The notes below the pieces were generated by a model, which saw only the letters and a list, made by a program, of their open reading frames with translations, made no database searches and was not told the origin of the DNA. From an uncultured Chitinophaga sp. (lineage in GTDB: Bacteria > Bacteroidota > Bacteroidia > Cytophagales > Cyclobacteriaceae): DNA of 64,000 nucleotides. The number at the start of each line of letters is the position of its first letter. Positions within the stretch are counted from its first letter, which is position 1. The stretch covers positions 186,001 through 250,000 of the forward strand of contig CABHOK010000018.1 in assembly GCA_902168205.1 (NCBI GenBank), given 5' to 3'. The translations under genes were made by a program, and so were the position numbers. Below, piece by piece: positions 1 through 64,000 of this stretch.

Positions 1-2076
1 CGCATTGAACGACTGCTTGCTGTAGGTGGTGATGCCGAAGGTGCGGCCAAAGAAGATGATGCGCGTGCAAATCGGTTCAAACCTGTCGTGAAATTCTTTG
101 GTCCGTTTACACTCGATGGAAGTTCAGACGAACACAAGTTTACCATGCCACAATATATAGGCTCCGTAAGAACGATGGTGGTAGCTGGTTACGAAGGTGC
201 TTATGGTAAAGCCGAAAAGGCAACACCAGTACGTAAACCGCTGATGGTACTCGCTACATTACCACGCGTGTTAGGACCTGAAGAGACATTGAAATTGCCA
301 ATAACATTGTTTACGCAGGAGAAAGGTATACGCAACGTAAAGATTGATGTAAAAGCGACAGGGCCTATAACAGTAGCGGGTGGTACAAGCAAATCGGTAG
401 CGATGCCAGCGAGTGGTGACCTTACCGTTGATTTTGATATAGCAGTAAAATCAGAAGCAGGTATAGCGAAGGTTGAAGTGACTGCCAGCTCGGGTAAATT
501 CAGCGCTACCGATGTAATCGAGATCGAAGTGCGCAATCCGAATTTGCCGGTAACAAAAATAACGGAGTCGCTACTGGACGCAGGGAAGTCGTGGACAGCC
601 GAAGCTGTACCGTATGGTATAGCCGGAACGAATACAGCTGTGCTGGAGATATCGAATATGCCTCCGATCAACCTCGGTTCGCGCTTGCGTTACCTGATTC
701 AATATCCGCACGGATGTATCGAGCAGACTACATCATCTGTATTGCCGCAGCTATACCTGAGCCAGGTAAAAGTGCTTACCGAGATTGAGCAGAAAAATGT
801 TCAGCGTAATGTTACTGCCGGTATAGAACGACTCAAGTCGTTTATACAACGTGATGGTGGCTTTGGTTATTGGCCGGGGGCTGAAGTGTCCGATCCATGG
901 GGAACAACGTATGCCGGTCACTTCCTCATTGAAGCAGAGGCAAAAGGTTACTATGTACCTGCCGATATGCTCAAACGCTGGAAGAAGTATCAAAAGAATA
1001 AAGCATTGGAATGGAGACGCAACGATACATACTATAACAGCGACCTGATGCAGGCGTATCGTTTATATACATTGGCACTTGCCGGTGCACCGGAAATGGG
1101 AGCGATGAACCGCCTGCGCGAGCAATCCAATCTTACCTCGACAGCCGTTTGGATGTTGGCTGCATCGTACGCGAAAGCCGGTCAGCCGGAAGCTGCGAAG
1201 AAGTTGATTACAAATCTCTCTACAAAAATTAAACCGTATAGAGAGTTGAGCTATAGCTATGGATCAGACGTCCGTGACAAAGCGTTGATACTGGAGACAC
1301 TCGTATTGCTGAATGATAAAACAAAAGCATTTGAGTTGCTGAAAGATATATCCAAATACCTGAGCGATTATGGTTACTGGATGAGCACGCAGGAAACTGC
1401 ATTCTGTTTGAAAGCCGTAGGTTCATTTGCAGGTTTGGATAAACGTGGTGAATTGAAGTTCTCCTATACTTTGAATGGCAAGAATGTAAATGCCAGTACA
1501 GAGTTGCCGATAGCACAGGTACAGATACCGATCAAAGGACTGAAGAAAGAAAGTATACAGATCGTGAATGAAAGCGGTGGTATGCTGTTCACACGTCTGA
1601 TACAGGAAGGCACACCGGCCCGTGGACAAGAAGAGGACGCACAAAGCAATCTCTCTATAAATGTTCACTATACCGATGCCGATGGAAATGAAATTGATCC
1701 TACGCGACTTGAACAAGGAGCCGAGTTCCTGGCAGAAGTTTCTGTAACACACACCGGTACACGTGCGTCATACGAGAACCTTGCGTTGAGTCAGGTGTTT
1801 CCGTCAGGATGGGAAATAAATAACCTTCGCTTGCAGGGGGATGACGAGTTTGTGAAATCATCGCCATTCGATTACCAGGATATCCGTGATGACCGGGTAT
1901 ATACATATTTCACCCTATATACCAACGAGCGCAGAACATTCCGCGTCATGCTCACAGCAAGCTATGCCGGTACATACTACCTGCCAGCCATAAGCTGCGA
2001 AGCCATGTACGACAAGAGCATCTATGCCCGCAAAAAAGGCCAGGTAGTAGAAGTCATAAAAGCCACAGCGCAGTAA
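1..2076 (+). CDS. Bacterial alpha-2-macroglobulin-like protein, C-terminal part (5' end outside window)
   Basis: The frame is open from base 1, so the gene begins before the window and only about the last 691 codons are present. The family consists of large periplasmic or lipid-anchored protease traps that bind attacking proteases and are often encoded with PBP1C. The fragment shows the thioester segment YPHGCIEQ, with the Cys and Gln of the CxEQ bond at window codons 239-242 (bases 715-726), so the trap should be thioester-competent. After it comes an alpha-alpha toroid-like region with Trp/Tyr-rich repeats (GGFGYWPG) and then a beta-rich receptor-binding-like end. The pbpC gene 3.2 kb downstream on the same strand agrees with the known association. 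Family assignment is firm; the N-terminal anchor cannot be seen. Confidence 0.9.
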   Translation, partial: RIERLLAVGGDAEGAAKEDDARANRFKPVVKFFGPFTLDGSSDEHKFTMPQYIGSVRTMVVAGYEGAYGKAEKATPVRKPLMVLATLPRVLGPEETLKLPITLFTQEKGIRNVKIDVKATGPITVAGGTSKSVAMPASGDLTVDFDIAVKSEAGIAKVEVTASSGKFSATDVIEIEVRNPNLPVTKITESLLDAGKSWTAEAVPYGIAGTNTAVLEISNMPPINLGSRLRYLIQYPHGCIEQTTSSVLPQLYLSQVKVLTEIEQKNVQRNVTAGIERLKSFIQRDGGFGYWPGAEVSDPWGTTYAGHFLIEAEAKGYYVPADMLKRWKKYQKNKALEWRRNDTYYNSDLMQAYRLYTLALAGAPEMGAMNRLREQSNLTSTAVWMLAASYAKAGQPEAAKKLITNLSTKIKPYRELSYSYGSDVRDKALILETLVLLNDKTKAFELLKDISKYLSDYGYWMSTQETAFCLKAVGSFAGLDKRGELKFSYTLNGKNVNASTELPIAQVQIPIKGLKKESIQIVNESGGMLFTRLIQEGTPARGQEEDAQSNLSINVHYTDADGNEIDPTRLEQGAEFLAEVSVTHTGTRASYENLALSQVFPSGWEINNLRLQGDDEFVKSSPFDYQDIRDDRVYTYFTLYTNERRTFRVMLTASYAGTYYLPAISCEAMYDKSIYARKKGQVVEVIKATAQ

Positions 2077-2282
2077 AAAAATCAAGCCCGCAGAGGTCGC
2101 GGATTTACGAAGACATATTTATAGGATTGTCGGTATTCTATAGTTTGTTCCCGTGAATCTCCGTTCTTGGCGGGCCTTATATTTTATACTCTGTTGTATT
2201 TCAAATCGATCTATAGGCTGTAATCGTGTATAGATAAAATCTCCATTTTGCTATTGCTTTGTCATAAAGTAAAAACCGTTGT

Positions 2283-2662
2283 ATGACAGAGAATGATATA
2301 TCTTGCCAGATCCGTGGAACAATCTTTAAAGTACACCGGGCACTCGGTTCCGGCTTATTCGAGTCGGTATATGAAGCCGCCCTCGCTTATGAATTAACGC
2401 AAGGCGGATTAAACGTGAAAACACGAGTAGCCATGCCGGTACATTATAAAGAAGTAAAGCTGGATACAGCTTTCATCTTGATATACTCGTGAATAACCTG
2501 GTGATAGTTGAAATTAAATCGATTGAAGAATTTAACAGCGTGCATCACAAACAAATATTAACCTATATGAAGCTGGCCGATATCAAACTCGGCCTCCTGG
2601 TTAATTTCAATACCGATCCTGTTTCCAAAGGTATAATTCGGAAAGTTAATGGCCTTCTGTGA
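2283..2662 (+). pseudogene. GxxExxY family protein, interrupted by a frameshift
   Basis: Two reading frames together make one recognisable GxxExxY protein of about 126 residues. The first frame (from ATG 2283) carries the signature GLFESVYE and runs into a stop at 2490-2492. The second frame, entered near 2474 (HLDILVNN), carries VIVEIKSIEEF and a conserved-looking tail and ends at TGA 2660-2662. A single missing base in the short T run at about 2471-2474 explains the shift. The D...ExK arrangement resembles PD-(D/E)xK nucleases, although the family's biochemical role is not settled. The 206 bases before it hold no gene but contain CGCAGAGGTCGCGG-like text near 2090, of a kind often seen around these genes. 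It may be a true pseudogene or a sequencing error. Confidence 0.75.
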
Positions 2663-2740
2663 CTGGATTATGACCACTCACTAAAAATAAACATGGATAT
2701 ATAGTTCATCCTTTGTACTTTCAACATCAAACCTGAACCG

Positions 2741-5215
2741 ATGAAAAAAGTACTATTGGCCCTTCTGTTGACCCTCCCTATTATATTGCCAGCCCAAAAG
2801 AAAAAGAAGTCCGATGAGCCTGCTCCGCAGAAGCTCGCTTCATCTATCGATGAAAAAACAGGCGACTTAAAAAAGTATCCCGGCTATATTGAATTCTATT
2901 ACGATGAAAGGCAGGATAGAGTATGGCTGCTCATTGATAAGTTTAACACCGAGCTGCTATATATAGAATCGCTCACAGCCGGTGTCGGCTCCAACGATAT
3001 AGGACTTGATCGAAATCAGTTGGGGCGCGAACGCATAGTATATTTTGAAAAGCGCGGATCAAAAGTATTACTGGTTGAACCTAATAATTTTTATCGCGCT
3101 ATAAGCAACAGCCAAGCCGAACGCAGAGCTGTAAAGGAATCATTTGCTGAATCGGTACTCTGGGGATTTACCGTAGCTGCCGAAGACAATGGAAAAGTAC
3201 TCGTTGATGCTACTGACTTTTTTATACAGGATGTACACGATGTAGCCGGTACACTTCGTGCCACACAGCAAGGTGGTTATGGTCTCGATAAATCGCGCAG
3301 TGCTTTTTACCCGGAGCGCATTCGTAACTTTCCACTTAACTCCGAATTTGAAGTGACGCTTACCTTTACCGGTCAACCTTCAGGGAGCTATATACGCAGT
3401 GTTACACCTACACCTACCAGTGTTACGATACGCGAGCATTTCTCATTTGTTCAGTTACCGGATAGTAATTATAAGCCACGCAAGTTCGATCCGCGTGCAG
3501 GCTACTTTAATACTTCATATTACGATTACGCTACACCGATCAGCGAACCCATCGAGAAGCGATTCATCAACCGGCACAGACTGGAGAAGAAAGATCCTTC
3601 TGTTGCCGTAAGCGAACCCGTTAAACCTATTATATACTATATGGATCCCGGTGCACCGGAGCCTATACGTTCTGCATTAATGGATGGTGCCAAATGGTGG
3701 AACCAGGCATTTGAAGCGGCCGGGTATAAAAATGCATTTGTAGTGGAATTGCTCCCCGAAGATGCCGACCCGATGGACGTGCGTTATAATGTTATCAACT
3801 GGGTACATCGCGCAACACGCGGCTGGTCGTATGGGGCATCGGTTACAGACCCACGCACCGGTGAAATTATAAAAGGACACGTTACCCTTGGGTCACTTCG
3901 CGTGCGTCAGGATTTTTTAATTGCAGAAGGATTACTCGCTCCGTATGAAGAAGGAAAGCCTGTGAGTAAAGCAATGGAAGAAATGGCGCTCGCCCGCCTT
4001 CGTCAACTGGCAGCACATGAAATAGGACATACGCTCGGACTCGCGCATGCCTATACATCAAGCACGGAGAACCTCGCATCGGTAATGGACTATCCTCACC
4101 CTATAGCAAAAGTTGTGAATGGAAAAGTTGATCTGTCCAATGCATACGATGATAAGATCGGGGCGTTCGATAAAGTATCCATTACGTATGGTTACCAGGA
4201 TTTCCCGGAAGGTGTTGATGAAGATAAAGCGCTTGATGCCATTATACAGAATTCGCTTAAAGCAGGTCTTACATTTTTGTCGGATCAGGATGCACGACCA
4301 ACCGGTGGTGCACATCCCTACGCACACTTGTGGGACAATGGTGCTGATGCTACCAATGAATTGAATCGTGTTATGGAAGTGCGATCTATAGCACTGAAAA
4401 ATTTTGGCGAACGAAATATCAAGCCGCACACACCCATGGCAACACTCGAAGAAGTGCTCGTGCCTATATATTTCTTTCATCGCTACCAGGTAGAGTCGGC
4501 TGTAAAAGTATTGGGCGGTATAAATTACCGTTACGCACTGCGTGGCGATGGACAACCCGTTGCGGAGTTGCTTACGCCCGAGCAACAAGCAAAAGCACTC
4601 GCAGCGTTGCTGAAAACTGTTGAACCCGGTGCCTTGATACTTCCGGAAAGTTTACTGGTAAATATACCCCCACGTCCTATAGGCTATCAGCGTCATCGTG
4701 AATTGATCAAACTGAAAACCGGGTTAACCTTCGATCCACTTTCATTAGCAGAAACATCTGCCGATATGACGTATAGCCTGATCTTGCACCCAGCGCGTGC
4801 CAACCGTTTGGTAGAGCATCATGCAAGAAATATCAATCAACCGAGTCTTGAAAGTGTACTGGATAAACTGATCGCACATTCATTCAAGGCTGCTCCTAAA
4901 TCAGGACAGGAAGGCGCAATACAAATGAGCATTGATGGCGCTCTATTTTCTAACCTGGCAAAACTTGCAGCGTCCAACAACGCATCGCTGCAAACACGCG
5001 CGATTACGTTGTTAAAGCTGGAGCAACTCAAGGGCTGGCTCAAACAGAGAAGTCCCGTAACGACTAACGAAGAGTGGAAAGCATTCTATGTATATATAGC
5101 ATCGCTTATTGAAAAACTCCAGGAGAAACCGGAAGAATTCAAAGCCGACTATCCGCTTGAATCTCCTCCCGGCATGCCTATCGGAGATACGGACATGGAT
5201 TTTTGCGGGCATTAA
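2741..5215 (+). CDS. Secreted zinc-dependent metalloprotease (DUF5117/DUF4953 type)
   Basis: An 824-residue exported protein. The N-terminus (MKKVLLALLLTLPIILPAQ) is a signal peptide followed by a Lys-rich stretch. The extended zinc motif HEIGHTLGLAH spans residues 426-436, giving three His ligands and the catalytic Glu427. Downstream VMDYPHP contains the Met expected of a metzincin Met-turn. Family members in Bacteroidota have the same order: an N-terminal beta-rich domain, the metzincin core and a helical C-terminal region. The substrate is unknown. It lies between the alpha-2-macroglobulin gene and pbpC, so an envelope or extracellular role is plausible but inferred. The start is the first ATG before the signal peptide; a weak -7-like ATCCTTTG lies about 25 bases upstream. 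Confidence 0.88.
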   Translation: MKKVLLALLLTLPIILPAQKKKKSDEPAPQKLASSIDEKTGDLKKYPGYIEFYYDERQDRVWLLIDKFNTELLYIESLTAGVGSNDIGLDRNQLGRERIVYFEKRGSKVLLVEPNNFYRAISNSQAERRAVKESFAESVLWGFTVAAEDNGKVLVDATDFFIQDVHDVAGTLRATQQGGYGLDKSRSAFYPERIRNFPLNSEFEVTLTFTGQPSGSYIRSVTPTPTSVTIREHFSFVQLPDSNYKPRKFDPRAGYFNTSYYDYATPISEPIEKRFINRHRLEKKDPSVAVSEPVKPIIYYMDPGAPEPIRSALMDGAKWWNQAFEAAGYKNAFVVELLPEDADPMDVRYNVINWVHRATRGWSYGASVTDPRTGEIIKGHVTLGSLRVRQDFLIAEGLLAPYEEGKPVSKAMEEMALARLRQLAAHEIGHTLGLAHAYTSSTENLASVMDYPHPIAKVVNGKVDLSNAYDDKIGAFDKVSITYGYQDFPEGVDEDKALDAIIQNSLKAGLTFLSDQDARPTGGAHPYAHLWDNGADATNELNRVMEVRSIALKNFGERNIKPHTPMATLEEVLVPIYFFHRYQVESAVKVLGGINYRYALRGDGQPVAELLTPEQQAKALAALLKTVEPGALILPESLLVNIPPRPIGYQRHRELIKLKTGLTFDPLSLAETSADMTYSLILHPARANRLVEHHARNINQPSLESVLDKLIAHSFKAAPKSGQEGAIQMSIDGALFSNLAKLAASNNASLQTRAITLLKLEQLKGWLKQRSPVTTNEEWKAFYVYIASLIEKLQEKPEEFKADYPLESPPGMPIGDTDMDFCGH

Positions 5216-5227
5216 AATTCTGTGGCC

Positions 5228-5251
5228 CTGTCTCGATAACTATCGGGACAG
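5228..5251 (+). terminator. Hairpin after the metalloprotease gene
   Basis: Inverted arms CTGTCTCGAT and ATCGGGACAG (one G-T pair) flank a 4-base loop, 12 bases after the metalloprotease stop. There is no strong T run after the hairpin, so it could be a weak terminator or an mRNA 3'-end stabiliser. Confidence 0.5.
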
Positions 5252-5310
5252 ATTTACGAGGAGTAAAATATATCTGCATCAACCTGCGTATTCTGCGGGA
5301 ATGAATTCAC

Positions 5311-5318
5311 TACTTTTG
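5311..5318 (+). promoter_or_regulatory. Bacteroidota -7 element for pbpC
   Basis: TACTTTTG matches the TAnnTTTG consensus and ends only 8 bases before the pbpC ATG at 5327. Transcription is expected to begin a few bases after the element, so the leader would be almost absent. No good TTTG -33 box is visible at the usual distance. Confidence 0.55.
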
Positions 5319-5326
5319 CGACTAGC

Positions 5327-7690
5327 ATGTCGCGGAAGAACAAGATAAAAGCTGGATTGGCATTACTCGTTGTCGGGTTGATAGTATATTACTTTTCGCT
5401 GCCTTCTAAACTTTTTACCGATCCATATTCAACTGTACTGGAAGCTTCCAACGGTGAATTACTAAGTGCCGCTATTGCACGCGATGGACAATGGCGTTTT
5501 CCGGAAACTGATTCAGTTCCCGATAAATTTACTGAAGCTATTATTACCTATGAAGACAAACGCTTTCGCAGCCACCCGGGAGTAGATGTATTGTCATTAG
5601 GGAGAGCCTTTCGCCAGAATATAGCGGCACGAAGTATTGTAAGTGGAGGCAGTACCCTAAGCATGCAGGTAATTCGTCTTTCGCGAAAAGGGAAGTCGCG
5701 CACAGTTGTTGAGAAAGTCCTTGAGATTATACTGGCCACACGATTGGAATTACGCTATAGCAAAGAAGATATACTCGCGCTATATGCATCGCACGCTCCG
5801 TTTGGAGGTAATGTTGTTGGTATAGAAGCGGCATGCTGGCGTTACTTTGGTCGCGATGCACGCGAACTCTCGTGGGGCGAAGCAAGTTTACTCGCTGTAT
5901 TACCAAATGCACCTTCACTCATGCACCCCGGTAAGAATCGGGAGCAACTCCGGATCAAGCGAGATAAATTACTGGACAAGCTGCGAGACATCGGCAAGAT
6001 CGATACATTTACCTGCGCGCTTGCCAAAGAAGAACCTATACCGGAGGAACCTCAACCCTTGCCACGCGCAGCACGACATTTACTCGTGCGCATGCAGGCA
6101 GATGGTTTTGCTGAGCAGAAAATACAATCAACATTACAATACAGCTTGCAACAACGTGTCGAGCAGATCATGCACGACCATCACCAGCGACTGGTTGGAA
6201 ATAAAATTCATCATGCCGCTGCTATCGTTGCTGATGTAAAGACCGGAAACGTAGTGGCCTATGTCGGGAATGTTGACAATGGAAAAAATTACAGGGGAGA
6301 TGATGTGGATGTAAATGTCTCGCCACGCAGTACCGGAAGTATACTGAAACCTTTTCTGTATGCTGCTATGCTGGAAGAAGGAAAAATTCTCCCGAAAACA
6401 TTACTGCCGGATGTGCCGGTATATATTAATGGTTTTGCTCCGAAGAATTTTTCGAAGGATTATGATGGCGCGGTTCCTGCGGATAAAGCATTGATACGGT
6501 CCTTGAATGTACCGGCAGTATATATGCTGCGTGAGTATCGCTACGAGAAATTTCATTCGCTGCTGAAATCATTGGGCATGACGACCCTGAATCATCCTCC
6601 TGATCATTATGGTTTGTCGCTGATATTGGGAGGTGGCGAAGGAACGCTGTGGGATATAGCAGGCATGTATGCTTCGATGGCGCGCACGTTGAATAATTAC
6701 TTTGAACATCCGGGCAAGAACCGTTATGACCGCGCAGACTTCCATGCACTGAAATATACCGCAGACAACAATCAGAACGTTACCGTCCCTGAACTGGAAG
6801 AAACTTCATTCGTCAATGCATCTTCGATCTACCAGACCTTTGATGCTTTGAAAGAAGTATACCGCCCGGGAGAAGAATCTGGCTGGCGCTACTTCAACAG
6901 CTCCAAACCAATAGCCTGGAAGACGGGTACCAGCTTTGGTTTTCGCGATGGCTGGGCAGTAGGCGTAACCCCCGATTATGTAGTGGGTATATGGGTGGGT
7001 AATGCCGATGGCGAAGGTCGCCCGGGACTAACCGGTACCGATGCAGCTGCGCCTATATTGTTTGATATATACTCCCAGTTGCCCGGGGAGCGTTGGTTCC
7101 AGTTGCCGAAGATGGAGATGGAAAAGATTACTGTATGTGCCCGCAGTGGCTATCGTAACAGTTCGTTGTGTGATGAAGTGGATACCATCATGGTAGGCCG
7201 ACACGGCTTGCAGAGTGTAGCCTGTCCGTTGCATAAGAAAGTTCACCTGACAGCGGATCAGAAATTCAGATTACACAGCGCTTGCGCTTCCGTTAATGAA
7301 ATGAAAACGGTTAACTGGTTCGTATTGCCACCCGTGCAGGAATATTATTATAAGCCACGCAATGTATCGTATCGCACGTTGCCGCCCTTTCGAAAGGATT
7401 GTCAGTCATCGTTCAACCTCACGGCGATGGATCTTATATATCCGAAGCCTAACGCGCGCATCTTTATACCGCGCGATCTGAATGGTAAAATGGGGAGTGC
7501 TGTTTTTGAATTAGCACATCGCAACGCTATGGCTACTGTTTTTTGGCACCTCGATGGAAACTATATCGGCAGCACGCGCAAGACACATCACCTTGCGGTA
7601 AATCCTGAACAAGGTAAACATATACTTACCGTTATTGATGAGAACGGAGAAATGCTCGAACAATCTTTTGAAGTTTTATCGAAGATGTAA
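5327..7690 (+). CDS. pbpC: Penicillin-binding protein 1C (glycosyltransferase/transpeptidase)
   Basis: A bifunctional peptidoglycan synthase of 787 residues. It has one N-terminal transmembrane helix (about 9-23), then a GT51 glycosyltransferase domain with the catalytic Glu76 in YEDKRFRSHPGVD and the SGGSTLSMQ motif. The transpeptidase domain has the SxxK motif at Ser338-Lys341 (SILK), SLN at 392-394 and KTG at 532-534. A C-terminal beta domain of the PBP1C type (biPBP_C) ends the protein. All catalytic residues are present. PBP1C is commonly encoded with alpha-2-macroglobulin, which is also the case here although two genes lie between. The start is ATG 5327, just after a TACTTTTG element. 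Confidence 0.95.
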   Translation: MSRKNKIKAGLALLVVGLIVYYFSLPSKLFTDPYSTVLEASNGELLSAAIARDGQWRFPETDSVPDKFTEAIITYEDKRFRSHPGVDVLSLGRAFRQNIAARSIVSGGSTLSMQVIRLSRKGKSRTVVEKVLEIILATRLELRYSKEDILALYASHAPFGGNVVGIEAACWRYFGRDARELSWGEASLLAVLPNAPSLMHPGKNREQLRIKRDKLLDKLRDIGKIDTFTCALAKEEPIPEEPQPLPRAARHLLVRMQADGFAEQKIQSTLQYSLQQRVEQIMHDHHQRLVGNKIHHAAAIVADVKTGNVVAYVGNVDNGKNYRGDDVDVNVSPRSTGSILKPFLYAAMLEEGKILPKTLLPDVPVYINGFAPKNFSKDYDGAVPADKALIRSLNVPAVYMLREYRYEKFHSLLKSLGMTTLNHPPDHYGLSLILGGGEGTLWDIAGMYASMARTLNNYFEHPGKNRYDRADFHALKYTADNNQNVTVPELEETSFVNASSIYQTFDALKEVYRPGEESGWRYFNSSKPIAWKTGTSFGFRDGWAVGVTPDYVVGIWVGNADGEGRPGLTGTDAAAPILFDIYSQLPGERWFQLPKMEMEKITVCARSGYRNSSLCDEVDTIMVGRHGLQSVACPLHKKVHLTADQKFRLHSACASVNEMKTVNWFVLPPVQEYYYKPRNVSYRTLPPFRKDCQSSFNLTAMDLIYPKPNARIFIPRDLNGKMGSAVFELAHRNAMATVFWHLDGNYIGSTRKTHHLAVNPEQGKHILTVIDENGEMLEQSFEVLSKM

Positions 7691-7787
7691 GCTTCTGATA
7701 AATAATGGCTTACTTGCTTTTTCTTAAATCTTTGCTAAATTCGTATTTATATTGATAAACCTATAATATTTAAGACCCAGTGTGTCT

Positions 7788-9005
7788 ATGAAGACATTAA
7801 AACTTTTTGCACTGGTAGGCATTTTTTCTGTATTCTTTGCGATACAGCCTACCGTAGCCTCGCGTCCGGAGCAAATAAATCTAGACGAACCCCAGAACTA
7901 TGTAGTTATCGGAGCTTTTAAGATTCATCGCAATGCCGTGCGGTTCAGCGATCACGCCCAGAGCCTGAGTCTCAATGCGAAGTATGAGAAAAACGTTAAC
8001 CGTAACCTGTACTATGTTTATGTATTGCAGACGGCCGATCGCGCTGCAGCCATTGCGGAAGCAAACCGCCTGCGTTCCGAATCTGAATTTACCGATAGCT
8101 GGGTATATAGCGGCTCCTTCACCAAAGAAACAGCACCTGCTGCTGTGGCAACACGAAGTGTCGATGTAAATCCGGCCACGGAAGAAAAAATAGAAACGGT
8201 GCAACCAAAAGATCCTGAGCCAGTTGCAACGACTGTAACCACACCCCCTGAAACTACTCCAACCGAACAGCCGGCCTCACAATCCATCGATGATGGAGGA
8301 ACCGGTAAAAGTTTCTTCTTTAAAATATACCGTGCTACAGATAGCGATGTTGTGCAGGGGGATGTGAGTGCTATTGACGTAGACCGTACCCGCAAGATGG
8401 GAACCTATAAAGGAAATGCCCCTGTAAAAGTTGCCGACCCGCTGAGCAAAACCGACAGCGTGTTACTGGTGTGCGAAGTATTCGGATACCGGAAATCACA
8501 ACGCAACATTTATTATAATGAACCTTCCGGTGAAGGTATTGAAACCGATGCTAACGGTGCGGTAGTAGTGCCATTTGAATTGATACGTTTGAAGAAAGGC
8601 GACATTGCGGTAATGTACCATGTATACTTCTATAAAGATGCATCGATCATGCGCCCCGAATCTCGCTATGAAGTGGAGAGCCTGCTGAAGATGTTAAATG
8701 AAAATAAAAATTACCGCATCAGAATACACGGTCATACCAACGGAGGTGCCAGCGGTAAAATTATTTCGAAGCCAAAAGATGGTGATAATTTCTTTTCATT
8801 GACAGGCTCCGTAGAGGGCTTCGGTACTGCGAAAAAACTTTCCGAAGAACGGGCAGAAATTATTCGTGATTTCCTGTTGAAGGAAGGTATAGATCCATCA
8901 CGTATGGAAACAAAAGCCTGGGCAGGAAAACGTCCTATATACGATAAACTTAGCAGTCGTGCGCAGGAAAACGTGCGCGTGGAGATTGAGATATTGCAGG
9001 AGTAA
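7788..9005 (+). CDS. Exported SPOR-like and OmpA-like domain protein
   Basis: A 405-residue protein likely to bind peptidoglycan at the outer membrane. The start is placed at ATG 7788 rather than the in-frame GTG two codons earlier, because it gives a clean signal peptide (MKTLKLFALVGIFSVFFAI). Residues about 35-110 (NYVVIGAFKIHRNAVRFSDH) resemble a SPOR domain. A Pro/Thr/Glu-rich linker follows. Residues about 280-405 form an OmpA C-terminal domain with the peptidoglycan-contact region RIRIHGHTNG and ...SRAQENVRVEIEI. It follows pbpC by 97 bases and probably has its own promoter (an AATCTTTG-like element near 7728). Domain calls come from motif recognition; the partner is unknown. Confidence 0.82.
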   Translation: MKTLKLFALVGIFSVFFAIQPTVASRPEQINLDEPQNYVVIGAFKIHRNAVRFSDHAQSLSLNAKYEKNVNRNLYYVYVLQTADRAAAIAEANRLRSESEFTDSWVYSGSFTKETAPAAVATRSVDVNPATEEKIETVQPKDPEPVATTVTTPPETTPTEQPASQSIDDGGTGKSFFFKIYRATDSDVVQGDVSAIDVDRTRKMGTYKGNAPVKVADPLSKTDSVLLVCEVFGYRKSQRNIYYNEPSGEGIETDANGAVVVPFELIRLKKGDIAVMYHVYFYKDASIMRPESRYEVESLLKMLNENKNYRIRIHGHTNGGASGKIISKPKDGDNFFSLTGSVEGFGTAKKLSEERAEIIRDFLLKEGIDPSRMETKAWAGKRPIYDKLSSRAQENVRVEIEILQE

Positions 9006-9012
9006 GCGGAGA

Positions 9013-9060
9013 TACGTTAATGGTTATCCGTTACCGGTGAATCATTATCAGTTATTCGTA
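9013..9060 (+). repeat. Dispersed GTTATCCGTTA-type intergenic repeat (copy 1)
   Basis: Contains GTTATCCGTTA at 9023-9033 together with related pieces (ACGTTAATGG, ATTATCAGTTATTCG). It starts right after the stop of the OmpA-like gene. The same core recurs at 12356, 38652, 45435 and 63421. Confidence 0.5.
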
Positions 9061-9163
9061 TAGTTTGGTAATGATAGCGATTCTAGAATATACTATAGAT
9101 TCTGTATAAATCAAAAGGTCGAAAGCCTTAACATCCTTCGGAAATTTTGTGAATTGATTCAAG

Positions 9164-9190
9164 CAAGCGCATGTTTTATACATGCGCTTG
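9164..9190 (+). terminator. Intrinsic terminator-like hairpin
   Basis: A perfect 11-bp stem, CAAGCGCATGT paired with ACATGCGCTTG around a TTTAT loop, is followed by TTCTTTAT. It lies 159 bases after the OmpA-like gene, so it may end that transcript or a short RNA between the two. Confidence 0.65.
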
Positions 9191-9422
9191 TTCTTTATAT
9201 ACTTTCAAGCAGGGGCAGGCCGATTTATATTCCTGGCAATACTGAATGTTGTTTGTTAAGAGTGGTCAATCCATCCTGCTAACGCTCCGGCTATAGTATA
9301 TATAGATCGGGGTTCAAACATTTTATTCTCATCGCAACAGGTTCTTTAATCAGTCAGATCACGTTAAGGTTGCTGCTATATTCTATCCCCCAATTTTTAT
9401 AGCATGAATCACTTTTGTTGCG

Positions 9423-9442
9423 AAGAGGTGCTCCTCTTTTTT
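9423..9442 (+). terminator. Short intrinsic terminator
   Basis: A 6-bp stem AAGAGG/CCTCTT with a TGCT loop runs directly into a T tract ending at 9442. No upstream gene is evident. Confidence 0.5.
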
Positions 9443-9607
9443 CAGTCATATCTATACTTTAAGAATCCTTTTGTAAGAATGCCAGTGAAAGCGATTTCAG
9501 ATCGTATTCAAACGATTTAGTAAGTTTTTACCGAAAACGTTAGCGGTTTATACATTCGATAGCCTACTCAGAGATTTTTCGGTACCGCAAAGGATTTCGG
9601 CAATCTC

Positions 9608-9615
9608 TACTTTTG
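9608..9615 (+). promoter_or_regulatory. TAnnTTTG -7 element before a 35-codon ORF
   Basis: TACTTTTG fits the Bacteroidota -7 consensus, 23 bases before the ATG at 9639. No clear -33 TTTG box is present. Confidence 0.4.
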
Positions 9616-9638
9616 GAATACACTAAACCAAAAAACGT

Positions 9639-9746
9639 ATGCAGCAAAAACTCTTTTTATCGGTTATTGCCGCGATCGGGTTTTTACCCCGTGGCGCCCC
9701 TGACGATGAAGTTCCGGATTTTGAAAAACCATTCCGGAAAAACTGA
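9639..9746 (+). CDS. Small possibly exported peptide, or remnant of a decayed gene
   Basis: Thirty-five codons. The first 16 residues (MQQKLFLSVIAAIGFL) look like a signal-peptide start, and the rest is Pro/Asp-rich (PRGAPDDEVPDFEKPFRKN). A TAnnTTTG element lies 23 bases upstream. The abrupt end after a signal-like start suggests the 5' end of a decayed exported-protein gene, perhaps one that sat before the glycosidase at 9893. The 146 bases after it (9747-9892) hold no other recognisable gene. No function can be assigned. Confidence 0.3.
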   Translation: MQQKLFLSVIAAIGFLPRGAPDDEVPDFEKPFRKN

Positions 9747-9892
9747 ATTACACATCTCTCTGGTTAGCCAAGCCTTCCTCGAAAGTTACCGACTAAATGT
9801 AAAGGCACCGTTGTGATCTGCTTTGTGAATCGTTATCAGCTGATGAACGCAGATTAGTAAATCAATGATAATCACAACTTAAACCTTTGAGA

Positions 9893-12208
9893 ATGAAAAA
9901 ATCAATACTTCACGAAGCAAGAATGTGCCTGATATGGGCTTTACTATTCTTTGCAACCAATGCCGCGCTTGCTCAAGCTGTTACAGTAACAGTTAATGCT
10001 ACCCAGAACAAGCGCTTGATTTCACCATCTATATATGGAAAAAATGATTTCTTCGACAAGACCACGCAGTTCTATAAAGATGCGGGGCTGCGTTTTGCAC
10101 GGATGAATGGAGGCAATAATGCAACCGGGTATAACTGGCGAAAGAAAATTACGGTTCACCCGGACTGGTATAACAATGTTTATACTTCGGATTGGGATGC
10201 ATCGGCACAAAAAGTTAACAACAACTTTTCGAACATGCAGGGCATGTTTGCCTTTCAATTACTAGGGAGAGTTGCATCCAATAAAAATAACAACTTTGAT
10301 GACTGGGCCTACAACCAGGCTGCGTATTGGGAAGGCGTGGGACAGAATTTAGCGGGCGGAGGAACACCCAACCCGGATGGCGGAACCAAAGCCAAAATAG
10401 AAGGGAACATTAATTTGTTTACGCAACCATGGCCGGCAGATTCTTCCGTGGCAATTCTTAATCACTGGTTTGGATCAAACGGTTTACGACTTGACAGAAA
10501 CAAGTTTGTATACTGGAATATGGATAACGAGGTAGATATATGGAATGGTACACATGACTATGCTATGCCTACATTAATATCCGCTTCCGAGTTTATGGAC
10601 CGATATATAGAACTGGCCAAGAAAGCAAAGGCACTATATCCGGGTATCAAGCTTTGCGGACCTGTTGCGACTTCTGAATGGCAATGGTATAATTGGTCTA
10701 ATGAAAGTATATATGTCAACGGAAGGTATTATTCCTGGATCGAGTATTTTATCAAACGACTTGGTGATGAGTATAAGGCAACCGGTGTCAAACTGGTAGA
10801 TGTAGTAGATATTCACAACTATCCGTTCTATAATAACAATGATGCAGCAGCGCTGCAGGGACATAGAATATATTACGATGAAACGTATGACTATCCGGGG
10901 TCTAACGGTATTAAAAAAATTACTGGCGGATGGGATGACACAATAACAAAACAATATATATTCAAGCGTATAGAGGGTTGGTTGGCTGAACATTTCGGAG
11001 CAAACCATGGCGTTACAATGGGGGTAAGTGAATGGGGTACCATGTCAAGTACCAACTCAAATCTTGAATCTGTTATTTATGCTTCGCACCTTGGTACGTT
11101 TGCAAATAATGGAGTCGAATTGTTTTCACCCTGGAACTGGTCTGTAGGTATGTGGGAAACACTGCACCTCTTTAGCAGGAATGCAAAGAAATATAGTGTA
11201 TCCAGTACATCCTCCCTTGAAAATACAGTATCGGCTTATTCATCAATAAATGAAAACTCCGATTCGCTGACTGTGATTGTAGTTAACCGCGATATGAATG
11301 CTTCGCGCAGTGTAACGGTTAACCTCAGCAACTTTAATGTTGCCAATGGTAATTACACAACCCTGCAACTCGCATCGCTGCCAGCTACAGAGACCTTTGT
11401 ATCGCACACGCAAAATGCATTGAAGTCAGGCACCGTATCAGTTAATTCAAATTCACTTGCCATCACGGTACCAGCACTTTCTACAACAGCAATTCTATTG
11501 GTGAAGGCTCCCGCGGTTACATACGTTTCATTAGTCAACCGAGCTACTAATTTACGCATCGATGGTATGTATAGATCTGACAACGGTTCTAATGCAGGAC
11601 AGTGGAGTAACAGTGGAAGCACAGCACAGCAATGGTCAATAGAAACTGTTGGAAGTTATGTGATGCTGAAAAACCGTGCAACCGGATTATACCTTGATGG
11701 TATATCCAGAACGACTAATGGTTCTGTGGTGGGGCAGTGGGCTTACAGCGGAAGTAACGCACAACAATGGACAAGAGAAACCGCAGGAAGTTATTTTAAA
11801 TTTAAGAACAGGGCTACCGGACTATATCTTGACGGAATGGGACGTACTAATAACGGTGCTGATCTGGGGCAATGGAGTCAAAGTACTCATGTAAATCAGC
11901 AGTGGTCAATTGTCTCGATTGGAAATGGAAGAGAAGGTGCTCCGGAGGAAAGTGTAAATACCACCGAGGAATTTGCTGTTAATGTATATCCTAATCCGTT
12001 CGCCAGAACTATAACACTTGATATAGTGGGGACAGATGAACATTTGGAAATTACAATACTGGATGCAACAGGTAAGGCGGTAGAAGCGACTACGCATGCC
12101 GGAGGTCCGGGTAAATTGTCATTAGGTGCTGCGCTGAGACCAGGTTTGTATATCATTCGGGTGAACGGTGTGAAAACATCACGATCCTTTAAAGTTTTGA
12201 AGGAGTAA
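9893..12208 (+). CDS. Secreted GH44-like glycoside hydrolase with ricin-type repeats and T9SS sorting domain
   Basis: A 771-residue exported enzyme. The start is ATG 9893, giving the signal peptide MKKSILHEAR...ALAQ; an in-frame TTG two codons earlier is less likely. The catalytic part (about 30-540) has features of family GH44 endoglucanases/xyloglucanases: ISPSIYGKND, RMNGGNNATGYNW and WNMDNEVDIWNGTH with the probable acid/base Glu213. SEWG places a probable nucleophile at Glu380. About residues 545-680 contain three similar repeats (NRATGLYLDG...GQW...QQW) of a ricin-type beta-trefoil, likely carbohydrate binding. The last ~75 residues (VNVYPNPF...GLYIIRV) are a type A T9SS sorting domain, so the enzyme should be secreted or surface-attached. 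The exact polysaccharide is unknown. Confidence 0.8.
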   Translation: MKKSILHEARMCLIWALLFFATNAALAQAVTVTVNATQNKRLISPSIYGKNDFFDKTTQFYKDAGLRFARMNGGNNATGYNWRKKITVHPDWYNNVYTSDWDASAQKVNNNFSNMQGMFAFQLLGRVASNKNNNFDDWAYNQAAYWEGVGQNLAGGGTPNPDGGTKAKIEGNINLFTQPWPADSSVAILNHWFGSNGLRLDRNKFVYWNMDNEVDIWNGTHDYAMPTLISASEFMDRYIELAKKAKALYPGIKLCGPVATSEWQWYNWSNESIYVNGRYYSWIEYFIKRLGDEYKATGVKLVDVVDIHNYPFYNNNDAAALQGHRIYYDETYDYPGSNGIKKITGGWDDTITKQYIFKRIEGWLAEHFGANHGVTMGVSEWGTMSSTNSNLESVIYASHLGTFANNGVELFSPWNWSVGMWETLHLFSRNAKKYSVSSTSSLENTVSAYSSINENSDSLTVIVVNRDMNASRSVTVNLSNFNVANGNYTTLQLASLPATETFVSHTQNALKSGTVSVNSNSLAITVPALSTTAILLVKAPAVTYVSLVNRATNLRIDGMYRSDNGSNAGQWSNSGSTAQQWSIETVGSYVMLKNRATGLYLDGISRTTNGSVVGQWAYSGSNAQQWTRETAGSYFKFKNRATGLYLDGMGRTNNGADLGQWSQSTHVNQQWSIVSIGNGREGAPEESVNTTEEFAVNVYPNPFARTITLDIVGTDEHLEITILDATGKAVEATTHAGGPGKLSLGAALRPGLYIIRVNGVKTSRSFKVLKE

Positions 12209-12230
12209 TTCTTCCTTGAGAATAAAAACG

Positions 12231-12272
12231 AAAGTCATCTTACGATGGAGCGAATCCATCGGAGATGACTTT
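12231..12272 (+). terminator. Long intrinsic terminator after the glycosidase gene
   Basis: The outer 10-bp stem AAAGTCATCT/AGATGACTTT and inner 7-bp stem CGATGGA/TCCATCG close on GCGAA, followed by TGATTTTTAT. It starts 22 bases after the stop. Confidence 0.85.
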
Positions 12273-12323
12273 TGATTTTTATAGCAGAAACAGGAATTCG
12301 TTTCCCGTTAAACCATACACTGA

Positions 12324-12347
12324 CCTGAAGCTATATATAGCTTCAGG
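12324..12347. repeat. Perfect 24-bp palindrome between convergent genes
   Basis: Arms CCTGAAGCTATA and TATAGCTTCAGG meet without a loop. It lies between the GH44-like gene (+) and the cystathionine beta-synthase gene (-). It could be a bidirectional transcript end or a protein-binding site. No T tract adjoins it. Confidence 0.6.
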
Positions 12348-12355
12348 ATTTGCAA

Positions 12356-12392
12356 CGAGCGGATAACGATTATAGAGATAACGACTAACTCG
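12356..12392 (-). repeat. Dispersed GTTATCCGTTA-type repeat overlapping a stop codon (copy 2)
   Basis: Read on the minus strand it contains CGTTATC and CGTTATCCGC inside CGAG/CTCG ends. It covers the last codons and stop of the convergent cystathionine beta-synthase gene, whose stop is at 12385-12387. Confidence 0.5.
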
Positions 12393-13755
12393 TCACCGCC
12401 TGCAAAACATCGTGCTGCGTAATGATATGCACCCGCTCCTGGTCATCGCGTACCAGCAGGGCTTTATTATCTTTATTGAGTAATGATGATAGTACATCCA
12501 GCGTACTGTCGGGAGCAACGAATAACATTGGCTTGTCCATTACATCACCTACTTGTTTGGATTGAAGCTGAGGATCCTGAATTATTTTTTCAAGAAGACT
12601 CGCTGAACTTACACTGCCTACAAAATGATTATTTTCTGTTACTGGTATCTGGTCAATGCCCTGCTTGTTCATTACCATGATTGCCTCGCTGATCTTCGAT
12701 GATTTATTTACCGTGATCAGGCTGTCTTTCCCATTGCGTGCTGAAATGATATCGCGTGCTGAACCAAAGCTGCGCGCTTCTGTAAAACCATGATCTTTCA
12801 TCCACTGATCGTTATATACTTTAGCGAGGTAACGCGTACCATGGTCCGGTAACAAAATTACCATCACGTCATCTTTCTTTAAATGCTCACGCGCATACTC
12901 AAGCGCACCGTGTAGCGCAGAGCCGCTTGACCATCCTACAAACAATCCTTCTTCGCGAGAAAGTCTTCGGGCAGCGATTGCGCCATCTTTATCCGTTACT
13001 TTAATAAAAGTATCGATCACATCGAAGTTTACGTTTTTCGGAAGTATATCTTCACCAAAGCCTTCGGTGAGGTACGGGTATATTTCATTCTCATCAAATA
13101 TACCGGTCTCCTTATACTTCTTGAAAACAGAGCCGTATGTATCTATACCTACAGTCACCAACTTCGGGTTCTGTTCTTTCAGATATTTAGCAGTACCGCA
13201 CATGGAACCTCCGGTACCCACCGTTGCAACGTAGTGCGTAATTTTACCTTCGGTCTGTTTCCAGATTTCAGGCCCGGTTGTTTCATAGTGGGCAGCCGCG
13301 TTGGATGGATTATCGTACTGATTCGGATAGATCGAGTTCGGAATCTCTTTATTCAATTTGCGCGCTACGGAATAGTATGAGCGTGGATCATCAGGCGCAA
13401 CGTTTGTCGGGCACACCACTACCTCTGCACCCACTGCTTTCAGAATATTTATTTTCTCCTGCGACTGTTTGTCGGCCATCGTAAAAATGCAGCGGTATCC
13501 TTTGGCAACGGCTGCCAGTGCAAGGCCCATACCCGTATTACCGGATGTACCTTCAATGATGGTGCCGCCTGGTTTCAGTATACCAGCTTTCTCGGCATCT
13601 TCCACCATTTTGATGGCCATGCGATCTTTGGTCGAGTTGCCAGGGTTGAAGTATTCAACCTTTGCCAGAACAGTACCGGCAATGCCCTTTGTAACTTTAT
13701 TAAGTCTCACCATTGGGGTGTTTCCAATGGTTTCTATAATGGAATTGTAAATCAT
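12385..13755 (-). CDS. Cystathionine beta-synthase / cysteine synthase with CBS domains
   Basis: A 456-residue PLP enzyme of fold type II that makes cystathionine or cysteine from serine-type substrates. The start is ATG at 13755 (MIYNSIIETIGNTPMVRL), matching family N-termini; a longer frame up to 13899 would cross the promoter. The PLP lysine lies in NPGNSTKDRM, the phosphate/substrate loop in EGTSGNTGMG and the Ser/Gly loop in GTGGSMCGTA. Residues about 335-456 form two CBS domains (KISEAIMVMNKQGIDQIPV...), which in relatives bind adenosyl ligands. Sequence alone does not decide between the cystathionine and cysteine reactions. It forms its own transcription unit. Confidence 0.9.
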   Translation of the reverse strand: MIYNSIIETIGNTPMVRLNKVTKGIAGTVLAKVEYFNPGNSTKDRMAIKMVEDAEKAGILKPGGTIIEGTSGNTGMGLALAAVAKGYRCIFTMADKQSQEKINILKAVGAEVVVCPTNVAPDDPRSYYSVARKLNKEIPNSIYPNQYDNPSNAAAHYETTGPEIWKQTEGKITHYVATVGTGGSMCGTAKYLKEQNPKLVTVGIDTYGSVFKKYKETGIFDENEIYPYLTEGFGEDILPKNVNFDVIDTFIKVTDKDGAIAARRLSREEGLFVGWSSGSALHGALEYAREHLKKDDVMVILLPDHGTRYLAKVYNDQWMKDHGFTEARSFGSARDIISARNGKDSLITVNKSSKISEAIMVMNKQGIDQIPVTENNHFVGSVSSASLLEKIIQDPQLQSKQVGDVMDKPMLFVAPDSTLDVLSSLLNKDNKALLVRDDQERVHIITQHDVLQAVTS

Positions 13756-13778
13756 CAGCAGTAATCTTTTTAAGACTT

Positions 13779-13786
13779 CAAAAGTA
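13779..13786 (-). promoter_or_regulatory. -7 element for the cystathionine beta-synthase gene
   Basis: TACTTTTG on the minus strand, 23 bases before the ATG at 13755, matches TAnnTTTG. Confidence 0.55.
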
Positions 13787-14101
13787 CAAAAAAATCGGGA
13801 GCTCCGCGCTTCTTCAGTGCCTTCAAAACAGGTCATATTTAAATTTACGGCCTTTGTGGCTTTGTTTTTCCTTTCATACAAATGAACTTTAAAATGCATA
13901 GTATATTTAATACAACTATACCCCTACTGGCCGCGCTATATATTGGCGACTATTTATATTTTTCCCGGGATAAAATATATTCTCTTCATCTGCTTGATCA
14001 CACTAAATTCCAACTATATTCGTTTTACTTAAGCTTGCTCTCCCTCGAAGAGAGTCATTTATAGTTTGTTTGTTGGCAATTTTAAAACGATATGTTAAGG
14101 G
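13787..14101. other. Divergent intergenic region upstream of the RiPP transporter
   Basis: It lies between the minus-strand cystathionine beta-synthase gene and the plus-strand ABC transporter. A 60-codon frame at 13882-14064 (MNFKMHSIFNTTIPLLAALY...) has a hydrophobic start but no recognisable family. A TATAGTTTG-like element at about 14060 may drive the transporter. Confidence 0.35.
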
Positions 14102-16315
14102 GTGTTAGGTACATTTAGATTTTTTAGACAGTATGATCAGATGGATTGTGGCCCCACCTGCCTCCGTATGATCGCCAAACATTATGGTAGAAACTACTCG
14201 TTACAATTCTTGCGAGCCAGAGCTTTTTTAGGCCGCGAGGGTGTTTCCCTATTGGGGATTAGTAGTGCTGCCGAAGAGATTGGATTCCGAACGTTGGGTA
14301 TAAAGCTACCGTTTGAGAAATTTATAAATGAAGCTCCTGTACCCAATATCGTCCACTGGAATCAAAATCACTTTGTCGTTGTGTATAAGATCAAAGGTAA
14401 AAACGTATTTGTTGCAGATCCTGCCAACGGCCTACTGAAATATACCCAGGAAGAATTTAGAAAGTCGTGGGCGTTAAGTGTTGAAAATGGAAATCACATT
14501 GGAGTAGCTCTGTTACTCGAGCCTTCTCCCGCATTTTACGAGCTAGATGCCGAAGAGGACACTCCTCAAAAAAAAGGCCTTTCGAAGTTATTGACTTACC
14601 TTCGGAACTACCGGAAATTTATAGTTCAGTTATTGTTAGGGTTGATTCTGGGGAGCATTATTCAGCTTATCCTTCCTTTCCTTACGCAATCGATAGTGGA
14701 TGTCGGTATCAATACACAGAATATAAATTTTATTTACCTGATCCTGGCGGGGCAGTTGATGCTATTCTTTAGTCGCACCGCAGTGGATTTTCTAAGGCGA
14801 TGGATACTGATGCATCTCAGTACCCGTATTAATATTTCGCTTATTTCAGATTTTCTGATGAAAATGATGAAGCTGCCTATATCTTTCTTTGATAGCAAGA
14901 TGGTAGGCGATCTACTTCAACGCATTGATGATCACTCCCGTGTTGAGCAGTTTCTGAGTTCTTCGTCCCTCAATATACTGTTTTCAGCTTTCAATCTCTT
15001 GATTTTCGGAACGGTACTGGCTTTTTACAATGTTCCTGTATTCTTTACTTTTTTTGGCTTCAGCACTATATATATAGTATATGTATTACTTTTTTTAAAG
15101 AAACGGGCGGCAATTGATTATAAACGCTTTGCTCAATTATCGAACAATCAAAATAGCTTGATCCAGTTGATACACGGTATGCAGGAAATCAAACTCAATA
15201 ACTGTGAAACGCAGAAGCGATGGGAATGGGAACGAATACAGGCTAAAATATTCCGGCTAAATGTTGATAGTGTAAAATTACTGCAGTACCAGGATGCGGG
15301 GAGTCTTTTTATAAATGAGCTTAAAAATATTCTTATTACGTTCATGACAGCGCTTGCTGTGATTGAGGGAAATATGACGCTTGGAATGATGCTGGCTGTG
15401 CAGTATATCATCGGGCAACTTAATTCTCCTATTAACGAATTCGTCAATTTCATGCGGCATTTACAAGACGCTCGTATTAGTCTTGATCGCATCGGCGAGA
15501 TCCACACCATGGAAAATGAAGAGGATGCTGTTGGTTCTGAGGACGCCATGCTGCAAACCAATTTATTGCCTCAATCGAAAACAATCATTCTAAATCAGGT
15601 TTCTTTTCAGTACGATGGTCCTCATTCTCCACGAATACTGGAAAGTATCGATCTTATTATACCCGAAGGAAAAGTAACCGCGATTGTAGGCACAAGCGGG
15701 AGTGGTAAAACAACATTGATGAAACTGCTATTGAAGTTTTACAATCCTGTGTCGGGAAGTATATCTTCCGGAGGTTCCAATTTGCAATATATATCTGCTG
15801 CCGCCTGGCGAAGGCAGTGCGGAGTGGTGATGCAGGATGGATACATTTTTTCCGATACGATAGCCCGAAATATAGGATTGTCGGATGAGACTATAGATCA
15901 CGCGAAGTTATTACATGCGGTGAAGGTCGCAAATATCCAGGATTTTATAGAGTCGCTTCCTCTGGGATACAACACGAAGATCGGCAGTAACGGTATTGGG
16001 CTAAGTCAAGGACAAAAGCAACGATTGTTGATTGCGCGTGCCGTATATAAGAATCCTGATTTTATTGTACTGGATGAAGCTACATCTGCGCTGGATGCCA
16101 ATAATGAAAAAATCATTATGGAGAATTTGAACGAATTCTTTAAAGGCAGAACAGTGGTTGTAATCGCACATCGCTTAAGTACTGTAAAAAATGCTGATCA
16201 GATCGTTGTCCTGGAAAAAGGACGAATTGTCGAGGGAGGAACGCACGAGGACTTAACGAAGACAAGAGGAATATATTTCAACCTCGTGAAAAATCAATTG
16301 GAGTTAGGCAATTAA
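14102..16315 (+). CDS. Peptidase-containing ABC transporter (C39 protease, bacteriocin/RiPP exporter)
   Basis: A 737-residue exporter that removes a double-glycine leader and pumps the peptide out. The N-terminal C39 domain has the catalytic Cys16 in MDCGPTCLRMIAKHYG, then HFVVV (His) and VADPANG (Asp). Transmembrane segments span about 170-440. The nucleotide-binding domain has Walker A TSGSGKTT near residue 530, signature LSQGQKQR, Walker B FIVLDEATSALD and H-loop AHRLS. The start must be GTG 14102: an in-frame stop lies at 14096-14098 and FFRQYDQMDCGPTC is needed for the fold. The precursor with a matching GG leader lies 0.5 kb downstream, and the HlyD partner is at 20124. Confidence 0.93.
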   Translation: MLGTFRFFRQYDQMDCGPTCLRMIAKHYGRNYSLQFLRARAFLGREGVSLLGISSAAEEIGFRTLGIKLPFEKFINEAPVPNIVHWNQNHFVVVYKIKGKNVFVADPANGLLKYTQEEFRKSWALSVENGNHIGVALLLEPSPAFYELDAEEDTPQKKGLSKLLTYLRNYRKFIVQLLLGLILGSIIQLILPFLTQSIVDVGINTQNINFIYLILAGQLMLFFSRTAVDFLRRWILMHLSTRINISLISDFLMKMMKLPISFFDSKMVGDLLQRIDDHSRVEQFLSSSSLNILFSAFNLLIFGTVLAFYNVPVFFTFFGFSTIYIVYVLLFLKKRAAIDYKRFAQLSNNQNSLIQLIHGMQEIKLNNCETQKRWEWERIQAKIFRLNVDSVKLLQYQDAGSLFINELKNILITFMTALAVIEGNMTLGMMLAVQYIIGQLNSPINEFVNFMRHLQDARISLDRIGEIHTMENEEDAVGSEDAMLQTNLLPQSKTIILNQVSFQYDGPHSPRILESIDLIIPEGKVTAIVGTSGSGKTTLMKLLLKFYNPVSGSISSGGSNLQYISAAAWRRQCGVVMQDGYIFSDTIARNIGLSDETIDHAKLLHAVKVANIQDFIESLPLGYNTKIGSNGIGLSQGQKQRLLIARAVYKNPDFIVLDEATSALDANNEKIIMENLNEFFKGRTVVVIAHRLSTVKNADQIVVLEKGRIVEGGTHEDLTKTRGIYFNLVKNQLELGN

Positions 16316-16328
16316 TATATCGTTCATT

Positions 16329-16640
16329 ATGAGTTTGCTAAAATATATACAGCGGCTAAAACGCATTGATGACCTCGTTAGCAGAAAGGCTACGGGTAAT
16401 GCTGTGGAATTTGCCGCCAGGCTCGGTATTTCCAGGAGTCAATTACTGCAGGACATCAGAGAGTTGAGAGAGCTAGGTGCTGAAATTGAGTATTGCTCTA
16501 TACAGCGATCATACTATTATAAACAGGGCTACGGTATGGTCATCAGCTTTCCCAACGAAGGAAGTCGGATAAAAGGCGGAAAAAAAATAGCAAGTTTTTT
16601 GTCAGTCCAGCATGACTGGATCAACAATTTTTATTTTTAA
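16329..16640 (+). CDS. Small winged-helix/HTH protein of the RiPP cluster
   Basis: A 103-residue protein whose residues about 5-70 form a DeoR/WYL-type HTH (TGNAVEFAARLGISRSQLLQDIRELRELG), followed by YYYKQGYG. It starts 13 bases after the transporter and precedes the precursor gene, so it is probably co-transcribed. It could regulate the cluster, but it lacks a ligand-binding domain. Small HTH proteins of this kind occur in Bacteroidota peptide clusters; the exact role here is inferred. Confidence 0.75.
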   Translation: MSLLKYIQRLKRIDDLVSRKATGNAVEFAARLGISRSQLLQDIRELRELGAEIEYCSIQRSYYYKQGYGMVISFPNEGSRIKGGKKIASFLSVQHDWINNFYF

Positions 16641-16798
16641 CTGCCGGGTAAAAAACAACCTTGGGTTAGTATAGCAACCGTTGAGATACAAAAGAGTATA
16701 TATATATATAACGCTCTGCGTGAAAAAAAAATACTGCAGTATAGGCGGATTCTGAAAAGCCTTAATAGAGTAGGAACCCAAACAATAATTTTTGATTT

Positions 16799-16948
16799 AT
16801 GAAATTCGAAAGTATTAAGAACGAGAAATTTGAGATGCTAACATCAGAAGAACTTAACCAGATTAAAGGCGGTACAGCTCCTTCGGTTGTTCTGACGTAT
16901 GATGACGTTAAAAATGACGAAGAAGAAAAAGATCGTTACGCTGATTAA
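16799..16948 (+). CDS. Grasp-with-spasm RiPP precursor peptide with GG leader
   Basis: A 49-residue gene. The leader (MKFESIKNEKFEMLTSEELN...KGG) ends in a double glycine at residues 24-25 after LTSEELNQIK, the pattern recognised by C39 proteases and by Bacteroidota natural-product leaders. The 24-residue core begins TAPSVVLTYDD and ends DEEEKDRYAD. It has two Thr and one Ser as possible hydroxyl partners and nine acidic residues (Asp and Glu), which suits omega-ester or amide crosslinks made by an ATP-grasp ligase. It has no Cys. It sits between the transporter/HTH genes and the ATP-grasp gene. The upstream 158 bases hold (TA)7 at 16697-16710 and a 12-bp palindrome at 16731-16742. The class is well supported; the modification sites are inferred. 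Confidence 0.85.
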   Translation: MKFESIKNEKFEMLTSEELNQIKGGTAPSVVLTYDDVKNDEEEKDRYAD

Positions 16949-16969
16949 GCGATGATCTGAATCATGAAG

Positions 16970-17018
16970 GCTGACTTAAAAGCTTCTCTCTACGGGAAGC
17001 TTTTTTGTCAGCTTTTTT
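16970..17018 (+). terminator. Terminator/attenuator between RiPP precursor and ATP-grasp gene
   Basis: Nested stems GCTGAC/GTCAGC (16970-16975 with 17007-17012) and AAAAGCTTC/GAAGCTTTT are followed by six T (17013-17018). It begins 21 bases after the precursor stop and ends 23 bases before the ATP-grasp ATG. Such a site would let many precursor transcripts stop while some read through into the enzymes. Confidence 0.85.
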
Positions 17019-17041
17019 ATAATAATTCTTTGTTGAGTGAA

Positions 17042-18049
17042 ATGATTTTAATCTTTAGTAAGAGTAAAGCGGAGATCACGACAGAACAAGTTATAGACTG
17101 GATTCAATTTTATGATCAGTCATGGAAAAGAATCAATGGGAGTGATCTTGAGAATTTTGATCTATATATTTCGCTGGATGAGAGTTCAGATAAGATTCGT
17201 ATTGGCGATTACCTGTTGAATGCCGATGATGTTAACGTTGTTTGGTTCCGGCGGTGGCAGGATAATATTCCTTATAAAGAGTTGGTGGCTTTTGACGACA
17301 CTATATCTTACGAGGTAAAGTCTCATTATAAGTTGGAACGCAAAAAATTAAGTCAGTTGTTGTTTGACACATTTAGCGATATACACTGGCTTTCGTTTCC
17401 GGATGATGATTTTAATAAATTCAAAGCACTGAGAGTAGCAAAAAAGGTAGGGCTTTCCATACCGGCTACCTATATTGTCAACAATATAAAAGACCTCAAG
17501 TCTGTCGTTAACAGCGAGGATAAAATTATAACAAAGTGCATTAGCGAATCGCCGGCCTATTTTTCAAAGAAGCACTCGTATATGATGTACACACGGGAGT
17601 TTATCTATGAAGAGGTGGAAATTGAAGGTGATAGGTTTTTCCCTACGCTATTTCAAACGAAGATAGAGAAGGAATATGAGCTTCGTATCTTTTATCTTGA
17701 TGGAGTTTGCTATAGTATGGCTATTTTCTCGCAGCGAGACGACAGGACCCGGGACGATTTTCGGAATTACAATTTTTCAAAACCGAATAGAAATGTTCCG
17801 TATAAATTACCGGCTTCTATAGAAGAGAAAATTGTTCTACTGATGCAGCGGCTGGAAATGGATACGGGGTCAATAGACATGGTTAAAAGTATAGATGGCG
17901 AGTATATATTTTTGGAAGTGAATCCTGTAGGGCAATTCGGAATGACATCAGAGCCTTGTAATTATTATCTTGAGAAAAAAGTAGCGGAGTATCTGGTTGA
18001 TAAAAATGTAGATCATGGAAGAAAATCTGAGAGATCTGTTTCCCGATGA
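17042..18049 (+). CDS. gwsG: Grasp-with-spasm system ATP-grasp peptide maturase
   Basis: A 335-residue ATP-grasp ligase expected to activate Asp/Glu side chains of the precursor core and join them to Thr/Ser or Lys. The start is ATG 17042 (MILIFSKSKAEITTEQVIDW); a frame from 16964 would begin inside the terminator hairpin. Visible family marks are VVWFRRW (about 83-90), the central ATP-binding region (SIPATYIVNN...KIITKCI), YELRIFYLDG and the metal-binding EVNPVGQFGM near the C-terminus. It is followed by an overlapping small ORF and the SPASM gene. The grasp-with-spasm assignment rests on the neighbouring SPASM gene and GG precursor. The crosslink chemistry is inferred from characterised graspetide ligases. 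Confidence 0.88.
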   Translation: MILIFSKSKAEITTEQVIDWIQFYDQSWKRINGSDLENFDLYISLDESSDKIRIGDYLLNADDVNVVWFRRWQDNIPYKELVAFDDTISYEVKSHYKLERKKLSQLLFDTFSDIHWLSFPDDDFNKFKALRVAKKVGLSIPATYIVNNIKDLKSVVNSEDKIITKCISESPAYFSKKHSYMMYTREFIYEEVEIEGDRFFPTLFQTKIEKEYELRIFYLDGVCYSMAIFSQRDDRTRDDFRNYNFSKPNRNVPYKLPASIEEKIVLLMQRLEMDTGSIDMVKSIDGEYIFLEVNPVGQFGMTSEPCNYYLEKKVAEYLVDKNVDHGRKSERSVSR

Positions 18050-18212
18050 AACACTGAAGAGACTGCCATTGAATTATAGGCTGATAACGAAGAAGGAGTT
18101 CAGAGAAGATAATTCAATGAAGGTTAGAAATGCATCCTGCTCGCGTTACAATGCAGAGAAGTTTAGTTGTATTTCTTATTACAAACCTATTTCGCGGATT
18201 GTTAAAAAATAA
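18015..18212 (+). CDS. Small unknown ORF between ATP-grasp and SPASM genes
   Basis: A 65-residue frame, ATG 18015 to TAA 18212. It overlaps the last 35 bases of the ATP-grasp gene and ends 3 bases before the GTG of the SPASM gene, which is typical of translational coupling. The sequence (MEENLRDLFPDETLKRLP...) is charged, with two Cys (NASCSRYNAEKFSC). No family is recognised. It may be a real accessory peptide or a coupling frame that only feeds ribosomes to the GTG start. Confidence 0.5.
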   Translation: MEENLRDLFPDETLKRLPLNYRLITKKEFREDNSMKVRNASCSRYNAEKFSCISYYKPISRIVKK

Positions 18213-18215
18213 CGT

Positions 18216-19199
18216 GTGAAGTTTAAGTTATACGCGAATTGTATACCCACCAAGGGTGCTCAGAGAAGCACTATCTGTGATGTTCAGCGGGGAGATATTT
18301 ATTTAATTCCCAATGCATTGTTCGATATACTGTCGCAACATCCAAATAAATCTGTGGATGAAGTGAAGGGATATTATGATGAATCTAATGCGCAGGTAAT
18401 TGATGAATACTTTTCATTTTTAATAGATAATGAGCTGGGATTTTTTTGTAACAACCCGGAAAATTTCCCGGATATAGAGCTTGCATGGGAAAGTCCGGAA
18501 GTTATAACAAATGCTATTGTTGACATAGATTCCACATCTACGTATACTATAGATAAGGTTCTGCAAGAGCTGCAGGATCTTGGCTGTAAGAATATAGAGT
18601 TTAGAATTTATAATGGTTATGATCTTGAAAGGCTTACAGGCCTTTTGAATAAACTTGAAGATAGTATTTTCAGGTATGTTAGTTTATTGGTCCGGAGTCA
18701 TTATTCGTTTTCTGTTGAGAATATAAAGAATCTTTGCACGCAGTTCAGGAGGTTGCAAAGCGTAGTTGTGTTTGGCGCTGAAAAAGATCAAACGGAAGAT
18801 GATATTTTTTATACTACTCAAAATATAGAGTCTTCAAATTGTTGCGGCGTAGTGAGCTATAAGTACTTTACACCGAACCTCAAAATGTTTTCGGAGTCGA
18901 GAAATTTTAATTCATGCCTGAACCGGAAAGTCTCTATCGATGTGAAAGGAGTTATCCGGAATTGTCCATCCATGAAGGAAGGGTATGGCGATATTAATTA
19001 CACAGAACTACGTGAAGTTATACGCAAACCGGAATTTCAGAAATATTGGCATATTACGAAAGATGAAATTGATATTTGTAAAGTATGTGAATTTAGAAAT
19101 GTATGCACAGACTGTCGGGCTTTTACAAAAGAACCTCCATCATTATATTCCAAACCTTCGAAATGTTCTTATGATCCGTATACAACAACGTGGAATTAG
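18216..19199 (+). CDS. gwsS: Grasp-with-spasm system SPASM-domain peptide maturase
   Basis: A 327-residue protein. The GTG start at 18216 gives MKFKLYANCIPTKGAQRS, the usual family N-terminus. The C-terminal SPASM region has the cysteines for auxiliary iron-sulfur clusters: SCLNRK, RNCPSM, DICKVCEFRNVCTDCRA and SKCSYD. No CxxxCxxC radical-SAM motif is visible in the first half, so it is not an obvious radical SAM enzyme; in this system SPASM proteins partner the ATP-grasp ligase. It follows the small ORF by 3 bases and precedes the DUF6624-like gene by 13 bases, so it is part of one operon. Confidence 0.88.
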   Translation: MKFKLYANCIPTKGAQRSTICDVQRGDIYLIPNALFDILSQHPNKSVDEVKGYYDESNAQVIDEYFSFLIDNELGFFCNNPENFPDIELAWESPEVITNAIVDIDSTSTYTIDKVLQELQDLGCKNIEFRIYNGYDLERLTGLLNKLEDSIFRYVSLLVRSHYSFSVENIKNLCTQFRRLQSVVVFGAEKDQTEDDIFYTTQNIESSNCCGVVSYKYFTPNLKMFSESRNFNSCLNRKVSIDVKGVIRNCPSMKEGYGDINYTELREVIRKPEFQKYWHITKDEIDICKVCEFRNVCTDCRAFTKEPPSLYSKPSKCSYDPYTTTWN

Positions 19200-19212
19200 C
19201 ACATCAGACAAT

Positions 19213-20109
19213 ATGAAGTTTTTATATACTTTTTCGCTGATGTTTTTGTCACTTTTTTTTTCTTCGTCAGTTCACAGTCAGAATTATTCTGCATACGTAA
19301 AAAAAGCGGACTCTTGCTATGAATCGAAGTCATTCCTAACGTCAGCGCGATACTATCAATCGGCAATTGAGTCCATTAGCGAGAATTATGTTAACCCCAA
19401 TATATATTGCTCGTGTTCTATTTCATTTTCGAAAGCAGGTAAGAAAAATGATGCTATGCGCTACCTGAAGAAATGTATTCAACGGGCAGGCACATCAGCC
19501 TCCGAACTTGAAGAAAGTGAAGATTGGGATGCTATTAAAAAGAGTAAAGATTGGAAAACAATTATGAACTTAGCAGGTGACCAGGAAAAAATGAGAGATA
19601 CTGCGTTGATAAAAAAACTAAAAGATATCGGGAAGAAGGATCAATTCTTCAGAAGTAAGATTGATAGTATTTCCAGAAATAGAGTTGGTGACGCTGCTCT
19701 TCGCAAGAGTTATTTTCGACAGCAGGCTGCGCTTGACTCCATTAATTTGTTATCGGTGATTGCTATATTGAATGCAGAGGGATATCCTGATCGTACAAAG
19801 GCGTTTAAGTATGCGATCAACTTGTTCTTTGTGGTTCAACATTCCGATATATCGACTATGGAGACTTATTATCCTTTGTTTGAAAAGGCTGCGGAGAACG
19901 GTGATCTGGATTGGAAGGCGTTAGCACTTATGACCGACAGAATCCGCAAGAAAAAAGGACTTAAGCAGATATACGGAACTCAAACAGTAAAAGGGAGTGA
20001 CGGTAAGTGGGTTTTGTATGATGTTGAGAACGTTGAGTCGTTGAATGAACGAAGATTGAAGATAGGACTGGAACCTATAAATGAATATTTAAAGCTGATC
20101 AATTTATAG
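19213..20109 (+). CDS. Exported TPR / DUF6624-like protein of the RiPP cluster
   Basis: A 298-residue protein with the signal peptide MKFLYTFSLMFLSLFFSSSVHSQ (start ATG 19213). Residues about 25-110 look like TPR helices (YVKKADSCYESKSFLTSARYY). The C-terminal half has DUF6624 marks: VVQHSDISTMETYYP, ALMTDRIRKKKGLKQIYGTQ and NERRLKIGLEPI. The function of that domain is not known. It is the last gene of the operon and is exported, so it could act on or bind the mature peptide outside the cytoplasm, or provide self-protection; both are guesses from position. Confidence 0.75.
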   Translation: MKFLYTFSLMFLSLFFSSSVHSQNYSAYVKKADSCYESKSFLTSARYYQSAIESISENYVNPNIYCSCSISFSKAGKKNDAMRYLKKCIQRAGTSASELEESEDWDAIKKSKDWKTIMNLAGDQEKMRDTALIKKLKDIGKKDQFFRSKIDSISRNRVGDAALRKSYFRQQAALDSINLLSVIAILNAEGYPDRTKAFKYAINLFFVVQHSDISTMETYYPLFEKAAENGDLDWKALALMTDRIRKKKGLKQIYGTQTVKGSDGKWVLYDVENVESLNERRLKIGLEPINEYLKLINL

Positions 20110-20123
20110 GAGGCGATTCAATT

Positions 20124-21395
20124 CTATTGTCTGTCTCTCAGCAGATATCGGAATTGATAAAATATCCGGTCAATGATTCTCAGATCTTCTGTGATTATCT
20201 CCGTCTCGCCATGTAGTTGATTCTTAAATGGTAAATCTTTGTTGTAGGTTGTTAAGAGTCCCGTTGGTAATTCGATTTTGGCCAGGTATTTTTTGTCAGA
20301 TGGTATTTCAGATATTTCGGTAACGATTCCTCTCAACATGCCAAACTGTTCAGTAGGGAAATTAGCGAGTCGTATGTTTACGGCTTGGCCTTTTTGTACT
20401 TTTCCTGATCCGGCAATTGGTATTTCAGCCTGCGCATACATCTTTCTGGTATCCGGTATTATCGTGAACAATTCTTTTCCGGGCTCTGTATATATATTGT
20501 TGTCCAGAAATTTCAAATACGCTATAGTGCCTTCTATAGGTGTTATAAATAAGTAAGTTTCTTCCCACTTGGCAATTCTTGCCATTAGCTCGTTGCGTGT
20601 ATTTTCCGCGTTAAGAATTAGTTTATTATTCTGATCAGTTTTTTGAGCTTCTAGTTCTACGATCTGTTTCTGCAGTACACTGATCTGAATTTCGTTTACC
20701 GTTATACTTGACTCCGAGTTCTTATAGGTATGTTTTTGTTGAAGGTAAAGCGCCTGAGCGGCATTATAGTCTTGCGCAGAGTTTACCTGTTGCCTGAACA
20801 ACAGTGAATCACGTTTGAATTTTTCGTGTGCCAATGCAAGTTCTTCCTGGGTAATCGAGAACTGAGCGGAAAGTGTACTGCTTAATTTTTTATACGCGTT
20901 TTCCTGTTGTAAAAGTTGTTTTATCTGTTTGGAGTGAATGTCAATTTGCTGGAATCGATGAAGCTCGTTGGTTGCATTGAGGAAATCTGTAAAATAAGGT
21001 TGAATCTCACCAAGATTCCAGGAAGGGCTTTTATATAGTTCGGGACTTTTTTCCTGTACAGCCTTTTTCAGCGCGAGTACATCGAACGGATTTGCATTGG
21101 ATTTGATGTAGGCGATCAGGTCTCCTGTTTGAACTTTGCTGTTCTCTTTCTTTAGCAGCGTGATGTTTCCGGAAGTTCGTGACGGAAGCGTTAATGGTGG
21201 GGGAGATGTAGTAACAACAACGGTAGCATTAATGATATCAGGGTATTTAATAAACCAGCAGAGCAACAACAATACGGTAAACAAAGCAAAGATGAGTGTA
21301 ATACCCCACCGGTTTATCCATCCCGGAACTTCACTGATTATTTCTTGTATCTCATCACTGTGAATTTCAATTTTTCGTATAGAGCCTTCTTTCAT
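20124..21395 (-). CDS. HlyD-family membrane fusion protein of the RiPP exporter
   Basis: A 423-residue periplasmic adaptor that links the C39 ABC transporter to an outer-membrane channel. It has one N-terminal membrane helix at about 31-49 after a charged cytoplasmic start. A lipoyl half (TLPSRTSGNITLLKKENSKVQTGD...) follows, then a long coiled-coil hairpin (about 115-270), the second lipoyl half (TPIEGTIAYLKFLDNNIYTEPG) and a beta-barrel region (GSGKVQKGQAVNIRLANFP). It is convergent with the rest of the cluster, ending 14 bases from the DUF6624-like gene, so it has its own promoter. No TolC gene lies in the window. Confidence 0.9.
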   Translation of the reverse strand: MKEGSIRKIEIHSDEIQEIISEVPGWINRWGITLIFALFTVLLLLCWFIKYPDIINATVVVTTSPPPLTLPSRTSGNITLLKKENSKVQTGDLIAYIKSNANPFDVLALKKAVQEKSPELYKSPSWNLGEIQPYFTDFLNATNELHRFQQIDIHSKQIKQLLQQENAYKKLSSTLSAQFSITQEELALAHEKFKRDSLLFRQQVNSAQDYNAAQALYLQQKHTYKNSESSITVNEIQISVLQKQIVELEAQKTDQNNKLILNAENTRNELMARIAKWEETYLFITPIEGTIAYLKFLDNNIYTEPGKELFTIIPDTRKMYAQAEIPIAGSGKVQKGQAVNIRLANFPTEQFGMLRGIVTEISEIPSDKKYLAKIELPTGLLTTYNKDLPFKNQLHGETEIITEDLRIIDRIFYQFRYLLRDRQ

Positions 21396-21471
21396 TTAGT
21401 ATACATCTGGAGGTGTTAAGATCGCACTATAACATAGAACTTAAAAACCGCTCCTATAGTATATTGAGACT

Positions 21472-22272
21472 TTATCCGAAATTTCCTCCAATCCGGTTGT
21501 AAACTTTAGCAGGTTGCCAGGGGAGCGGCTTGCCGAGGTACATGCGGCTTCCTTTCAGATATTCTTTTAACCCGAGAGAGGTAAGTGCTTCAATACCATG
21601 TTGGTTTGCTTCCGGAAGCGCTGCCTTTTTTATTCCCTGTGTATGCTTGAAGTATAACAATGCGGAACCTGCTTCTTTATTGCGGGCTAGTACCGGCCCA
21701 TCGCCCAATGTTGGCAGATAATACCCTTGCACAGCATTTTGTTCAACGATAAGTTTTGCATCTTTTAAGAGCGGTGCTATGAGTTTGGATCTATCTTCAC
21801 CCGAAACATCTCTGTCAAGTTGAAGAAGGTTGTGGGTAAATCTCTCTTCGAAGGAAGAGATGGTATAGCCGTTGTTGAATGAAGTATCCTGCTCGGTTTT
21901 GAAGAACAGGTAGTCCATCTCTTTTATGAAGCCATGCTTTCTATATACCGGTTCGCCCAATGAAGTTGCCAGTAACAATACAGTTTGTATACCGGGTTTA
22001 TTAGCCTGGTCGATGAGTGCTTTTGTAATGATGCCGCCAATGCCTTTGTTACGATGGTCGTTATGCACGATGATGTGTGCAAGCCATGCGGTATGCTGGT
22101 GAATGATGGTGGCACCAATGCCTGCTATAGCACCGTGCTCGGTATATTTTATAGGGAAACAAAAATCGACACGCAGGTAAAAATCAAATACCGGTGCAAG
22201 CGGATTCCAATCCGGAGGCCGAAGCTCGTGAAGCAGTTCAAGATCTTTGGATGTGAGTGCTTCTATCGGCAT
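21472..22272 (-). CDS. GNAT-family N-acetyltransferase
   Basis: A 266-residue protein with a GNAT domain in the first half: the acetyl-CoA loop in HNDHRNKGIGGIITKALID (RxxGxG) and motif B GEPVYRKHGFIKEMDY. The second half is a less familiar extension with YYLPTLGDGPVLARNKEAG, similar to two-domain GNATs. The substrate is unknown. It starts 10 bases after pyrB on the same strand, so it is the third gene of the pyrR-pyrB operon, although no link to pyrimidines is known. Confidence 0.8.
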   Translation of the reverse strand: MPIEALTSKDLELLHELRPPDWNPLAPVFDFYLRVDFCFPIKYTEHGAIAGIGATIIHQHTAWLAHIIVHNDHRNKGIGGIITKALIDQANKPGIQTVLLLATSLGEPVYRKHGFIKEMDYLFFKTEQDTSFNNGYTISSFEERFTHNLLQLDRDVSGEDRSKLIAPLLKDAKLIVEQNAVQGYYLPTLGDGPVLARNKEAGSALLYFKHTQGIKKAALPEANQHGIEALTSLGLKEYLKGSRMYLGKPLPWQPAKVYNRIGGNFG

Positions 22273-22282
22273 ATACTATATA

Positions 22283-23206
22283 TCAGGCTGCTCCGGCCAG
22301 TAAGTATAGCACAGCCATGCGTACAGCCACTCCGTTTTCTACCTGGTCGAGTATGATGGAATGTTGTGAGTCAGCAGCATCACTGCTCAGTTCAACACCG
22401 CGGTTGATAGGGCCTGGGTGCATGATAACGATCTGCTTCTTGAGACTATCCAGCAATTTTTTGTTGATGCCATAGTAAAGCGAGTATTCGCGCAACGATG
22501 GGAAATATTTTATCTGCTGACGTTCTAATTGTATACGCAGCACGTTGGCTACATCGCACCATTGCAGTGCCTTGCGTACATCGAGCTCCACTTCAACACC
22601 GAGTTGTGCTATAAATTTAGGAAGCAACGTGGGCGGTCCGCACACCATAACCTTGGCGCCTAACTTTTGCAGTGCAAATATATTTGAGAGTGCTACGCGT
22701 GAATGAAGTATATCTCCGATGATGGCGATCTTCTTACCGGCAACCGATCCTAACTTTTCGCGAATGGAGAAAGCGTCCAGTAGGGCTTGCGTTGGGTGCT
22801 CATGCGTACCATCGCCAGCGTTAACAATGTTGGCTTTAATGTGCTTGGCCAGGTAATGCGGAGCTCCGGGGCTCGCATGGCGCATCACGATCATATCCAC
22901 CTTCATCGCCAAGATGTTATTCACGGTGTCCAGCAGTGTTTCACCTTTTTTTACCGAGCTGTTGGACGCAGAAAAATTGATCGTATCAGCAGAAAGTCTC
23001 TTTTGTGCAAGTTCAAAAGAAAGCCGCGTGCGCGTTGAGTTTTCGAAAAAAACATTGGCGATCGTAACATCGCGCAGGGAAGGCACCTTTTTTACCGGCC
23101 GGTTGATAACCTCTTTAAAATTCTCAGCGGTTTCGAAAATAAGTTCTATGTCTTCGCGGGTAATGTTCTTGATGCCAAGCAGGTGTTTTTGACTGAGTTT
23201 CGACAT
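22283..23206 (-). CDS. pyrB: Aspartate carbamoyltransferase catalytic subunit
   Basis: A 307-residue enzyme making carbamoyl aspartate, the committed step of pyrimidine synthesis. The carbamoyl-phosphate site STRTR is at residues 57-61, HPTQALLDAF near the middle and MHPGPINRGVEL near the end. The length is typical of class B/C catalytic chains, and no regulatory pyrI is adjacent. It starts 5 bases after pyrR, a common pairing. Confidence 0.96.
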   Translation of the reverse strand: MSKLSQKHLLGIKNITREDIELIFETAENFKEVINRPVKKVPSLRDVTIANVFFENSTRTRLSFELAQKRLSADTINFSASNSSVKKGETLLDTVNNILAMKVDMIVMRHASPGAPHYLAKHIKANIVNAGDGTHEHPTQALLDAFSIREKLGSVAGKKIAIIGDILHSRVALSNIFALQKLGAKVMVCGPPTLLPKFIAQLGVEVELDVRKALQWCDVANVLRIQLERQQIKYFPSLREYSLYYGINKKLLDSLKKQIVIMHPGPINRGVELSSDAADSQHSIILDQVENGVAVRMAVLYLLAGAA

Positions 23207-23211
23207 AGTCC

Positions 23212-23754
23212 TTAATCCTTATTGATCAACCAGATCTTATTTTGTTTATGGCCTTGAGCTTCGAGTTCTACCAGCACACGCTGGTATGATAACGTATTGA
23301 CAGATTTACCCACGTAGTCGGCAGCAATGGGCAGCTCGCGGGTATATTTCCGATCGATCAGTACGAGCAGCTCCACTTTCTTGGGCCTGCCAAACGCGAT
23401 CATCGTATCGAGTGCAGCACGAATGGTGCGTCCTGTAAAGAGAACATCATCTACGAGAACCACGTGTTTGCCTTCAATGGCAAATTCAATTTTTGTTTCG
23501 CTTGCCTTTGCCGGAATCTCGCGCCTGCGGAAATCGTCACGATGGAATGTAGCATCCAGATATCCCAGGGGAATATCTTTTTTGGTAAGCTTTTCGAGTT
23601 TTTGGTGGATGATCTCGGCAACGAAAATGCCGCGGGGCTGCATGCCGATAATTACGCTTTCAGAAAAATCTCCGTGATTCTCAATTAATTCCTGACAAAG
23701 ACGACTAATCGTTATATCGAGGAGGTCGGTGTCAAGTATTAATTTCTTCTGCAT
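23212..23754 (-). CDS. pyrR: Bifunctional pyrimidine regulator / uracil phosphoribosyltransferase
   Basis: A 180-residue type I PRTase. The PRPP loop VVLVDDVLFTGRT lies at about 98-110, and IGMQPRGIFVA and IPLGYLDATFHRDD match PyrR. The start is ATG 23754; a TTG four codons earlier would fall inside the promoter. In Firmicutes PyrR binds leader RNA to control attenuation. Here the likely -7 element lies 9 bases before the ATG, leaving no leader, so this copy may act mainly as a uracil phosphoribosyltransferase or regulate elsewhere. Confidence 0.94.
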   Translation of the reverse strand: MQKKLILDTDLLDITISRLCQELIENHGDFSESVIIGMQPRGIFVAEIIHQKLEKLTKKDIPLGYLDATFHRDDFRRREIPAKASETKIEFAIEGKHVVLVDDVLFTGRTIRAALDTMIAFGRPKKVELLVLIDRKYTRELPIAADYVGKSVNTLSYQRVLVELEAQGHKQNKIWLINKD

Positions 23755-23763
23755 AATGCCGGG

Positions 23764-23771
23764 CAAATATA
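23764..23771 (-). promoter_or_regulatory. -7 element of the pyrR operon
   Basis: TATATTTG on the minus strand, 9 bases before the pyrR ATG, matches TAnnTTTG exactly. No clear -33 box is seen. Confidence 0.6.
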
Positions 23772-23814
23772 CGTGTTTAGGTGTTTACGTGGCTACGGCA
23801 TTGCGCTGAAAAAA

Positions 23815-25329
23815 TCATTCGTAGCTCACCTTGTTGATAAAAAATACCCTGCGCTTGCCAGCCGTGGGGTTAACAACTTCCTGCACGCCAAAGGCATAGA
23901 AATAATCTTTATACCAGTAATCAAGCTTGGCTATATCGGTGTCTTCTCTTTTGATCACCTCATTTTTAATCGGAGTTTTGATCGGCTCGGAAGATTTTCC
24001 TTCCAGCACCTCGTTGTCTTTAATGATCTTGGAGCGAAGTTCATTTTCAAAAAGATACAGCAGCGCGATCTTGTCATCCTGCGTTTCCAGCTTTACAAAC
24101 TGCTCCAGTGTAAATGTTTTTACATCGTTAATCTCAAAGCTGTTGTCCCATTGAATGTTGCCGTTGTGATCGAACCCCATGACCACAGCATGCGTGTAGT
24201 AATAGCCATCGAAGATACGGCCATCGCGTATGTAGGAGCCCTGTGTAAAGCCACTGCTGAAGAAGCCGCTATAGCCACGATTATCGATCGAAGTATATTT
24301 CGGGTAGAATGCTTCGCCCAGCAAAATATACTGGTTGTTGTAAGGCACGAGTTCATGCACCATGAAGCGATAATTGAAACGGATCTTTTTCCCCTTTATT
24401 CGCTTGCGTTCAATGCGAGCCTTTACCCGTTGCTCACGTTTCGCCTTCATATACTTGAAGAAGTTTTCGAGATCGGAGAAGTAATAATAACGAAGTCGTT
24501 GCAGGCCGGCCGGGTCGATGGTGGCGATAAAAAGTCCGCGGGCATATTCGGAGTTTCGCGTTCCGAACACACCGGCAACCACCTGCATGTTGTTATTGGT
24601 TTTGAGTGATCGTGCAAAGATGAGGTGTTTGTTATCTTCGGTATCCAGTGCATAATTACTGAGGAGATCCGCATCGGCATCGTAACTTTTTATCCAGATG
24701 GTTTTCATGCCTTTGATGCCGCGGGCACTGATGAGTACATCAAAACTTCCGTTGGGATATGTTTTGATTTGCGTAAGTTCACCTGCTTCGTTGAGCAGGC
24801 CCGGAAGTATACGCGCCTTTTGTGTGGTGAATGAAAAGTATATTACCACCGGCACGCGGTTGTAGTAGCCGCCAATCAACGCACCGTTTTGTGTGAGTTG
24901 AAATTCAGAAGGAGTAAATGGAATGAAGTTCCTGATCGGGTACCGTATAAAATTACCGGTTGCCTGTTCGATGGTGACGAGTTCAAAATCATTCTTTGAA
25001 AAATCGATATAGCGGAACAACAGGTAGAGCCGTTCACCTTCCGAACGCTTGCCTACCATAATATAGCGCTTGTTAACCGCCAGGTATCCGTGCCACGCTT
25101 GCTGAAAGGCGGTATCAAGTTTGGCAATCTCTAACTGATCGTCAGGAAAACCACCGAGACGTCTTAATAAAAACAACCCGTATTGATGCGCGGGTATAAC
25201 TTCGAAGCGTACATCATTCTTCGAGAACGGAATTTCAAAACGGGCGGATTGCACAACCTGACCGGAGGCCGCCAGGCTTATGATGATGAGCAGACTAGTA
25301 TACCACCACTTTGTTAATGTAGAAGACAT
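23815..25329 (-). CDS. Exported protein of unknown function, paralogue A
   Basis: A 504-residue protein; start ATG 25329 gives a signal peptide (MSSTLTKWWYTSLLIIISLAASGQ). This start lies 35 bases inside the end of the preceding gene, so translation is probably coupled. The body is beta-rich, with repeated short blocks that resemble a propeller. Shared blocks with the neighbour include KNDFELV, GGYYNRVPVV, GVFGTRNSEYARGLF and the last residues VFFINKV, showing a tandem duplication. No known family is recognised. It is the third gene of the EVE-B-A operon. Confidence 0.75.
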   Translation of the reverse strand: MSSTLTKWWYTSLLIIISLAASGQVVQSARFEIPFSKNDVRFEVIPAHQYGLFLLRRLGGFPDDQLEIAKLDTAFQQAWHGYLAVNKRYIMVGKRSEGERLYLLFRYIDFSKNDFELVTIEQATGNFIRYPIRNFIPFTPSEFQLTQNGALIGGYYNRVPVVIYFSFTTQKARILPGLLNEAGELTQIKTYPNGSFDVLISARGIKGMKTIWIKSYDADADLLSNYALDTEDNKHLIFARSLKTNNNMQVVAGVFGTRNSEYARGLFIATIDPAGLQRLRYYYFSDLENFFKYMKAKREQRVKARIERKRIKGKKIRFNYRFMVHELVPYNNQYILLGEAFYPKYTSIDNRGYSGFFSSGFTQGSYIRDGRIFDGYYYTHAVVMGFDHNGNIQWDNSFEINDVKTFTLEQFVKLETQDDKIALLYLFENELRSKIIKDNEVLEGKSSEPIKTPIKNEVIKREDTDIAKLDYWYKDYFYAFGVQEVVNPTAGKRRVFFINKVSYE

Positions 25330-26932
25330 CGCGCACGCGATCGTCTTTGGTAACATTGCGAATGGTTTGGTAGCCCCAGACATAAAAGGTGTTGTTATAC
25401 CACTGTCGTACTCCGCCTTCATAATCTTTCTCCGAGCGGATGTCATCGGCCGGATCACTCGTCTTTATTTTTTCAGTAACAACCGAGGCGGTGTCTTCCG
25501 TGAGAACAACAGACTTGATATTAAGTTCGGATTCTTTCTTATATAGGATGGAAAGTTTTGATCCGGTTACACAGAAGTCTGAAGCCTGCTCTACCGATGC
25601 CATTTTTACTTCATCTAATTTAATACTTTGATCCCACATTACTTTGCCATTTGCATCAAAGGCAATAACAACGCTTTCATTGGTTTTTATCTCATCTGCA
25701 CTTTTTGAATTGGAACCATACGGGTAGGGGCGGTACATGCGACTCATACCCGGATAATAATAGCCCGGAAAGTACGGATTGAATCCATACGGCCCATATG
25801 AATATGGATTGTAATAGTACGGACTGCTATAGTATGGATTCAGATTGCTGGACGGTGAGTATACTTCTGCCAGCAGTAAATATCCGTCTTTATACTCCGT
25901 TACTTTAAATGGCATAACGTAGTTGATGAAGTTTGGAATTTCACCACGCTCGTGCGCTTCCCGCGAAAGCGTTTTTACCCGTTCAGCGCGTTTGGGATTC
26001 AGGTAGTCAACGTAGTGTTCAAGCTGACCGAAATCAACGCGCAATATTTTTTGATCGCGGAACGGATCGATCGGTAATGCAAAGAGTCCGGTAGATTGCT
26101 TCGAATTTTTTTCTCCCCATGTACCGAGCACCATCAGTTCTTCGCGCTCCAGTGTGCTGGTTATACCAGCCTGCACCGTGATGTTCTCTTCGATGGGTAC
26201 TTTATCTTCCAGCAGCAATTCGCCACTGGTGGTATAAGTTCTGAAGATGAGACTGCGTTCACCTTTGGTGCCACGATCTACGAGCACGGTATTGAACGTT
26301 TGGTTCTGATTGGTGCGCAGATCAACAAGCTCGGTATCTTTTTGAAAGAAACCTGGTACAACTTTAATGAGTCCGCTGGCGAGTTCATATAAAAAGATAG
26401 CAGGCTCGTTGTTAACATAGCCACCAAATGCAAAGCTGTCGCCTGTCTTGGTAAAATGCGTGAGTTTAAAATCAAGATCAGGTTTTATAGTATACCGGCT
26501 GGTTTCATCGGCCGATAGTTTTACCTGTATCAGTTCAAAATCATTTTTGTTGGTTTCACCGGTGCGGTATAAAAGAAAGATAGAACCCGGAGCAATTTCA
26601 TAGCCTATCATTTTATAGCGCTCCTTGATTTCAAGCTCGATCACTTTCTTTTCCTGTAGTGCAGTGTCCAACAGTACCAGCTCCCATATACGGTTGCTGC
26701 CTTTATACTTGTCGCGTTCGCGGAACAAGGCAAGACCTTCTTCCCTCAGCGATATAACATGATAGTAGTCGTCAGAATTTTTTTGCTGTCGCTCGAAGCG
26801 TTGCGGCTGAAGGGTCTGGCTATACAGATCCAAGGATATAAGCCATGCTATACCGGTTATTAAACATACAGACCAGATGTTGCTGGCAGAAATTGTTATT
26901 GCTGGAAGCTTGCCCTTCATACCGTATATCAT
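25295..26932 (-). CDS. Exported protein of unknown function, paralogue B, with Tyr/Pro-rich insert
   Basis: A 545-residue protein with an N-terminal hydrophobic helix (about 17-37). ATG 26932 overlaps the EVE gene stop by 4 bases (ATGA), which supports this start. Blocks shared with the downstream gene (KNDFELIQ, GGYVNNEPAIF, GTWGEKNSKQSTGLF, VFYINKV) mark it as a paralogue. It differs by a Tyr/Pro/Gly-rich insert of about 45 residues (NPYYSSPYYYNPYSYGPYG...) encoded near 25711-25850, which looks disordered or adhesive. The function is unknown. Confidence 0.75.
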   Translation of the reverse strand: MIYGMKGKLPAITISASNIWSVCLITGIAWLISLDLYSQTLQPQRFERQQKNSDDYYHVISLREEGLALFRERDKYKGSNRIWELVLLDTALQEKKVIELEIKERYKMIGYEIAPGSIFLLYRTGETNKNDFELIQVKLSADETSRYTIKPDLDFKLTHFTKTGDSFAFGGYVNNEPAIFLYELASGLIKVVPGFFQKDTELVDLRTNQNQTFNTVLVDRGTKGERSLIFRTYTTSGELLLEDKVPIEENITVQAGITSTLEREELMVLGTWGEKNSKQSTGLFALPIDPFRDQKILRVDFGQLEHYVDYLNPKRAERVKTLSREAHERGEIPNFINYVMPFKVTEYKDGYLLLAEVYSPSSNLNPYYSSPYYYNPYSYGPYGFNPYFPGYYYPGMSRMYRPYPYGSNSKSADEIKTNESVVIAFDANGKVMWDQSIKLDEVKMASVEQASDFCVTGSKLSILYKKESELNIKSVVLTEDTASVVTEKIKTSDPADDIRSEKDYEGGVRQWYNNTFYVWGYQTIRNVTKDDRVRDVFYINKVVVY

Positions 26933-27333
26933 TTTCCTTCGCTTAAGGCTAGTACCATATCAAACTCTTCTTTCTTTACAGGCTGTACTGAAAGTCTGGA
27001 GACACGCACCAGTGCCATATCTTGTAAACGCTTGTCACCTTTTATTTGTGCAAGTGTCACCGGAGTTTTAAATTTTTTCTCAGGAGCAATATCCACGACA
27101 GACCACTCGTTGTCGGTTGGGTCCGGGTAAAATTCCTTTACAATCTTTGCTATACCTACAATAGCTTTACCTTCATTGCTGTGGTAGAAGAACGCCAGGT
27201 CTCCTTTCTTCATCGCTTTCAGATTGTTACGTGCCTGGTAATTTCGTACGCCTTCCCATACCGTTTTCTTATCGCGTACAAGATCATCCCATGAGTAAAC
27301 ATCCGGTTCGGATTTCATCAGCCAATAGTTCAT
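26929..27333 (-). CDS. EVE domain-containing protein
   Basis: A 134-residue single-domain protein. Typical marks are MNYWLMKSEPDVYSWDDL, WEGVRNYQARNNLKAMKKGD and FFYHSN. EVE domains belong to the PUA-like superfamily and bind modified bases in DNA or RNA; relatives occur in eukaryotes as thymocyte nuclear protein 1. It leads an overlapping three-gene unit with two exported paralogues, a pairing with no obvious functional logic. Confidence 0.92.
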   Translation of the reverse strand: MNYWLMKSEPDVYSWDDLVRDKKTVWEGVRNYQARNNLKAMKKGDLAFFYHSNEGKAIVGIAKIVKEFYPDPTDNEWSVVDIAPEKKFKTPVTLAQIKGDKRLQDMALVRVSRLSVQPVKKEEFDMVLALSEGK

Positions 27334-27534
27334 ACAGTTGCTTTCGTGTTGGTTTCTAAATTTACAAGAAACACATCAACATCAATTCATACAAGGTTTA
27401 ATTTTTATTTCACCTCCCAACTTTACCAGAGGCACGCGTGTCAATGAGGTGTAACGATTTGGTTGGTGCTGTACCCCCACCGTTGTTTCAGAGCAAACCA
27501 CATCGTTATCTAAAACCCCAAACCCTCTCTTATT

Positions 27535-29742
27535 ATGAAACGACTTTTGTTGTCAGGCTATTTGCTTGTCATTTTTTATCCGTTATGTGCACAGTGGCAG
27601 ACTATACATCCGAAGACAACCTTCAACCAGTTTTTTGCCCGGGCGGTTATGCCGCGCAACACATCGTTGTACTATGCACTTGGTAATACCATGGGCATCT
27701 CTGCTGATGGCGGATATACCTGGAGTGCGCAGGCAATAAATGGTTTACCGGTACACATTACGGCCGCAACCCGTTATTATGATATAGTTTTTCCCAGCGA
27801 ACAGGTGGGATATTTTCTGCACCAGAACCAGGTATATAAAACTACCGATCGGGGTGCGAGCTGGCAGAAGGTGCTCGATATAAAACAATCGCACACGCAC
27901 TATATGGCTAGTGCTTTTTTCAGTGCCCTATATTTCATAAACGATGATCATGGCTATGCGGTAGGAGAGTTTCAAAAAATATTCCGCACCAGCGATGGCG
28001 GTCTCACATGGCAAACACTAAGCTGGTCAAACGACACGGCTCCCTATATAAGCTATTCGGATGTTGAATTTCTGGATGCGAACACCGGTTTTATTTCCGG
28101 GTATGAAGTAGACAACATCAGCACGAACTTCGGCTTTACTGAATTTGTAATGAAGACTACCGATGGGGGTGAACACTGGACGCGCGTTGAAGTGCCTACG
28201 GACCTGGAGAATCGCGAGGTAAAGCTTCAATTTGTAAACAGCGATGTTGGTTTTGCTCGTGTTACACGTTCACAGTACGGTGATGATCTTTTTGTAACAA
28301 CAAACGGAGGTAAATCATGGGAGAAAAATTCGCTCGACAGTTTACGCGATATACATGCCGCTTACTTTGTTGATGAGAAGATTGGCTTTATGTATGGCAG
28401 AGATTTTAAATACACCATGAAACTTTTCCGTACAGACGACCAGGGGAAAAGCTGGGAAAATATAGCCATACCTGTATTTAGCGGACAGGATGAAAATATT
28501 ATCACGGATATAAAATTCTCTGATCACACGCATGGTTACGCCGTAGGCTCTGCCGGAAATATACTCACCACACAGGATGGCGGTAAAACATGGAACGTCC
28601 GTAATCGCGGATACCCGTTCTTTTATGCCAGCGATTTTACAGATGATAAAAACGGATACGCTTCTTCGGGCAAAGGATTTTTCAAAACAACCGATGGTGG
28701 TAATTCATGGCAATATGCAGAGGGCTCAGATTCGCTGGCCATTCTCGACATGGACTTCAAAAATTCTGATGATGGTATATTTTACGGTTTTCGTGATAGT
28801 TACTTTCATGTGAAGGACGGTGCTACGAAGATCGAACCGATTGAGCTCCCGGTAAATTTCATGTCGTTATCAGAAGCGATTGTGGAGGGCGATTCATTGT
28901 TTGTCAGTGGAACTACATTAGCACCTTCGGGAAATGTATTGTTGAAATCTGGTGATCGTGGTAAGAACTGGCAGGTGTTACCGATACACGAAGAGGATGA
29001 TTTTATCGTAGAGCTAAATCGCATCGGCTCTAAATTTTACCTGGGCACAACGCAGTCTATACTACACTCGGGTAATGGGGAAAGTTGGCAGCAGGTGAAA
29101 TCTTTTTCATTCGAATACCTGGAGTGCATGACGTTTGCAACGGAACAAGTTGGCTTTGCAAGTATAGGCGGCAAAGTTATGCGCACACACGATGGTGGCA
29201 TAAACTGGTATGAGGTTGGTACATTCCCCAAGAATATACTCATCCATAAATTTCTGGTGGCCAATTCCAAAGTTGTTTTTGCATACGGAGCGAAGTATAT
29301 AGAGGGTGCGTACTATGGTGCAATCTGGAAGTCAATCAACTTTGGTATGACGTGGACAGAGGAGGCGCTACCGGTGTTAGTAGACGAGGCTATAGCGGAT
29401 ATGAGTATTGTTGGAAAACACGTTTTTGCCGTGGGTGGCTTCGGTCAGGTGTTTCGCACGGAGTTAACCGAAGTCATTACCGATGTGGAGGGACATTCAT
29501 TCTCATCCCTGGCTATATTTCCGGTACCCGCTTCGCGCTATCTCAATTTTGAAATTCCCGAAGATGAAGTTGCTGAACAGATATACCTTTACGATCTGCA
29601 AGGCAATGCATTGAATGTTTTGTATGAGAAGGATGAATCACGCTATCAACTTGATCTGGCCGGACATACACAAGGGCTGTATATACTTTATGTTGCTACC
29701 AATAAAAATCAATATCGGCAGAAAGTTGTCAAAACCAATTAA
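27535..29742 (+). CDS. Secreted Ycf48-like beta-propeller protein with T9SS sorting domain
   Basis: A 735-residue protein with a signal peptide (MKRLLLSGYLLVIFYPLCAQ). The body is a chain of propeller blades with the repeated motif TTDGGxxW (for example KTTDGGEHW, TTNGGKSW, TTQDGGKTW, KTTDGGNSW), as in Ycf48/BNR-like proteins. The last ~80 residues (IFPVPASRYLNFEIP...GLYILYVATNKNQYRQKVV) are a type A T9SS sorting signal. The ligand or substrate is unknown. It stands alone and converges on ispE. The 200 bases upstream show no gene. Confidence 0.85.
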   Translation: MKRLLLSGYLLVIFYPLCAQWQTIHPKTTFNQFFARAVMPRNTSLYYALGNTMGISADGGYTWSAQAINGLPVHITAATRYYDIVFPSEQVGYFLHQNQVYKTTDRGASWQKVLDIKQSHTHYMASAFFSALYFINDDHGYAVGEFQKIFRTSDGGLTWQTLSWSNDTAPYISYSDVEFLDANTGFISGYEVDNISTNFGFTEFVMKTTDGGEHWTRVEVPTDLENREVKLQFVNSDVGFARVTRSQYGDDLFVTTNGGKSWEKNSLDSLRDIHAAYFVDEKIGFMYGRDFKYTMKLFRTDDQGKSWENIAIPVFSGQDENIITDIKFSDHTHGYAVGSAGNILTTQDGGKTWNVRNRGYPFFYASDFTDDKNGYASSGKGFFKTTDGGNSWQYAEGSDSLAILDMDFKNSDDGIFYGFRDSYFHVKDGATKIEPIELPVNFMSLSEAIVEGDSLFVSGTTLAPSGNVLLKSGDRGKNWQVLPIHEEDDFIVELNRIGSKFYLGTTQSILHSGNGESWQQVKSFSFEYLECMTFATEQVGFASIGGKVMRTHDGGINWYEVGTFPKNILIHKFLVANSKVVFAYGAKYIEGAYYGAIWKSINFGMTWTEEALPVLVDEAIADMSIVGKHVFAVGGFGQVFRTELTEVITDVEGHSFSSLAIFPVPASRYLNFEIPEDEVAEQIYLYDLQGNALNVLYEKDESRYQLDLAGHTQGLYILYVATNKNQYRQKVVKTN

Positions 29743-29759
29743 GCAAAGTTTAAATATAG

Positions 29760-30569
29760 CTATGAGAGTAATCCTTTCCAGGAAGTATATCCTTCCGGAA
29801 TTGCCATCGTAACATCGCGTTCGAAGATGCCGAATACGGAAGCACCCGAGCCGCTCATGCTGGCATATATAGCACCGTGCTGATAGAAAGTATCTTTCAG
29901 ATCGGCAATGGCAGGGTATTTTTTGAAAACTGATTCTTCGAAATCATTTTTAACAACGTGCCTCCAGTCTGCCAGTGCGTATGTTTCCAATATTTGTTGG
30001 AGCGGCATAGCAGGTTGTGCAGGAGATATACCGGCATACGCTTCGGCAGTAGATACATGAACCGGAGGTTTGATCAAAACAAGGTATTTACCCTTTAGTG
30101 AAAGCGAGGCGGGCTGAAGTATTTCTCCGCGGCCTGTGCCCATCATGGGGGTGTCCTGAATAAAGAAGGCACAATCACTTCCCAAGTGTGCGGCATACGC
30201 CATCATCTTTTCAACAGAAAGATTCAATTGGAAAACGGTGCTGAGTAAGCGTATAGTATGGGCTGCATCGGCAGAGCCGCCTCCGAGACCTGCACCTGTA
30301 GGTATAATTTTATGCAGATGAATTTTTACAGGTGCGAGATTGAAATCCTTTTGTAAGAGATGGTATGCTTTGAGACACAGATTGTCTGCATCGTTGCCCG
30401 GTATAGCAGCCCCCGAAGTTGTAAACGAAAGTATATCCGAAGGAATAATTTCCAGGATGTCTGTCCACGGTACCGGGTAAAAACAAGTTTCTAAATCATG
30501 AAAACCATCGCCTCGTTTTCGGATGATGTGAAGGCCGAGGTTGATTTTGCAGGGTGGGAAAGACACCAT
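29760..30569 (-). CDS. ispE: 4-diphosphocytidyl-2-C-methyl-D-erythritol kinase
   Basis: A 269-residue GHMP kinase of the MEP isoprenoid pathway. The start is set at ATG 30569 (MVSFPPCKINLGLHIIRKR), matching family N-termini; the eight extra in-frame codons upstream come from an intergenic GAGCTGCGAG repeat. The ATP loop PTGAGLGGGSADAA and the C-terminal SGSGASVFGIF motif are intact. It converges with the propeller gene and follows fabI by about 70 bases. Confidence 0.93.
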   Translation of the reverse strand: MVSFPPCKINLGLHIIRKRGDGFHDLETCFYPVPWTDILEIIPSDILSFTTSGAAIPGNDADNLCLKAYHLLQKDFNLAPVKIHLHKIIPTGAGLGGGSADAAHTIRLLSTVFQLNLSVEKMMAYAAHLGSDCAFFIQDTPMMGTGRGEILQPASLSLKGKYLVLIKPPVHVSTAEAYAGISPAQPAMPLQQILETYALADWRHVVKNDFEESVFKKYPAIADLKDTFYQHGAIYASMSGSGASVFGIFERDVTMAIPEGYTSWKGLLS

Positions 30570-30593
30570 AGATAACTGCGAGCTGTGAGTCAT

Positions 30594-30623
30594 GAGCTGC
30601 GAGTACAGGATGACTCGCAGCTC
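30594..30623. repeat. Inverted repeat GAGCTGCGAGT between fabI and ispE
   Basis: A perfect 11-bp stem, GAGCTGCGAGT/ACTCGCAGCTC, closes an 8-base loop. A near-copy of the arm (GAGCTGTGAGT) lies just before it at about 30580-30590. It has no T tract. It may stabilise or end the fabI message. Confidence 0.65.
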
Positions 30624-30638
30624 TGCTCATGAGTATAT

Positions 30639-31451
30639 TTACTTTGTTAAGCGTTGGATAAGATCTTCGGTGATACCCGTTGAAGAGAAACCTCCATCGT
30701 GCATCAGGTTCTGCATGGTAACCATGCGTGTAAAATCAGAGAACAAGCTAACAATATAGTTTGCGCAGTCATCAGATGATGCATTGCCCAGAGGCGACAT
30801 CATTTGTGCATAGTCAAAGAACACGTCAAACCCGGAGATACCCGAGCCTGCTGTTGTTTTGGTAGGCGACTGAGAGATGGTGTTGACACGTACTTTCTTC
30901 AGTTTACCGAAGCGGTAGCCATAGCTGCGCGCAATAGATTCCAGAACAGCCTTCGCCTGCGCCATGTCTGAATAATCAGGATAGGTGCGTTGTGCTGCTA
31001 TATACGTAAGCGCAACAATAGAACCCCACTCGTTCATAGAGTCCAGTTTCTCTGCCGTCTGCATTACTTTGTGAAAAGAAACACCTGAGATGTCGAGAGT
31101 CTTCAGGAAGAAATCGTAGTTCATGTCGCCATACGGTCTGCCTTTGCGCACGTTGGGACTCATACCGATCGAGTGCAGTACAAAATCGAGTTTGCCACCC
31201 AATACTTCTACAGACTTTGAAAAAAGATTGGTAAGATCTTGTTCCGATGTAGCATCAGCCGGAATTACTTCAGCATTGCAGGCTGCGGCCAGCTCGTTAA
31301 TCTTACCCATACGCATGGCAATGGGCGCATTGGTCAAGGTGAATGATCCTCCCTCTTCTTTAACTTTTAAAGCAGTTTTCCAGGCGATCGAGTTTTCATC
31401 CAATGCTCCGAAGATGATACCGCGTTTTCCTTTCAATAAGTTGTTAGCCAT
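30639..31451 (-). CDS. fabI: Enoyl-[acyl-carrier-protein] reductase (NADH)
   Basis: A 270-residue short-chain dehydrogenase performing the last step of fatty-acid elongation. The nucleotide region is GKRGIIFGALDENSIAW, followed by FVLHSIGMSP. The catalytic pair is in YSDMAQAK (Tyr-x6-Lys), and the substrate-loop region is SPTKTTAGSGISGF. The length and order are typical of FabI, the triclosan target. It is a single gene, probably monocistronic. Confidence 0.95.
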   Translation of the reverse strand: MANNLLKGKRGIIFGALDENSIAWKTALKVKEEGGSFTLTNAPIAMRMGKINELAAACNAEVIPADATSEQDLTNLFSKSVEVLGGKLDFVLHSIGMSPNVRKGRPYGDMNYDFFLKTLDISGVSFHKVMQTAEKLDSMNEWGSIVALTYIAAQRTYPDYSDMAQAKAVLESIARSYGYRFGKLKKVRVNTISQSPTKTTAGSGISGFDVFFDYAQMMSPLGNASSDDCANYIVSLFSDFTRMVTMQNLMHDGGFSSTGITEDLIQRLTK

Positions 31452-31658
31452 AGCAGTTTATGATTCTAAAATGGTTTTGTTAAAGCACAATATTACAAAA
31501 TTCTGGTTGTAGCCTACGGAGTATCTGCAGAAGCGATGTGTTATAACGGGTATTTTATGCTCTTAAATGCCTAATGATTAGGGTAAAACGCATCCGCTGA
31601 TTGCTGGCTAATTGACCTAAAAAATAGTAACTTTAGTTACAATCAAAAACAGAAGCCT

Positions 31659-32393
31659 ATGGAAACTACGTCTACATTTTTCACTATGTGGGACCGGTAC
31701 ATGTACGCAGGCGCATCAACATGTGTGGCCCTCGGGATTATTGTTCTCGTGTATCATGAGTTTAAAGTTTATCAGATTAAAGACTATAAAGAGAAGTATG
31801 ATTATGTAAACCTGAACGAGATCCGCTACTTCTGGTATGCCGTGATGGCGTTTACCCTGGCTGGTACTTTCTTCGCCAACACCATTGCAAGCCGTGCCAT
31901 TGAAGCCAACAGCATGCGGTGGTTTTATGTTCGCATCTTTATTTCATTGGGACTTACTGTTATTGCCTACTTTGTTTTCTTCAGCCTCGTGAAAGTTTAC
32001 TACGCAGGGTATATAGAAAGAAAACTTATTCAACTGCGTGATATGCCACGCACGTCTCCGGCCGGTAATATGATGCGCAAGCTTACGGATTCAGAAGTGC
32101 AGGAACATCACCTGGAGGGAACCAAGAAAGATGAAGTACACCTGGTGGATTATGACGTGTGGATTGACGATAAGACTGGCTTTAAGAAAATAGAAAAGTA
32201 TAATGCCTATCAGCATGCAGAGGAATGTTCGGAATGCGGATACTATACCATGAAGATCGACTCCGAAGAACTTGAGGAGGCTCCGACACCATCGCGCACC
32301 GGCTTGCTTTTGAAACACTATAAATGCTCCTACTGCGGACATCGCGAACAGCACGAAGTAGTAATTGCACGACTATCCGAAAATGTTGCCTGA
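31659..32393 (+). CDS. Membrane protein with C-terminal zinc ribbon, unknown function
   Basis: A 244-residue protein. Three membrane helices are at about 14-33, 54-76 and 88-115, then a soluble tail. The tail ends in a zinc-ribbon-like arrangement, CSECG and CSYCG, separated by about 35 residues. No family is recognised. It stands alone, converging on a histidine kinase gene. A TAACTTTA element about 26 bases before the ATG could be its promoter. Confidence 0.75.
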   Translation: METTSTFFTMWDRYMYAGASTCVALGIIVLVYHEFKVYQIKDYKEKYDYVNLNEIRYFWYAVMAFTLAGTFFANTIASRAIEANSMRWFYVRIFISLGLTVIAYFVFFSLVKVYYAGYIERKLIQLRDMPRTSPAGNMMRKLTDSEVQEHHLEGTKKDEVHLVDYDVWIDDKTGFKKIEKYNAYQHAEECSECGYYTMKIDSEELEEAPTPSRTGLLLKHYKCSYCGHREQHEVVIARLSENVA

Positions 32394-32437
32394 AATAAAT
32401 TCAGTATCCTGGCAGAAGAAGAAGAAGAAAGAAATTT

Positions 32438-34594
32438 TTATTGAATGATCGGAAGCTTCATGGTGATGGTTGTACCGATACCGTAATCGCTGATCAGTTC
32501 GATGCTTCCGTTCAACTTGGTGACTGCCTTCTTTACAAGGTAGAGTCCTAGTCCATTACCCTTTGATGCCTGCGAGGCGCGGAAGTACAGATCAAACAAT
32601 TGAGACTGATATCGCTCTTCAACGCCTATGCCGTTGTCAGCTACGGTAATCTCGATGGTGTCGTTCAGATTTAAAATGTTAACATCGATAAATGGCTGGG
32701 CACCGGGCTGCGTTTTGCGGAAGAGTATAGAGTTTTCAATAACGTTTCGGAAAATGATCTGCAGCAACGCCACATTCGAAAGTATAACAATATCGTGCGG
32801 AATGGTAACGTGATGTGTAATGCTATATTTCTCAAAGTCTGATTCAAAATAACGCACACTGTCGTGGATCAGTTGGTTGATGTTTACCGGTTCAAGAGGC
32901 AGATCGGTTTTGTTCAGTTCATACATCATCTGCATCTTAAACAACATGCTGTCCATGCTGCGCGCGGTTTCCACAACTTTATCGAATAGTACAACTACCG
33001 AGTTTGAGTCATTGATAACATAACGAGCCACCTGGTTCAGGCCCAGCAACGTTGTAATAGGCCTGCGCATGTCGTGTGACGACCGGTATAGAAAAGTGTC
33101 CAATTCTTTATTGGCAAGTTCAAGCTCATGCGTGCGCTCCATTACTTTTTGTTCGAGCTGCGCGTTGAGCGATTGTATATACTGGTTGTTCTCCTGCAGT
33201 TTGGCGCTCTGTGCTTCCAGCTCCGTATTCTTCATTTCAATTTCATCGTGCTGCACGCGTATAACCTTCGCTATATTTCGCTGGCGCCTGTAGTTATAGA
33301 TCAGGTTAATCACCAGAATTACCAGCAGTATCAATCCCACCAGGGTAGCAATAAAAATGGTGCGCTGACTGCGTATACGTTCCTGCTGAATTTCATTGTT
33401 CTTCGTAAGCAGTTCAATCTCCGTTTGTTTCTGGTCGAGGTCGTAGCTTGCCTTTACTTTGGCCAGGTTAAGCGATTCCTGCTCCTGGTATAGCGAGTCG
33501 CGCAGATCAACGTGACGATCTAAAGCTTTATAGGCAGCCGTAAAATTTCCGACAGCAGATTGATACCGTGAGTATGTTCGGTAATAATTTGCCATGGCTT
33601 TGCGCCTGTCAACTTTTTTGGGCTCGAGTGTAAACAGAACTTTGGCAGAGTCCAGGTAACGTGCCGCCATCCGGGTATCATTCATGGAAAGGTATATTTC
33701 ACACAACTCGGTAGCCGCCATGCCGGCACTTCCCCATACTTTAAATTTTTTGCTGGTGTTATAGTCAGCCAGTATACTCTTGATCGCTTCCTGCGTATGG
33801 CCCAAATCTTTTAACACAACCGCTTTGTTCCCGTTGATGAGGCCGATCCAGAATTCATTGTTGATCTCCCGCGCTATAGCCTCTGCCTTTTCATAGTTAA
33901 TGATCGCGATGTCGAATTGTTTAATAGCATAGTTTGCCAGTGCAATGGTGTTGTAGACACTCATCTTTTGAAACTTGCTTGCCGGAGTAATTTCACCGAG
34001 TGAAAGTTTCTCGTGGTAGTTCAATACGTTATACCCTTCTTCAATACACTGGCGGTAGTTACGGGCGCGATAGTTAATCATACAGCCTTCATAATGGCAC
34101 AGCACCACGTAGCTAAACATCTTCTGCTCTTCAAAGGTCTTGGCGGCATTGAGTATATGCTGCAGACCTTCGGAGAGAAGTTCCTGCTGACTCAGAAATT
34201 CGCCAATGTTATACTGCGCAAGCGCCAATGCAAACTTATCGTTACGGTTGGAGGCTGCGAGCAACGCTTCATCATAATAACGCAAAGCTTCTTCCTTGTT
34301 GCCGATGCGATCGTAGATGCGTGCAATGTTACGACACGCCAATACTTCGGCTAATATCTTTTTACTGTTGCGTGCTGCCGATAAAGCCTGGAATGCTGAA
34401 CTAAGCGCTTGCCCGGTGGAAGCCTTGGCCAGATTTTTTTCCATGGTGTCAAAAACAAAAACCAGTCTTTCGCGCGGAGCGGTAGCAATGATGTCGACCA
34501 TGCTGTCGGCACGGAGTGTATCCTGGGCAAAGATGGAGTTTATAGCCAGGCTCATGAAGAGAAATAGAATGATGATGCCCGGATTTTTATGCAT
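32438..34594 (-). CDS. TPR-containing sensor histidine kinase (first of two)
   Basis: A 718-residue hybrid-less kinase with a signal peptide (MHKNPGIIILFLFMSLAINSIFAQ). TPR-like repeats of a periplasmic sensor follow at about 50-390, then a membrane helix (TLVGLILLVILVINLI, about 420-440), a coiled coil and a HisKA domain with phospho-acceptor His507 in SSHDMRRPITT. The HATPase has NVIENSILF, VADNGIGV and GNGLGLYLVK. No response regulator is adjacent. It diverges from murI with 54 bases between. Confidence 0.92.
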   Translation of the reverse strand: MHKNPGIIILFLFMSLAINSIFAQDTLRADSMVDIIATAPRERLVFVFDTMEKNLAKASTGQALSSAFQALSAARNSKKILAEVLACRNIARIYDRIGNKEEALRYYDEALLAASNRNDKFALALAQYNIGEFLSQQELLSEGLQHILNAAKTFEEQKMFSYVVLCHYEGCMINYRARNYRQCIEEGYNVLNYHEKLSLGEITPASKFQKMSVYNTIALANYAIKQFDIAIINYEKAEAIAREINNEFWIGLINGNKAVVLKDLGHTQEAIKSILADYNTSKKFKVWGSAGMAATELCEIYLSMNDTRMAARYLDSAKVLFTLEPKKVDRRKAMANYYRTYSRYQSAVGNFTAAYKALDRHVDLRDSLYQEQESLNLAKVKASYDLDQKQTEIELLTKNNEIQQERIRSQRTIFIATLVGLILLVILVINLIYNYRRQRNIAKVIRVQHDEIEMKNTELEAQSAKLQENNQYIQSLNAQLEQKVMERTHELELANKELDTFLYRSSHDMRRPITTLLGLNQVARYVINDSNSVVVLFDKVVETARSMDSMLFKMQMMYELNKTDLPLEPVNINQLIHDSVRYFESDFEKYSITHHVTIPHDIVILSNVALLQIIFRNVIENSILFRKTQPGAQPFIDVNILNLNDTIEITVADNGIGVEERYQSQLFDLYFRASQASKGNGLGLYLVKKAVTKLNGSIELISDYGIGTTITMKLPIIQ

Positions 34595-34648
34595 GGCTCA
34601 GATACAGGTAAAGCTAAATTTAATAAAATTCGCAGCGATTTACAGAAA

Positions 34649-35458
34649 ATGAAACTAGAGAAACAACAACCTGTTGGGGTATTTGACAGCGGTATTGGCG
34701 GACTTACCGTGGCGCACGCCATCAAAAAGCTTCTGCCTCAGGAGAGTATGATATATTTTGGCGATACCGTGCACTTGCCGTATGGCGATAAATCCGAAGC
34801 TGCGATACAGGCGTATTCAGTAAAAATTGCCGACATACTGGTAAAGAAAGGTTGCAAAGTGATTGTTATTGCTTGCAACTCAGCCTCGTCAGCCGCCTAT
34901 GAATTGCTGAAGGAGTATGTTCGCAAAGATATCCACATCATCAACGTAATTGATCCAATGGTGGATTTGGTGTTGGGACAGTTTCCTGGTAAACAAGTTG
35001 GTCTTATCGGTACCAAGCGCACGGTGCAATCGGGCGTATATGCGCGCAAACTCGCTGAAGGAAATAAAGATGTAACGGTGCATTCACTGGCTACTCCATT
35101 GCTGGCACCCATGATTGAAGAGGGCTTCTTTAACAATCAGATCAGTCACGATGTAATTGCTACCTACTTATCGGATCCAATACTTCAGAATATTGAAGCC
35201 CTCATCCTGGCGTGTACACACTATCCATTGATAAAAAAAGAAATCAGTAGTTTCTTCCACGATAAGCTTGCTATACTCGATTCATCCGAAGTTGTAGCGC
35301 TGGCATTGAAACGTCATCTTGAACAAGAAGGGCTACTCAACGACCAGGCTACTGGCCAGTATCATTTCCTGGTTTCAGATTATACCGAGTCGTTCGAAGC
35401 ATCGGCAGGATTGTTCTTCCATGAGACTGTGCATCTGGATAAACATCCGATGTTGTAA
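34649..35458 (+). CDS. murI: Glutamate racemase
   Basis: A 269-residue enzyme supplying D-glutamate for peptidoglycan. The start is ATG 34649 (MKLEKQQPVGVFDSGIGG); the in-frame ATG 60 bases earlier would overlap the divergent kinase. The two catalytic Cys lie in IACNSAS and ACTHYPL, and the N-terminal loop is VFDSGIGGLTV. It precedes nuoH by 76 bases. Confidence 0.95.
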   Translation: MKLEKQQPVGVFDSGIGGLTVAHAIKKLLPQESMIYFGDTVHLPYGDKSEAAIQAYSVKIADILVKKGCKVIVIACNSASSAAYELLKEYVRKDIHIINVIDPMVDLVLGQFPGKQVGLIGTKRTVQSGVYARKLAEGNKDVTVHSLATPLLAPMIEEGFFNNQISHDVIATYLSDPILQNIEALILACTHYPLIKKEISSFFHDKLAILDSSEVVALALKRHLEQEGLLNDQATGQYHFLVSDYTESFEASAGLFFHETVHLDKHPML

Positions 35459-35534
35459 GAAGCTTGTTCGTTTTCATGACAGGATGAACCCGGTGATAAA
35501 TTTTTTTTCCGCATCTTAGCGCCCGGTAAATGCT

Positions 35535-36623
35535 ATGCCCCTGACAACGTTGATTTTTATATTGCCCTTTCTGTTGGTGTATACAATATTTGCCATTTAT
35601 GCCGAGCGTAAAATCTCTGCTTTTATACAAGACAGGCTCGGTCCGATGGAAACAGGGCCTTACGGATTGATACAAAGTGTAGCCGATCTGCTTAAACTAA
35701 TTCAGAAAGAAGATATAATTCCCGCAGCGGCCGATCGCTGGTTGTTCAAGGTAGCACCCATTATAATTTTTGCCTCTGTGTTCGCAGGCTTCGCGGTGTT
35801 GCCACTGGCACCATCGTGGACGGGAGCCGGAATTTCTTCTGCTGTATTTTTTCTGCTGGCTATTGTCTCATTGGATGTGATCGGTATCATGATTGCCGGC
35901 TGGAGCTCCAACAATAAATATAGTGTGTTGGGTACCATGCGTTCTGCAGCCCAGATCATTTCATACGAAGTGCCGCTTGGTCTTTCGGTGCTCTGCGTGT
36001 GTATGATTTGTCAAACACTTGATCTTCAACAGATATCCTATCAACAAGGCATCTATAGTGAACAGCCGCAGTATTTGTTTGGTATAAAATCATGGGGCAT
36101 AGAAACAACGGCAACCGGAGGATTTCTGGCGTGGAATATTTTCAGAATGCCCTTATTATTTATTGTCTGGGTTATTTTTTTTATTGCATCATTGGCCGAG
36201 AGCAACCGCGCACCTTTTGATTTACCGGAAGCTGAATCTGAGATTGTTGCCGGTTTTCAGACTGAATACTCCGGATTCCGCTGGGCTGTTATCATGCTGG
36301 CGGAATATGGAATGATGCTTTTAGTAAGTATATTAGGGGCGGTGTTATTTTTTGGAAGCTGGAACACGCCACTGCCAAACATCGCTGCCCTTCGGTTAGC
36401 AGAATGGACGAGCGGAACACCAGGTATGTTGAGTTCAACTCTCTGGGGCATTTTTTGGCTTTTAGGCAAGGCGTTGTTTTTTGTAGCGATACAGATATGG
36501 GTACGCTGGACATACCCTCGCCTGCGGGTTGATCAATTGATGAATTTGTCGTGGAAATATTTAACACCTTTGGCGTTAGTCCTGGTAATACTATGCGGAC
36601 TTTGGAAAGTAATTTTTATTTAA
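35535..36623 (+). CDS. nuoH: NADH-quinone oxidoreductase subunit H
   Basis: A 362-residue subunit linking the quinone site to the membrane arm of complex I. Conserved marks are YAERKISAFIQDRLGP, ESNRAPFDLPEAESEIVAG and multiple membrane helices. NuoA-G are not upstream; murI is. A histidine kinase gene begins 5 bases after its stop. Confidence 0.95.
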   Translation: MPLTTLIFILPFLLVYTIFAIYAERKISAFIQDRLGPMETGPYGLIQSVADLLKLIQKEDIIPAAADRWLFKVAPIIIFASVFAGFAVLPLAPSWTGAGISSAVFFLLAIVSLDVIGIMIAGWSSNNKYSVLGTMRSAAQIISYEVPLGLSVLCVCMICQTLDLQQISYQQGIYSEQPQYLFGIKSWGIETTATGGFLAWNIFRMPLLFIVWVIFFIASLAESNRAPFDLPEAESEIVAGFQTEYSGFRWAVIMLAEYGMMLLVSILGAVLFFGSWNTPLPNIAALRLAEWTSGTPGMLSSTLWGIFWLLGKALFFVAIQIWVRWTYPRLRVDQLMNLSWKYLTPLALVLVILCGLWKVIFI

Positions 36624-36628
36624 AACGT

Positions 36629-38647
36629 GTGAAAATAGTTTTTTCAACATTTCTGTTTTTTATAGTTCTTGGTCATTCTTGTCTATATGCACAAAGTGAA
36701 GCTGACAAGCTCGAGGCTGCACTGAAGGGTGAGCTTGCTGATACAGCCCGTATACGCGTACTCACCGCACTGGTAAAAGAATACCAGTTCGTTGACTTTA
36801 CGAAGAGCCAGGCCTATACCGAGGAGGCTCTGAAGCTTGCCGAAAAAACAGAGTCTGTAAAACATAAAGTTGATGCATACCTGACCGCATCTGTTTTATA
36901 TGCGAGCACCGGTGACTTTAGTTCTGCGCTTCGCTTCGATAACCGCGCGCTTGAACTGGACATCACCACCAAAGACAGCACAAACATCTCACGCGACTAT
37001 AACAATATTGGCCATGATTATTATGACCTGGGTGAATACGATGATGCCTATTTTTACTTTACTCAATCATATCGTATCGCCAGTGTTATAAAAGATACCC
37101 TGCGCATGCTCATCTCGCTGCACAATGTAGGGCGTGTGTTTAAAGAATTAGGTCAATATGATCAGGCGCTTGATCATTTGCAGCTGTCGTTAAAGATGAG
37201 CCAGGAGCACCATGATACCGAAGGTATAGCCTATGCCCTGCACGAGATTGGCGATGTGATGTTGCGTAAAAATCAATACGACTCTGCGCTTAACTTTTTA
37301 ACCGATGCACTCGCCAAAGTAAGGTCCATGCACATTGATGAGATCCATCCGCAGGTGCTGGCAAATATAGGGTCGGTATACCTGAGCAAGAGTGATTTTT
37401 CGAAAGCACTTGCCTATTACGATTCAGCCTATACACTTCATGCTAAAACCAACAATCGCTACGGCATGGCCGAGATTGAATTGGGCCGCGGCATCGTGTT
37501 TATAAAACAAAAGAAGTATGACGAAGCCCTCGATAAAATAGAAAAATCGCTGGTGATTGCGCGTGAGTTGAACGCACGTGTACTCGAGATCAGAAGTTTC
37601 TATCAGCTATCTGTATTATGGGAGACAAAAGGCGATCATAAAAAATCGCTGGAGTATTTCAAGCAGTATAAATTGCTGGAAGATACCCTGTTCAGCCAGG
37701 AAATGCAGGGAAAATTACTGCGCGACCAGATACGTTTCGAAACCGAATCGCGCGATACACAGATAGCAGCCCTGAGCCGATTGCAAACTTCGCAGCGCAG
37801 TGAGTTAAGAAAACAGGAATTCGTTCGAAATATACTTGTCGTGGTGATGGCGCTGAGTGCTATTCTACTCATTACGGTTTATCGCAGCGGCCAGCGCAGA
37901 CGCAAGATCAACATGTTGTTGCTCAACCATCAGGACGAGATGGAGAAACGCAGCGAAGAACTTGAGCGTCTCAACCAGGTAAAAGATAAATTCTTCTCGA
38001 TCATTTCGCACGACTTACGTTCACCTATAAATGCATTGGCAGGTTTACTGGACCTGATCGATAAGGGCGCGATTAAACCGGAAGAAATGCACAAGCATAC
38101 CAAGGAACTTAAAGTCCGGTTTAACCATACACGCACGCTGCTGAACAACCTGCTCGATTGGACATTGTTACAAATGGACAAACTAAATCTGCAGGCTGCC
38201 AAGATAAATCTATACCGCCTCGTAGAAGAGAATATACAATTGCTGGGCTCGGTACAAGACAAGAAGATCTCTATGCTCAACGAAGTGCCGGAGAATGCCA
38301 TCGGCTTTGCTGACTCCAACACCATCAACCTCGTGATTCGTAACCTGATGACCAACGCCATTAAATTTACCAATGACGGAGGCCGCGTTGTGATAGCAGC
38401 ACGCGAACAAGGTCGTGAGTGGATCGTGTCCGTAAGCGACAACGGTGTAGGCATGAAACCCGAAGTGTTGAGCATGCTCTTTGATAAAACAGCTCCTTAT
38501 ACAACCCGCGGTACCGCCAACGAGAAGGGTACTGGTCTTGGCCTCATTCTCTGCAAAGAATTTGTTGAGAAGAACGGAGGACGTATATGGGTTGAAAGCG
38601 CAGAGGATAAAGGCAGCACCTTCTACTTTACACTCCCGAAGTCTTGA
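36629..38647 (+). CDS. TPR-containing sensor histidine kinase inside the nuo locus
   Basis: A 672-residue kinase. The GTG start at 36629 gives the signal peptide MKIVFSTFLFFIVLGHSCLYAQ and lies just after the nuoH stop; in-frame ATGs at 36551 and 36593 overlap nuoH. TPR repeats span about 40-370, then a membrane helix (NILVVVMALSAILLITVY), a coiled coil, HisKA with His461 in SIISHDLRSPI and a HATPase (NLMTNAIKFTN, VSDNGVGM, GTGLGLILCK). It shares architecture with the kinase at 32438. It interrupts nuoH and nuoI, and nuoI has its own promoter-like element after it. Confidence 0.92.
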   Translation: MKIVFSTFLFFIVLGHSCLYAQSEADKLEAALKGELADTARIRVLTALVKEYQFVDFTKSQAYTEEALKLAEKTESVKHKVDAYLTASVLYASTGDFSSALRFDNRALELDITTKDSTNISRDYNNIGHDYYDLGEYDDAYFYFTQSYRIASVIKDTLRMLISLHNVGRVFKELGQYDQALDHLQLSLKMSQEHHDTEGIAYALHEIGDVMLRKNQYDSALNFLTDALAKVRSMHIDEIHPQVLANIGSVYLSKSDFSKALAYYDSAYTLHAKTNNRYGMAEIELGRGIVFIKQKKYDEALDKIEKSLVIARELNARVLEIRSFYQLSVLWETKGDHKKSLEYFKQYKLLEDTLFSQEMQGKLLRDQIRFETESRDTQIAALSRLQTSQRSELRKQEFVRNILVVVMALSAILLITVYRSGQRRRKINMLLLNHQDEMEKRSEELERLNQVKDKFFSIISHDLRSPINALAGLLDLIDKGAIKPEEMHKHTKELKVRFNHTRTLLNNLLDWTLLQMDKLNLQAAKINLYRLVEENIQLLGSVQDKKISMLNEVPENAIGFADSNTINLVIRNLMTNAIKFTNDGGRVVIAAREQGREWIVSVSDNGVGMKPEVLSMLFDKTAPYTTRGTANEKGTGLGLILCKEFVEKNGGRIWVESAEDKGSTFYFTLPKS

Positions 38648-38651
38648 TCCG

Positions 38652-38706
38652 TTATCCGTTAATCGTATACATTACTAACGAATAACTGTTAACCATTAAC
38701 GGATAA
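38652..38706. repeat. Dispersed GTTATCCGTTA-type repeat, perfect inverted form (copy 3)
   Basis: Arms TTATCCGTTAAT (38652-38663) and ATTAACGGATAA (38695-38706) are exact 12-base inverted repeats around a 31-base centre. It begins 4 bases after the kinase stop and could act as a hairpin before nuoI. Confidence 0.7.
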
Positions 38707-38756
38707 AGGATAGAGATTAAAATCAGAATTATACTTCCGAACATCTTTTTCCCTCC

Positions 38757-38764
38757 TATTTTTG
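38757..38764 (+). promoter_or_regulatory. -7 element for nuoI
   Basis: TATTTTTG (TAnnTTTG) lies 10 bases before the nuoI ATG, suggesting that nuoI-N are transcribed separately from nuoH and the kinase with almost no leader. Confidence 0.5.
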
Positions 38765-38774
38765 TTACCCGGAT

Positions 38775-39488
38775 ATGGAAGGAATAAGTGTTACATATTT
38801 TGGTAAGATAGCAGAGGTTATCCGATCGCTTACAGCAGGACTGAAGATCACTTTCAGACATATGTTGAGGGCGCGTAAAACCCGTAAACCTGTTGTTATT
38901 ACCGATCAGCAATATTTTCAGTCTACCGAAGGAATCAATACCATTCAGTATCCGTACGAAATGCAGCCCGTGCCAGACACCGGCCGCTATCGCCTGCACA
39001 ATGAAATTGATGACTGCATTGTTTGCGATAAATGCGCGAAGATCTGCCCGGTAAATTGCATCACCATTGAACCTATCAAAGCGATTGAAGAAATCGGCAA
39101 GACTTCCGATGGAACTTCAAAGCGTATATATGCTGCCAGGTTTGATATAGACATGGGCAAGTGCTGCTTCTGTGGTTTGTGTACAACGGTGTGCCCTACA
39201 GAATGTCTTACCATGACTAAGGTATATGACTTCAGTGTGTTTGATATACGTGAGCACAACTACGTGTTTGCTGAAATGACTGAAGAGGAGATCGCTGAAA
39301 AGAAAAGAGTATACGAGGAGAATCAGAAAAATAAAGCAGCTGCCAAAACGGTTGTTGAACCGGTTGTTAATACAGCAACGGTTACTACTTCTGAAGAAAA
39401 GAAAGATATAGCAGAAGCGCCTAAAACAACGAAACCCGTTTTTAAACCTAAAATTAAACCTGCGGTACCTCCGCCTGCCACCGAATGA
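38775..39488 (+). CDS. nuoI: NADH-quinone oxidoreductase subunit I
   Basis: A 237-residue ferredoxin-like subunit with two 4Fe-4S sites: CIVCDKCAKICPVNC and CCFCGLCTTVCPTEC. The last ~60 residues are a low-complexity Lys/Pro/Val/Thr tail longer than in E. coli NuoI (180 residues). Its stop overlaps nuoJ by 4 bases (ATGA). Confidence 0.95.
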   Translation: MEGISVTYFGKIAEVIRSLTAGLKITFRHMLRARKTRKPVVITDQQYFQSTEGINTIQYPYEMQPVPDTGRYRLHNEIDDCIVCDKCAKICPVNCITIEPIKAIEEIGKTSDGTSKRIYAARFDIDMGKCCFCGLCTTVCPTECLTMTKVYDFSVFDIREHNYVFAEMTEEEIAEKKRVYEENQKNKAAAKTVVEPVVNTATVTTSEEKKDIAEAPKTTKPVFKPKIKPAVPPPATE

Positions 39489-40000
39489 ACTTTGTAACGA
39501 TACTGTTCTATTTCTTTGAAGCTGTGGCAGCCCTGGCAGCACTAAGCCTGGTGCTGGTGCGAAATGTTTTTTATGGTGCTTTGATACTGGTTGTATGTCT
39601 GTTGTCGCTGGCCGCTATATATGTGTTGGCCTTTGCCGAGTTTGTTGCAGTAACACAGATCTTGATCTATGCAGGCGGTATATTGGTGGTGATCATCTTT
39701 GGCGTTATGCTTACAGCAAAGATTGCGGGTAAGCCCCTCGTTGTAAAGCATACCAACGTGTGGGGCGGTACCCTCGCGTGTGTAGCTTTGTTTACCTTGC
39801 TGCTATACTTTTTATCATCGCAGAAATTTTTTGAAGACGGAAAAGATAAAATGCAGGCAGCCGATACTGCGATCAATACGATTGGCTTTGGACTCATGAC
39901 TGAGTTTGTACTGCCGTTTGAAGTGGCAGGTATATTGTTACTGGCAGCATTGATAGGAGCAGCCGTTATTGCATCGTCTATTAAATCCAGAAACGTATAA
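39485..40000 (+). CDS. nuoJ: NADH-quinone oxidoreductase subunit J
   Basis: A 171-residue membrane subunit with about five helices; EFVAVTQILIYAGGILVVIIFGVML is recognisable in its shorter core VTQILIYAGGILVV. It overlaps nuoI by 4 bases and nuoK by one base. Confidence 0.94.
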   Translation: MNFVTILFYFFEAVAALAALSLVLVRNVFYGALILVVCLLSLAAIYVLAFAEFVAVTQILIYAGGILVVIIFGVMLTAKIAGKPLVVKHTNVWGGTLACVALFTLLLYFLSSQKFFEDGKDKMQAADTAINTIGFGLMTEFVLPFEVAGILLLAALIGAAVIASSIKSRNV

Positions 40001-40305
40001 TGGTTCCGGTATATCACTTTCTATGGCTGGGGGCGTTTCTTTTCTGTGCGGGTCTCATGGTAATTATCACCAAGCGTAATGCTATTATGGTGCTGCTCGG
40101 CATAGAGCTGATGCTGAATGCTTCGAACCTGAACCTGGTTGCTTTTAATCAACTTCATCCGGCACACCTCAGCGGCCAGATGTTTGCTTTGTTCGTTATC
40201 ATTGTGGCTGTATGCGAAGCGGCTGTTGGTCTTGCTATTGTGTTACGCGTATACCAACACTATCAAACCTCGGTGCCAGACGAAGTAACGGATCTGAAAG
40301 ACTAA
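40000..40305 (+). CDS. nuoK: NADH-quinone oxidoreductase subunit K
   Basis: A 101-residue proton-channel subunit. The core GIELMLNASNLNLVAF holds the conserved membrane Glu, and VAVCEAAVGLAIVLRV a second one. The TAATG overlap with nuoJ fixes the start. Confidence 0.95.
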   Translation: MVPVYHFLWLGAFLFCAGLMVIITKRNAIMVLLGIELMLNASNLNLVAFNQLHPAHLSGQMFALFVIIVAVCEAAVGLAIVLRVYQHYQTSVPDEVTDLKD

Positions 40306-40356
40306 CGATATACGTAACCCAAACAAAACATCCCCACGTAACACCTCGAAACTGCA

Positions 40357-42303
40357 ATGCCCGAAACTCAGACACACTATACAACCTTCTTTGAAGTATG
40401 CCTGCTCCTGGTAGTGCTGTTGCCGTTGGTGTCGTTCGTGGTGTCGGGGCGTATACCGCAGCGTTACTCGTGGGTGGTGACTTTTACTGCACCTTTGTTT
40501 CTGCTGATCAGTGCGATCGGTGCTATATATATATTCACCGCGGTGTGGCATCATCAGCCCTACATAGCCAGGGTAAATTGGTTTACAATTGGCGGAACGC
40601 TGGTTTCGGCGGGAGTATATTTGAATGATATAGCAGCACTGATGCTGCTGGTCGTAACGTTCATATCGTTCCTGGTGCATCTATACTCTACCGGCTATAT
40701 GGCTGGCGATGCAGGCTTGACCCGTTACTTCGCCATGCTGGGTTTCTTTACGTTCTCGATGCTGGGTATTGTACTGGCCGATAGTTTACTGCTCATGTTT
40801 GTGTTCTGGGAGCTGGTTGGTTTTTCGTCCTATATGCTGATTGGCCATTGGACAGAAAAAGATGAAGCTGCTGCTGCCGCAAAAAAAGCTTTTCTTTTAA
40901 ACAGAATTGGCGATGCTGGTTTTCTGGTTGGCCTCATGCTCATCTGGGCCTATACCGGTACATTTGATATAGTTCAGCTCAGTGATATAAATGAAGTGTT
41001 CTCCTGGCAAACAGCGGCATCGCTATGCTTGTTTGCCGGAGTGATCGGTAAGTCTGCACAGTTCCCTCTACTCACGTGGCTGCCCGATGCCATGGAAGGA
41101 CCAACACCGGTTTCAGCGCTTATTCACGCAGCTACCATGGTGGCTGCAGGTGTCTTTTTATTAGCGAGAGTATATTTCCTGTTTACCCCTGCAGCGTTAG
41201 ATGTTATAGCAGGTATAGGTATACTTACAGCATTGATGGCGGCACTCTCGGCACTGGTGCAGTTTGATATCAAAAAGATACTGGCGTATTCTACAATATC
41301 TCAATTGGGATTAATGGTAGCAGCGATCGGAGCCGGGGCACCGGCAGCGGCTATTTTGCATTTGTTTACACACGCGTTCTTCAAGGCAGGTTTGTTTCTC
41401 GGTGCCGGTATCATTATCCATGTATTGCACCAGGCACAACAACAGGCGCACGAACATTTCAACGTACAGGATATACGCAATCTTGGAGGACTTCGAAAAA
41501 AATTACCGTTTACATTCTGCGCATTTGTGATTTGTGGCTGCGCCTTGGCAGGTATACCTTTCTTTTCAGGTTTTCTTTCCAAAGACGCCATTCTCACCGC
41601 CATCACCCATTGGAAAGGTGATGGCTTCTCGTGGAAATGGATTGTACTCGCTTCAGCATTTATAGTTTCGTTTCTCACCGTGATCTATACCTTCCGCATG
41701 ATCTGGACTGTTTTCATGGGCGAAGAAAAACGAACAGCTTCATTGCCGGTAGTTGAACCTCCGGTAATTATGCGTGGTCCCGTTGCCATTCTTGCAGTTT
41801 GTTCCGTGTGGTTGCTGGTAGACATAAATCCAGTAAACTTCGAAGGATGGTTGTTTAATACACTACATGCTGATGGCAATTTTCATATAGGAATTATATC
41901 AATTGTGTCAGCATTGTGGGTTATTCTTGCTGTAAGTGTAGCGTACTTCATGTTTCGCAGTAAAACAATACATGACGATTTACTGCTGAATAATTTTTAC
42001 CTCGATAAGCTATATTTCAAGATCGTGGAGAACCCATCGTGGAGGCTGGCAGTGTTTACAGATTATTTTGACAGGCGATGGATCGATGGATTTATCCACG
42101 CCTCAGCGTATGCACAGGTAACGGTATCGCATTTGGTAGGATGGTTTGATCGTGCCATAGTAGATGGTACGGTAAACGGTATAGCAAGTTTGTCGCGCGG
42201 TGTTGGTAATTTTACCCGCTCTTTCCAGGGTGGTAAAATTCAGAGCTACATACTATGGGCAATTCTGGCAATCATAATTTTTCTAATTTGGATACTATTT
42301 TAA
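40357..42303 (+). CDS. nuoL: NADH-quinone oxidoreductase subunit L
   Basis: A 648-residue antiporter-like subunit. Marks are FVFWELVGFSSYMLIG, TWLPDAMEGPTPVSALIHAATMV in part (LPDAMEGPTPVSALIHA) and FTHAFFKAGLFLGAG, with the lateral amphipathic helix and final anchor (ILWAILAIIIFLIWILF). It is the distal proton pump of complex I. Confidence 0.96.
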   Translation: MPETQTHYTTFFEVCLLLVVLLPLVSFVVSGRIPQRYSWVVTFTAPLFLLISAIGAIYIFTAVWHHQPYIARVNWFTIGGTLVSAGVYLNDIAALMLLVVTFISFLVHLYSTGYMAGDAGLTRYFAMLGFFTFSMLGIVLADSLLLMFVFWELVGFSSYMLIGHWTEKDEAAAAAKKAFLLNRIGDAGFLVGLMLIWAYTGTFDIVQLSDINEVFSWQTAASLCLFAGVIGKSAQFPLLTWLPDAMEGPTPVSALIHAATMVAAGVFLLARVYFLFTPAALDVIAGIGILTALMAALSALVQFDIKKILAYSTISQLGLMVAAIGAGAPAAAILHLFTHAFFKAGLFLGAGIIIHVLHQAQQQAHEHFNVQDIRNLGGLRKKLPFTFCAFVICGCALAGIPFFSGFLSKDAILTAITHWKGDGFSWKWIVLASAFIVSFLTVIYTFRMIWTVFMGEEKRTASLPVVEPPVIMRGPVAILAVCSVWLLVDINPVNFEGWLFNTLHADGNFHIGIISIVSALWVILAVSVAYFMFRSKTIHDDLLLNNFYLDKLYFKIVENPSWRLAVFTDYFDRRWIDGFIHASAYAQVTVSHLVGWFDRAIVDGTVNGIASLSRGVGNFTRSFQGGKIQSYILWAILAIIIFLIWILF

Positions 42304-42343
42304 GAAGCGATAAGTCTTAACGGAAAGCAGAAAGAGAAACGTA

Positions 42344-43957
42344 ATGCACCACTATTATATATCCCTTTTAATTTTTATACCTCTTCTTGCAGCAGTTGCC
42401 GGATTATTTGTTCCTGCCGGGGCCGCAAAATATTTTCGCTATAGCACGCTTTTCGTAAACCTGCTTCAGTGTATGGTGCTCATCGCGATGGTGATGGAAT
42501 ATATACCCGCCCAGGGAATGCAACTGGTGGAGAGGAAAGACTGGATCACCCTGAACATCGGCACGTGGGGCATATTAAAAGCAGAATACTTTGTAGGCAT
42601 TGATGGCCTGAGTCTGCCGCTGGTAGCGCTATCGGTTTTTGTTTTACTCATCGCCACCATCTCTTCATGGACGATCAATAAAAACGTAAAAGGATATTTT
42701 ATTCTATTGCTGATCTTAAATGCAGCGATCATCGGTAGTTTCACTGCACTTGATTTTCTGTTGTTCTATCTCTTCTTCGAGTTCATGTTATTGCCGATGT
42801 TCTTCCTCATTGCTATATGGGGAGGTGCACGCAGGGAATATGCTTCTATAAAATTTTTCCTGTACACATTGCTGGGCTCTATCTTTATCCTGATCGTGAT
42901 GATAGGCCTATACATCAGTGTACACGATCCGAATTACTCGGGACAGTTGGTACACAGCTTTAGTGTACTCAACATGGCCGATGCATCTAACTTTATATCG
43001 CATACGATACTTGATCCGAACAACGCCTGGACGATCGGTCCGATGAACGCGCGCCTCTGGGCATTTTTACTTTTATTCATCGGCTTTGCTATCAAGTTGC
43101 CGATGGTACCGGTACACACGTGGCTGCCCGATGCACACGTGGAGGCACCTACTCCGGTCTCTGTTATACTGGCCGCACTGTTGTTAAAGATTGGTGGCTA
43201 TGGACTTGCGCGTATAGCCTTCCCGATATTTCCGGAAGCCGCTATACATTTCAGTACATTCATTGGTATCATGGGAGTGATCTCCATTATCTACGGTGGA
43301 TTGAATGCCATGGCAAGCAAAGATCTGAAACGACTCATTGCTTATTCATCCGTATCACACATGGGCTTCGTGTTGCTGGGTTTTGCTTCACTAACGCCAG
43401 AGGGAGTAGCAGGGTCGGTATACCAGATGTTCAGTCACGGAATAATTTCTGCCATGTTATTCCTGTTGGTCGGTGTACTCTACGATCGTACGCATGACCG
43501 AACCATTGTAAATTATTCAGGCTTGTCATCTAAAATGAAAAGCTATACTGCACTGGTGCTGGTTGGCTTCTTTGCTTCCATGGGATTGCCTGCATTCTCC
43601 GGCTTTATAGCTGAGATCATGATTTTCCTCGGAGCTTTTAAAGCCAACAGCGTAAATGGATTACTGCATGAAAGTTTAGCAATCATCGCGACATTGGGAC
43701 TTATATTAGGCGCTGCATATTACCTCTGGACTTTACAGCGCATGTTCTTTGGCCCGTATGATCTGAAAGGAAATATAGCGCACGATTCTATTTATGATCT
43801 TACCGATCGTGAATACCTCATGCTTGTACCGCTGGCTATAGCAGTATTGTTCTTTGGAATTTTTCCGCAGCCGATGATCAACATCATTGATCCGTTTGCA
43901 CAGAACTTTTCAGAATTTGTGTTGCGTGCGGGAAAGAGTTTAACATTAAATCCGTAA
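42344..43957 (+). CDS. nuoM: NADH-quinone oxidoreductase subunit M
   Basis: A 537-residue antiporter-like subunit. It shows FVGIDGLSLPLVAL, LPDAHVEAPTPVSVILA and LIAYSSVSHMGFVLLG. It follows nuoL by 40 bases, and its stop lies 4 bases before the nuoN GTG. Confidence 0.96.
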   Translation: MHHYYISLLIFIPLLAAVAGLFVPAGAAKYFRYSTLFVNLLQCMVLIAMVMEYIPAQGMQLVERKDWITLNIGTWGILKAEYFVGIDGLSLPLVALSVFVLLIATISSWTINKNVKGYFILLLILNAAIIGSFTALDFLLFYLFFEFMLLPMFFLIAIWGGARREYASIKFFLYTLLGSIFILIVMIGLYISVHDPNYSGQLVHSFSVLNMADASNFISHTILDPNNAWTIGPMNARLWAFLLLFIGFAIKLPMVPVHTWLPDAHVEAPTPVSVILAALLLKIGGYGLARIAFPIFPEAAIHFSTFIGIMGVISIIYGGLNAMASKDLKRLIAYSSVSHMGFVLLGFASLTPEGVAGSVYQMFSHGIISAMLFLLVGVLYDRTHDRTIVNYSGLSSKMKSYTALVLVGFFASMGLPAFSGFIAEIMIFLGAFKANSVNGLLHESLAIIATLGLILGAAYYLWTLQRMFFGPYDLKGNIAHDSIYDLTDREYLMLVPLAIAVLFFGIFPQPMINIIDPFAQNFSEFVLRAGKSLTLNP

Positions 43958-43961
43958 TCCT

Positions 43962-45470
43962 GTGGAGAACGGTTTAAGCTTAACACTGGATCATATCTTC
44001 TCAAGCTTGTTCGAGCTGAGTCCGGAAGTAATTCTTTCCATTGGTATACTGCTTGTTATTGTAGTAGGCCTGGTGAAGAAAGATCATGCTATAACAACGC
44101 TGCTTACACTTCTTATTTTCTCCTTCTCGTTTCTTTTTGTCTTGTCAGATCTTGATACGCTGCAGCAACCGCTGTTGCTCTTTCAAGGCATGCTGCGAAA
44201 AGATACGTTCTCGTTATACCTGAGTGCGCTGGTTGATGCAGCCGGTATACTTACAGTGTTGATGAGCTGGCGAAATCAGCGGGAGCAAAGTCACCTGCAA
44301 GAGTACTATGCACTTATTATAACGGTAGCCCTGGGCGCACACTTACTGGTGATGAGCACAAACTTTGTGATGGTGTTTCTATCGCTCGAACTCATTTCCA
44401 TAAGCTCGTATGTTCTCACCGGATTTTCATTCGATAAAAAAGGAGCGGAGGGAAGTTTAAAATATTTTCTGTTTGGTTCAGTTGCTTCGGCAGTGATGCT
44501 GTACGGTATCTCACTGTTCTATGGCTTTACCGGCACCCTTGAATTTTTATCAGAAGAATTTTTAAAAAACCTCGCGGGCAACATTACACCCCTGTTCTTT
44601 ATAGCTGGACTTATGGTGGTAAGTGGTTTTCTGTATAAACTCGCAGCGGCACCGCTTCACCCCTGGGCGCCTGATGTATACGAGGCTTCACCTATGCCAG
44701 TCGTTGCTTTTTTTTCAACCGTACCGAAGCTTGCCGGTATTGGTGTACTCACCCGTTTCGCCATGACTTTGAAAATGGCGGATCAATCATACGACTGGCA
44801 ATCCATACTCAGTGTTATTGCTATTCTTTCGTTAACGATTGGAAATTTTTCAGCTCTTCTTCAAAAAAATACAAAGCGGCTTATGGCATACTCGTCCATT
44901 GCACAGGCAGGCTTTTTATTAATAGGAGTTGTTGCTTTTCTTCCGCAGGGTATACACTTCATGCTTTTTTATGCGACTGTGTACGTGGCTATGAATTTCG
45001 TGGTGTTCATATACCTTCAATACTTTGAAAAAAATGGTTTTGTAACGATTGCAGAATTTGAAGGTATAGGAAAAACGTTTCTGTGGCCCTGTGTTTTTTT
45101 ATTGATCGGTTTCGTTTCACTCACCGGCTTACCACCCACAGGAGGCTTCACTGCAAAATTATTTATCTTCTCTTCGCTTTGGGATGCATACCAGCTTTCC
45201 GGAAAAAATATATTGCTGTGGCTGCTGATATTTGGTTTGCTCAATACCGTGGTTTCATTGTTTTATTATCTGCGCATACCCTATTACGCATTTATAAAGA
45301 ATCGCAGTATCAACATAACAACAAATATTCTTGCATTTGAAAATCTTTTTGGGTTGGTATTGGTTTTACTCATACTTCTATTCTTCTTCAGTCCCGGACT
45401 GTTGATGGGATGGATTAATAAAATTACCTTTGTGTCTGTTATCCGTTTTCCGTTATCTGTTATCGGTTAA
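43962..45470 (+). CDS. nuoN: NADH-quinone oxidoreductase subunit N
   Basis: A 502-residue antiporter-like subunit with a GTG start at 43962. Marks are FLSLELISISSYVLTGF, KLAAAPLHPWAPDVYEASP and LMAYSSIAQAGFLLIG. Unusually, the last 11 residues (SVIRFPLSVIG) and the stop are encoded by a copy of the dispersed GTTATCCGTTA-type repeat, so the natural C-terminus was probably altered by the repeat. Confidence 0.95.
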   Translation: MENGLSLTLDHIFSSLFELSPEVILSIGILLVIVVGLVKKDHAITTLLTLLIFSFSFLFVLSDLDTLQQPLLLFQGMLRKDTFSLYLSALVDAAGILTVLMSWRNQREQSHLQEYYALIITVALGAHLLVMSTNFVMVFLSLELISISSYVLTGFSFDKKGAEGSLKYFLFGSVASAVMLYGISLFYGFTGTLEFLSEEFLKNLAGNITPLFFIAGLMVVSGFLYKLAAAPLHPWAPDVYEASPMPVVAFFSTVPKLAGIGVLTRFAMTLKMADQSYDWQSILSVIAILSLTIGNFSALLQKNTKRLMAYSSIAQAGFLLIGVVAFLPQGIHFMLFYATVYVAMNFVVFIYLQYFEKNGFVTIAEFEGIGKTFLWPCVFLLIGFVSLTGLPPTGGFTAKLFIFSSLWDAYQLSGKNILLWLLIFGLLNTVVSLFYYLRIPYYAFIKNRSINITTNILAFENLFGLVLVLLILLFFFSPGLLMGWINKITFVSVIRFPLSVIG

Positions 45471-45519
45471 AGCGTAATCCGAAGGAATATTTTTCTGCGG
45501 ATAACGATTAGCGATTAAC
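45435..45519. repeat. Dispersed GTTATCCGTTA-type repeat covering the nuoN 3' end (copy 4)
   Basis: The left half (45435-45470) holds GTTATCCGTTTTCC and CGTTATCTGTTATCGG inside the nuoN frame. The right half (45498-45519) holds the inverted CGGATAACGATTAGCGATTAAC. Confidence 0.6.
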
Positions 45520-45563
45520 ACGTAAACGAACTTCGGATAGCTGCTAAAGATTAACGGCACACC

Positions 45564-47447
45564 ATGAGCGACCAAATCCTTCACGAGTGCGGAATAGCAA
45601 TGATCCGCCTGCGTAAGCCCCTCTCGTACTATTTAGAAAAGTACGGACCAACCTACGCGATGAATAAGATGTATATCCTGATGGAGAAACAGCACAATCG
45701 CGGCCAGGATGGTGCAGGTGTTGCAAACATCAAGTTAGACGTAGAACCAGGACATCGTTACATTAGCCGTTATCGTTCCATCAAGCCACAACCCGTGGCA
45801 CACCTCTTCAAGAAAATCAGCAAAAAATACAGGAAGGCCCAGAAGCAGGGCAAAGACAGATTTCGCGATGAGCAATGGCTCAAAGCAAATGTTGCCTTTA
45901 GCGGTGAAATCTGGTTGGGACATTTACGCTACGGTACACACGGTGTAAACAGCATTGAAAATGTACACCCGTTCCTTCGTCAGAATAACTGGAGAAGCCG
46001 TAACCTCGTAATGGCCGGTAACTTCAACATGACCAACGTTGAAGAGTTGTTTGATATACTCGTAAATCTTGGACAGCACCCGAAAGAGAAAGTTGATACG
46101 GTTACCGTAATGGAAAAGATCGGTCACTTCCTCGATGAAGAAGTGCAGGGTATATTTGAAAAGTATAAAGATAAATTTTCGAATCGCGAAGTATCCGAGA
46201 TCATCGAGAATGAAATCGACTTGCAACGTGTATTGAAAAGAGCGTGTAAAGATTTTGATGGCGGATATACCATGGCCGGTATGACGGGTTCAGGTTCTGC
46301 TTTTGTTACGCGCGACCCAAATGGAATTCGTCCTGCGTATTTTTATGCAGATGATGAGGTGGTTGTAATCGCTTCTGAAAAGCCTGCGATTAAGGCAGCC
46401 TTCAACGTAGAGTATAACCAGATTGAAGAAATAAAACCTGGCCACGCACTTATCATTAACAAGAGCGGGGAGTTCGGTCAATACCAGATCACAAAGGCAG
46501 GTGAGAAAAAATCCTGCAGCTTCGAGCGTATATACTTCTCACGTGGCAATGATCCGGATATATATAAAGAGCGTAAGCAACTTGGTCGCCTGTTGGTGCC
46601 TCAGGTATTGCGTTCTATAAATTTCGACATCAAGAACACGGTATTCTCCTATATACCGAATACTGCTGAGACTGCTTTCTACGGTTTGATGGCGGGTATA
46701 GAAGATTACCTGATCAGCAAACAGAAAGATATTATCCTCGATGGTAAACCTTCTGTTGATTCACTGGAAGATATACTCTCGTTCCGTCCGCGCATTGAAA
46801 AACTGGTATTGAAAGATGTGAAGCTTCGTACCTTCATTACTGACGATTCGCATCGCGATGAAATGGTATCGCATGTATATGATACTACCTATGAAGTTAT
46901 CCGTAAAGGTATAGATACACTCGTTGTTATAGACGATTCGATTGTGCGCGGAACAACACTGGAGAAAAGCATTTTGAAGATGCTGGATCGGATCGGTCCG
47001 AAGAAGATCGTTGTTGTCTCATCGGCACCACAAATCCGTTATCCGGATTGTTACGGAATAGACATGAGCAAGATGGGAGAGTTTGTTGCTTTCCGTGCCA
47101 TGACTGCCCTGTTGAAAGAACAGGGTAAAGATTATTTGTTGGGCGAAGTGTACGAGAAGGCTACACGCGCGCGCGGACATCAGAGCCAGGTGAATTACGT
47201 GCAGCAGCTTTACAGCCAGTTTACAGACGAACAAATATCAAATAAGATAGCAGACATCTGCCGCCCGGCTGATATGAAATCAGAACTGGATGTGGTATTC
47301 CAGACTGTGGAGAATCTGCACAAAGCGATTCCTAACCATACCGGGGACTGGTATTTTACCGGTAACTATCCTACACCAGGGGGTATGAAAGTAGTGAACC
47401 GCTCTTACGTAAACTATATGGAAGGAAAATTAGTGAGAGCTTATTGA
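45564..47447 (+). CDS. Long amidophosphoribosyltransferase-like protein (PurF family)
   Basis: A 627-residue protein with an N-terminal class II glutamine amidotransferase domain and a C-terminal PRTase domain. The nucleophile Cys9 is in HECGIAM, preceded by a short removable stretch; HNRGQDGAGVA and HLRYGTHG are amidotransferase loops. The PRPP loop is VVIDDSIVRGTT. It is longer than standard PurF (about 470-500 residues), with inserts near 70-115 and 370-410, a form known in Bacteroidota. It may be the purine enzyme itself or a second, specialised copy. Confidence 0.85.
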   Translation: MSDQILHECGIAMIRLRKPLSYYLEKYGPTYAMNKMYILMEKQHNRGQDGAGVANIKLDVEPGHRYISRYRSIKPQPVAHLFKKISKKYRKAQKQGKDRFRDEQWLKANVAFSGEIWLGHLRYGTHGVNSIENVHPFLRQNNWRSRNLVMAGNFNMTNVEELFDILVNLGQHPKEKVDTVTVMEKIGHFLDEEVQGIFEKYKDKFSNREVSEIIENEIDLQRVLKRACKDFDGGYTMAGMTGSGSAFVTRDPNGIRPAYFYADDEVVVIASEKPAIKAAFNVEYNQIEEIKPGHALIINKSGEFGQYQITKAGEKKSCSFERIYFSRGNDPDIYKERKQLGRLLVPQVLRSINFDIKNTVFSYIPNTAETAFYGLMAGIEDYLISKQKDIILDGKPSVDSLEDILSFRPRIEKLVLKDVKLRTFITDDSHRDEMVSHVYDTTYEVIRKGIDTLVVIDDSIVRGTTLEKSILKMLDRIGPKKIVVVSSAPQIRYPDCYGIDMSKMGEFVAFRAMTALLKEQGKDYLLGEVYEKATRARGHQSQVNYVQQLYSQFTDEQISNKIADICRPADMKSELDVVFQTVENLHKAIPNHTGDWYFTGNYPTPGGMKVVNRSYVNYMEGKLVRAY

Positions 47448-47584
47448 CCTTCTATAAACACAGAAAACGTTTTAGAATATTTTTCTTCTCCCTTCTCTTT
47501 CGGTATTTTATTCGGTAAAATCTCCTCTTCATAAGTTTTTGTTAACTTGTGGGGGAGAAATTATTGATAACCTAAACCAAATCT

Positions 47585-50500
47585 ATGAAGAGAGGTCTAC
47601 TACTATTAGTAGCAGGGATGATGTTCTTTGCATCCTATGCTCAGGAAAGAGTAATCTCCGGTAAAATCACATCCTCTGAAGATGGAAGTGTTTTGCCAGG
47701 AGTAAACGTGTTAGTGAAAGGTACCACCACGGGTACCGTAACCGATGTTAATGGTAACTATACTATTAATGTCGGCCCTAGTTCAACACTTGTATTTACA
47801 TTTATCGGCTTTACATCAACTGAAGTGGAAGTAGGTTCACGATCTACTGTTGATGTTCAGATGCAATCTGATGTAAAGCAGTTATCAGAAGTAGTGGTTG
47901 TTGGTTATGGTACACAGGTTAAGCAGGATCTTACCGGTAACGTTGCGTCAGTGTCTGGTAAAGAGATTCAAAATCAACCTGTACCTAGTTTTGATCAGGC
48001 TATGCAGGGAAGAGCTGCCGGTGTGTTCATCGAGTCTGGTAATGGTAAACTTGGTCAAGGTATAAAAGTACGGGTGCGCGGTGCCGCTTCTGTGTCCGCA
48101 TCGAACGAACCACTTTATGTTGTAGACGGCATTATCGTAACTACCGATAACCTGTCTTCTACTGATGCATCAACAAACCCGCTGGCCAATATCAACTCAA
48201 ATGATATTGAGTCCATTCAGATTCTGAAGGACGCTGCAGCTGCCTCTATATATGGATCGCGCGCGGCTAACGGTGTTGTTATCATCACAACAAAACGTGG
48301 TAAGAGCGGAAAGACCTCTTTCAACCTGAATTATATGAAGGGCTTCAGCAGTCCTACACGTAAAGCAAAATGGTTGAACGGTCCACAATACTACGAAGCA
48401 TTTAAAGAAGCATTTGATAACACCGATGCTATACTTCAGCGTGATGAAGGCGAAGACTTCGGATCGTATATGTATGGAGAACCCGGGATGACGTTTGATC
48501 AAGTATTGGATTCAGAATTAGGTGACTGGAGCAAAGATGTAAGCGAAAATTGGGCTGACCTTGCTTATCAGGATGATGCCGGTATAGATCAGATCGATCT
48601 CTCTGCCAGTGGTGGAAATGATAAGACTAAATTTTATACCAGTCTTCAGTTTTCAGATCAGAAAGGTATACTTATAAACGATCGCTATAAAAAGTTAAGC
48701 GCCCGCGCGAATATCGATCACAAAGCTTCTGATAAAATCAGTTTTGGTTTGAACTTCAGTTTGTCTCGCTCGGTAAATAATCGCTTGAGTGATGATAACG
48801 AGTTTACAACGCCTATGCAGTTACTCGCGTTGCCTGCTGTGCAGCCAGCCCGTTTGTCTGATGGTACACTCAATCAGAATACACTATATTTTAACGGATT
48901 GATCAAGGCAGAGAATTCAACTTTTGAGACAACTACGTTTCGCAACATTTCAAATATATATGCAGCATGGCAAATTACTCCTGATCTCTCTTTCAGAAGT
49001 GAAGCCGGTGTCGATATACTCACACAAAATGAAGACATGTGGAATGGCAGCGAAGTGGACTCACAAACCGGTAACGTTAAAGGTGGTGGATACTCTTCTT
49101 ACACAAACGTGCTGAATTACTCTACGAACAATTATCTGTCGTTCAATAAAGTATTTGGTCAGCATACACTGGATCTGACCGGGGGTATGAGTTTCCAGAA
49201 ATATGAGCAGGATCTGACTGACTTAACAGCGCAAACACTTCCGAGCAGTGCATTCAGAACACTTACCAGTGCATCGGTAATTACAGACGGAATAAGCAGT
49301 GCTACAGACTATGCGTTCCTGTCATACTTCGCACGTGCTAACTATAAATTCAACAACAAGTATCTCGTGTCGTTGAGCGGTCGTCTGGATGGTTCATCTA
49401 AATTTGGTAAGAATGAACGCTACGGATTTTTCCCGGCTGCTTCTGCAGGCTGGATAATATCTCAGGAATCATTCATGGAGAATATCAAGAGTACATTGAG
49501 CTTCCTGAAGCTGAGAGGAAGTATAGGTGTGACCGGAAATGCTCCTACACAAAACTTTGCAGCGTTAGGACTATATGCGGCCAATACCTATGATATAGAT
49601 CCGGGTATTGCACCATCTCAATTATCAAACAGCAACCTGAAGTGGGAGACTACTGTACAGACTGACTTTGGTATCGACTTCGGATTGTTCAACGACCGTA
49701 TCACTGGTGAGATTGATTACTACGTTAAGAATACAACCGATGTATTGTTGAACTCGAACGTTCCGGGTACATCTGGCTTTCTGACACGCTTCATTAACAT
49801 AGGGGAGATTGAGAATAAAGGGTTTGAATTTGTAATCAATAGTCAGAACATCGTTGGAGAATTCTCCTGGAGTTCTTCATTCAACTTTGCTCGTAACAAA
49901 AATAAAATCGTTAATCTGAATGGTAATGTTATTGAAGGTGGTTATTTGAACCGCGCGGTTGAAGGACAGCCAATCGGGGCTTTCTATGGTATTGAGTATG
50001 CTGGTGTAGATCCTGCAAACGGTGATGCCCTATACTATATCAACGATCCGGAAAACCCGAGTAGAGAAACTACGAACGATTACAACGGTGCATTCCGTAC
50101 CATCATCGGAAATCCTAACCCTGATTTTATCGGAGGTTTGAGCAACACACTTTCCTATAAAGGATTTGACCTGAACTTCCTCTTCCAGTTTGTATATGGT
50201 AATGATGTATATAACGGAGCCGGAAGATTCCAGCGCGCAAACTTTACGTACTTCGACAACCAGCTTGTTGAAGACTGGGAAAATTCATGGAGAGAACCGG
50301 GCGATCAAACGGATGTGCCGGAAGCCAGATTGTTCTTGTCTAATGGTGATAAGGAATCATCACGCTTCCTGCAGGATGCATCCTATATCCGCTTGAAGAC
50401 ATTAAGCCTTGGGTATAATTTCCCGTCAACCATTACCAATCGTTTATCGATGCAGAGCCTTCGTATATATGTAGCGGCACAAAACCTGTTGACTATTACA

Positions 50501-50626
50501 GATTACGATCTGAACGATCCGGAAGTTAATACCGATTACCTCGCAGGTAACATCGGGCAGGGTAATGATTTTTATGCTGCTCCGCAGATCAAGACAATCT
50601 CTTTTGGTATAAACATTGGCTTCTAA
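47585..50626 (+). CDS. SusC/RagA-family TonB-linked outer-membrane transporter
   Basis: A 1013-residue outer-membrane barrel. It has a signal peptide (MKRGLLLLVAGMMFFASYAQ), then a carboxypeptidase-regulatory-like domain (VISGKITSSEDGSVLPGVNV), the SusC linker SEVVVVGYG and a TonB plug (GAASVSASNEPLYVVDGI...). A 22-strand-type barrel ends in the aromatic GINIGF. It works with the SusD lipoprotein that follows by 16 bases. No glycosidase or peptidase is next to the pair, so the imported substrate cannot be told. Confidence 0.96.
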   Translation: MKRGLLLLVAGMMFFASYAQERVISGKITSSEDGSVLPGVNVLVKGTTTGTVTDVNGNYTINVGPSSTLVFTFIGFTSTEVEVGSRSTVDVQMQSDVKQLSEVVVVGYGTQVKQDLTGNVASVSGKEIQNQPVPSFDQAMQGRAAGVFIESGNGKLGQGIKVRVRGAASVSASNEPLYVVDGIIVTTDNLSSTDASTNPLANINSNDIESIQILKDAAAASIYGSRAANGVVIITTKRGKSGKTSFNLNYMKGFSSPTRKAKWLNGPQYYEAFKEAFDNTDAILQRDEGEDFGSYMYGEPGMTFDQVLDSELGDWSKDVSENWADLAYQDDAGIDQIDLSASGGNDKTKFYTSLQFSDQKGILINDRYKKLSARANIDHKASDKISFGLNFSLSRSVNNRLSDDNEFTTPMQLLALPAVQPARLSDGTLNQNTLYFNGLIKAENSTFETTTFRNISNIYAAWQITPDLSFRSEAGVDILTQNEDMWNGSEVDSQTGNVKGGGYSSYTNVLNYSTNNYLSFNKVFGQHTLDLTGGMSFQKYEQDLTDLTAQTLPSSAFRTLTSASVITDGISSATDYAFLSYFARANYKFNNKYLVSLSGRLDGSSKFGKNERYGFFPAASAGWIISQESFMENIKSTLSFLKLRGSIGVTGNAPTQNFAALGLYAANTYDIDPGIAPSQLSNSNLKWETTVQTDFGIDFGLFNDRITGEIDYYVKNTTDVLLNSNVPGTSGFLTRFINIGEIENKGFEFVINSQNIVGEFSWSSSFNFARNKNKIVNLNGNVIEGGYLNRAVEGQPIGAFYGIEYAGVDPANGDALYYINDPENPSRETTNDYNGAFRTIIGNPNPDFIGGLSNTLSYKGFDLNFLFQFVYGNDVYNGAGRFQRANFTYFDNQLVEDWENSWREPGDQTDVPEARLFLSNGDKESSRFLQDASYIRLKTLSLGYNFPSTITNRLSMQSLRIYVAAQNLLTITDYDLNDPEVNTDYLAGNIGQGNDFYAAPQIKTISFGINIGF

Positions 50627-50642
50627 AACCGTGAAACTAAGT

Positions 50643-52022
50643 ATGAAAAAATATAATGTTTTAATTGTTGCTGCCTGCATGGCCATGCTCGTAGGTTGTG
50701 CCAGCGAACTTGATATCGAACCAAAAGATTCTGTAACAGAAGAAGTAGCACTGGATTCAGAAGAAGCTATTCAATCTTTATTAGTGGGTGCGTACGATCG
50801 CATGGCTGATGATGACCTATATGGCGGCTGGTTTCAGATGACAAGTGATTTACTAGGCACCAATGACGATATAACCTGGAGTGGTACATTTTCAGATCCG
50901 CGTGATATCTGGAATAAAACCATTACTACCAGCAATGCTCAGGCAGAGGTAACGTGGACAGAGGCATATGAAGCTATCAACGTTGCCAACATCATCCTGG
51001 CAAACCTGTCGGTGATAACAGACGAAGATGAGCGCGCCAGAATAGAAGGCGAAGCTAAATTTATCCGTGGCCTGGTATATTTTGATCTCGTTCGCTTATT
51101 CGCGAAAGACTGGGCTGATGGAAATCCGTCTGCCAATTTGGGTGTGCCGTTAAAGCTTACGCCAACTGATCTGGAGTATGACCCTGCTTCCAGCGCTATT
51201 TCCAGAAATACGGTAGCGGAAGTATATGCACAAGTACTGGAAGATCTTACCGATGCTGAGCAATTGCTGGGTGAAGATAACGGCTTCTATGCTACAACAT
51301 GGTCTGCCAAAGCGATACTGGCAAGAGTATATATGCAGCAGCGTAATTACGAGGATGCCCGAACTAAAGCGAATGATATTATTGAGAGCGGACAATTTGC
51401 GCTCGTTGATAAAGTTAGTCAGGCTTTCAACCAGGCAAACAATACTTCAGAAGATGTGTTCGCTGTACAAATCACAAATCAGGATGGAGAAAATGCTTTG
51501 CAAACTTTCTATGCTTCAACAAGCTTCAACGGCAGAAGAGATATTCGTATCCGAGCTGAGTATGATGATTTGTTAGAGGAGACTGATGAGCGTAAAACTG
51601 CATTGATTTATTATGATGCTGCGGGAAGACGTCTCAGCGGTAAGTATAAAGATCAGTTTGCCAACATCAGTATTGTTCGTTTGGCAGAGCTATACCTCAT
51701 TCGTGCGGAAGCAAACGTACGTGCAGGCGGAACGCAGGTTGGTCCTAATACACCGGGCGATGATTTGCAACTCATCCGCGCACGTGCAAAAGCAAGTGAT
51801 GCTCCTGCAGAGCCTACGGTTGAAGATATACTGTTAGAGCGTAAACTTGAGCTTGGTTTTGAAGGCCACTTCATTCACGATATAAAAAGAACGGAAACAA
51901 CCATTACGCAACAGGGAACTTATGAGTGGAATAGCAATTTATTGGTGCTTCCTATTCCGCAACGCGAAATGGATTCTAATCCTGCGCTTGCCGGCCAGCA
52001 AAATGCCGGTTATGTAAACTAA
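50643..52022 (+). CDS. SusD/RagB-family surface lipoprotein
   Basis: A 459-residue lipoprotein. The start is ATG 50643, giving the lipobox MLVGC. The body has TPR-like helices and typical marks: AQAEVTWTEAYEAINVANII, AEAKFIRGLVYFDLVRLFAK in part (RGLVYFDLVRLF) and the C-terminal LLERKLELGFEGHFIHDIKR. It caps the SusC barrel and captures the substrate. It is followed by a GC-rich hairpin. Confidence 0.95.
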   Translation: MKKYNVLIVAACMAMLVGCASELDIEPKDSVTEEVALDSEEAIQSLLVGAYDRMADDDLYGGWFQMTSDLLGTNDDITWSGTFSDPRDIWNKTITTSNAQAEVTWTEAYEAINVANIILANLSVITDEDERARIEGEAKFIRGLVYFDLVRLFAKDWADGNPSANLGVPLKLTPTDLEYDPASSAISRNTVAEVYAQVLEDLTDAEQLLGEDNGFYATTWSAKAILARVYMQQRNYEDARTKANDIIESGQFALVDKVSQAFNQANNTSEDVFAVQITNQDGENALQTFYASTSFNGRRDIRIRAEYDDLLEETDERKTALIYYDAAGRRLSGKYKDQFANISIVRLAELYLIRAEANVRAGGTQVGPNTPGDDLQLIRARAKASDAPAEPTVEDILLERKLELGFEGHFIHDIKRTETTITQQGTYEWNSNLLVLPIPQREMDSNPALAGQQNAGYVN

Positions 52023-52047
52023 GCAGGGCGACTATATCAAAAAAAGA

Positions 52048-52073
52048 AAGCCCCGGGAACCACCCCGGGGCTT
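52048..52073 (+). terminator. GC-rich hairpin after susD
   Basis: A 10-bp stem AAGCCCCGGG/CCCGGGGCTT has a 6-base loop, 25 bases after the susD stop. A second small stem (TCCCGATT/AATCGGGA) follows at 52100-52120. Confidence 0.7.
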
Positions 52074-52208
52074 AAACCAAACCCCTCATACCAACTTCGT
52101 CCCGATTCAGAAAATCGGGATTACCAATCCTTAAACCTGATTGTATAACATAAGACGGGTATACTTTGGTTCATATTGTATAGCCTGTAAATAATTCTTT
52201 TAAAAGAA

Positions 52209-52235
52209 AAAGAGCCGCATCAAAAGCGGCTCTTT
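52209..52235 (-). terminator. Bidirectional terminator at the clpB end
   Basis: A 10-bp stem AAAGAGCCGC/GCGGCTCTTT around ATCAAAA is flanked by T-rich runs on both strands. It begins 7 bases after the clpB stop. Confidence 0.85.
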
Positions 52236-52241
52236 ACTTTT

Positions 52242-54860
52242 TTAGCTTACCAGTTCTGCATTTTCAATGTTCTCGAAGGTAAATTCCGTTTCGTTACGGA
52301 GGTCTACCAGGATCACTGAATCCTTATGAACTTTGCCAGCTAATATCTGCTTTGATAACTCGTTCAAAATCTCACGTTGGAATACACGTTTCAGCGGACG
52401 TGCTCCGAATTGCGGATCGAATCCCATTCTTGATAAGCGTTCGCGGGCAGCTTCCGTTATGTCCAGTTTTATACCAGACTCATCAAGACGCTTGCAGATC
52501 AGGTTAACCTGTATATCAACAATCTTGCGAACATCTTTTCTGCTCAGCGGTCTGAACATAATGATCTCGTCAATGCGGTTCACAAATTCAGGTCGAACCG
52601 ATTTCTTCAACAAGTCAAAAACTTCATCTTTTGTGTTCTCGAGTATATCGAAGTAATTTTCGTCTGTAATTTTTTCAAAGTTCTCCTGTATAATGTGCGA
52701 ACCTATATTGGTGGTCATGATAATGATCGTGTTTTTGAAATTGGCAACACGACCTTTGTTATCGGTTAACCGGCCATCATCGAGTACCTGCAGCAGAATG
52801 TTGAAAACATCCGGGTGAGCTTTCTCGATCTCATCCAGTAGAATTACAGAGTATGGTTTTCTGCGAACGGCCTCTGTTAATTGTCCACCTTCATCGTATC
52901 CTACATACCCTGGAGGCGCACCAATCAAACGACTTACACTATGGCGTTCCTGGTATTCACTCATATCAATGCGCACCATCGAGTTCTCATCATCAAAGAG
53001 ATACTCCGCCAATGCTTTCGATAATTCAGTCTTACCAACACCGGTTGTACCCATAAAGATAAACGAACCTATAGGACGTTTCGGGTCCTGCAAGCCCGCG
53101 CGACTTCTGCGAACAGCATCACTCAAGGCTTGTATAGCTTCCTCTTGTCCTGCAACACGCTTGCTAAGTTCTTCTTCCAGGTGCAGTAACTTCTCGCGTT
53201 CACTTTGCAGCATTTTTGAGACTGGTATACCTGTCCACTTCGCTACAACTTCCGCTATATCTTCACTGTCAACCTCTTCTTTCAACAAGGTTTTTTCGCC
53301 TTGCATTTCTTTCATCTTCAACTGAAAATCATTGAGATGTTTTTCGGCTTCGGTAATTTTACCGTAGCGTATCTCGGCTACTTTTCCATAGTCGCCAGCC
53401 TTTTCAGCCTGTTCAGCTTCAAACTTCAGTTTATCTATATTTTCTTTTTCTTTCTGAATGCCGTGAACAACTTCCTTTTCACTTTCCCATTTTGCTTTGA
53501 GTGAATTTCGTTGTTCCGAAAGTTCAGCAATCTCTTTGCTTAATATAGCTTCCTTCTCGCGGTCTTTCTCTCTACGTATAGCTTCACGCTCGATTTCGAG
53601 TTGCATGATCTTGCGATTCAACTCATCGAGTTCTTCCGGCAGCGAGTCCATTTCAAGTCTTAGCTTGGATGCAGCTTCGTCCATCAAGTCAATGGCCTTG
53701 TCTGGAAGGAAGCGATCACTGATATAGCGGCTCGATAGTTCTACCGATGCTATAACGGCATCATCTTTAATCCGTACACCGTGGTGTAATTCGTATTTAT
53801 CTTTTATACCACGAAGTATAGATATACTATCTTCAACAGAAGGTTCATCTACCATTACAGATTGGAACCTGCGTTCAAGTGCTTTATCTTTTTCAATATA
53901 CTTCTGATACTCTTTCAGTGTAGTAGCACCGATAGCATGCAGTTCGCCTCGAGCGAGTGCTGGCTTCAACAGGTTCGCAGCATCCATAGCACCTTCACCA
54001 CCGCCACCGGCACCGATCAAGGTATGGATCTCGTCAATGAAAAGTATAATTTGGCCGTTGGAGTCCGTTACTTCTTTGATAACAGCTTTCAGGCGTTCTT
54101 CAAATTCACCTTTATACTTTGCACCGGCAACAAGCAAGCCCATGTCCAGCGACACCAGGATTTTATCTTTGAGATTTTCCGGTACATCACCATCCACGAT
54201 ACGTTGCGCCATACCTTCCACGATGGCTGTTTTACCAACACCAGGTTCACCTAAGAGTATAGGATTGTTTTTGGTTCTGCGCGAAAGTATCTGCAACACG
54301 CGTCTGATTTCTTCATCGCGTCCAATCACCGGATCGATCTTACCTTCTTTAGCAAGGTCGTTCAGATTTTTAGAATAACGCTCCAGCGATTTATACTTTG
54401 CTTCAGCATTCTGATCGGTAACTTTTGATCCGCCACGAAGTTCTTTTATAGCCTTGATCAGGGCTGCGCGTTCAAAGCCAGCATCTTTCATAATAGAAGA
54501 TACTTTGTCTTTTGATGCAAGTAATGCCAATAGAAGATGCTCGATCGCTACATATTCATCTTTGAATTCACGCAGTTCTTTATCGGCATTTTGTAAAAGC
54601 GTATTGGTAGCAGAAGACAAATAAGGCTGTTGACCTGATACACGGGGATATGCGTTGAGAATCTCTTGCAGTTTTGTGTCAAGTATAGTCTCATTAATAC
54701 CAAGCTTCTTGAGCAGGTAGCTTGATACGTTTTCGTCTGTCTCCAGAATAGCCTTCAAAACGTGTCCCGGTTCAATCGCCTGTTGCTGGTTGCCCATGGC
54801 GATCTCCGCAGACTTCTGTAATGCCTCTTGAGATTTTATAGTAAATTTTTCGAAGTTCAT
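52242..54860 (-). CDS. clpB: ATP-dependent disaggregase ClpB
   Basis: An 872-residue Hsp100 chaperone that extracts proteins from aggregates with DnaK. The Clp N-domain spans about 1-145. AAA1 has Walker A GEPGVGKT at 204-211, and a long middle coiled-coil domain lies at about 400-530, which marks ClpB rather than ClpA. AAA2 has GTTGVGKT near 605. The C-terminal D2 small domain has [11 protein letters not shown]. It is a single gene. No sigma-32-type or CIRCE site is recognised in the 150 bases upstream. Confidence 0.97.
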
Positions 54861-55012
54861 GATTGTAGTCCCTCAGGGCTGCTGTTATCAAATACTAATC
54901 CACCAGTAGCTTTCTGAAAAAATGTCAATAAATATACCTTCGAATAAACTATAAATCAGTCGTTTTGGCTGGAAAGAAGACAGAACGGTAGACTATAAAT
55001 TTTACGATAAAG

Positions 55013-55597
55013 CTATTTACAAGTTTTAACAGTAGTATCGTCTTTCTCTTCACCGAACCATACCAGGCCGTATTCTTTATACAGTGCAACACCTATAGCA
55101 TTCCATTTTACTTTGCTCCAGATGTCGAGGTTAACGATCAGCGGGTTGTGACCTGGACTTACTTTCCATCCATCGAGACCTTCCTGGGCTGTGGCACCGG
55201 CTGTGCTATAGTACGCAATCTCATACCCAAAGCCCGAATAGCCGGCAATTTCCTTGGGCTTATCCCACATACATTGAGCGCGTTTGTGATCGCTGGTATA
55301 GCAGCAGGCAGTCCAGCTTCCCTTTTTAGACCAGCTGTGCGGATTGCATTTATTATCCGGATCAAACTTATAGTTATCTGCTAAATCATGCGCATGCACG
55401 TTGGCTACCTGCGAGAGCTTGGCCGAAAGTGGTATGGAGGGGAGACCTTTAGTCTTCCGGTATTCCATAATGAGGCGGTATAGCTTCATTTCTTCAGTAG
55501 AGAGGCAAAGTTCTTCTTCCTGGAGCTGCAGAAAAGGACGCGTATCGAAAGCAGACATCGATAAAAGCAGGAACGAGGCTAAAACAAACGATTTCAT
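55013..55597 (-). CDS. Exported CAP-domain (SCP-like) protein
   Basis: A 194-residue protein with a signal peptide (MKSFVLASFLLLSMSAF) and a CAP fold. A helical start (MEYRKTKGLPSIPLSAKLSQ) is followed by VHAHDLADN and the cysteine-rich NPHSWSKKGSWTACCYT, and the end is WNAIGVALYKEYGLVWFG. Conserved His and acidic residues of the CAP cavity are present, but bacterial functions vary. It is divergent from icd. Confidence 0.8.
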   Translation of the reverse strand: MKSFVLASFLLLSMSAFDTRPFLQLQEEELCLSTEEMKLYRLIMEYRKTKGLPSIPLSAKLSQVANVHAHDLADNYKFDPDNKCNPHSWSKKGSWTACCYTSDHKRAQCMWDKPKEIAGYSGFGYEIAYYSTAGATAQEGLDGWKVSPGHNPLIVNLDIWSKVKWNAIGVALYKEYGLVWFGEEKDDTTVKTCK

Positions 55598-55741
55598 AAG
55601 ATATTTTAAGGATTAAGCGATTGAACTACAAAATGTCTTCATTTATGACCTTTATTTTTTAATTTTCCGCGCCCAAAATCAAGGGCTTGGTGTTTCAATT
55701 AAACACCTAAAACGCAAAAACATTTAAAACATTTTAGCAAA

Positions 55742-56968
55742 ATGAGCGATCAGAAAATCAGCATCAGCAACGGTAAACTTAATGTGCCTGATAATCCAAC
55801 CATCCCGTTCATCGAGGGTGATGGAACCGGTGTAGACATTTGGCCTGCATCTAAATTAGTATTTGATAAAGCAGTTGAAAAGGCTTACGGTGGAAAGAAG
55901 AAGATCAACTGGAAAGAAGTTTTGGCAGGGGAGAAAGCTTTCAACCAAACTGGTAACTGGCTGCCGGATGAAACGCTCAACGTTTTCAAAGAATACCTGG
56001 TAGGTATAAAAGGACCTTTAACAACTCCGGTAGGAGGTGGTATACGGTCATTGAACGTTGCACTTCGCCAGGAGCTCGATCTATACGCCTGCGTGCGTCC
56101 GGTACGTTGGTTTAAAGGTGTACCTTCACCTGTAAAGGAGCCACATAAAACTGATACCATCATCTTCCGCGAAAACACTGAAGATATATATGCAGGTATC
56201 GAGTTTCAGGAAGGTTCAGAAGAGAACAAGAAATTCCTGAAGTTCTTCGAAGAGAACTTCGCGAAACTATATAAGAAAATCCGCTTCCCGCAGACAACTG
56301 CTATCGGTGTTAAGCCGGTATCAAAAGAAGGTACAGAGCGTTTGGTGCGTTCGGCTATCGAGTATGCATTGCAACACAAGAAGCCTAGCGTTACGCTTGT
56401 TCACAAGGGTAACATCATGAAATTTACCGAAGGTGGTTTCCGCGATTGGGGATATGCTTTGGCGAAAGCTGAGTTCGGCGCTAAAGATCTGGATGGCGGA
56501 CCTTGGCAGATCATCGAGAAAGACGGTCATAAGCTTATCATTAAAGATGCTATCGCTGATGCTTTCTTGCAACAGATTCTGTTGAGACCAGATGAGTATT
56601 CGGTAGCGGCTACATTGAACCTGAACGGTGACTATATATCCGATGCACTTGCTGCGATTGTAGGTGGTATTGGTATCGCTCCGGGTGGTAACATCAACTA
56701 CAAAACCGGTCACGCTATATTTGAAGCTACACACGGTACAGCACCGAAGTATGCAGGTCAGGATAAAGTAAATCCAGGCTCTGTAATTCTTTCAGGTGTA
56801 ATGATGCTTGAGTATATGGGCTGGCAGGAAGCTGCTGACCTGATCATTAAAGGTTTGGAAGGTGCTATATCTTCGAAGAAAGTAACGTACGATTTCCACC
56901 GCCTGATGGAAGGTGCTACCTTAATGAAGTGCTCAGAGTTTGCACAAGAGATTGTGAAGAATTTCTAA
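55742..56968 (+). CDS. icd: NADP-dependent isocitrate dehydrogenase
   Basis: A 408-residue TCA-cycle enzyme of the E. coli type. Marks are [34 protein letters not shown] with the regulated Ser, [16 protein letters not shown] and the cofactor region [13 protein letters not shown]. The end [20 protein letters not shown] is intact. It is a single gene with a strong terminator. Confidence 0.96.
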
Positions 56969-56997
56969 GCGTAAAGTTTAGTAAAAGTATATATAGA

Positions 56998-57029
56998 AAG
57001 CCGCCTCGTTTTTCGAGGTGGCTTTTTGT
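56998..57029 (+). terminator. Intrinsic terminator of icd
   Basis: An 11-bp stem AAGCCGCCTCG/CGAGGTGGCTT (one G-T pair) with a TTTTT loop is followed by TTTGTTTT. Confidence 0.9.
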
Positions 57030-57113
57030 TTTTATCCAGACACTGACTTTTTTATTCTCCAGATGGTATATTTTAATACCAGTGCCATCTTAGTTTCATT
57101 ATTCTTTTACTGC

Positions 57114-57121
57114 TATATTTG
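57114..57121 (+). promoter_or_regulatory. -7 element 3 bases before an ATG
   Basis: TATATTTG (TAnnTTTG) ends only 3 bases before the XRE regulator ATG at 57125, so the transcript is probably leaderless. Confidence 0.6.
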
Positions 57122-57124
57122 GAT

Positions 57125-57553
57125 ATGGCATCCGATAATCATAAGATACACCAGGGGCGAAACGTAAAGCGTTTCCGTGAAGTGTTAGGCATGAAGCAAG
57201 AAGCTCTTGCTGACCAATTGGGAGAAGACTGGTCGCAGAAAAGAATATCGATGCTCGAAAATAAAGAGTTGATAGAGGATGACATTTTACAAGAGTTGGC
57301 AAAGGCACTTAAAGTACCCGCGGAAGCTATTAAGAATTTTAATGAGGAGACGGCCTTTAATGTTATCAACAATACTTTTACCAGTAACGACACTTCCTCC
57401 ATTAACAATGGCGTAAACTACTACCCAACATTCAATCCATTTGATGAATTGTTACGCATCAGTAATGAAAAAGATGAACTATATAAAGCACTCTTAAAGG
57501 AGAAGGATGAGAAGATAGTGTTGTTGCAAAGGTTCTTGGATGCCGGTAAATAA
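57125..57553 (+). CDS. XRE-family transcriptional regulator
   Basis: A 142-residue protein. Residues about 10-65 form a Cro/CI HTH (RNVKRFREVLGMKQEALADQ...WSQKRISMLEN). An Asn/Thr/Phe-rich middle (NNTFTSNDTSSINNG) follows, then a C-terminal coiled coil (LLRISNEKDELYKALLKEKD). The start is ATG 57125, not the TTG two codons earlier inside the -7 element. The target is unknown; the next gene, 66 bases downstream, has its own possible promoter. Confidence 0.88.
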   Translation: MASDNHKIHQGRNVKRFREVLGMKQEALADQLGEDWSQKRISMLENKELIEDDILQELAKALKVPAEAIKNFNEETAFNVINNTFTSNDTSSINNGVNYYPTFNPFDELLRISNEKDELYKALLKEKDEKIVLLQRFLDAGK

Positions 57554-57572
57554 TGTTTTAGCAATATATATA

Positions 57573-57580
57573 TATGTTTG
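57573..57580 (+). promoter_or_regulatory. Possible -7 element for the unknown gene at 57620
   Basis: TATGTTTG (TAnnTTTG) lies inside an AT-rich run, 39 bases before the ATG. The -33 region is unclear. Confidence 0.35.
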
Positions 57581-57619
57581 TAGAATAGCAGACCCTGTAC
57601 ACGCCATAATCTTGATAAG

Positions 57620-58294
57620 ATGGGACTAGACATGCGCCCGATGGGCAAGCCAAAACCAGGATTTGAAAAGAGGTATATGGAAATATACCAAATGTTAAAG
57701 GATGACAATAACATCCCCAAGCCTTCTATGCTTGAAAGACTGTTGGGCAAAAAAGGACCAACCAGAGAGCAGCTCCTGGAAGAATGGTTTGCTAACCTGA
57801 TACCAACATACGAAACCATTAAAGCACCAAGAGTTGGTAGAGATAAAGAAGCTGATGCGTGGGTTAAAGAGCAATATGAAGAAAGTGATAAGAAAGTATC
57901 TCTTCAGGATTTTGTTAAGGAGTATCAAGGCTACTATGTAATTGACCTGGCAAAAGAGACAGATGGCGTGCCGGTATATAGAGCTTTGGGGCAGGATGAA
58001 AATGTTTTCAGAGGACAGTTTCTTAATGATTGTCTTGATTTGATTGGAAAGGAATTGGTACACGAGGCGTGGGAAACCAAACTTGCTGATGAAACGCTGG
58101 ATTATGGTAACAGACTAATGCAGGCCGCAGACAAGATTGCAGTCGAAAAGAATCTTCAGCATCTAAAAACGCAACGTATGCCTCCTGAAACTGATGAGAA
58201 GGCTATAGAAAGTAAACTCCATATAGTATACTCACTGGCCAGGTGGCTAATTTTTTACGGGAAGAACGGTCATGGATACGAAGCCGATTTCTAG
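57620..58294 (+). CDS. Unknown cytoplasmic protein
   Basis: A 224-residue, charged, largely helical protein without a signal peptide or membrane helix. Its start MGLDMRPMGKPKPGFEKRY and LERLLGKKGPTREQL are distinctive, but no family or catalytic motif is recognised. It ends just before a perfect terminator hairpin and follows an XRE regulator, which may control it. Codon use looks like its neighbours. Confidence 0.65.
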   Translation: MGLDMRPMGKPKPGFEKRYMEIYQMLKDDNNIPKPSMLERLLGKKGPTREQLLEEWFANLIPTYETIKAPRVGRDKEADAWVKEQYEESDKKVSLQDFVKEYQGYYVIDLAKETDGVPVYRALGQDENVFRGQFLNDCLDLIGKELVHEAWETKLADETLDYGNRLMQAADKIAVEKNLQHLKTQRMPPETDEKAIESKLHIVYSLARWLIFYGKNGHGYEADF

Positions 58295-58338
58295 TTTGAG
58301 GACTAGATATAAATCCGAGGAGTATATATTATAAGACA

Positions 58339-58366
58339 AAAGCCGGGAATTCCGGCTTTATTGTTT
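58339..58366 (+). terminator. Intrinsic terminator after the unknown gene
   Basis: A perfect 8-bp stem AAAGCCGG/CCGGCTTT around GAATT is followed by ATTGTTTT. It may also serve the convergent ribH message. Confidence 0.85.
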
Positions 58367-58391
58367 TAGGAGATTGCGGTAAGATGCTGTC

Positions 58392-58859
58392 TTAGAAGCT
58401 CAACATAGATATAGCTGTCAAAGCAGCCTCTTCACCTTTGTTGCCATATTTACCACCGGCACGATCCATCGCCTGTTGCTTGTTCAGCGTAGTCAGTACA
58501 CCAAAGATTACAGGCTTCTTCGTTTTGATATTTACTTCCGTAATACCGTAGGCAACAGCCTGGCATATATAGTCGAAGTGTGGCGTTTCACCTTGAATAA
58601 CGCAACCCAGACTGATCACAGCGCTGATTGATTTGTCTTCTGCAGCCCATAAAGAACCGAGTGTAAGCTCAAATGTTCCGGGAACAGTTTTACGGATAAT
58701 GTTCTGCTTTTTGAAGCCGTGCTTTACAAGCGCTTCAACTGCGCCTGAGTGTAGAGCTTCCGTTATTTCGGAGTTCCATTCAGCAACAACAATGGCAATT
58801 TTCTTTTTAGAGAAATTAAGGTTGGTTTTTACTTTTCCTGATTTAAGTGGTCCGGCCAT
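58392..58859 (-). CDS. ribH: 6,7-dimethyl-8-ribityllumazine synthase
   Basis: A 155-residue enzyme making the riboflavin precursor lumazine. Conserved marks are VVAEWNSEITEALHSGAV, VPGTFELTLGSLWAAE, GCVIQGETPHFDYICQAV and GVLTTLNKQQAMDRAGG. It starts 2 bases after the PIN toxin gene, so it may be read through from the toxin-antitoxin unit. Confidence 0.96.
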   Translation of the reverse strand: MAGPLKSGKVKTNLNFSKKKIAIVVAEWNSEITEALHSGAVEALVKHGFKKQNIIRKTVPGTFELTLGSLWAAEDKSISAVISLGCVIQGETPHFDYICQAVAYGITEVNIKTKKPVIFGVLTTLNKQQAMDRAGGKYGNKGEEAALTAISMLSF

Positions 58860-58861
58860 GG

Positions 58862-59275
58862 CTAGATAGTTTTTATAAATTCGTCTGAAGTGATCACATT
58901 CAGTGTGCTCTTCTTATAGTCTTTCACATTGCGTGCTATTATACAATGCATGCTAGATACAGTTGCCGCTGTATGATATTGAACAGCGTCTTCTACATCT
59001 TTAAACGGAGACGTAAAAGCGCTCTTTAAGGTTGAATGTCTGACGGGAATAATTGCTATATGATCAAGTAGACCCGTTATGAGTTCTCGTGCGTGTCGCT
59101 CGGAAGTAAGCTTACAAAGAATATAGTATGCAGTTGTTATACTATTAGACGATGTATGAAGAGCGATTTGCTTATTGTATGCTGCCAGAAAAATTGACAA
59201 TGCAGCTTGCGAGAATGGCTTACGATCTCCCAGAAAATCCAGAATGATATCGGTGTCAAGACATACCTTCGTCAT
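58862..59275 (-). CDS. PIN-domain toxin of a toxin-antitoxin pair
   Basis: A 137-residue PIN ribonuclease-like protein. The N-terminal acidic residues are in VCLDTDIILDFLGDRKPF, and a later acidic cluster FKDVEDAVQYHTA completes the metal site. PIN toxins usually cut RNA. Its ATG overlaps the antitoxin stop by 4 bases, the usual antitoxin-first order. It is inserted directly upstream of ribH. Confidence 0.88.
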   Translation of the reverse strand: MTKVCLDTDIILDFLGDRKPFSQAALSIFLAAYNKQIALHTSSNSITTAYYILCKLTSERHARELITGLLDHIAIIPVRHSTLKSAFTSPFKDVEDAVQYHTAATVSSMHCIIARNVKDYKKSTLNVITSDEFIKTI

Positions 59276-59520
59276 TTCTTTTTGCTCTTCAGGATGCTTC
59301 TGATCTCTTTCTTGTGGTCGAGTTTGGCGGGTATTCTAACGGAGCCGAACAGTTTACTTATCTCTTTCGGGAGATCTTGCTGCTGCTGAGGTGCTGCGTT
59401 TGCAAGCTCAGTTAAGTATGATTCAACAAGATCAGATAAATTCTTGCCCTTCTTTTGAGCATACAGTTTTGCACGATCAATTATTTTCTTTTCTAAAGTA
59501 ACGGTAAGCTTTGTTGTCAT
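59272..59520 (-). CDS. DUF6364-family antitoxin
   Basis: An 82-residue protein. It opens MTTKLTVTLEKKIIDRAK with a ribbon-helix-helix-like start (KLTVTLEKKIIDRAKLYAQ and NLSDLVESYL), then a Gln-rich linker and a basic C-terminus. Proteins of this family are encoded before PIN toxins; it probably binds and neutralises the toxin and represses the operon. Confidence 0.85.
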   Translation of the reverse strand: MTTKLTVTLEKKIIDRAKLYAQKKGKNLSDLVESYLTELANAAPQQQQDLPKEISKLFGSVRIPAKLDHKKEIRSILKSKKK

Positions 59521-59536
59521 GCTCTGAAAATAAAAA

Positions 59537-59561
59537 AGGGATAGAGTTTATCTCCATCCCT
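59537..59561 (-). terminator. Terminator of the membrane TPR gene
   Basis: Arms AGGGAT/ATCCCT with further pairing inside; on the minus strand the hairpin is followed by TTTTTTATTTT. It separates the TPR gene from the antitoxin gene. Confidence 0.7.
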
Positions 59562-59582
59562 GTAAATTTAAAATAAAATCTT

Positions 59583-60272
59583 CTATGAATTGCTTTCCAG
59601 CTTTGCCTTGAACTTGCGGGCATTCTGGTATTCGGCTGATTCCCAGAAATCAGAAATTATCTTTTCGTATACTTCTTTAGCCTTGTCGTTTTGATTCAGC
59701 TTCTCGTATGCAAGAGCTTCTTTCATCAGATAAGTAGGAGAGAAGTATTTGTTCGGTTTATAGTTAGCTGCTTTGTTGTAGAACTTGGCAGCATCTTCAT
59801 AGTTCTCTTCTTCCATGTACGTATCACCAATCAGGCTGTAGGCACGGGCTTGAACCAGCAGATCGTTTGAACTGAAATCTTCCAGGTACATACGTGCTAC
59901 ATTGAACTTACCTTGCTTCAGGTAAATAACACCAACATAGTAGTTAGAAAGATTAGCAGCATCAGAAACTCCGTAGTCTTCAATGATCGCTAAGAATCCG
60001 AGATTGTTACCATCGCCATTCAATGCCAGGTTAAGACTGTCTTGCTCGAAATAATAAACAGCCTGGAACATTTCTTTTTGCGCGGCATCATCCTGAGTGC
60101 CTTTGTAATACTGGAATCCAAAATATCCAGCAACGATGAGAAGGATTACGAGGGCAATACCAATAATGGTTTTAGGATTACTCTCTACCCAGTTTTCGGC
60201 ATCTTCCAGTTTGTGTTTTATAGCCTCTGGATTTTCCAGCAATTCGTGCTTGTGTTCTTCTTTTTTAGCCAT
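59583..60272 (-). CDS. Membrane-anchored tetratricopeptide protein
   Basis: A 229-residue protein. One membrane helix is at about 35-53 (TIIGIALVILLIVAGYFGF) after a charged N-terminus. Periplasmic TPR repeats follow (NYYVGVIYLKQGKFNVARMY, YSLIGDTYMEEENYEDAAKF, EALAYEKLNQNDKAKEVYEK). The architecture is like E. coli YfgM, which helps protein export and folding; the specific partner here is not known. Its promoter is the TAGTTTTG at 60316-60323. Confidence 0.85.
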   Translation of the reverse strand: MAKKEEHKHELLENPEAIKHKLEDAENWVESNPKTIIGIALVILLIVAGYFGFQYYKGTQDDAAQKEMFQAVYYFEQDSLNLALNGDGNNLGFLAIIEDYGVSDAANLSNYYVGVIYLKQGKFNVARMYLEDFSSNDLLVQARAYSLIGDTYMEEENYEDAAKFYNKAANYKPNKYFSPTYLMKEALAYEKLNQNDKAKEVYEKIISDFWESAEYQNARKFKAKLESNS

Positions 60273-60289
60273 TGTTATGATAAGTGAAA

Positions 60290-60314
60290 GCCCTCCCGAA
60301 TAAATCGGGAGGGC
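60290..60314 (-). terminator. GC-rich hairpin between pdhA and the TPR gene
   Basis: A perfect 10-bp stem GCCCTCCCGA/TCGGGAGGGC with an ATAAA loop lies 52 bases after the pdhA stop. It begins one base after a TAnnTTTG element for the next gene, so it would also sit at or near that transcript's 5' end. Confidence 0.75.
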
Positions 60315-60315
60315 G

Positions 60316-60346
60316 CAAAACTACAAATTAGATCATACTAAACAAA
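60316..60346 (-). promoter_or_regulatory. Promoter of the membrane TPR gene
   Basis: On the minus strand a TTTG -33 box (60343-60346), 19 bases of spacer and a TAGTTTTG -7 box (60316-60323) match the Bacteroidota consensus in sequence and spacing. Confidence 0.7.
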
Positions 60347-60365
60347 CAGCTCACGCTGAGCAAGA

Positions 60366-61409
60366 TTAGTCCATGATAAATGGATAATCAGTTTGCACAT
60401 ACACATCGGTAAGTGCTTCTGAAGGATCAGGGAAATTGGATTCCTCTGCGAATTTCACGCTCTCTTCAACTTGCTGTATTACTTTGTTGTCTATTTCTTC
60501 AAGCTCCTTTTCAGTAGCGAATTTTTTATCGAGGATAGTCTGGCGGGTAATCTCAACCGGATCACGTTGCTTGTATTGCTCAACTTCTTCTTTGGTTCTG
60601 TATTTCTGAGGGTCAGACATAGAGTGACCTTTGTAACGATACGTTCTGAACTCAAGAAGTGTAGGTCCTTCACCGGCACGGGCTCTTTCTGCAGCGCGGG
60701 CTACAGCGCGGTGTACATCTTCGCATCTCATGCCATCCACAGGCTCTGAAGGCATATCGTATGCTTCACCTAACGTATATAATTCGTGAACGTTAGAAGT
60801 ACGCTGTACAGAAGTACCCATAGCGTATCCGTTGTTTTCGATCACAAAAATCACGGGCAACTTCCAAAGCATCGCGAGGTTCAACGCTTCGTGAAATGCA
60901 CCCTGACGAACAGCTCCATCACCCATATAAGCGATACACAGGTTGCCGGTCTTGTTATATTTTTCTGCGAAAGCGATACCTGCACCTAGTGGAACCTGAG
61001 CACCAACAATACCGTGGCCACCCATGAAGTTATGTTCCTTATCAAAGATGTGCATCGAACCACCTTTACCTTTTGTGGTTCCGGTTTCTTTACCATACAG
61101 TTCAGCCATGATAGCTTTGGGATCTGTACCCAATGCCAATGGATGACCGTGATCGCGGTAAGCAGTTATATATTTATCTCCTTTTTGCAGAGCTGAAACT
61201 GTACCCGAAGCACAAGCTTCCTGCCCTATATATAAATGACAAAATCCTTTGATTTTCTGCATACCGTAGAGCTGACCGGCTTTCTCTTCGAATTTCCGCA
61301 TCAGCTGCATGCTTTCATACCAGTAGAGGTACGTTTCCTTTGAGAATTCAGTTGAATCACTCTTCTTCGCCACCGCGGGCTCATTCTTGGCTTTTGTTGT
61401 AGCAGGCAT
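60366..61409 (-). CDS. pdhA: Pyruvate dehydrogenase E1 component, alpha subunit
   Basis: A 347-residue thiamine-diphosphate enzyme subunit of the pyruvate (or branched-chain) dehydrogenase complex. The start is ATG 61409 (MPATTKAKNEPAVAKKSDST); the longer in-frame start would overlap the divergent recF gene. The ThDP motif is GDGAVRQGAFHEALNLA...NN, and the phosphorylation-loop region is YRYKGHSMSDPQKYR. The beta subunit is not in the window. Confidence 0.93.
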   Translation of the reverse strand: MPATTKAKNEPAVAKKSDSTEFSKETYLYWYESMQLMRKFEEKAGQLYGMQKIKGFCHLYIGQEACASGTVSALQKGDKYITAYRDHGHPLALGTDPKAIMAELYGKETGTTKGKGGSMHIFDKEHNFMGGHGIVGAQVPLGAGIAFAEKYNKTGNLCIAYMGDGAVRQGAFHEALNLAMLWKLPVIFVIENNGYAMGTSVQRTSNVHELYTLGEAYDMPSEPVDGMRCEDVHRAVARAAERARAGEGPTLLEFRTYRYKGHSMSDPQKYRTKEEVEQYKQRDPVEITRQTILDKKFATEKELEEIDNKVIQQVEESVKFAEESNFPDPSEALTDVYVQTDYPFIMD

Positions 61410-61482
61410 ATCCCTATTTTTGATCCGAGCTGCGAAAATAACCCCCCAACGAACATTAGCCAAACTTTCAAGGCAAATCCTC

Positions 61483-62583
61483 ATGTACCTACACGAACTT
61501 CATTTGCTGAATTTTAAAAACTACGTAGAAGCAAATCTTCGTTTTTCGCCTTCAGTTAACGTTTTGGTAGGTAAAAATGGTAGTGGTAAGACTAATTTGC
61601 TCGATGCAATTTATTCTCTCTCTTTTACAAAAAGCGCCTTCGCTTCTTCTGATACTCAGTGCGTTTTGTCGGGTCAGAATTATTTTATGGTGAAAGGGAA
61701 GTTCTTTAAGCAGGATAAATCTTATGAATTGCTGAGCTCCGTACAGGCTGGTTCTAAAAAAGTTTTTCGTGAAGAGGGCTCGGACTATCCGAAGCTGAGT
61801 GATCACATTGGAAAATATCCGGTGATTCTGATTGCCCCCGATGATGTAGACCTGGTCCGCGAAAGCAGTGAATCGCGGAGAAAATTTTTTGACAGTATCA
61901 TCTCTCAGTTGGATAAAAAATACCTGGAAGCGCTCATGCAATACAACCAGGCATTGAAGCAGCGGAATAGCTTACTGCGCATGTTTCAGGAACGAGGCAA
62001 CCCGGACTGGCTCGCACTTGAATCGTACGATCGCATTTTGATTCGTTTAGGTCAACAGATTTTTCAGCAGCGTATCGCTTTCGCAGAAGAGTTTCTACCC
62101 GTGTTCAGAAAGTATTACAAATTTATAGTGGATGATGCTGAGGTGACTGATTTGAAGTATGCATCTGAGTTAAAGGAAAAAAGTTTTGAGGAAGGCTTAT
62201 TAAGGAACAGACAAAAAGACCTCGCCTTGCAACGCACTTCTTTTGGTATACATCGCGATGATTATGTTTTTACTTTAGGTGATGGCGATCTGAAGAGATT
62301 AGGTTCACAAGGACAACAAAAGTCTTTTGTGATCGCCTTGAAACTTGCTCAGTTCGAGATCATTGAAAAGATGAAAGGATTTAAACCTATTCTTCTGCTA
62401 GATGATATTTTTGATAAGCTTGACGATTTTAGAATAGCAAGATTATTAACACTGGTGAAAAATGATTTGGGCCAACTCTTTATTACAGATGCCCGACCAG
62501 ACCGAACTGGCGAGTTGTTAAGATCGATCGAAGTATCTGCTGCTCTCTTTAAAGTAGAAGGTGGAACAATCCTGCAGCAATAA
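61483..62583 (+). CDS. recF: DNA replication and repair protein RecF
   Basis: A 366-residue SMC-like ATPase that helps load RecA at gaps. The start is ATG 61483 (MYLHELHLLNFKNYVEANL). Walker A is GKNGSGKTNLL, the signature GSQGQQKSFVIALKLAQ and Walker B ILLLDDIFDKLDD. It is divergent from pdhA and followed by dciA, a common Bacteroidota neighbour. Confidence 0.96.
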   Translation: MYLHELHLLNFKNYVEANLRFSPSVNVLVGKNGSGKTNLLDAIYSLSFTKSAFASSDTQCVLSGQNYFMVKGKFFKQDKSYELLSSVQAGSKKVFREEGSDYPKLSDHIGKYPVILIAPDDVDLVRESSESRRKFFDSIISQLDKKYLEALMQYNQALKQRNSLLRMFQERGNPDWLALESYDRILIRLGQQIFQQRIAFAEEFLPVFRKYYKFIVDDAEVTDLKYASELKEKSFEEGLLRNRQKDLALQRTSFGIHRDDYVFTLGDGDLKRLGSQGQQKSFVIALKLAQFEIIEKMKGFKPILLLDDIFDKLDDFRIARLLTLVKNDLGQLFITDARPDRTGELLRSIEVSAALFKVEGGTILQQ

Positions 62584-62651
62584 ATTTTACCATTTAGATT
62601 TTTCTGATCAGGTTCTTTCTTTAAAGAGAAGGATACGGCATGGCGCATTAG

Positions 62652-62659
62652 TATATTTG
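62652..62659 (+). promoter_or_regulatory. -7 element 4 bases before the dciA ATG
   Basis: TATATTTG (TAnnTTTG) ends 4 bases before the ATG at 62664, implying a leaderless message separate from recF. Confidence 0.55.
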
Positions 62660-62663
62660 CATC

Positions 62664-62963
62664 ATGAAAAAGTATAGAGGAGGCGATGCTCAATCCGTTG
62701 GTCAGGCAATACGCGCCCTGCTCAATTCTTATCAGCTTTCAACAAAATTTGATGAAGCGAACCTGATTCAATCTTGGGAGCGGATCGTTGGCAAGCCGAT
62801 TGCCAAACGTACGCGCAAACTCTTTATAAAGAATAAAGTATTATTTGTTGAATTTGATTCACCTACCATGCGTCACGACTTTTCATTACATAAAGCGCAA
62901 GTGCTCGAAATGTTCCGAAAAGAATTCGGAGAAGGAGTGATTATGGAGATCATTGCGATGTAA
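62664..62963 (+). CDS. dciA: DUF721/DciA-like protein
   Basis: A 99-residue protein of the DUF721 family. Marks are IRALLNSYQLSTKFDEANL, SWERIVGKPIAKRTR, and LFVEFDSPTMRHDFSLHKAQ. In many bacteria DciA loads the replicative helicase; the short Bacteroidota forms are less studied. Its place after recF fits a replication/repair role. Confidence 0.85.
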   Translation: MKKYRGGDAQSVGQAIRALLNSYQLSTKFDEANLIQSWERIVGKPIAKRTRKLFIKNKVLFVEFDSPTMRHDFSLHKAQVLEMFRKEFGEGVIMEIIAM

Positions 62964-63020
62964 CCTGAATGCCATTCGAAAATTTACGTGAAAAGAATTT
63001 TCGATTTTCTCTGCATAAGT

Positions 63021-63050
63021 TTTGAAAAAGTAGAAAAGCGTATAATTTTG
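63021..63050 (+). promoter_or_regulatory. Promoter of the tRNA-tuf operon
   Basis: TTTG (63021-63024), an 18-base spacer and TAATTTTG (63043-63050) match the Bacteroidota -33/-7 pattern. The first tRNA begins about 120 bases later; the leader contains a small hairpin (CTTACAAATC with GATTTTGTAAG, 63130-63158). Confidence 0.65.
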
Positions 63051-63176
63051 CACTCCTGTTTTTGAAGAGCTGACCAAAACAGCACATAAAGCAGGTTTTG
63101 TTCTAAGAAATATTGAAACTCTATTCTCTCTTACAAATCTCGTGATGGATTTTGTAAGGATGATTTAAATATTTTA

Positions 63177-63262
63177 GGGGGAATACCAAAGCGGCCAACT
63201 GGGACAGACTGTAAATCTGTTGTCTTATGACTTCATAGGTTCGAATCCTATTTCCCCCACCA
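63177..63262 (+). tRNA. tRNA-Tyr (anticodon GTA)
   Basis: The acceptor arm GGGGGAA pairs with TTCCCCC. The anticodon stem ACAGA/TCTGT holds the loop CTGTAAA with GTA at 63211-63213. The long variable arm marks a class II tRNA, and the 3' CCA is encoded (63260-63262). Confidence 0.96.
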
Positions 63263-63338
63263 TTAATTGCAGATATATAGTATGATTAGCCTAAGAGTAT
63301 ATCCCTGGCGAAGTCATAATTTTATTTTGCAACGTAAT

Positions 63339-63411
63339 GCGGGAGTAGCTCAGTTGGTAGAGCGATAGCCTTCCAAGCTATAGGTCGCGGGTTCGAGCCT
63401 CGTCTCCCGCT
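63339..63411 (+). tRNA. tRNA-Gly (anticodon TCC)
   Basis: The acceptor arm GCGGGAG/CTCCCGC, D arm and T loop (GGTTCGAG) are normal. The anticodon stem ATAGC/GCTAT holds CTTCCAA. CCA is not encoded. Confidence 0.96.
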
Positions 63412-63420
63412 CTCATTTGA

Positions 63421-63495
63421 GCCGTTATCCGTTGATCGTTATCCGTTAGTCGTAAAAAGTACGGTTGACGAAAATAACGGGTAACGTATAACGGC
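63421..63495. repeat. Dispersed GTTATCCGTTA-type repeat between tRNA genes (copy 5)
   Basis: Outer arms GCCGTTAT (63421-63428) and ATAACGGC (63488-63495) are exact inverted repeats. Inside, CGTTATCCGTTAGTCG faces CGGTTGACGAAAATAACGGG. It lies 9 bases after tRNA-Gly and 5 bases before tRNA-Thr. Confidence 0.7.
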
Positions 63496-63500
63496 ACTAA

Positions 63501-63572
<72 letters not shown>

Positions 63573-63779
63573 CTCGAAAAAAAAATGTTTGTCAGACAAA
63601 TAAGCGCTGCGACCTAGCAAATCACGGCTGTCGGCATTCATAAACATATTGGAGATTACCCTTTTCGAAAGGCTTAAAATGTTCAGGGTGTTTGGTTCGG
63701 CAGCGGCTGAACTTATGGAAGAAGCAAAACAAATTTCATAACACTTATAATTTTAAACTTTTAACTGGGATTTTCAAAT
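63573..63779 (+). other. tuf leader region
   Basis: Two hundred bases without a clear gene. One frame is open from about 63607 to a stop just before 63745 and contains MFRVFGSAAAELMEEAKQIS from an ATG near 63679; no family is recognised, so it may be a remnant or chance. Confidence 0.3.
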
Positions 63780-64000
63780 ATGGCTAAAGAAACATTTGAT
63801 CGTTCGAAACCACACGTTAACGTGGGTACTATCGGTCACGTTGACCACGGTAAGACTACTCTTACTGCTGCGATTACTAAAGTTCTCGCATCTAAAGGAC
63901 TCGCTTCTCTGCGCGACTTCTCTTCAATTGACAACGCTCCTGAAGAAAAAGAAAGAGGTATTACAATCAACACTTCTCACGTAGAATATGCTACTGAGAA
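63780..64000 (+). CDS. tuf: Elongation factor Tu (3' end outside window)
   Basis: The first 73 codons of EF-Tu. The protein starts [19 protein letters not shown], followed by the P-loop [19 protein letters not shown] and the switch I segment [13 protein letters not shown]. It delivers aminoacyl-tRNA to the ribosome as a GTPase. The tRNA-Tyr/Gly/Thr-tuf order is common in bacteria. The gene runs off the window end. Confidence 0.97.

Follow-up and report, generated by a model that had tools for sequence, protein, structure and literature searches.

A probable grasp-with-spasm graspetide cluster accompanied by an HTH protein with its own double-glycine leader

Introduction

The stretch of DNA analysed here (64,000 nucleotides, referred to as the window) contains a group of genes at positions 14102-21395 which raises two connected questions, namely whether they encode the synthesis and export of a peptide of the graspetide class, and why a small HTH protein in their midst ends in a double-glycine leader and a short tail (referred to as HTH-GG protein). 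The locus had been described in an initial annotation as a complete grasp-with-spasm RiPP cluster with a short precursor gene and a probably undescribed product. The present computational analysis covers the family membership of the proteins, the conservation of the precursor, a match to the DUF805b RNA element, a terminator-like hairpin, the absence of a CxxxCxxC motif from the SPASM protein, the link between HTH-GG proteins and C39 exporters, and palindromes recurring in the HTH genes.

Related loci have been published. In the sections of PMC8939145 considered here, branch 5 is characterized by a GG precursor upstream of the ATP-grasp gene, an LPL gene directly before the SPASM gene and diverse cores, with C39-ABC and HlyD genes as frequent neighbours, a secreted protein (cluster 23) and representatives in Bacteroidetes. 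The locus shares the ATP-grasp, SPASM and LPL proteins, the GG precursor, the C39-ABC exporter and the HlyD adaptor with this branch, whereas a GG-tailed HTH protein, DUF805b or a palindrome are not mentioned in those sections. Judged from the group description rather than from a network, the locus would also belong to group 14 of PMC13097080, all members of which are reported there to contain a SPASM protein and, in many cases, an NHLM-type transporter; the two characterized partner-dependent graspetides covered in the part of that paper considered here rely on other partners than those encoded in this locus.

Results and Discussion

Gene content and affiliation of the cluster

All genes named in the initial annotation were found at their proposed positions (Table 1), and the ATP-grasp and SPASM proteins exceed the NCBI cut-offs of the grasp-with-spasm models TIGR04192 and TIGR04193, respectively, as expected for a complete cluster of this type. 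An LPL-type gene directly before that for the SPASM protein and the C-terminal IKGG motif of the HTH protein had been overlooked, as had the position of the precursor gene between the DUF805b element and the hairpin. The interpretation as graspetide cluster stands, but catalysis of the radical SAM type is improbable for the SPASM protein, and the HTH protein has a double-glycine leader of its own. Because the curated models, the gene order and a conserved precursor agree, the locus can be regarded with considerable confidence as a grasp-with-spasm graspetide cluster. It thus represents one further graspetide with an apparently undescribed core; the expected novelty of the peptide appears upheld in this respect, whereas the cluster type is already known from branch 5 and group 14 as described in the two papers. 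The cluster is absent from the six other genomes of the genus.

Table 1. Features of the predicted graspetide cluster and its surroundings (positions in the window).
Feature	Position	Strand	Evidence or remark
C39-peptidase ABC exporter	14102..16315	+	PF03412, E 1.6e-36; ABC_tran, ABC_membrane
HTH-GG protein	16329..16640	+	winged-HTH-type domain, SRIKGG, 19-residue tail
Palindrome TCCAG-CATGA-CTGGA	16606..16620	.	inside HTH tail codons; candidate operator
DUF805b RNA element (RF02914)	16742..16776	+	48.4 bits, gathering 35.6, E 2e-12
Predicted graspetide precursor	16799..16948	+	49 codons; leader ending in GG and 24-residue core
Terminator-like hairpin	16969..17013	+	-27.1 kcal/mol, z -8.9, followed by U run
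ATP-grasp ligase (GRASP_w_spasm)	17042..18049	+	TIGR04192, 307 bits, cut-off 230
LPL-type small protein, 65 aa	18015..18212	+	relatives between ATP-grasp and SPASM genes; position and LP motif
SPASM protein without radical SAM motif, RRE-like N-terminal part	18216..19199	+	TIGR04193, 329 bits, cut-off 175
DUF6624 protein	19213..20109	+	PF20329, 43.1 bits, cut-off 27
HlyD-type adaptor	20124..21395	-	HlyD_D23, 35.7 bits, cut-off 30; HlyD_3, 31 bits

The proposed start of the ATP-grasp gene fits, since the match to TIGR04192 starts only at residue 28 when the longer ORF is used, and translation from the alternative ATG at 16964, located 5 nt upstream of the strong hairpin, would cross this structure. 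The LPL-type protein is tentatively assigned to the published LPL family (PMC8939145, in the sections considered) by its position and LP motif rather than by the alignment used there, and a corresponding ORF is present in 51 of 61 loci containing both ATP-grasp and SPASM genes. The gene for the DUF6624 protein starts near 19213, not at 18985, and its product carries an N-terminal stretch resembling a signal peptide, as judged by eye. Our guess is that it corresponds to the secreted protein of cluster 23 in branch 5; according to the part of PMC13097080 considered, DUF6624 proteins are frequent in groups 18, 20, 23, and 42.

HTH proteins with double-glycine leaders

The HTH-GG gene begins 13 nt after the exporter gene. 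Its product scores slightly below the cut-off of the HTH_11 model (23.6 versus 25 bits), while residues 8-68 resemble the HTH part of WYL regulators (match to the start of the PADLOC model, E 7.8e-7); in contrast to these regulators, it contains no WYL domain, but a double-glycine leader and a short tail instead. A sequence search of the PDB with the HTH profile yielded weak matches, mostly to antibodies, and a single-sequence structure model was set aside (pLDDT 46). Orthologues with [IL]KGG occur in four other loci (L070, L073, L076, L094), and GG-tailed HTH proteins extend to further families and classes of the phylum; no description of them was found in the open PMC literature.

The HTH-GG family overall matches the leader signature of C39 substrates (hydrophobic at -12 and -4, acidic at -8, Gly at -2 and -1), in that position -12 is hydrophobic in 84% of cases and 27 of 43 proteins have Asp or Glu at -8, the residue at -4 being fixed by the search pattern. 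The protein of the window shows Glu at -8, Ile at -4 and Gly-Gly, with Ser rather than a hydrophobic residue at -12. A first set of 85 loci, obtained with a profile (A1) built from five seeds, contained 38 GG, five AG and seven KK forms and 35 proteins with none of these, and a C39 exporter was encoded in the locus for 37 of the 43 GG/AG forms versus 10 of the 35 untailed ones. As all five seeds carried KGG, the search was rerun with a profile of the HTH part only, from which the best 92 of 118 listed places were taken; one without an HTH ORF (L365) was removed, and 50 of the remaining 91 proteins have no GG, AG or KK tail. With kinship ignored, a C39 exporter gene is found within 4.5 kb for 32 of 38 GG/AG-tailed proteins versus 11 of 50 untailed ones; if the gene is required to share the strand and to be no more than 200 nt away, the values are 28 of 38 versus 7 of 50. 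Exporters may be undercounted in these values, with a flank of only about 1.5 kb at L284, L287, L289, L293, L298 and L313 (one GG, five untailed) and some other loci ending at contig borders.

Leader and tail of these proteins evolve differently. The leader exhibits a pN/pS ratio of 0.16 (12 pairs), while the value of 0.53 for the tail is accompanied by a pS reduced to 0.29 and therefore indicates constraint on the DNA rather than on the peptide, suggesting that the leader is conserved as protein and the tail largely as DNA. The tail codons of the window gene contain a palindrome, a candidate operator, which is the sole exact match within the window. A looser pattern, selected post hoc, occurs in 28 of 76 HTH-GG/AG tails, which include doubtful members such as L231; 17 of these have perfect 4-bp arms, and 48 of the 76 tails lack the pattern. 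Its occurrence by chance is unlikely, as compared with 200 shuffles of the tails (mean 1.9, maximum 7) and the low values for HTH coding DNA (2 of 76) and untailed HTH genes (3 of 50). A pattern-free inverted-repeat score gave a less striking result, with a mean of 6.7 versus 5.5 for shuffled tails and 58 of 76 tails exceeding their own shuffle mean. A box of the type TAnnTTTG was flagged in 9 of the 76 tails; it was not found in the tail of the window gene, where the palindrome is not the top-scoring inverted repeat.

Our tentative reading is that the HTH-GG proteins are exporter-coupled regulators. In the mechanism that we infer, of which the binding, cutting, ring-forming and regulatory steps are all predictions, the HTH-GG protein would bind the palindrome in the 3' end of its own gene and control the precursor promoter, and its double-glycine leader would allow the C39 domain of the exporter to hold or cut it, so that transcription of the precursor would track the export capacity: a free exporter would capture or cut the regulator, and an exporter occupied by precursor would leave it free. 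One short stretch of DNA would then act as export tag, binding site and precursor promoter, and the DUF805b element would provide additional control at the RNA level in many HTH-GG loci. It is conceivable, with similar caution, that these proteins form an undescribed class of Bacteroidota regulators in which a C39 leader replaces the sensor domain, the exporter does the sensing and the operator often lies within the last codons. If true, this coupling of peptide synthesis to export through a recurrent, leader-bearing HTH protein would be new, and the protein would provide a marker for peptide loci in the phylum.

It appears doubtful that the HTH-GG protein itself serves as precursor, with its tail set free by the C39 exporter to act as pheromone or second peptide and its HTH domain used as leader or dual-use regulator. 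The C39-type signature ahead of the GG and the fast-evolving tails, which are rich in Leu, Ser, Phe, and Ile and mostly comprise 10-36 residues in the 43 proteins, would suit such a role; the constraint on the DNA rather than the peptide and the palindromes in the tail codons argue against it, as do the near-absent tails of some members (two residues in L351, none in L219) and the KK forms, which still adjoin C39 exporters without a GG motif (3 of 3 in the HTH-only set, 6 of 7 in the first set). Similarly, it is unlikely that the GG motif is inherited baggage without a role and that its link to C39 exporters stems from the shared ancestry of a few operons. Such a view would be in line with association statistics that ignore kinship and with the many family members devoid of a tail, but conflicts with the low pN/pS of the leader, the different codons used for KGG in the window, L076 and L070, and the spread of GG forms beyond one family and class.

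The SPASM protein

The family of the SPASM protein is termed a radical SAM enzyme in PMC8939145, as far as considered here, yet shows no catalytic motif: neither CxxxCxxC nor a relaxed CxnCxxC occurs within the first 200 residues of any of 62 family members, the protein of the window included. As the CxxxCxxC motif is missing from this region in all 62 sequences, a catalytic role as radical SAM enzyme is improbable for the protein, and it may act as a non-radical partner. The SPASM cysteines are retained, with eight columns containing Cys in 50-58 of the 62 proteins (C210, C234, C250, C288, C291, C297, C300, and C317 in the numbering of the window protein). The best structural matches of a model of the protein are the radical SAM/SPASM peptide maturases CteB and SuiB (E 6e-7 to 3e-4, TMq 0.31-0.42), which share the RRE-like N-terminal part, but differ from the shorter window protein in carrying CxxxCxxC; the first part of the model best matches the RRE-leader complex of TbiB1. 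This fold, together with the published label and the conservation of Cys9 (60 of 62), Cys21 (46 of 62) and Cys210 (52 of 62), would be compatible with a genuine radical SAM enzyme whose cluster site deviates from the standard and which modifies the peptide further. We consider this improbable in view of the missing motifs and of a precursor core without Cys.

Precursor peptide and RNA elements

Translation of the ORF bears out the double-glycine gene and the Asp/Glu-rich core with two Thr and one Ser that had been proposed: the leader terminates in IKGG, and the core contains five Asp, three Glu and two Lys in addition, with a calculated unmodified mass of 2771.277 Da. A GG-leader peptide is also kept at this position in a relative, as had been predicted, since L076 from another genus contains a 53-residue ORF with 56% identity, including the core. 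The 49-codon gene is therefore more than a chance ORF. Thr26, Thr33, Asp36, Asp40, Glu43, Lys44, and Asp45 are common to both peptides, and the core was found in just this one further genome. The precursor scores below the cut-off of the curated model TIGR04149 (13 bits, cut-off 25) and marginally above that of ComC in Pfam (20.5, cut-off 20.4), the latter match being confined to the leader. That the product of the gene is a double-glycine bacteriocin or pheromone left unmodified, as the similarity of its leader to ComC and class II leaders might imply, or that the cluster has lost its activity, is very improbable, given the open and full-length reading frames for precursor, ATP-grasp, SPASM protein, exporter and HlyD adaptor and the conservation of Thr and acidic core residues in L076.

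As a predicted graspetide, the precursor would attach via its leader to the RRE-like region of the SPASM protein, possibly with participation of the LPL-type protein, and the ATP-grasp ligase would link Thr33, and perhaps Thr26, to Asp or Glu carboxylates through ester bonds, or Lys44 through an amide bond; an ester or amide ring is expected here from the genes and the class they indicate. The exporter would then cleave behind Gly-Gly and release the ring-closed 24-mer with the aid of the HlyD adaptor, and the product may act as a protease inhibitor, as characterized graspetides do.

The hairpin is located between the precursor and ATP-grasp genes. If most transcripts end there, as we propose, the precursor would outnumber the enzymes. 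A sigma-70/terminator scan gave results little above those for shuffled sequences and, owing to its restriction on loop size, failed to detect the hairpin. The DUF805b element ends 22 nt upstream of the precursor ATG, and folding of a 66-nt stretch around it was no better than that of shuffles (z 0.68). The element is present in 124 of 196 genomes of the family and five times in the source genome, with three copies above the cut-off; no paper naming it was found in the open PMC literature. Known from Rfam, it lies here upstream of a peptide precursor, as it does with GG precursors in the nine grasp loci in which it was found, and this orphan RNA element can thus flag precursor genes. An alignment of the element (A5) was not used, as row L258 was misplaced. 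Specificity of DUF805b for peptide precursors was rejected: by a loose rule, a GG-type small ORF follows in only 8 of 34 loci, two of which are doubtful (L242, L252); L238 was misplaced by the script. Many of the other DUF805b loci precede secreted-looking genes, as judged by eye.

The cluster and its SPASM protein

The grasp-with-spasm cluster of the window is a further member of an already published cluster type. Curated models confirmed the ATP-grasp and SPASM proteins named in the initial annotation, as well as the domains of its C39-ABC exporter, DUF6624-like and HlyD genes, and matches to both ATP-grasp and SPASM were present in 61 of the 66 loci compared (65 fetched plus the window). 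An LPL-type ORF, detected by a profile seeded with the LPL ORF of the window and grown in two rounds, occurs in 51 of these 61 loci; profile matches for the ABC exporter, HlyD, DUF6624 and HTH proteins were obtained in 41, 34, 26 and 7 of them, respectively, the DNA examined per locus often being short. The LPL-type ORFs carry an LP-type motif in 35 of the 51 cases and a motif resembling the KPISR of the window close to the C-terminus in 28. PMC8939145 describes loci of this kind as branch 5 and places LPL proteins between ATP-grasp and SPASM, as in the window, and PMC13097080 records a SPASM protein in all members of group 14 and frequent DUF6624 genes in groups 18, 20, 23 and 42.

No CxxxCxxC motif is found within the first 200 residues of any of the 62 SPASM family members (window included), although 50 to 58 of them retain the cysteines of the SPASM domain. 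An AlphaFold2 model of the SPASM protein (23 sequences, pLDDT 88.4, pTM 0.82) gave its best structural matches with CteB (E 6.4e-7) and SuiB (E 2.4e-5), radical SAM/SPASM peptide maturases with an RRE part, and also matched the TbiB1 leader complex, an RRE (probability 1.00, TMt 0.63, E 0.03). The protein is read as a leader-binding partner that would have lost the radical chemistry. PMC8939145 terms the family a radical SAM enzyme.

The HTH protein with its leader and tail

Features of the window around the precursor gene
Feature	Position	Description
HTH-GG protein	16329-16640	103 aa; C-terminus SRIKGG + 19 residues
Palindrome	16606-16620	sole exact match in 64 kb
DUF805b (RF02914)	16742-16776	Rfam match
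LPL-type gene	18015-18212	between ATP-grasp and SPASM; seed of the LPL profile

The sequence [IL]KGG follows the conserved HTH domain in four relatives within grasp loci and is absent from the HTH proteins of two further such loci (L074 and L082). Searched with a KGG-bearing profile, the HTH family turned up in 153 of the 390 genomes of the taxonomic family and in 49 of the 395 examined for the phylum, many of the weaker phylum matches being long proteins of another kind. Classification of 91 HTH proteins with an HTH-only profile yielded 31 GG, 7 AG and 3 KK tails and 50 proteins with none. A C39-ABC gene lies within 4.5 kb of 32 of the 38 GG/AG proteins versus 11 of the 50 untailed ones (Fisher p 6.7e-9). 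Counting same-strand genes no more than 200 nt away, the figures are 28 versus 7 (p 1.4e-8). GG-type small ORFs start within 500 nt downstream in 21 versus 11 cases (p 0.002) and in none of the three KK cases, kinship being ignored in all p values.

Pooled pN/pS values over 12 close pairs (L155 and L216 each entering two) are 0.10 (HTH part), 0.16 (leader) and 0.53 (tail); in the tail, pS drops to 0.29 from about 0.5. Conservation thus acts on the protein sequence in the leader and largely on the DNA in the tail. The tail DNA carries a TCYR-N6/7-YRGA palindrome in 28 of 76 cases, in some of them followed by TAnnTTTG, the Bacteroidota -7 box (flagged after the best repeat in 9 of the 76 tails). 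In L076, a locus from another genus, and in L159, palindrome and box also occur 5' of further precursors, with one HTH match per locus. The window palindrome has three matches in 64 kb with one mismatch allowed (1.3 expected) and lies 121 nt upstream of the DUF805b element; no TAnnTTTG box was found 3' of it.

The simplest account is that the HTH-GG protein would be a regulator which binds the palindrome and whose leader would be recognised by the C39 domain, so that precursor transcription would track exporter load. Its main rival holds that the tail is a secreted pheromone; docking is favoured because the KK forms keep leader-like residues without a cleavable GG, and because the tails of two members (L351 and L219) have almost zero length. 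No description of such a regulator with an embedded site was found in the open literature, and two curated libraries returned generic HTH matches only; as far as these searches show, it is undescribed.

The HTH proteins with Lys-Lys replacing Gly-Gly (INKKSL...CEI; L184, L186, L190, L191 and others) come from several genera, are adjoined by C39 exporters in six of seven loci, and are possibly uncleavable forms.

Precursor peptide and surrounding RNA elements

The initial annotation pointed to precursor alignment in relatives, and leader and core are indeed both common to the window and L076, which encodes a 53-aa ORF of 56% identity at the same position. Thr26, Thr33, Asp36, Asp40, Glu43, Lys44 and Asp45 are kept there and Ser29 is not; the likely acceptors in the core are Thr26 and Thr33, so that, barring an amide at Lys44, no more than two esters are expected. 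In a broader search the precursor matched 3 of 166 genomes, the third mainly in the leader. The cores of other grasp-with-spasm loci differ from that of the window, in line with the diverse cores reported for branch 5 in PMC8939145, which also states that characterised graspetides are protease inhibitors; one might guess the same of the window peptide. One grasp-with-spasm locus (L085, 10312-12281, minus strand) contains at least five consecutive GG-leader ORFs with unlike cores.

The scan for DUF805b covered 16 grasp loci (the window and L076 plus 14 further ones); it scored at E 0.01 or better, in some cases under the gathering threshold, in 9. The set is non-random, 7 of the 9 other scorers having been preselected by a motif pattern scan. 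A GG-type precursor lies directly 3' of a match in all nine scoring loci. The element was not found in the remaining seven (L034, L036, L037, L056, L058, L068, L070), L034 having a DUF805 match at a different place. Across the family it is present in 124 of 196 genomes, upstream of many genes besides GG precursors. In the genome of the window (L236-L239) and in family loci L240-L268 it stands about 20-50 nt 5' of many secreted-looking genes and also of GG precursors, and L076, L159 and L202 contain several GG precursors per locus, with DUF805b before each and the palindrome before some. A hairpin with a U run (-27.1 kcal/mol, z -8.9) lies 3' of the window precursor; L076 has one 5' of the ATP-grasp gene (z -3.7) and L070 one 3' of its last precursor (z -4.5).

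Distribution

The window covers positions 186001-250000 of one contig (C18) in a genome of 7.3 Mb and 20 contigs. The SPASM marker is present in this genome and in none of the six others of the genus; among 390 genomes of the family, 24 carry it, 18 of them above the cut-off. Such a patchy distribution is as expected for a peptide locus that is gained or lost. ATP-grasp relatives (37 loci) derive mostly from Bacteroidota (Chitinophaga, Pedobacter and Chryseobacterium among others), which points to this phylum for the window, and one from an Aminicenantes MAG. The latter grasp-with-spasm locus (L032, 7137-8089), whose contig is labelled Candidatus Aminicenantes, outside Bacteroidota, has its SPASM match broken across two ORFs, and its placement could reflect a binning error or transfer. 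Three consecutive tRNA genes (Tyr, Gly, Thr) are located at 63177-63573 of the window.
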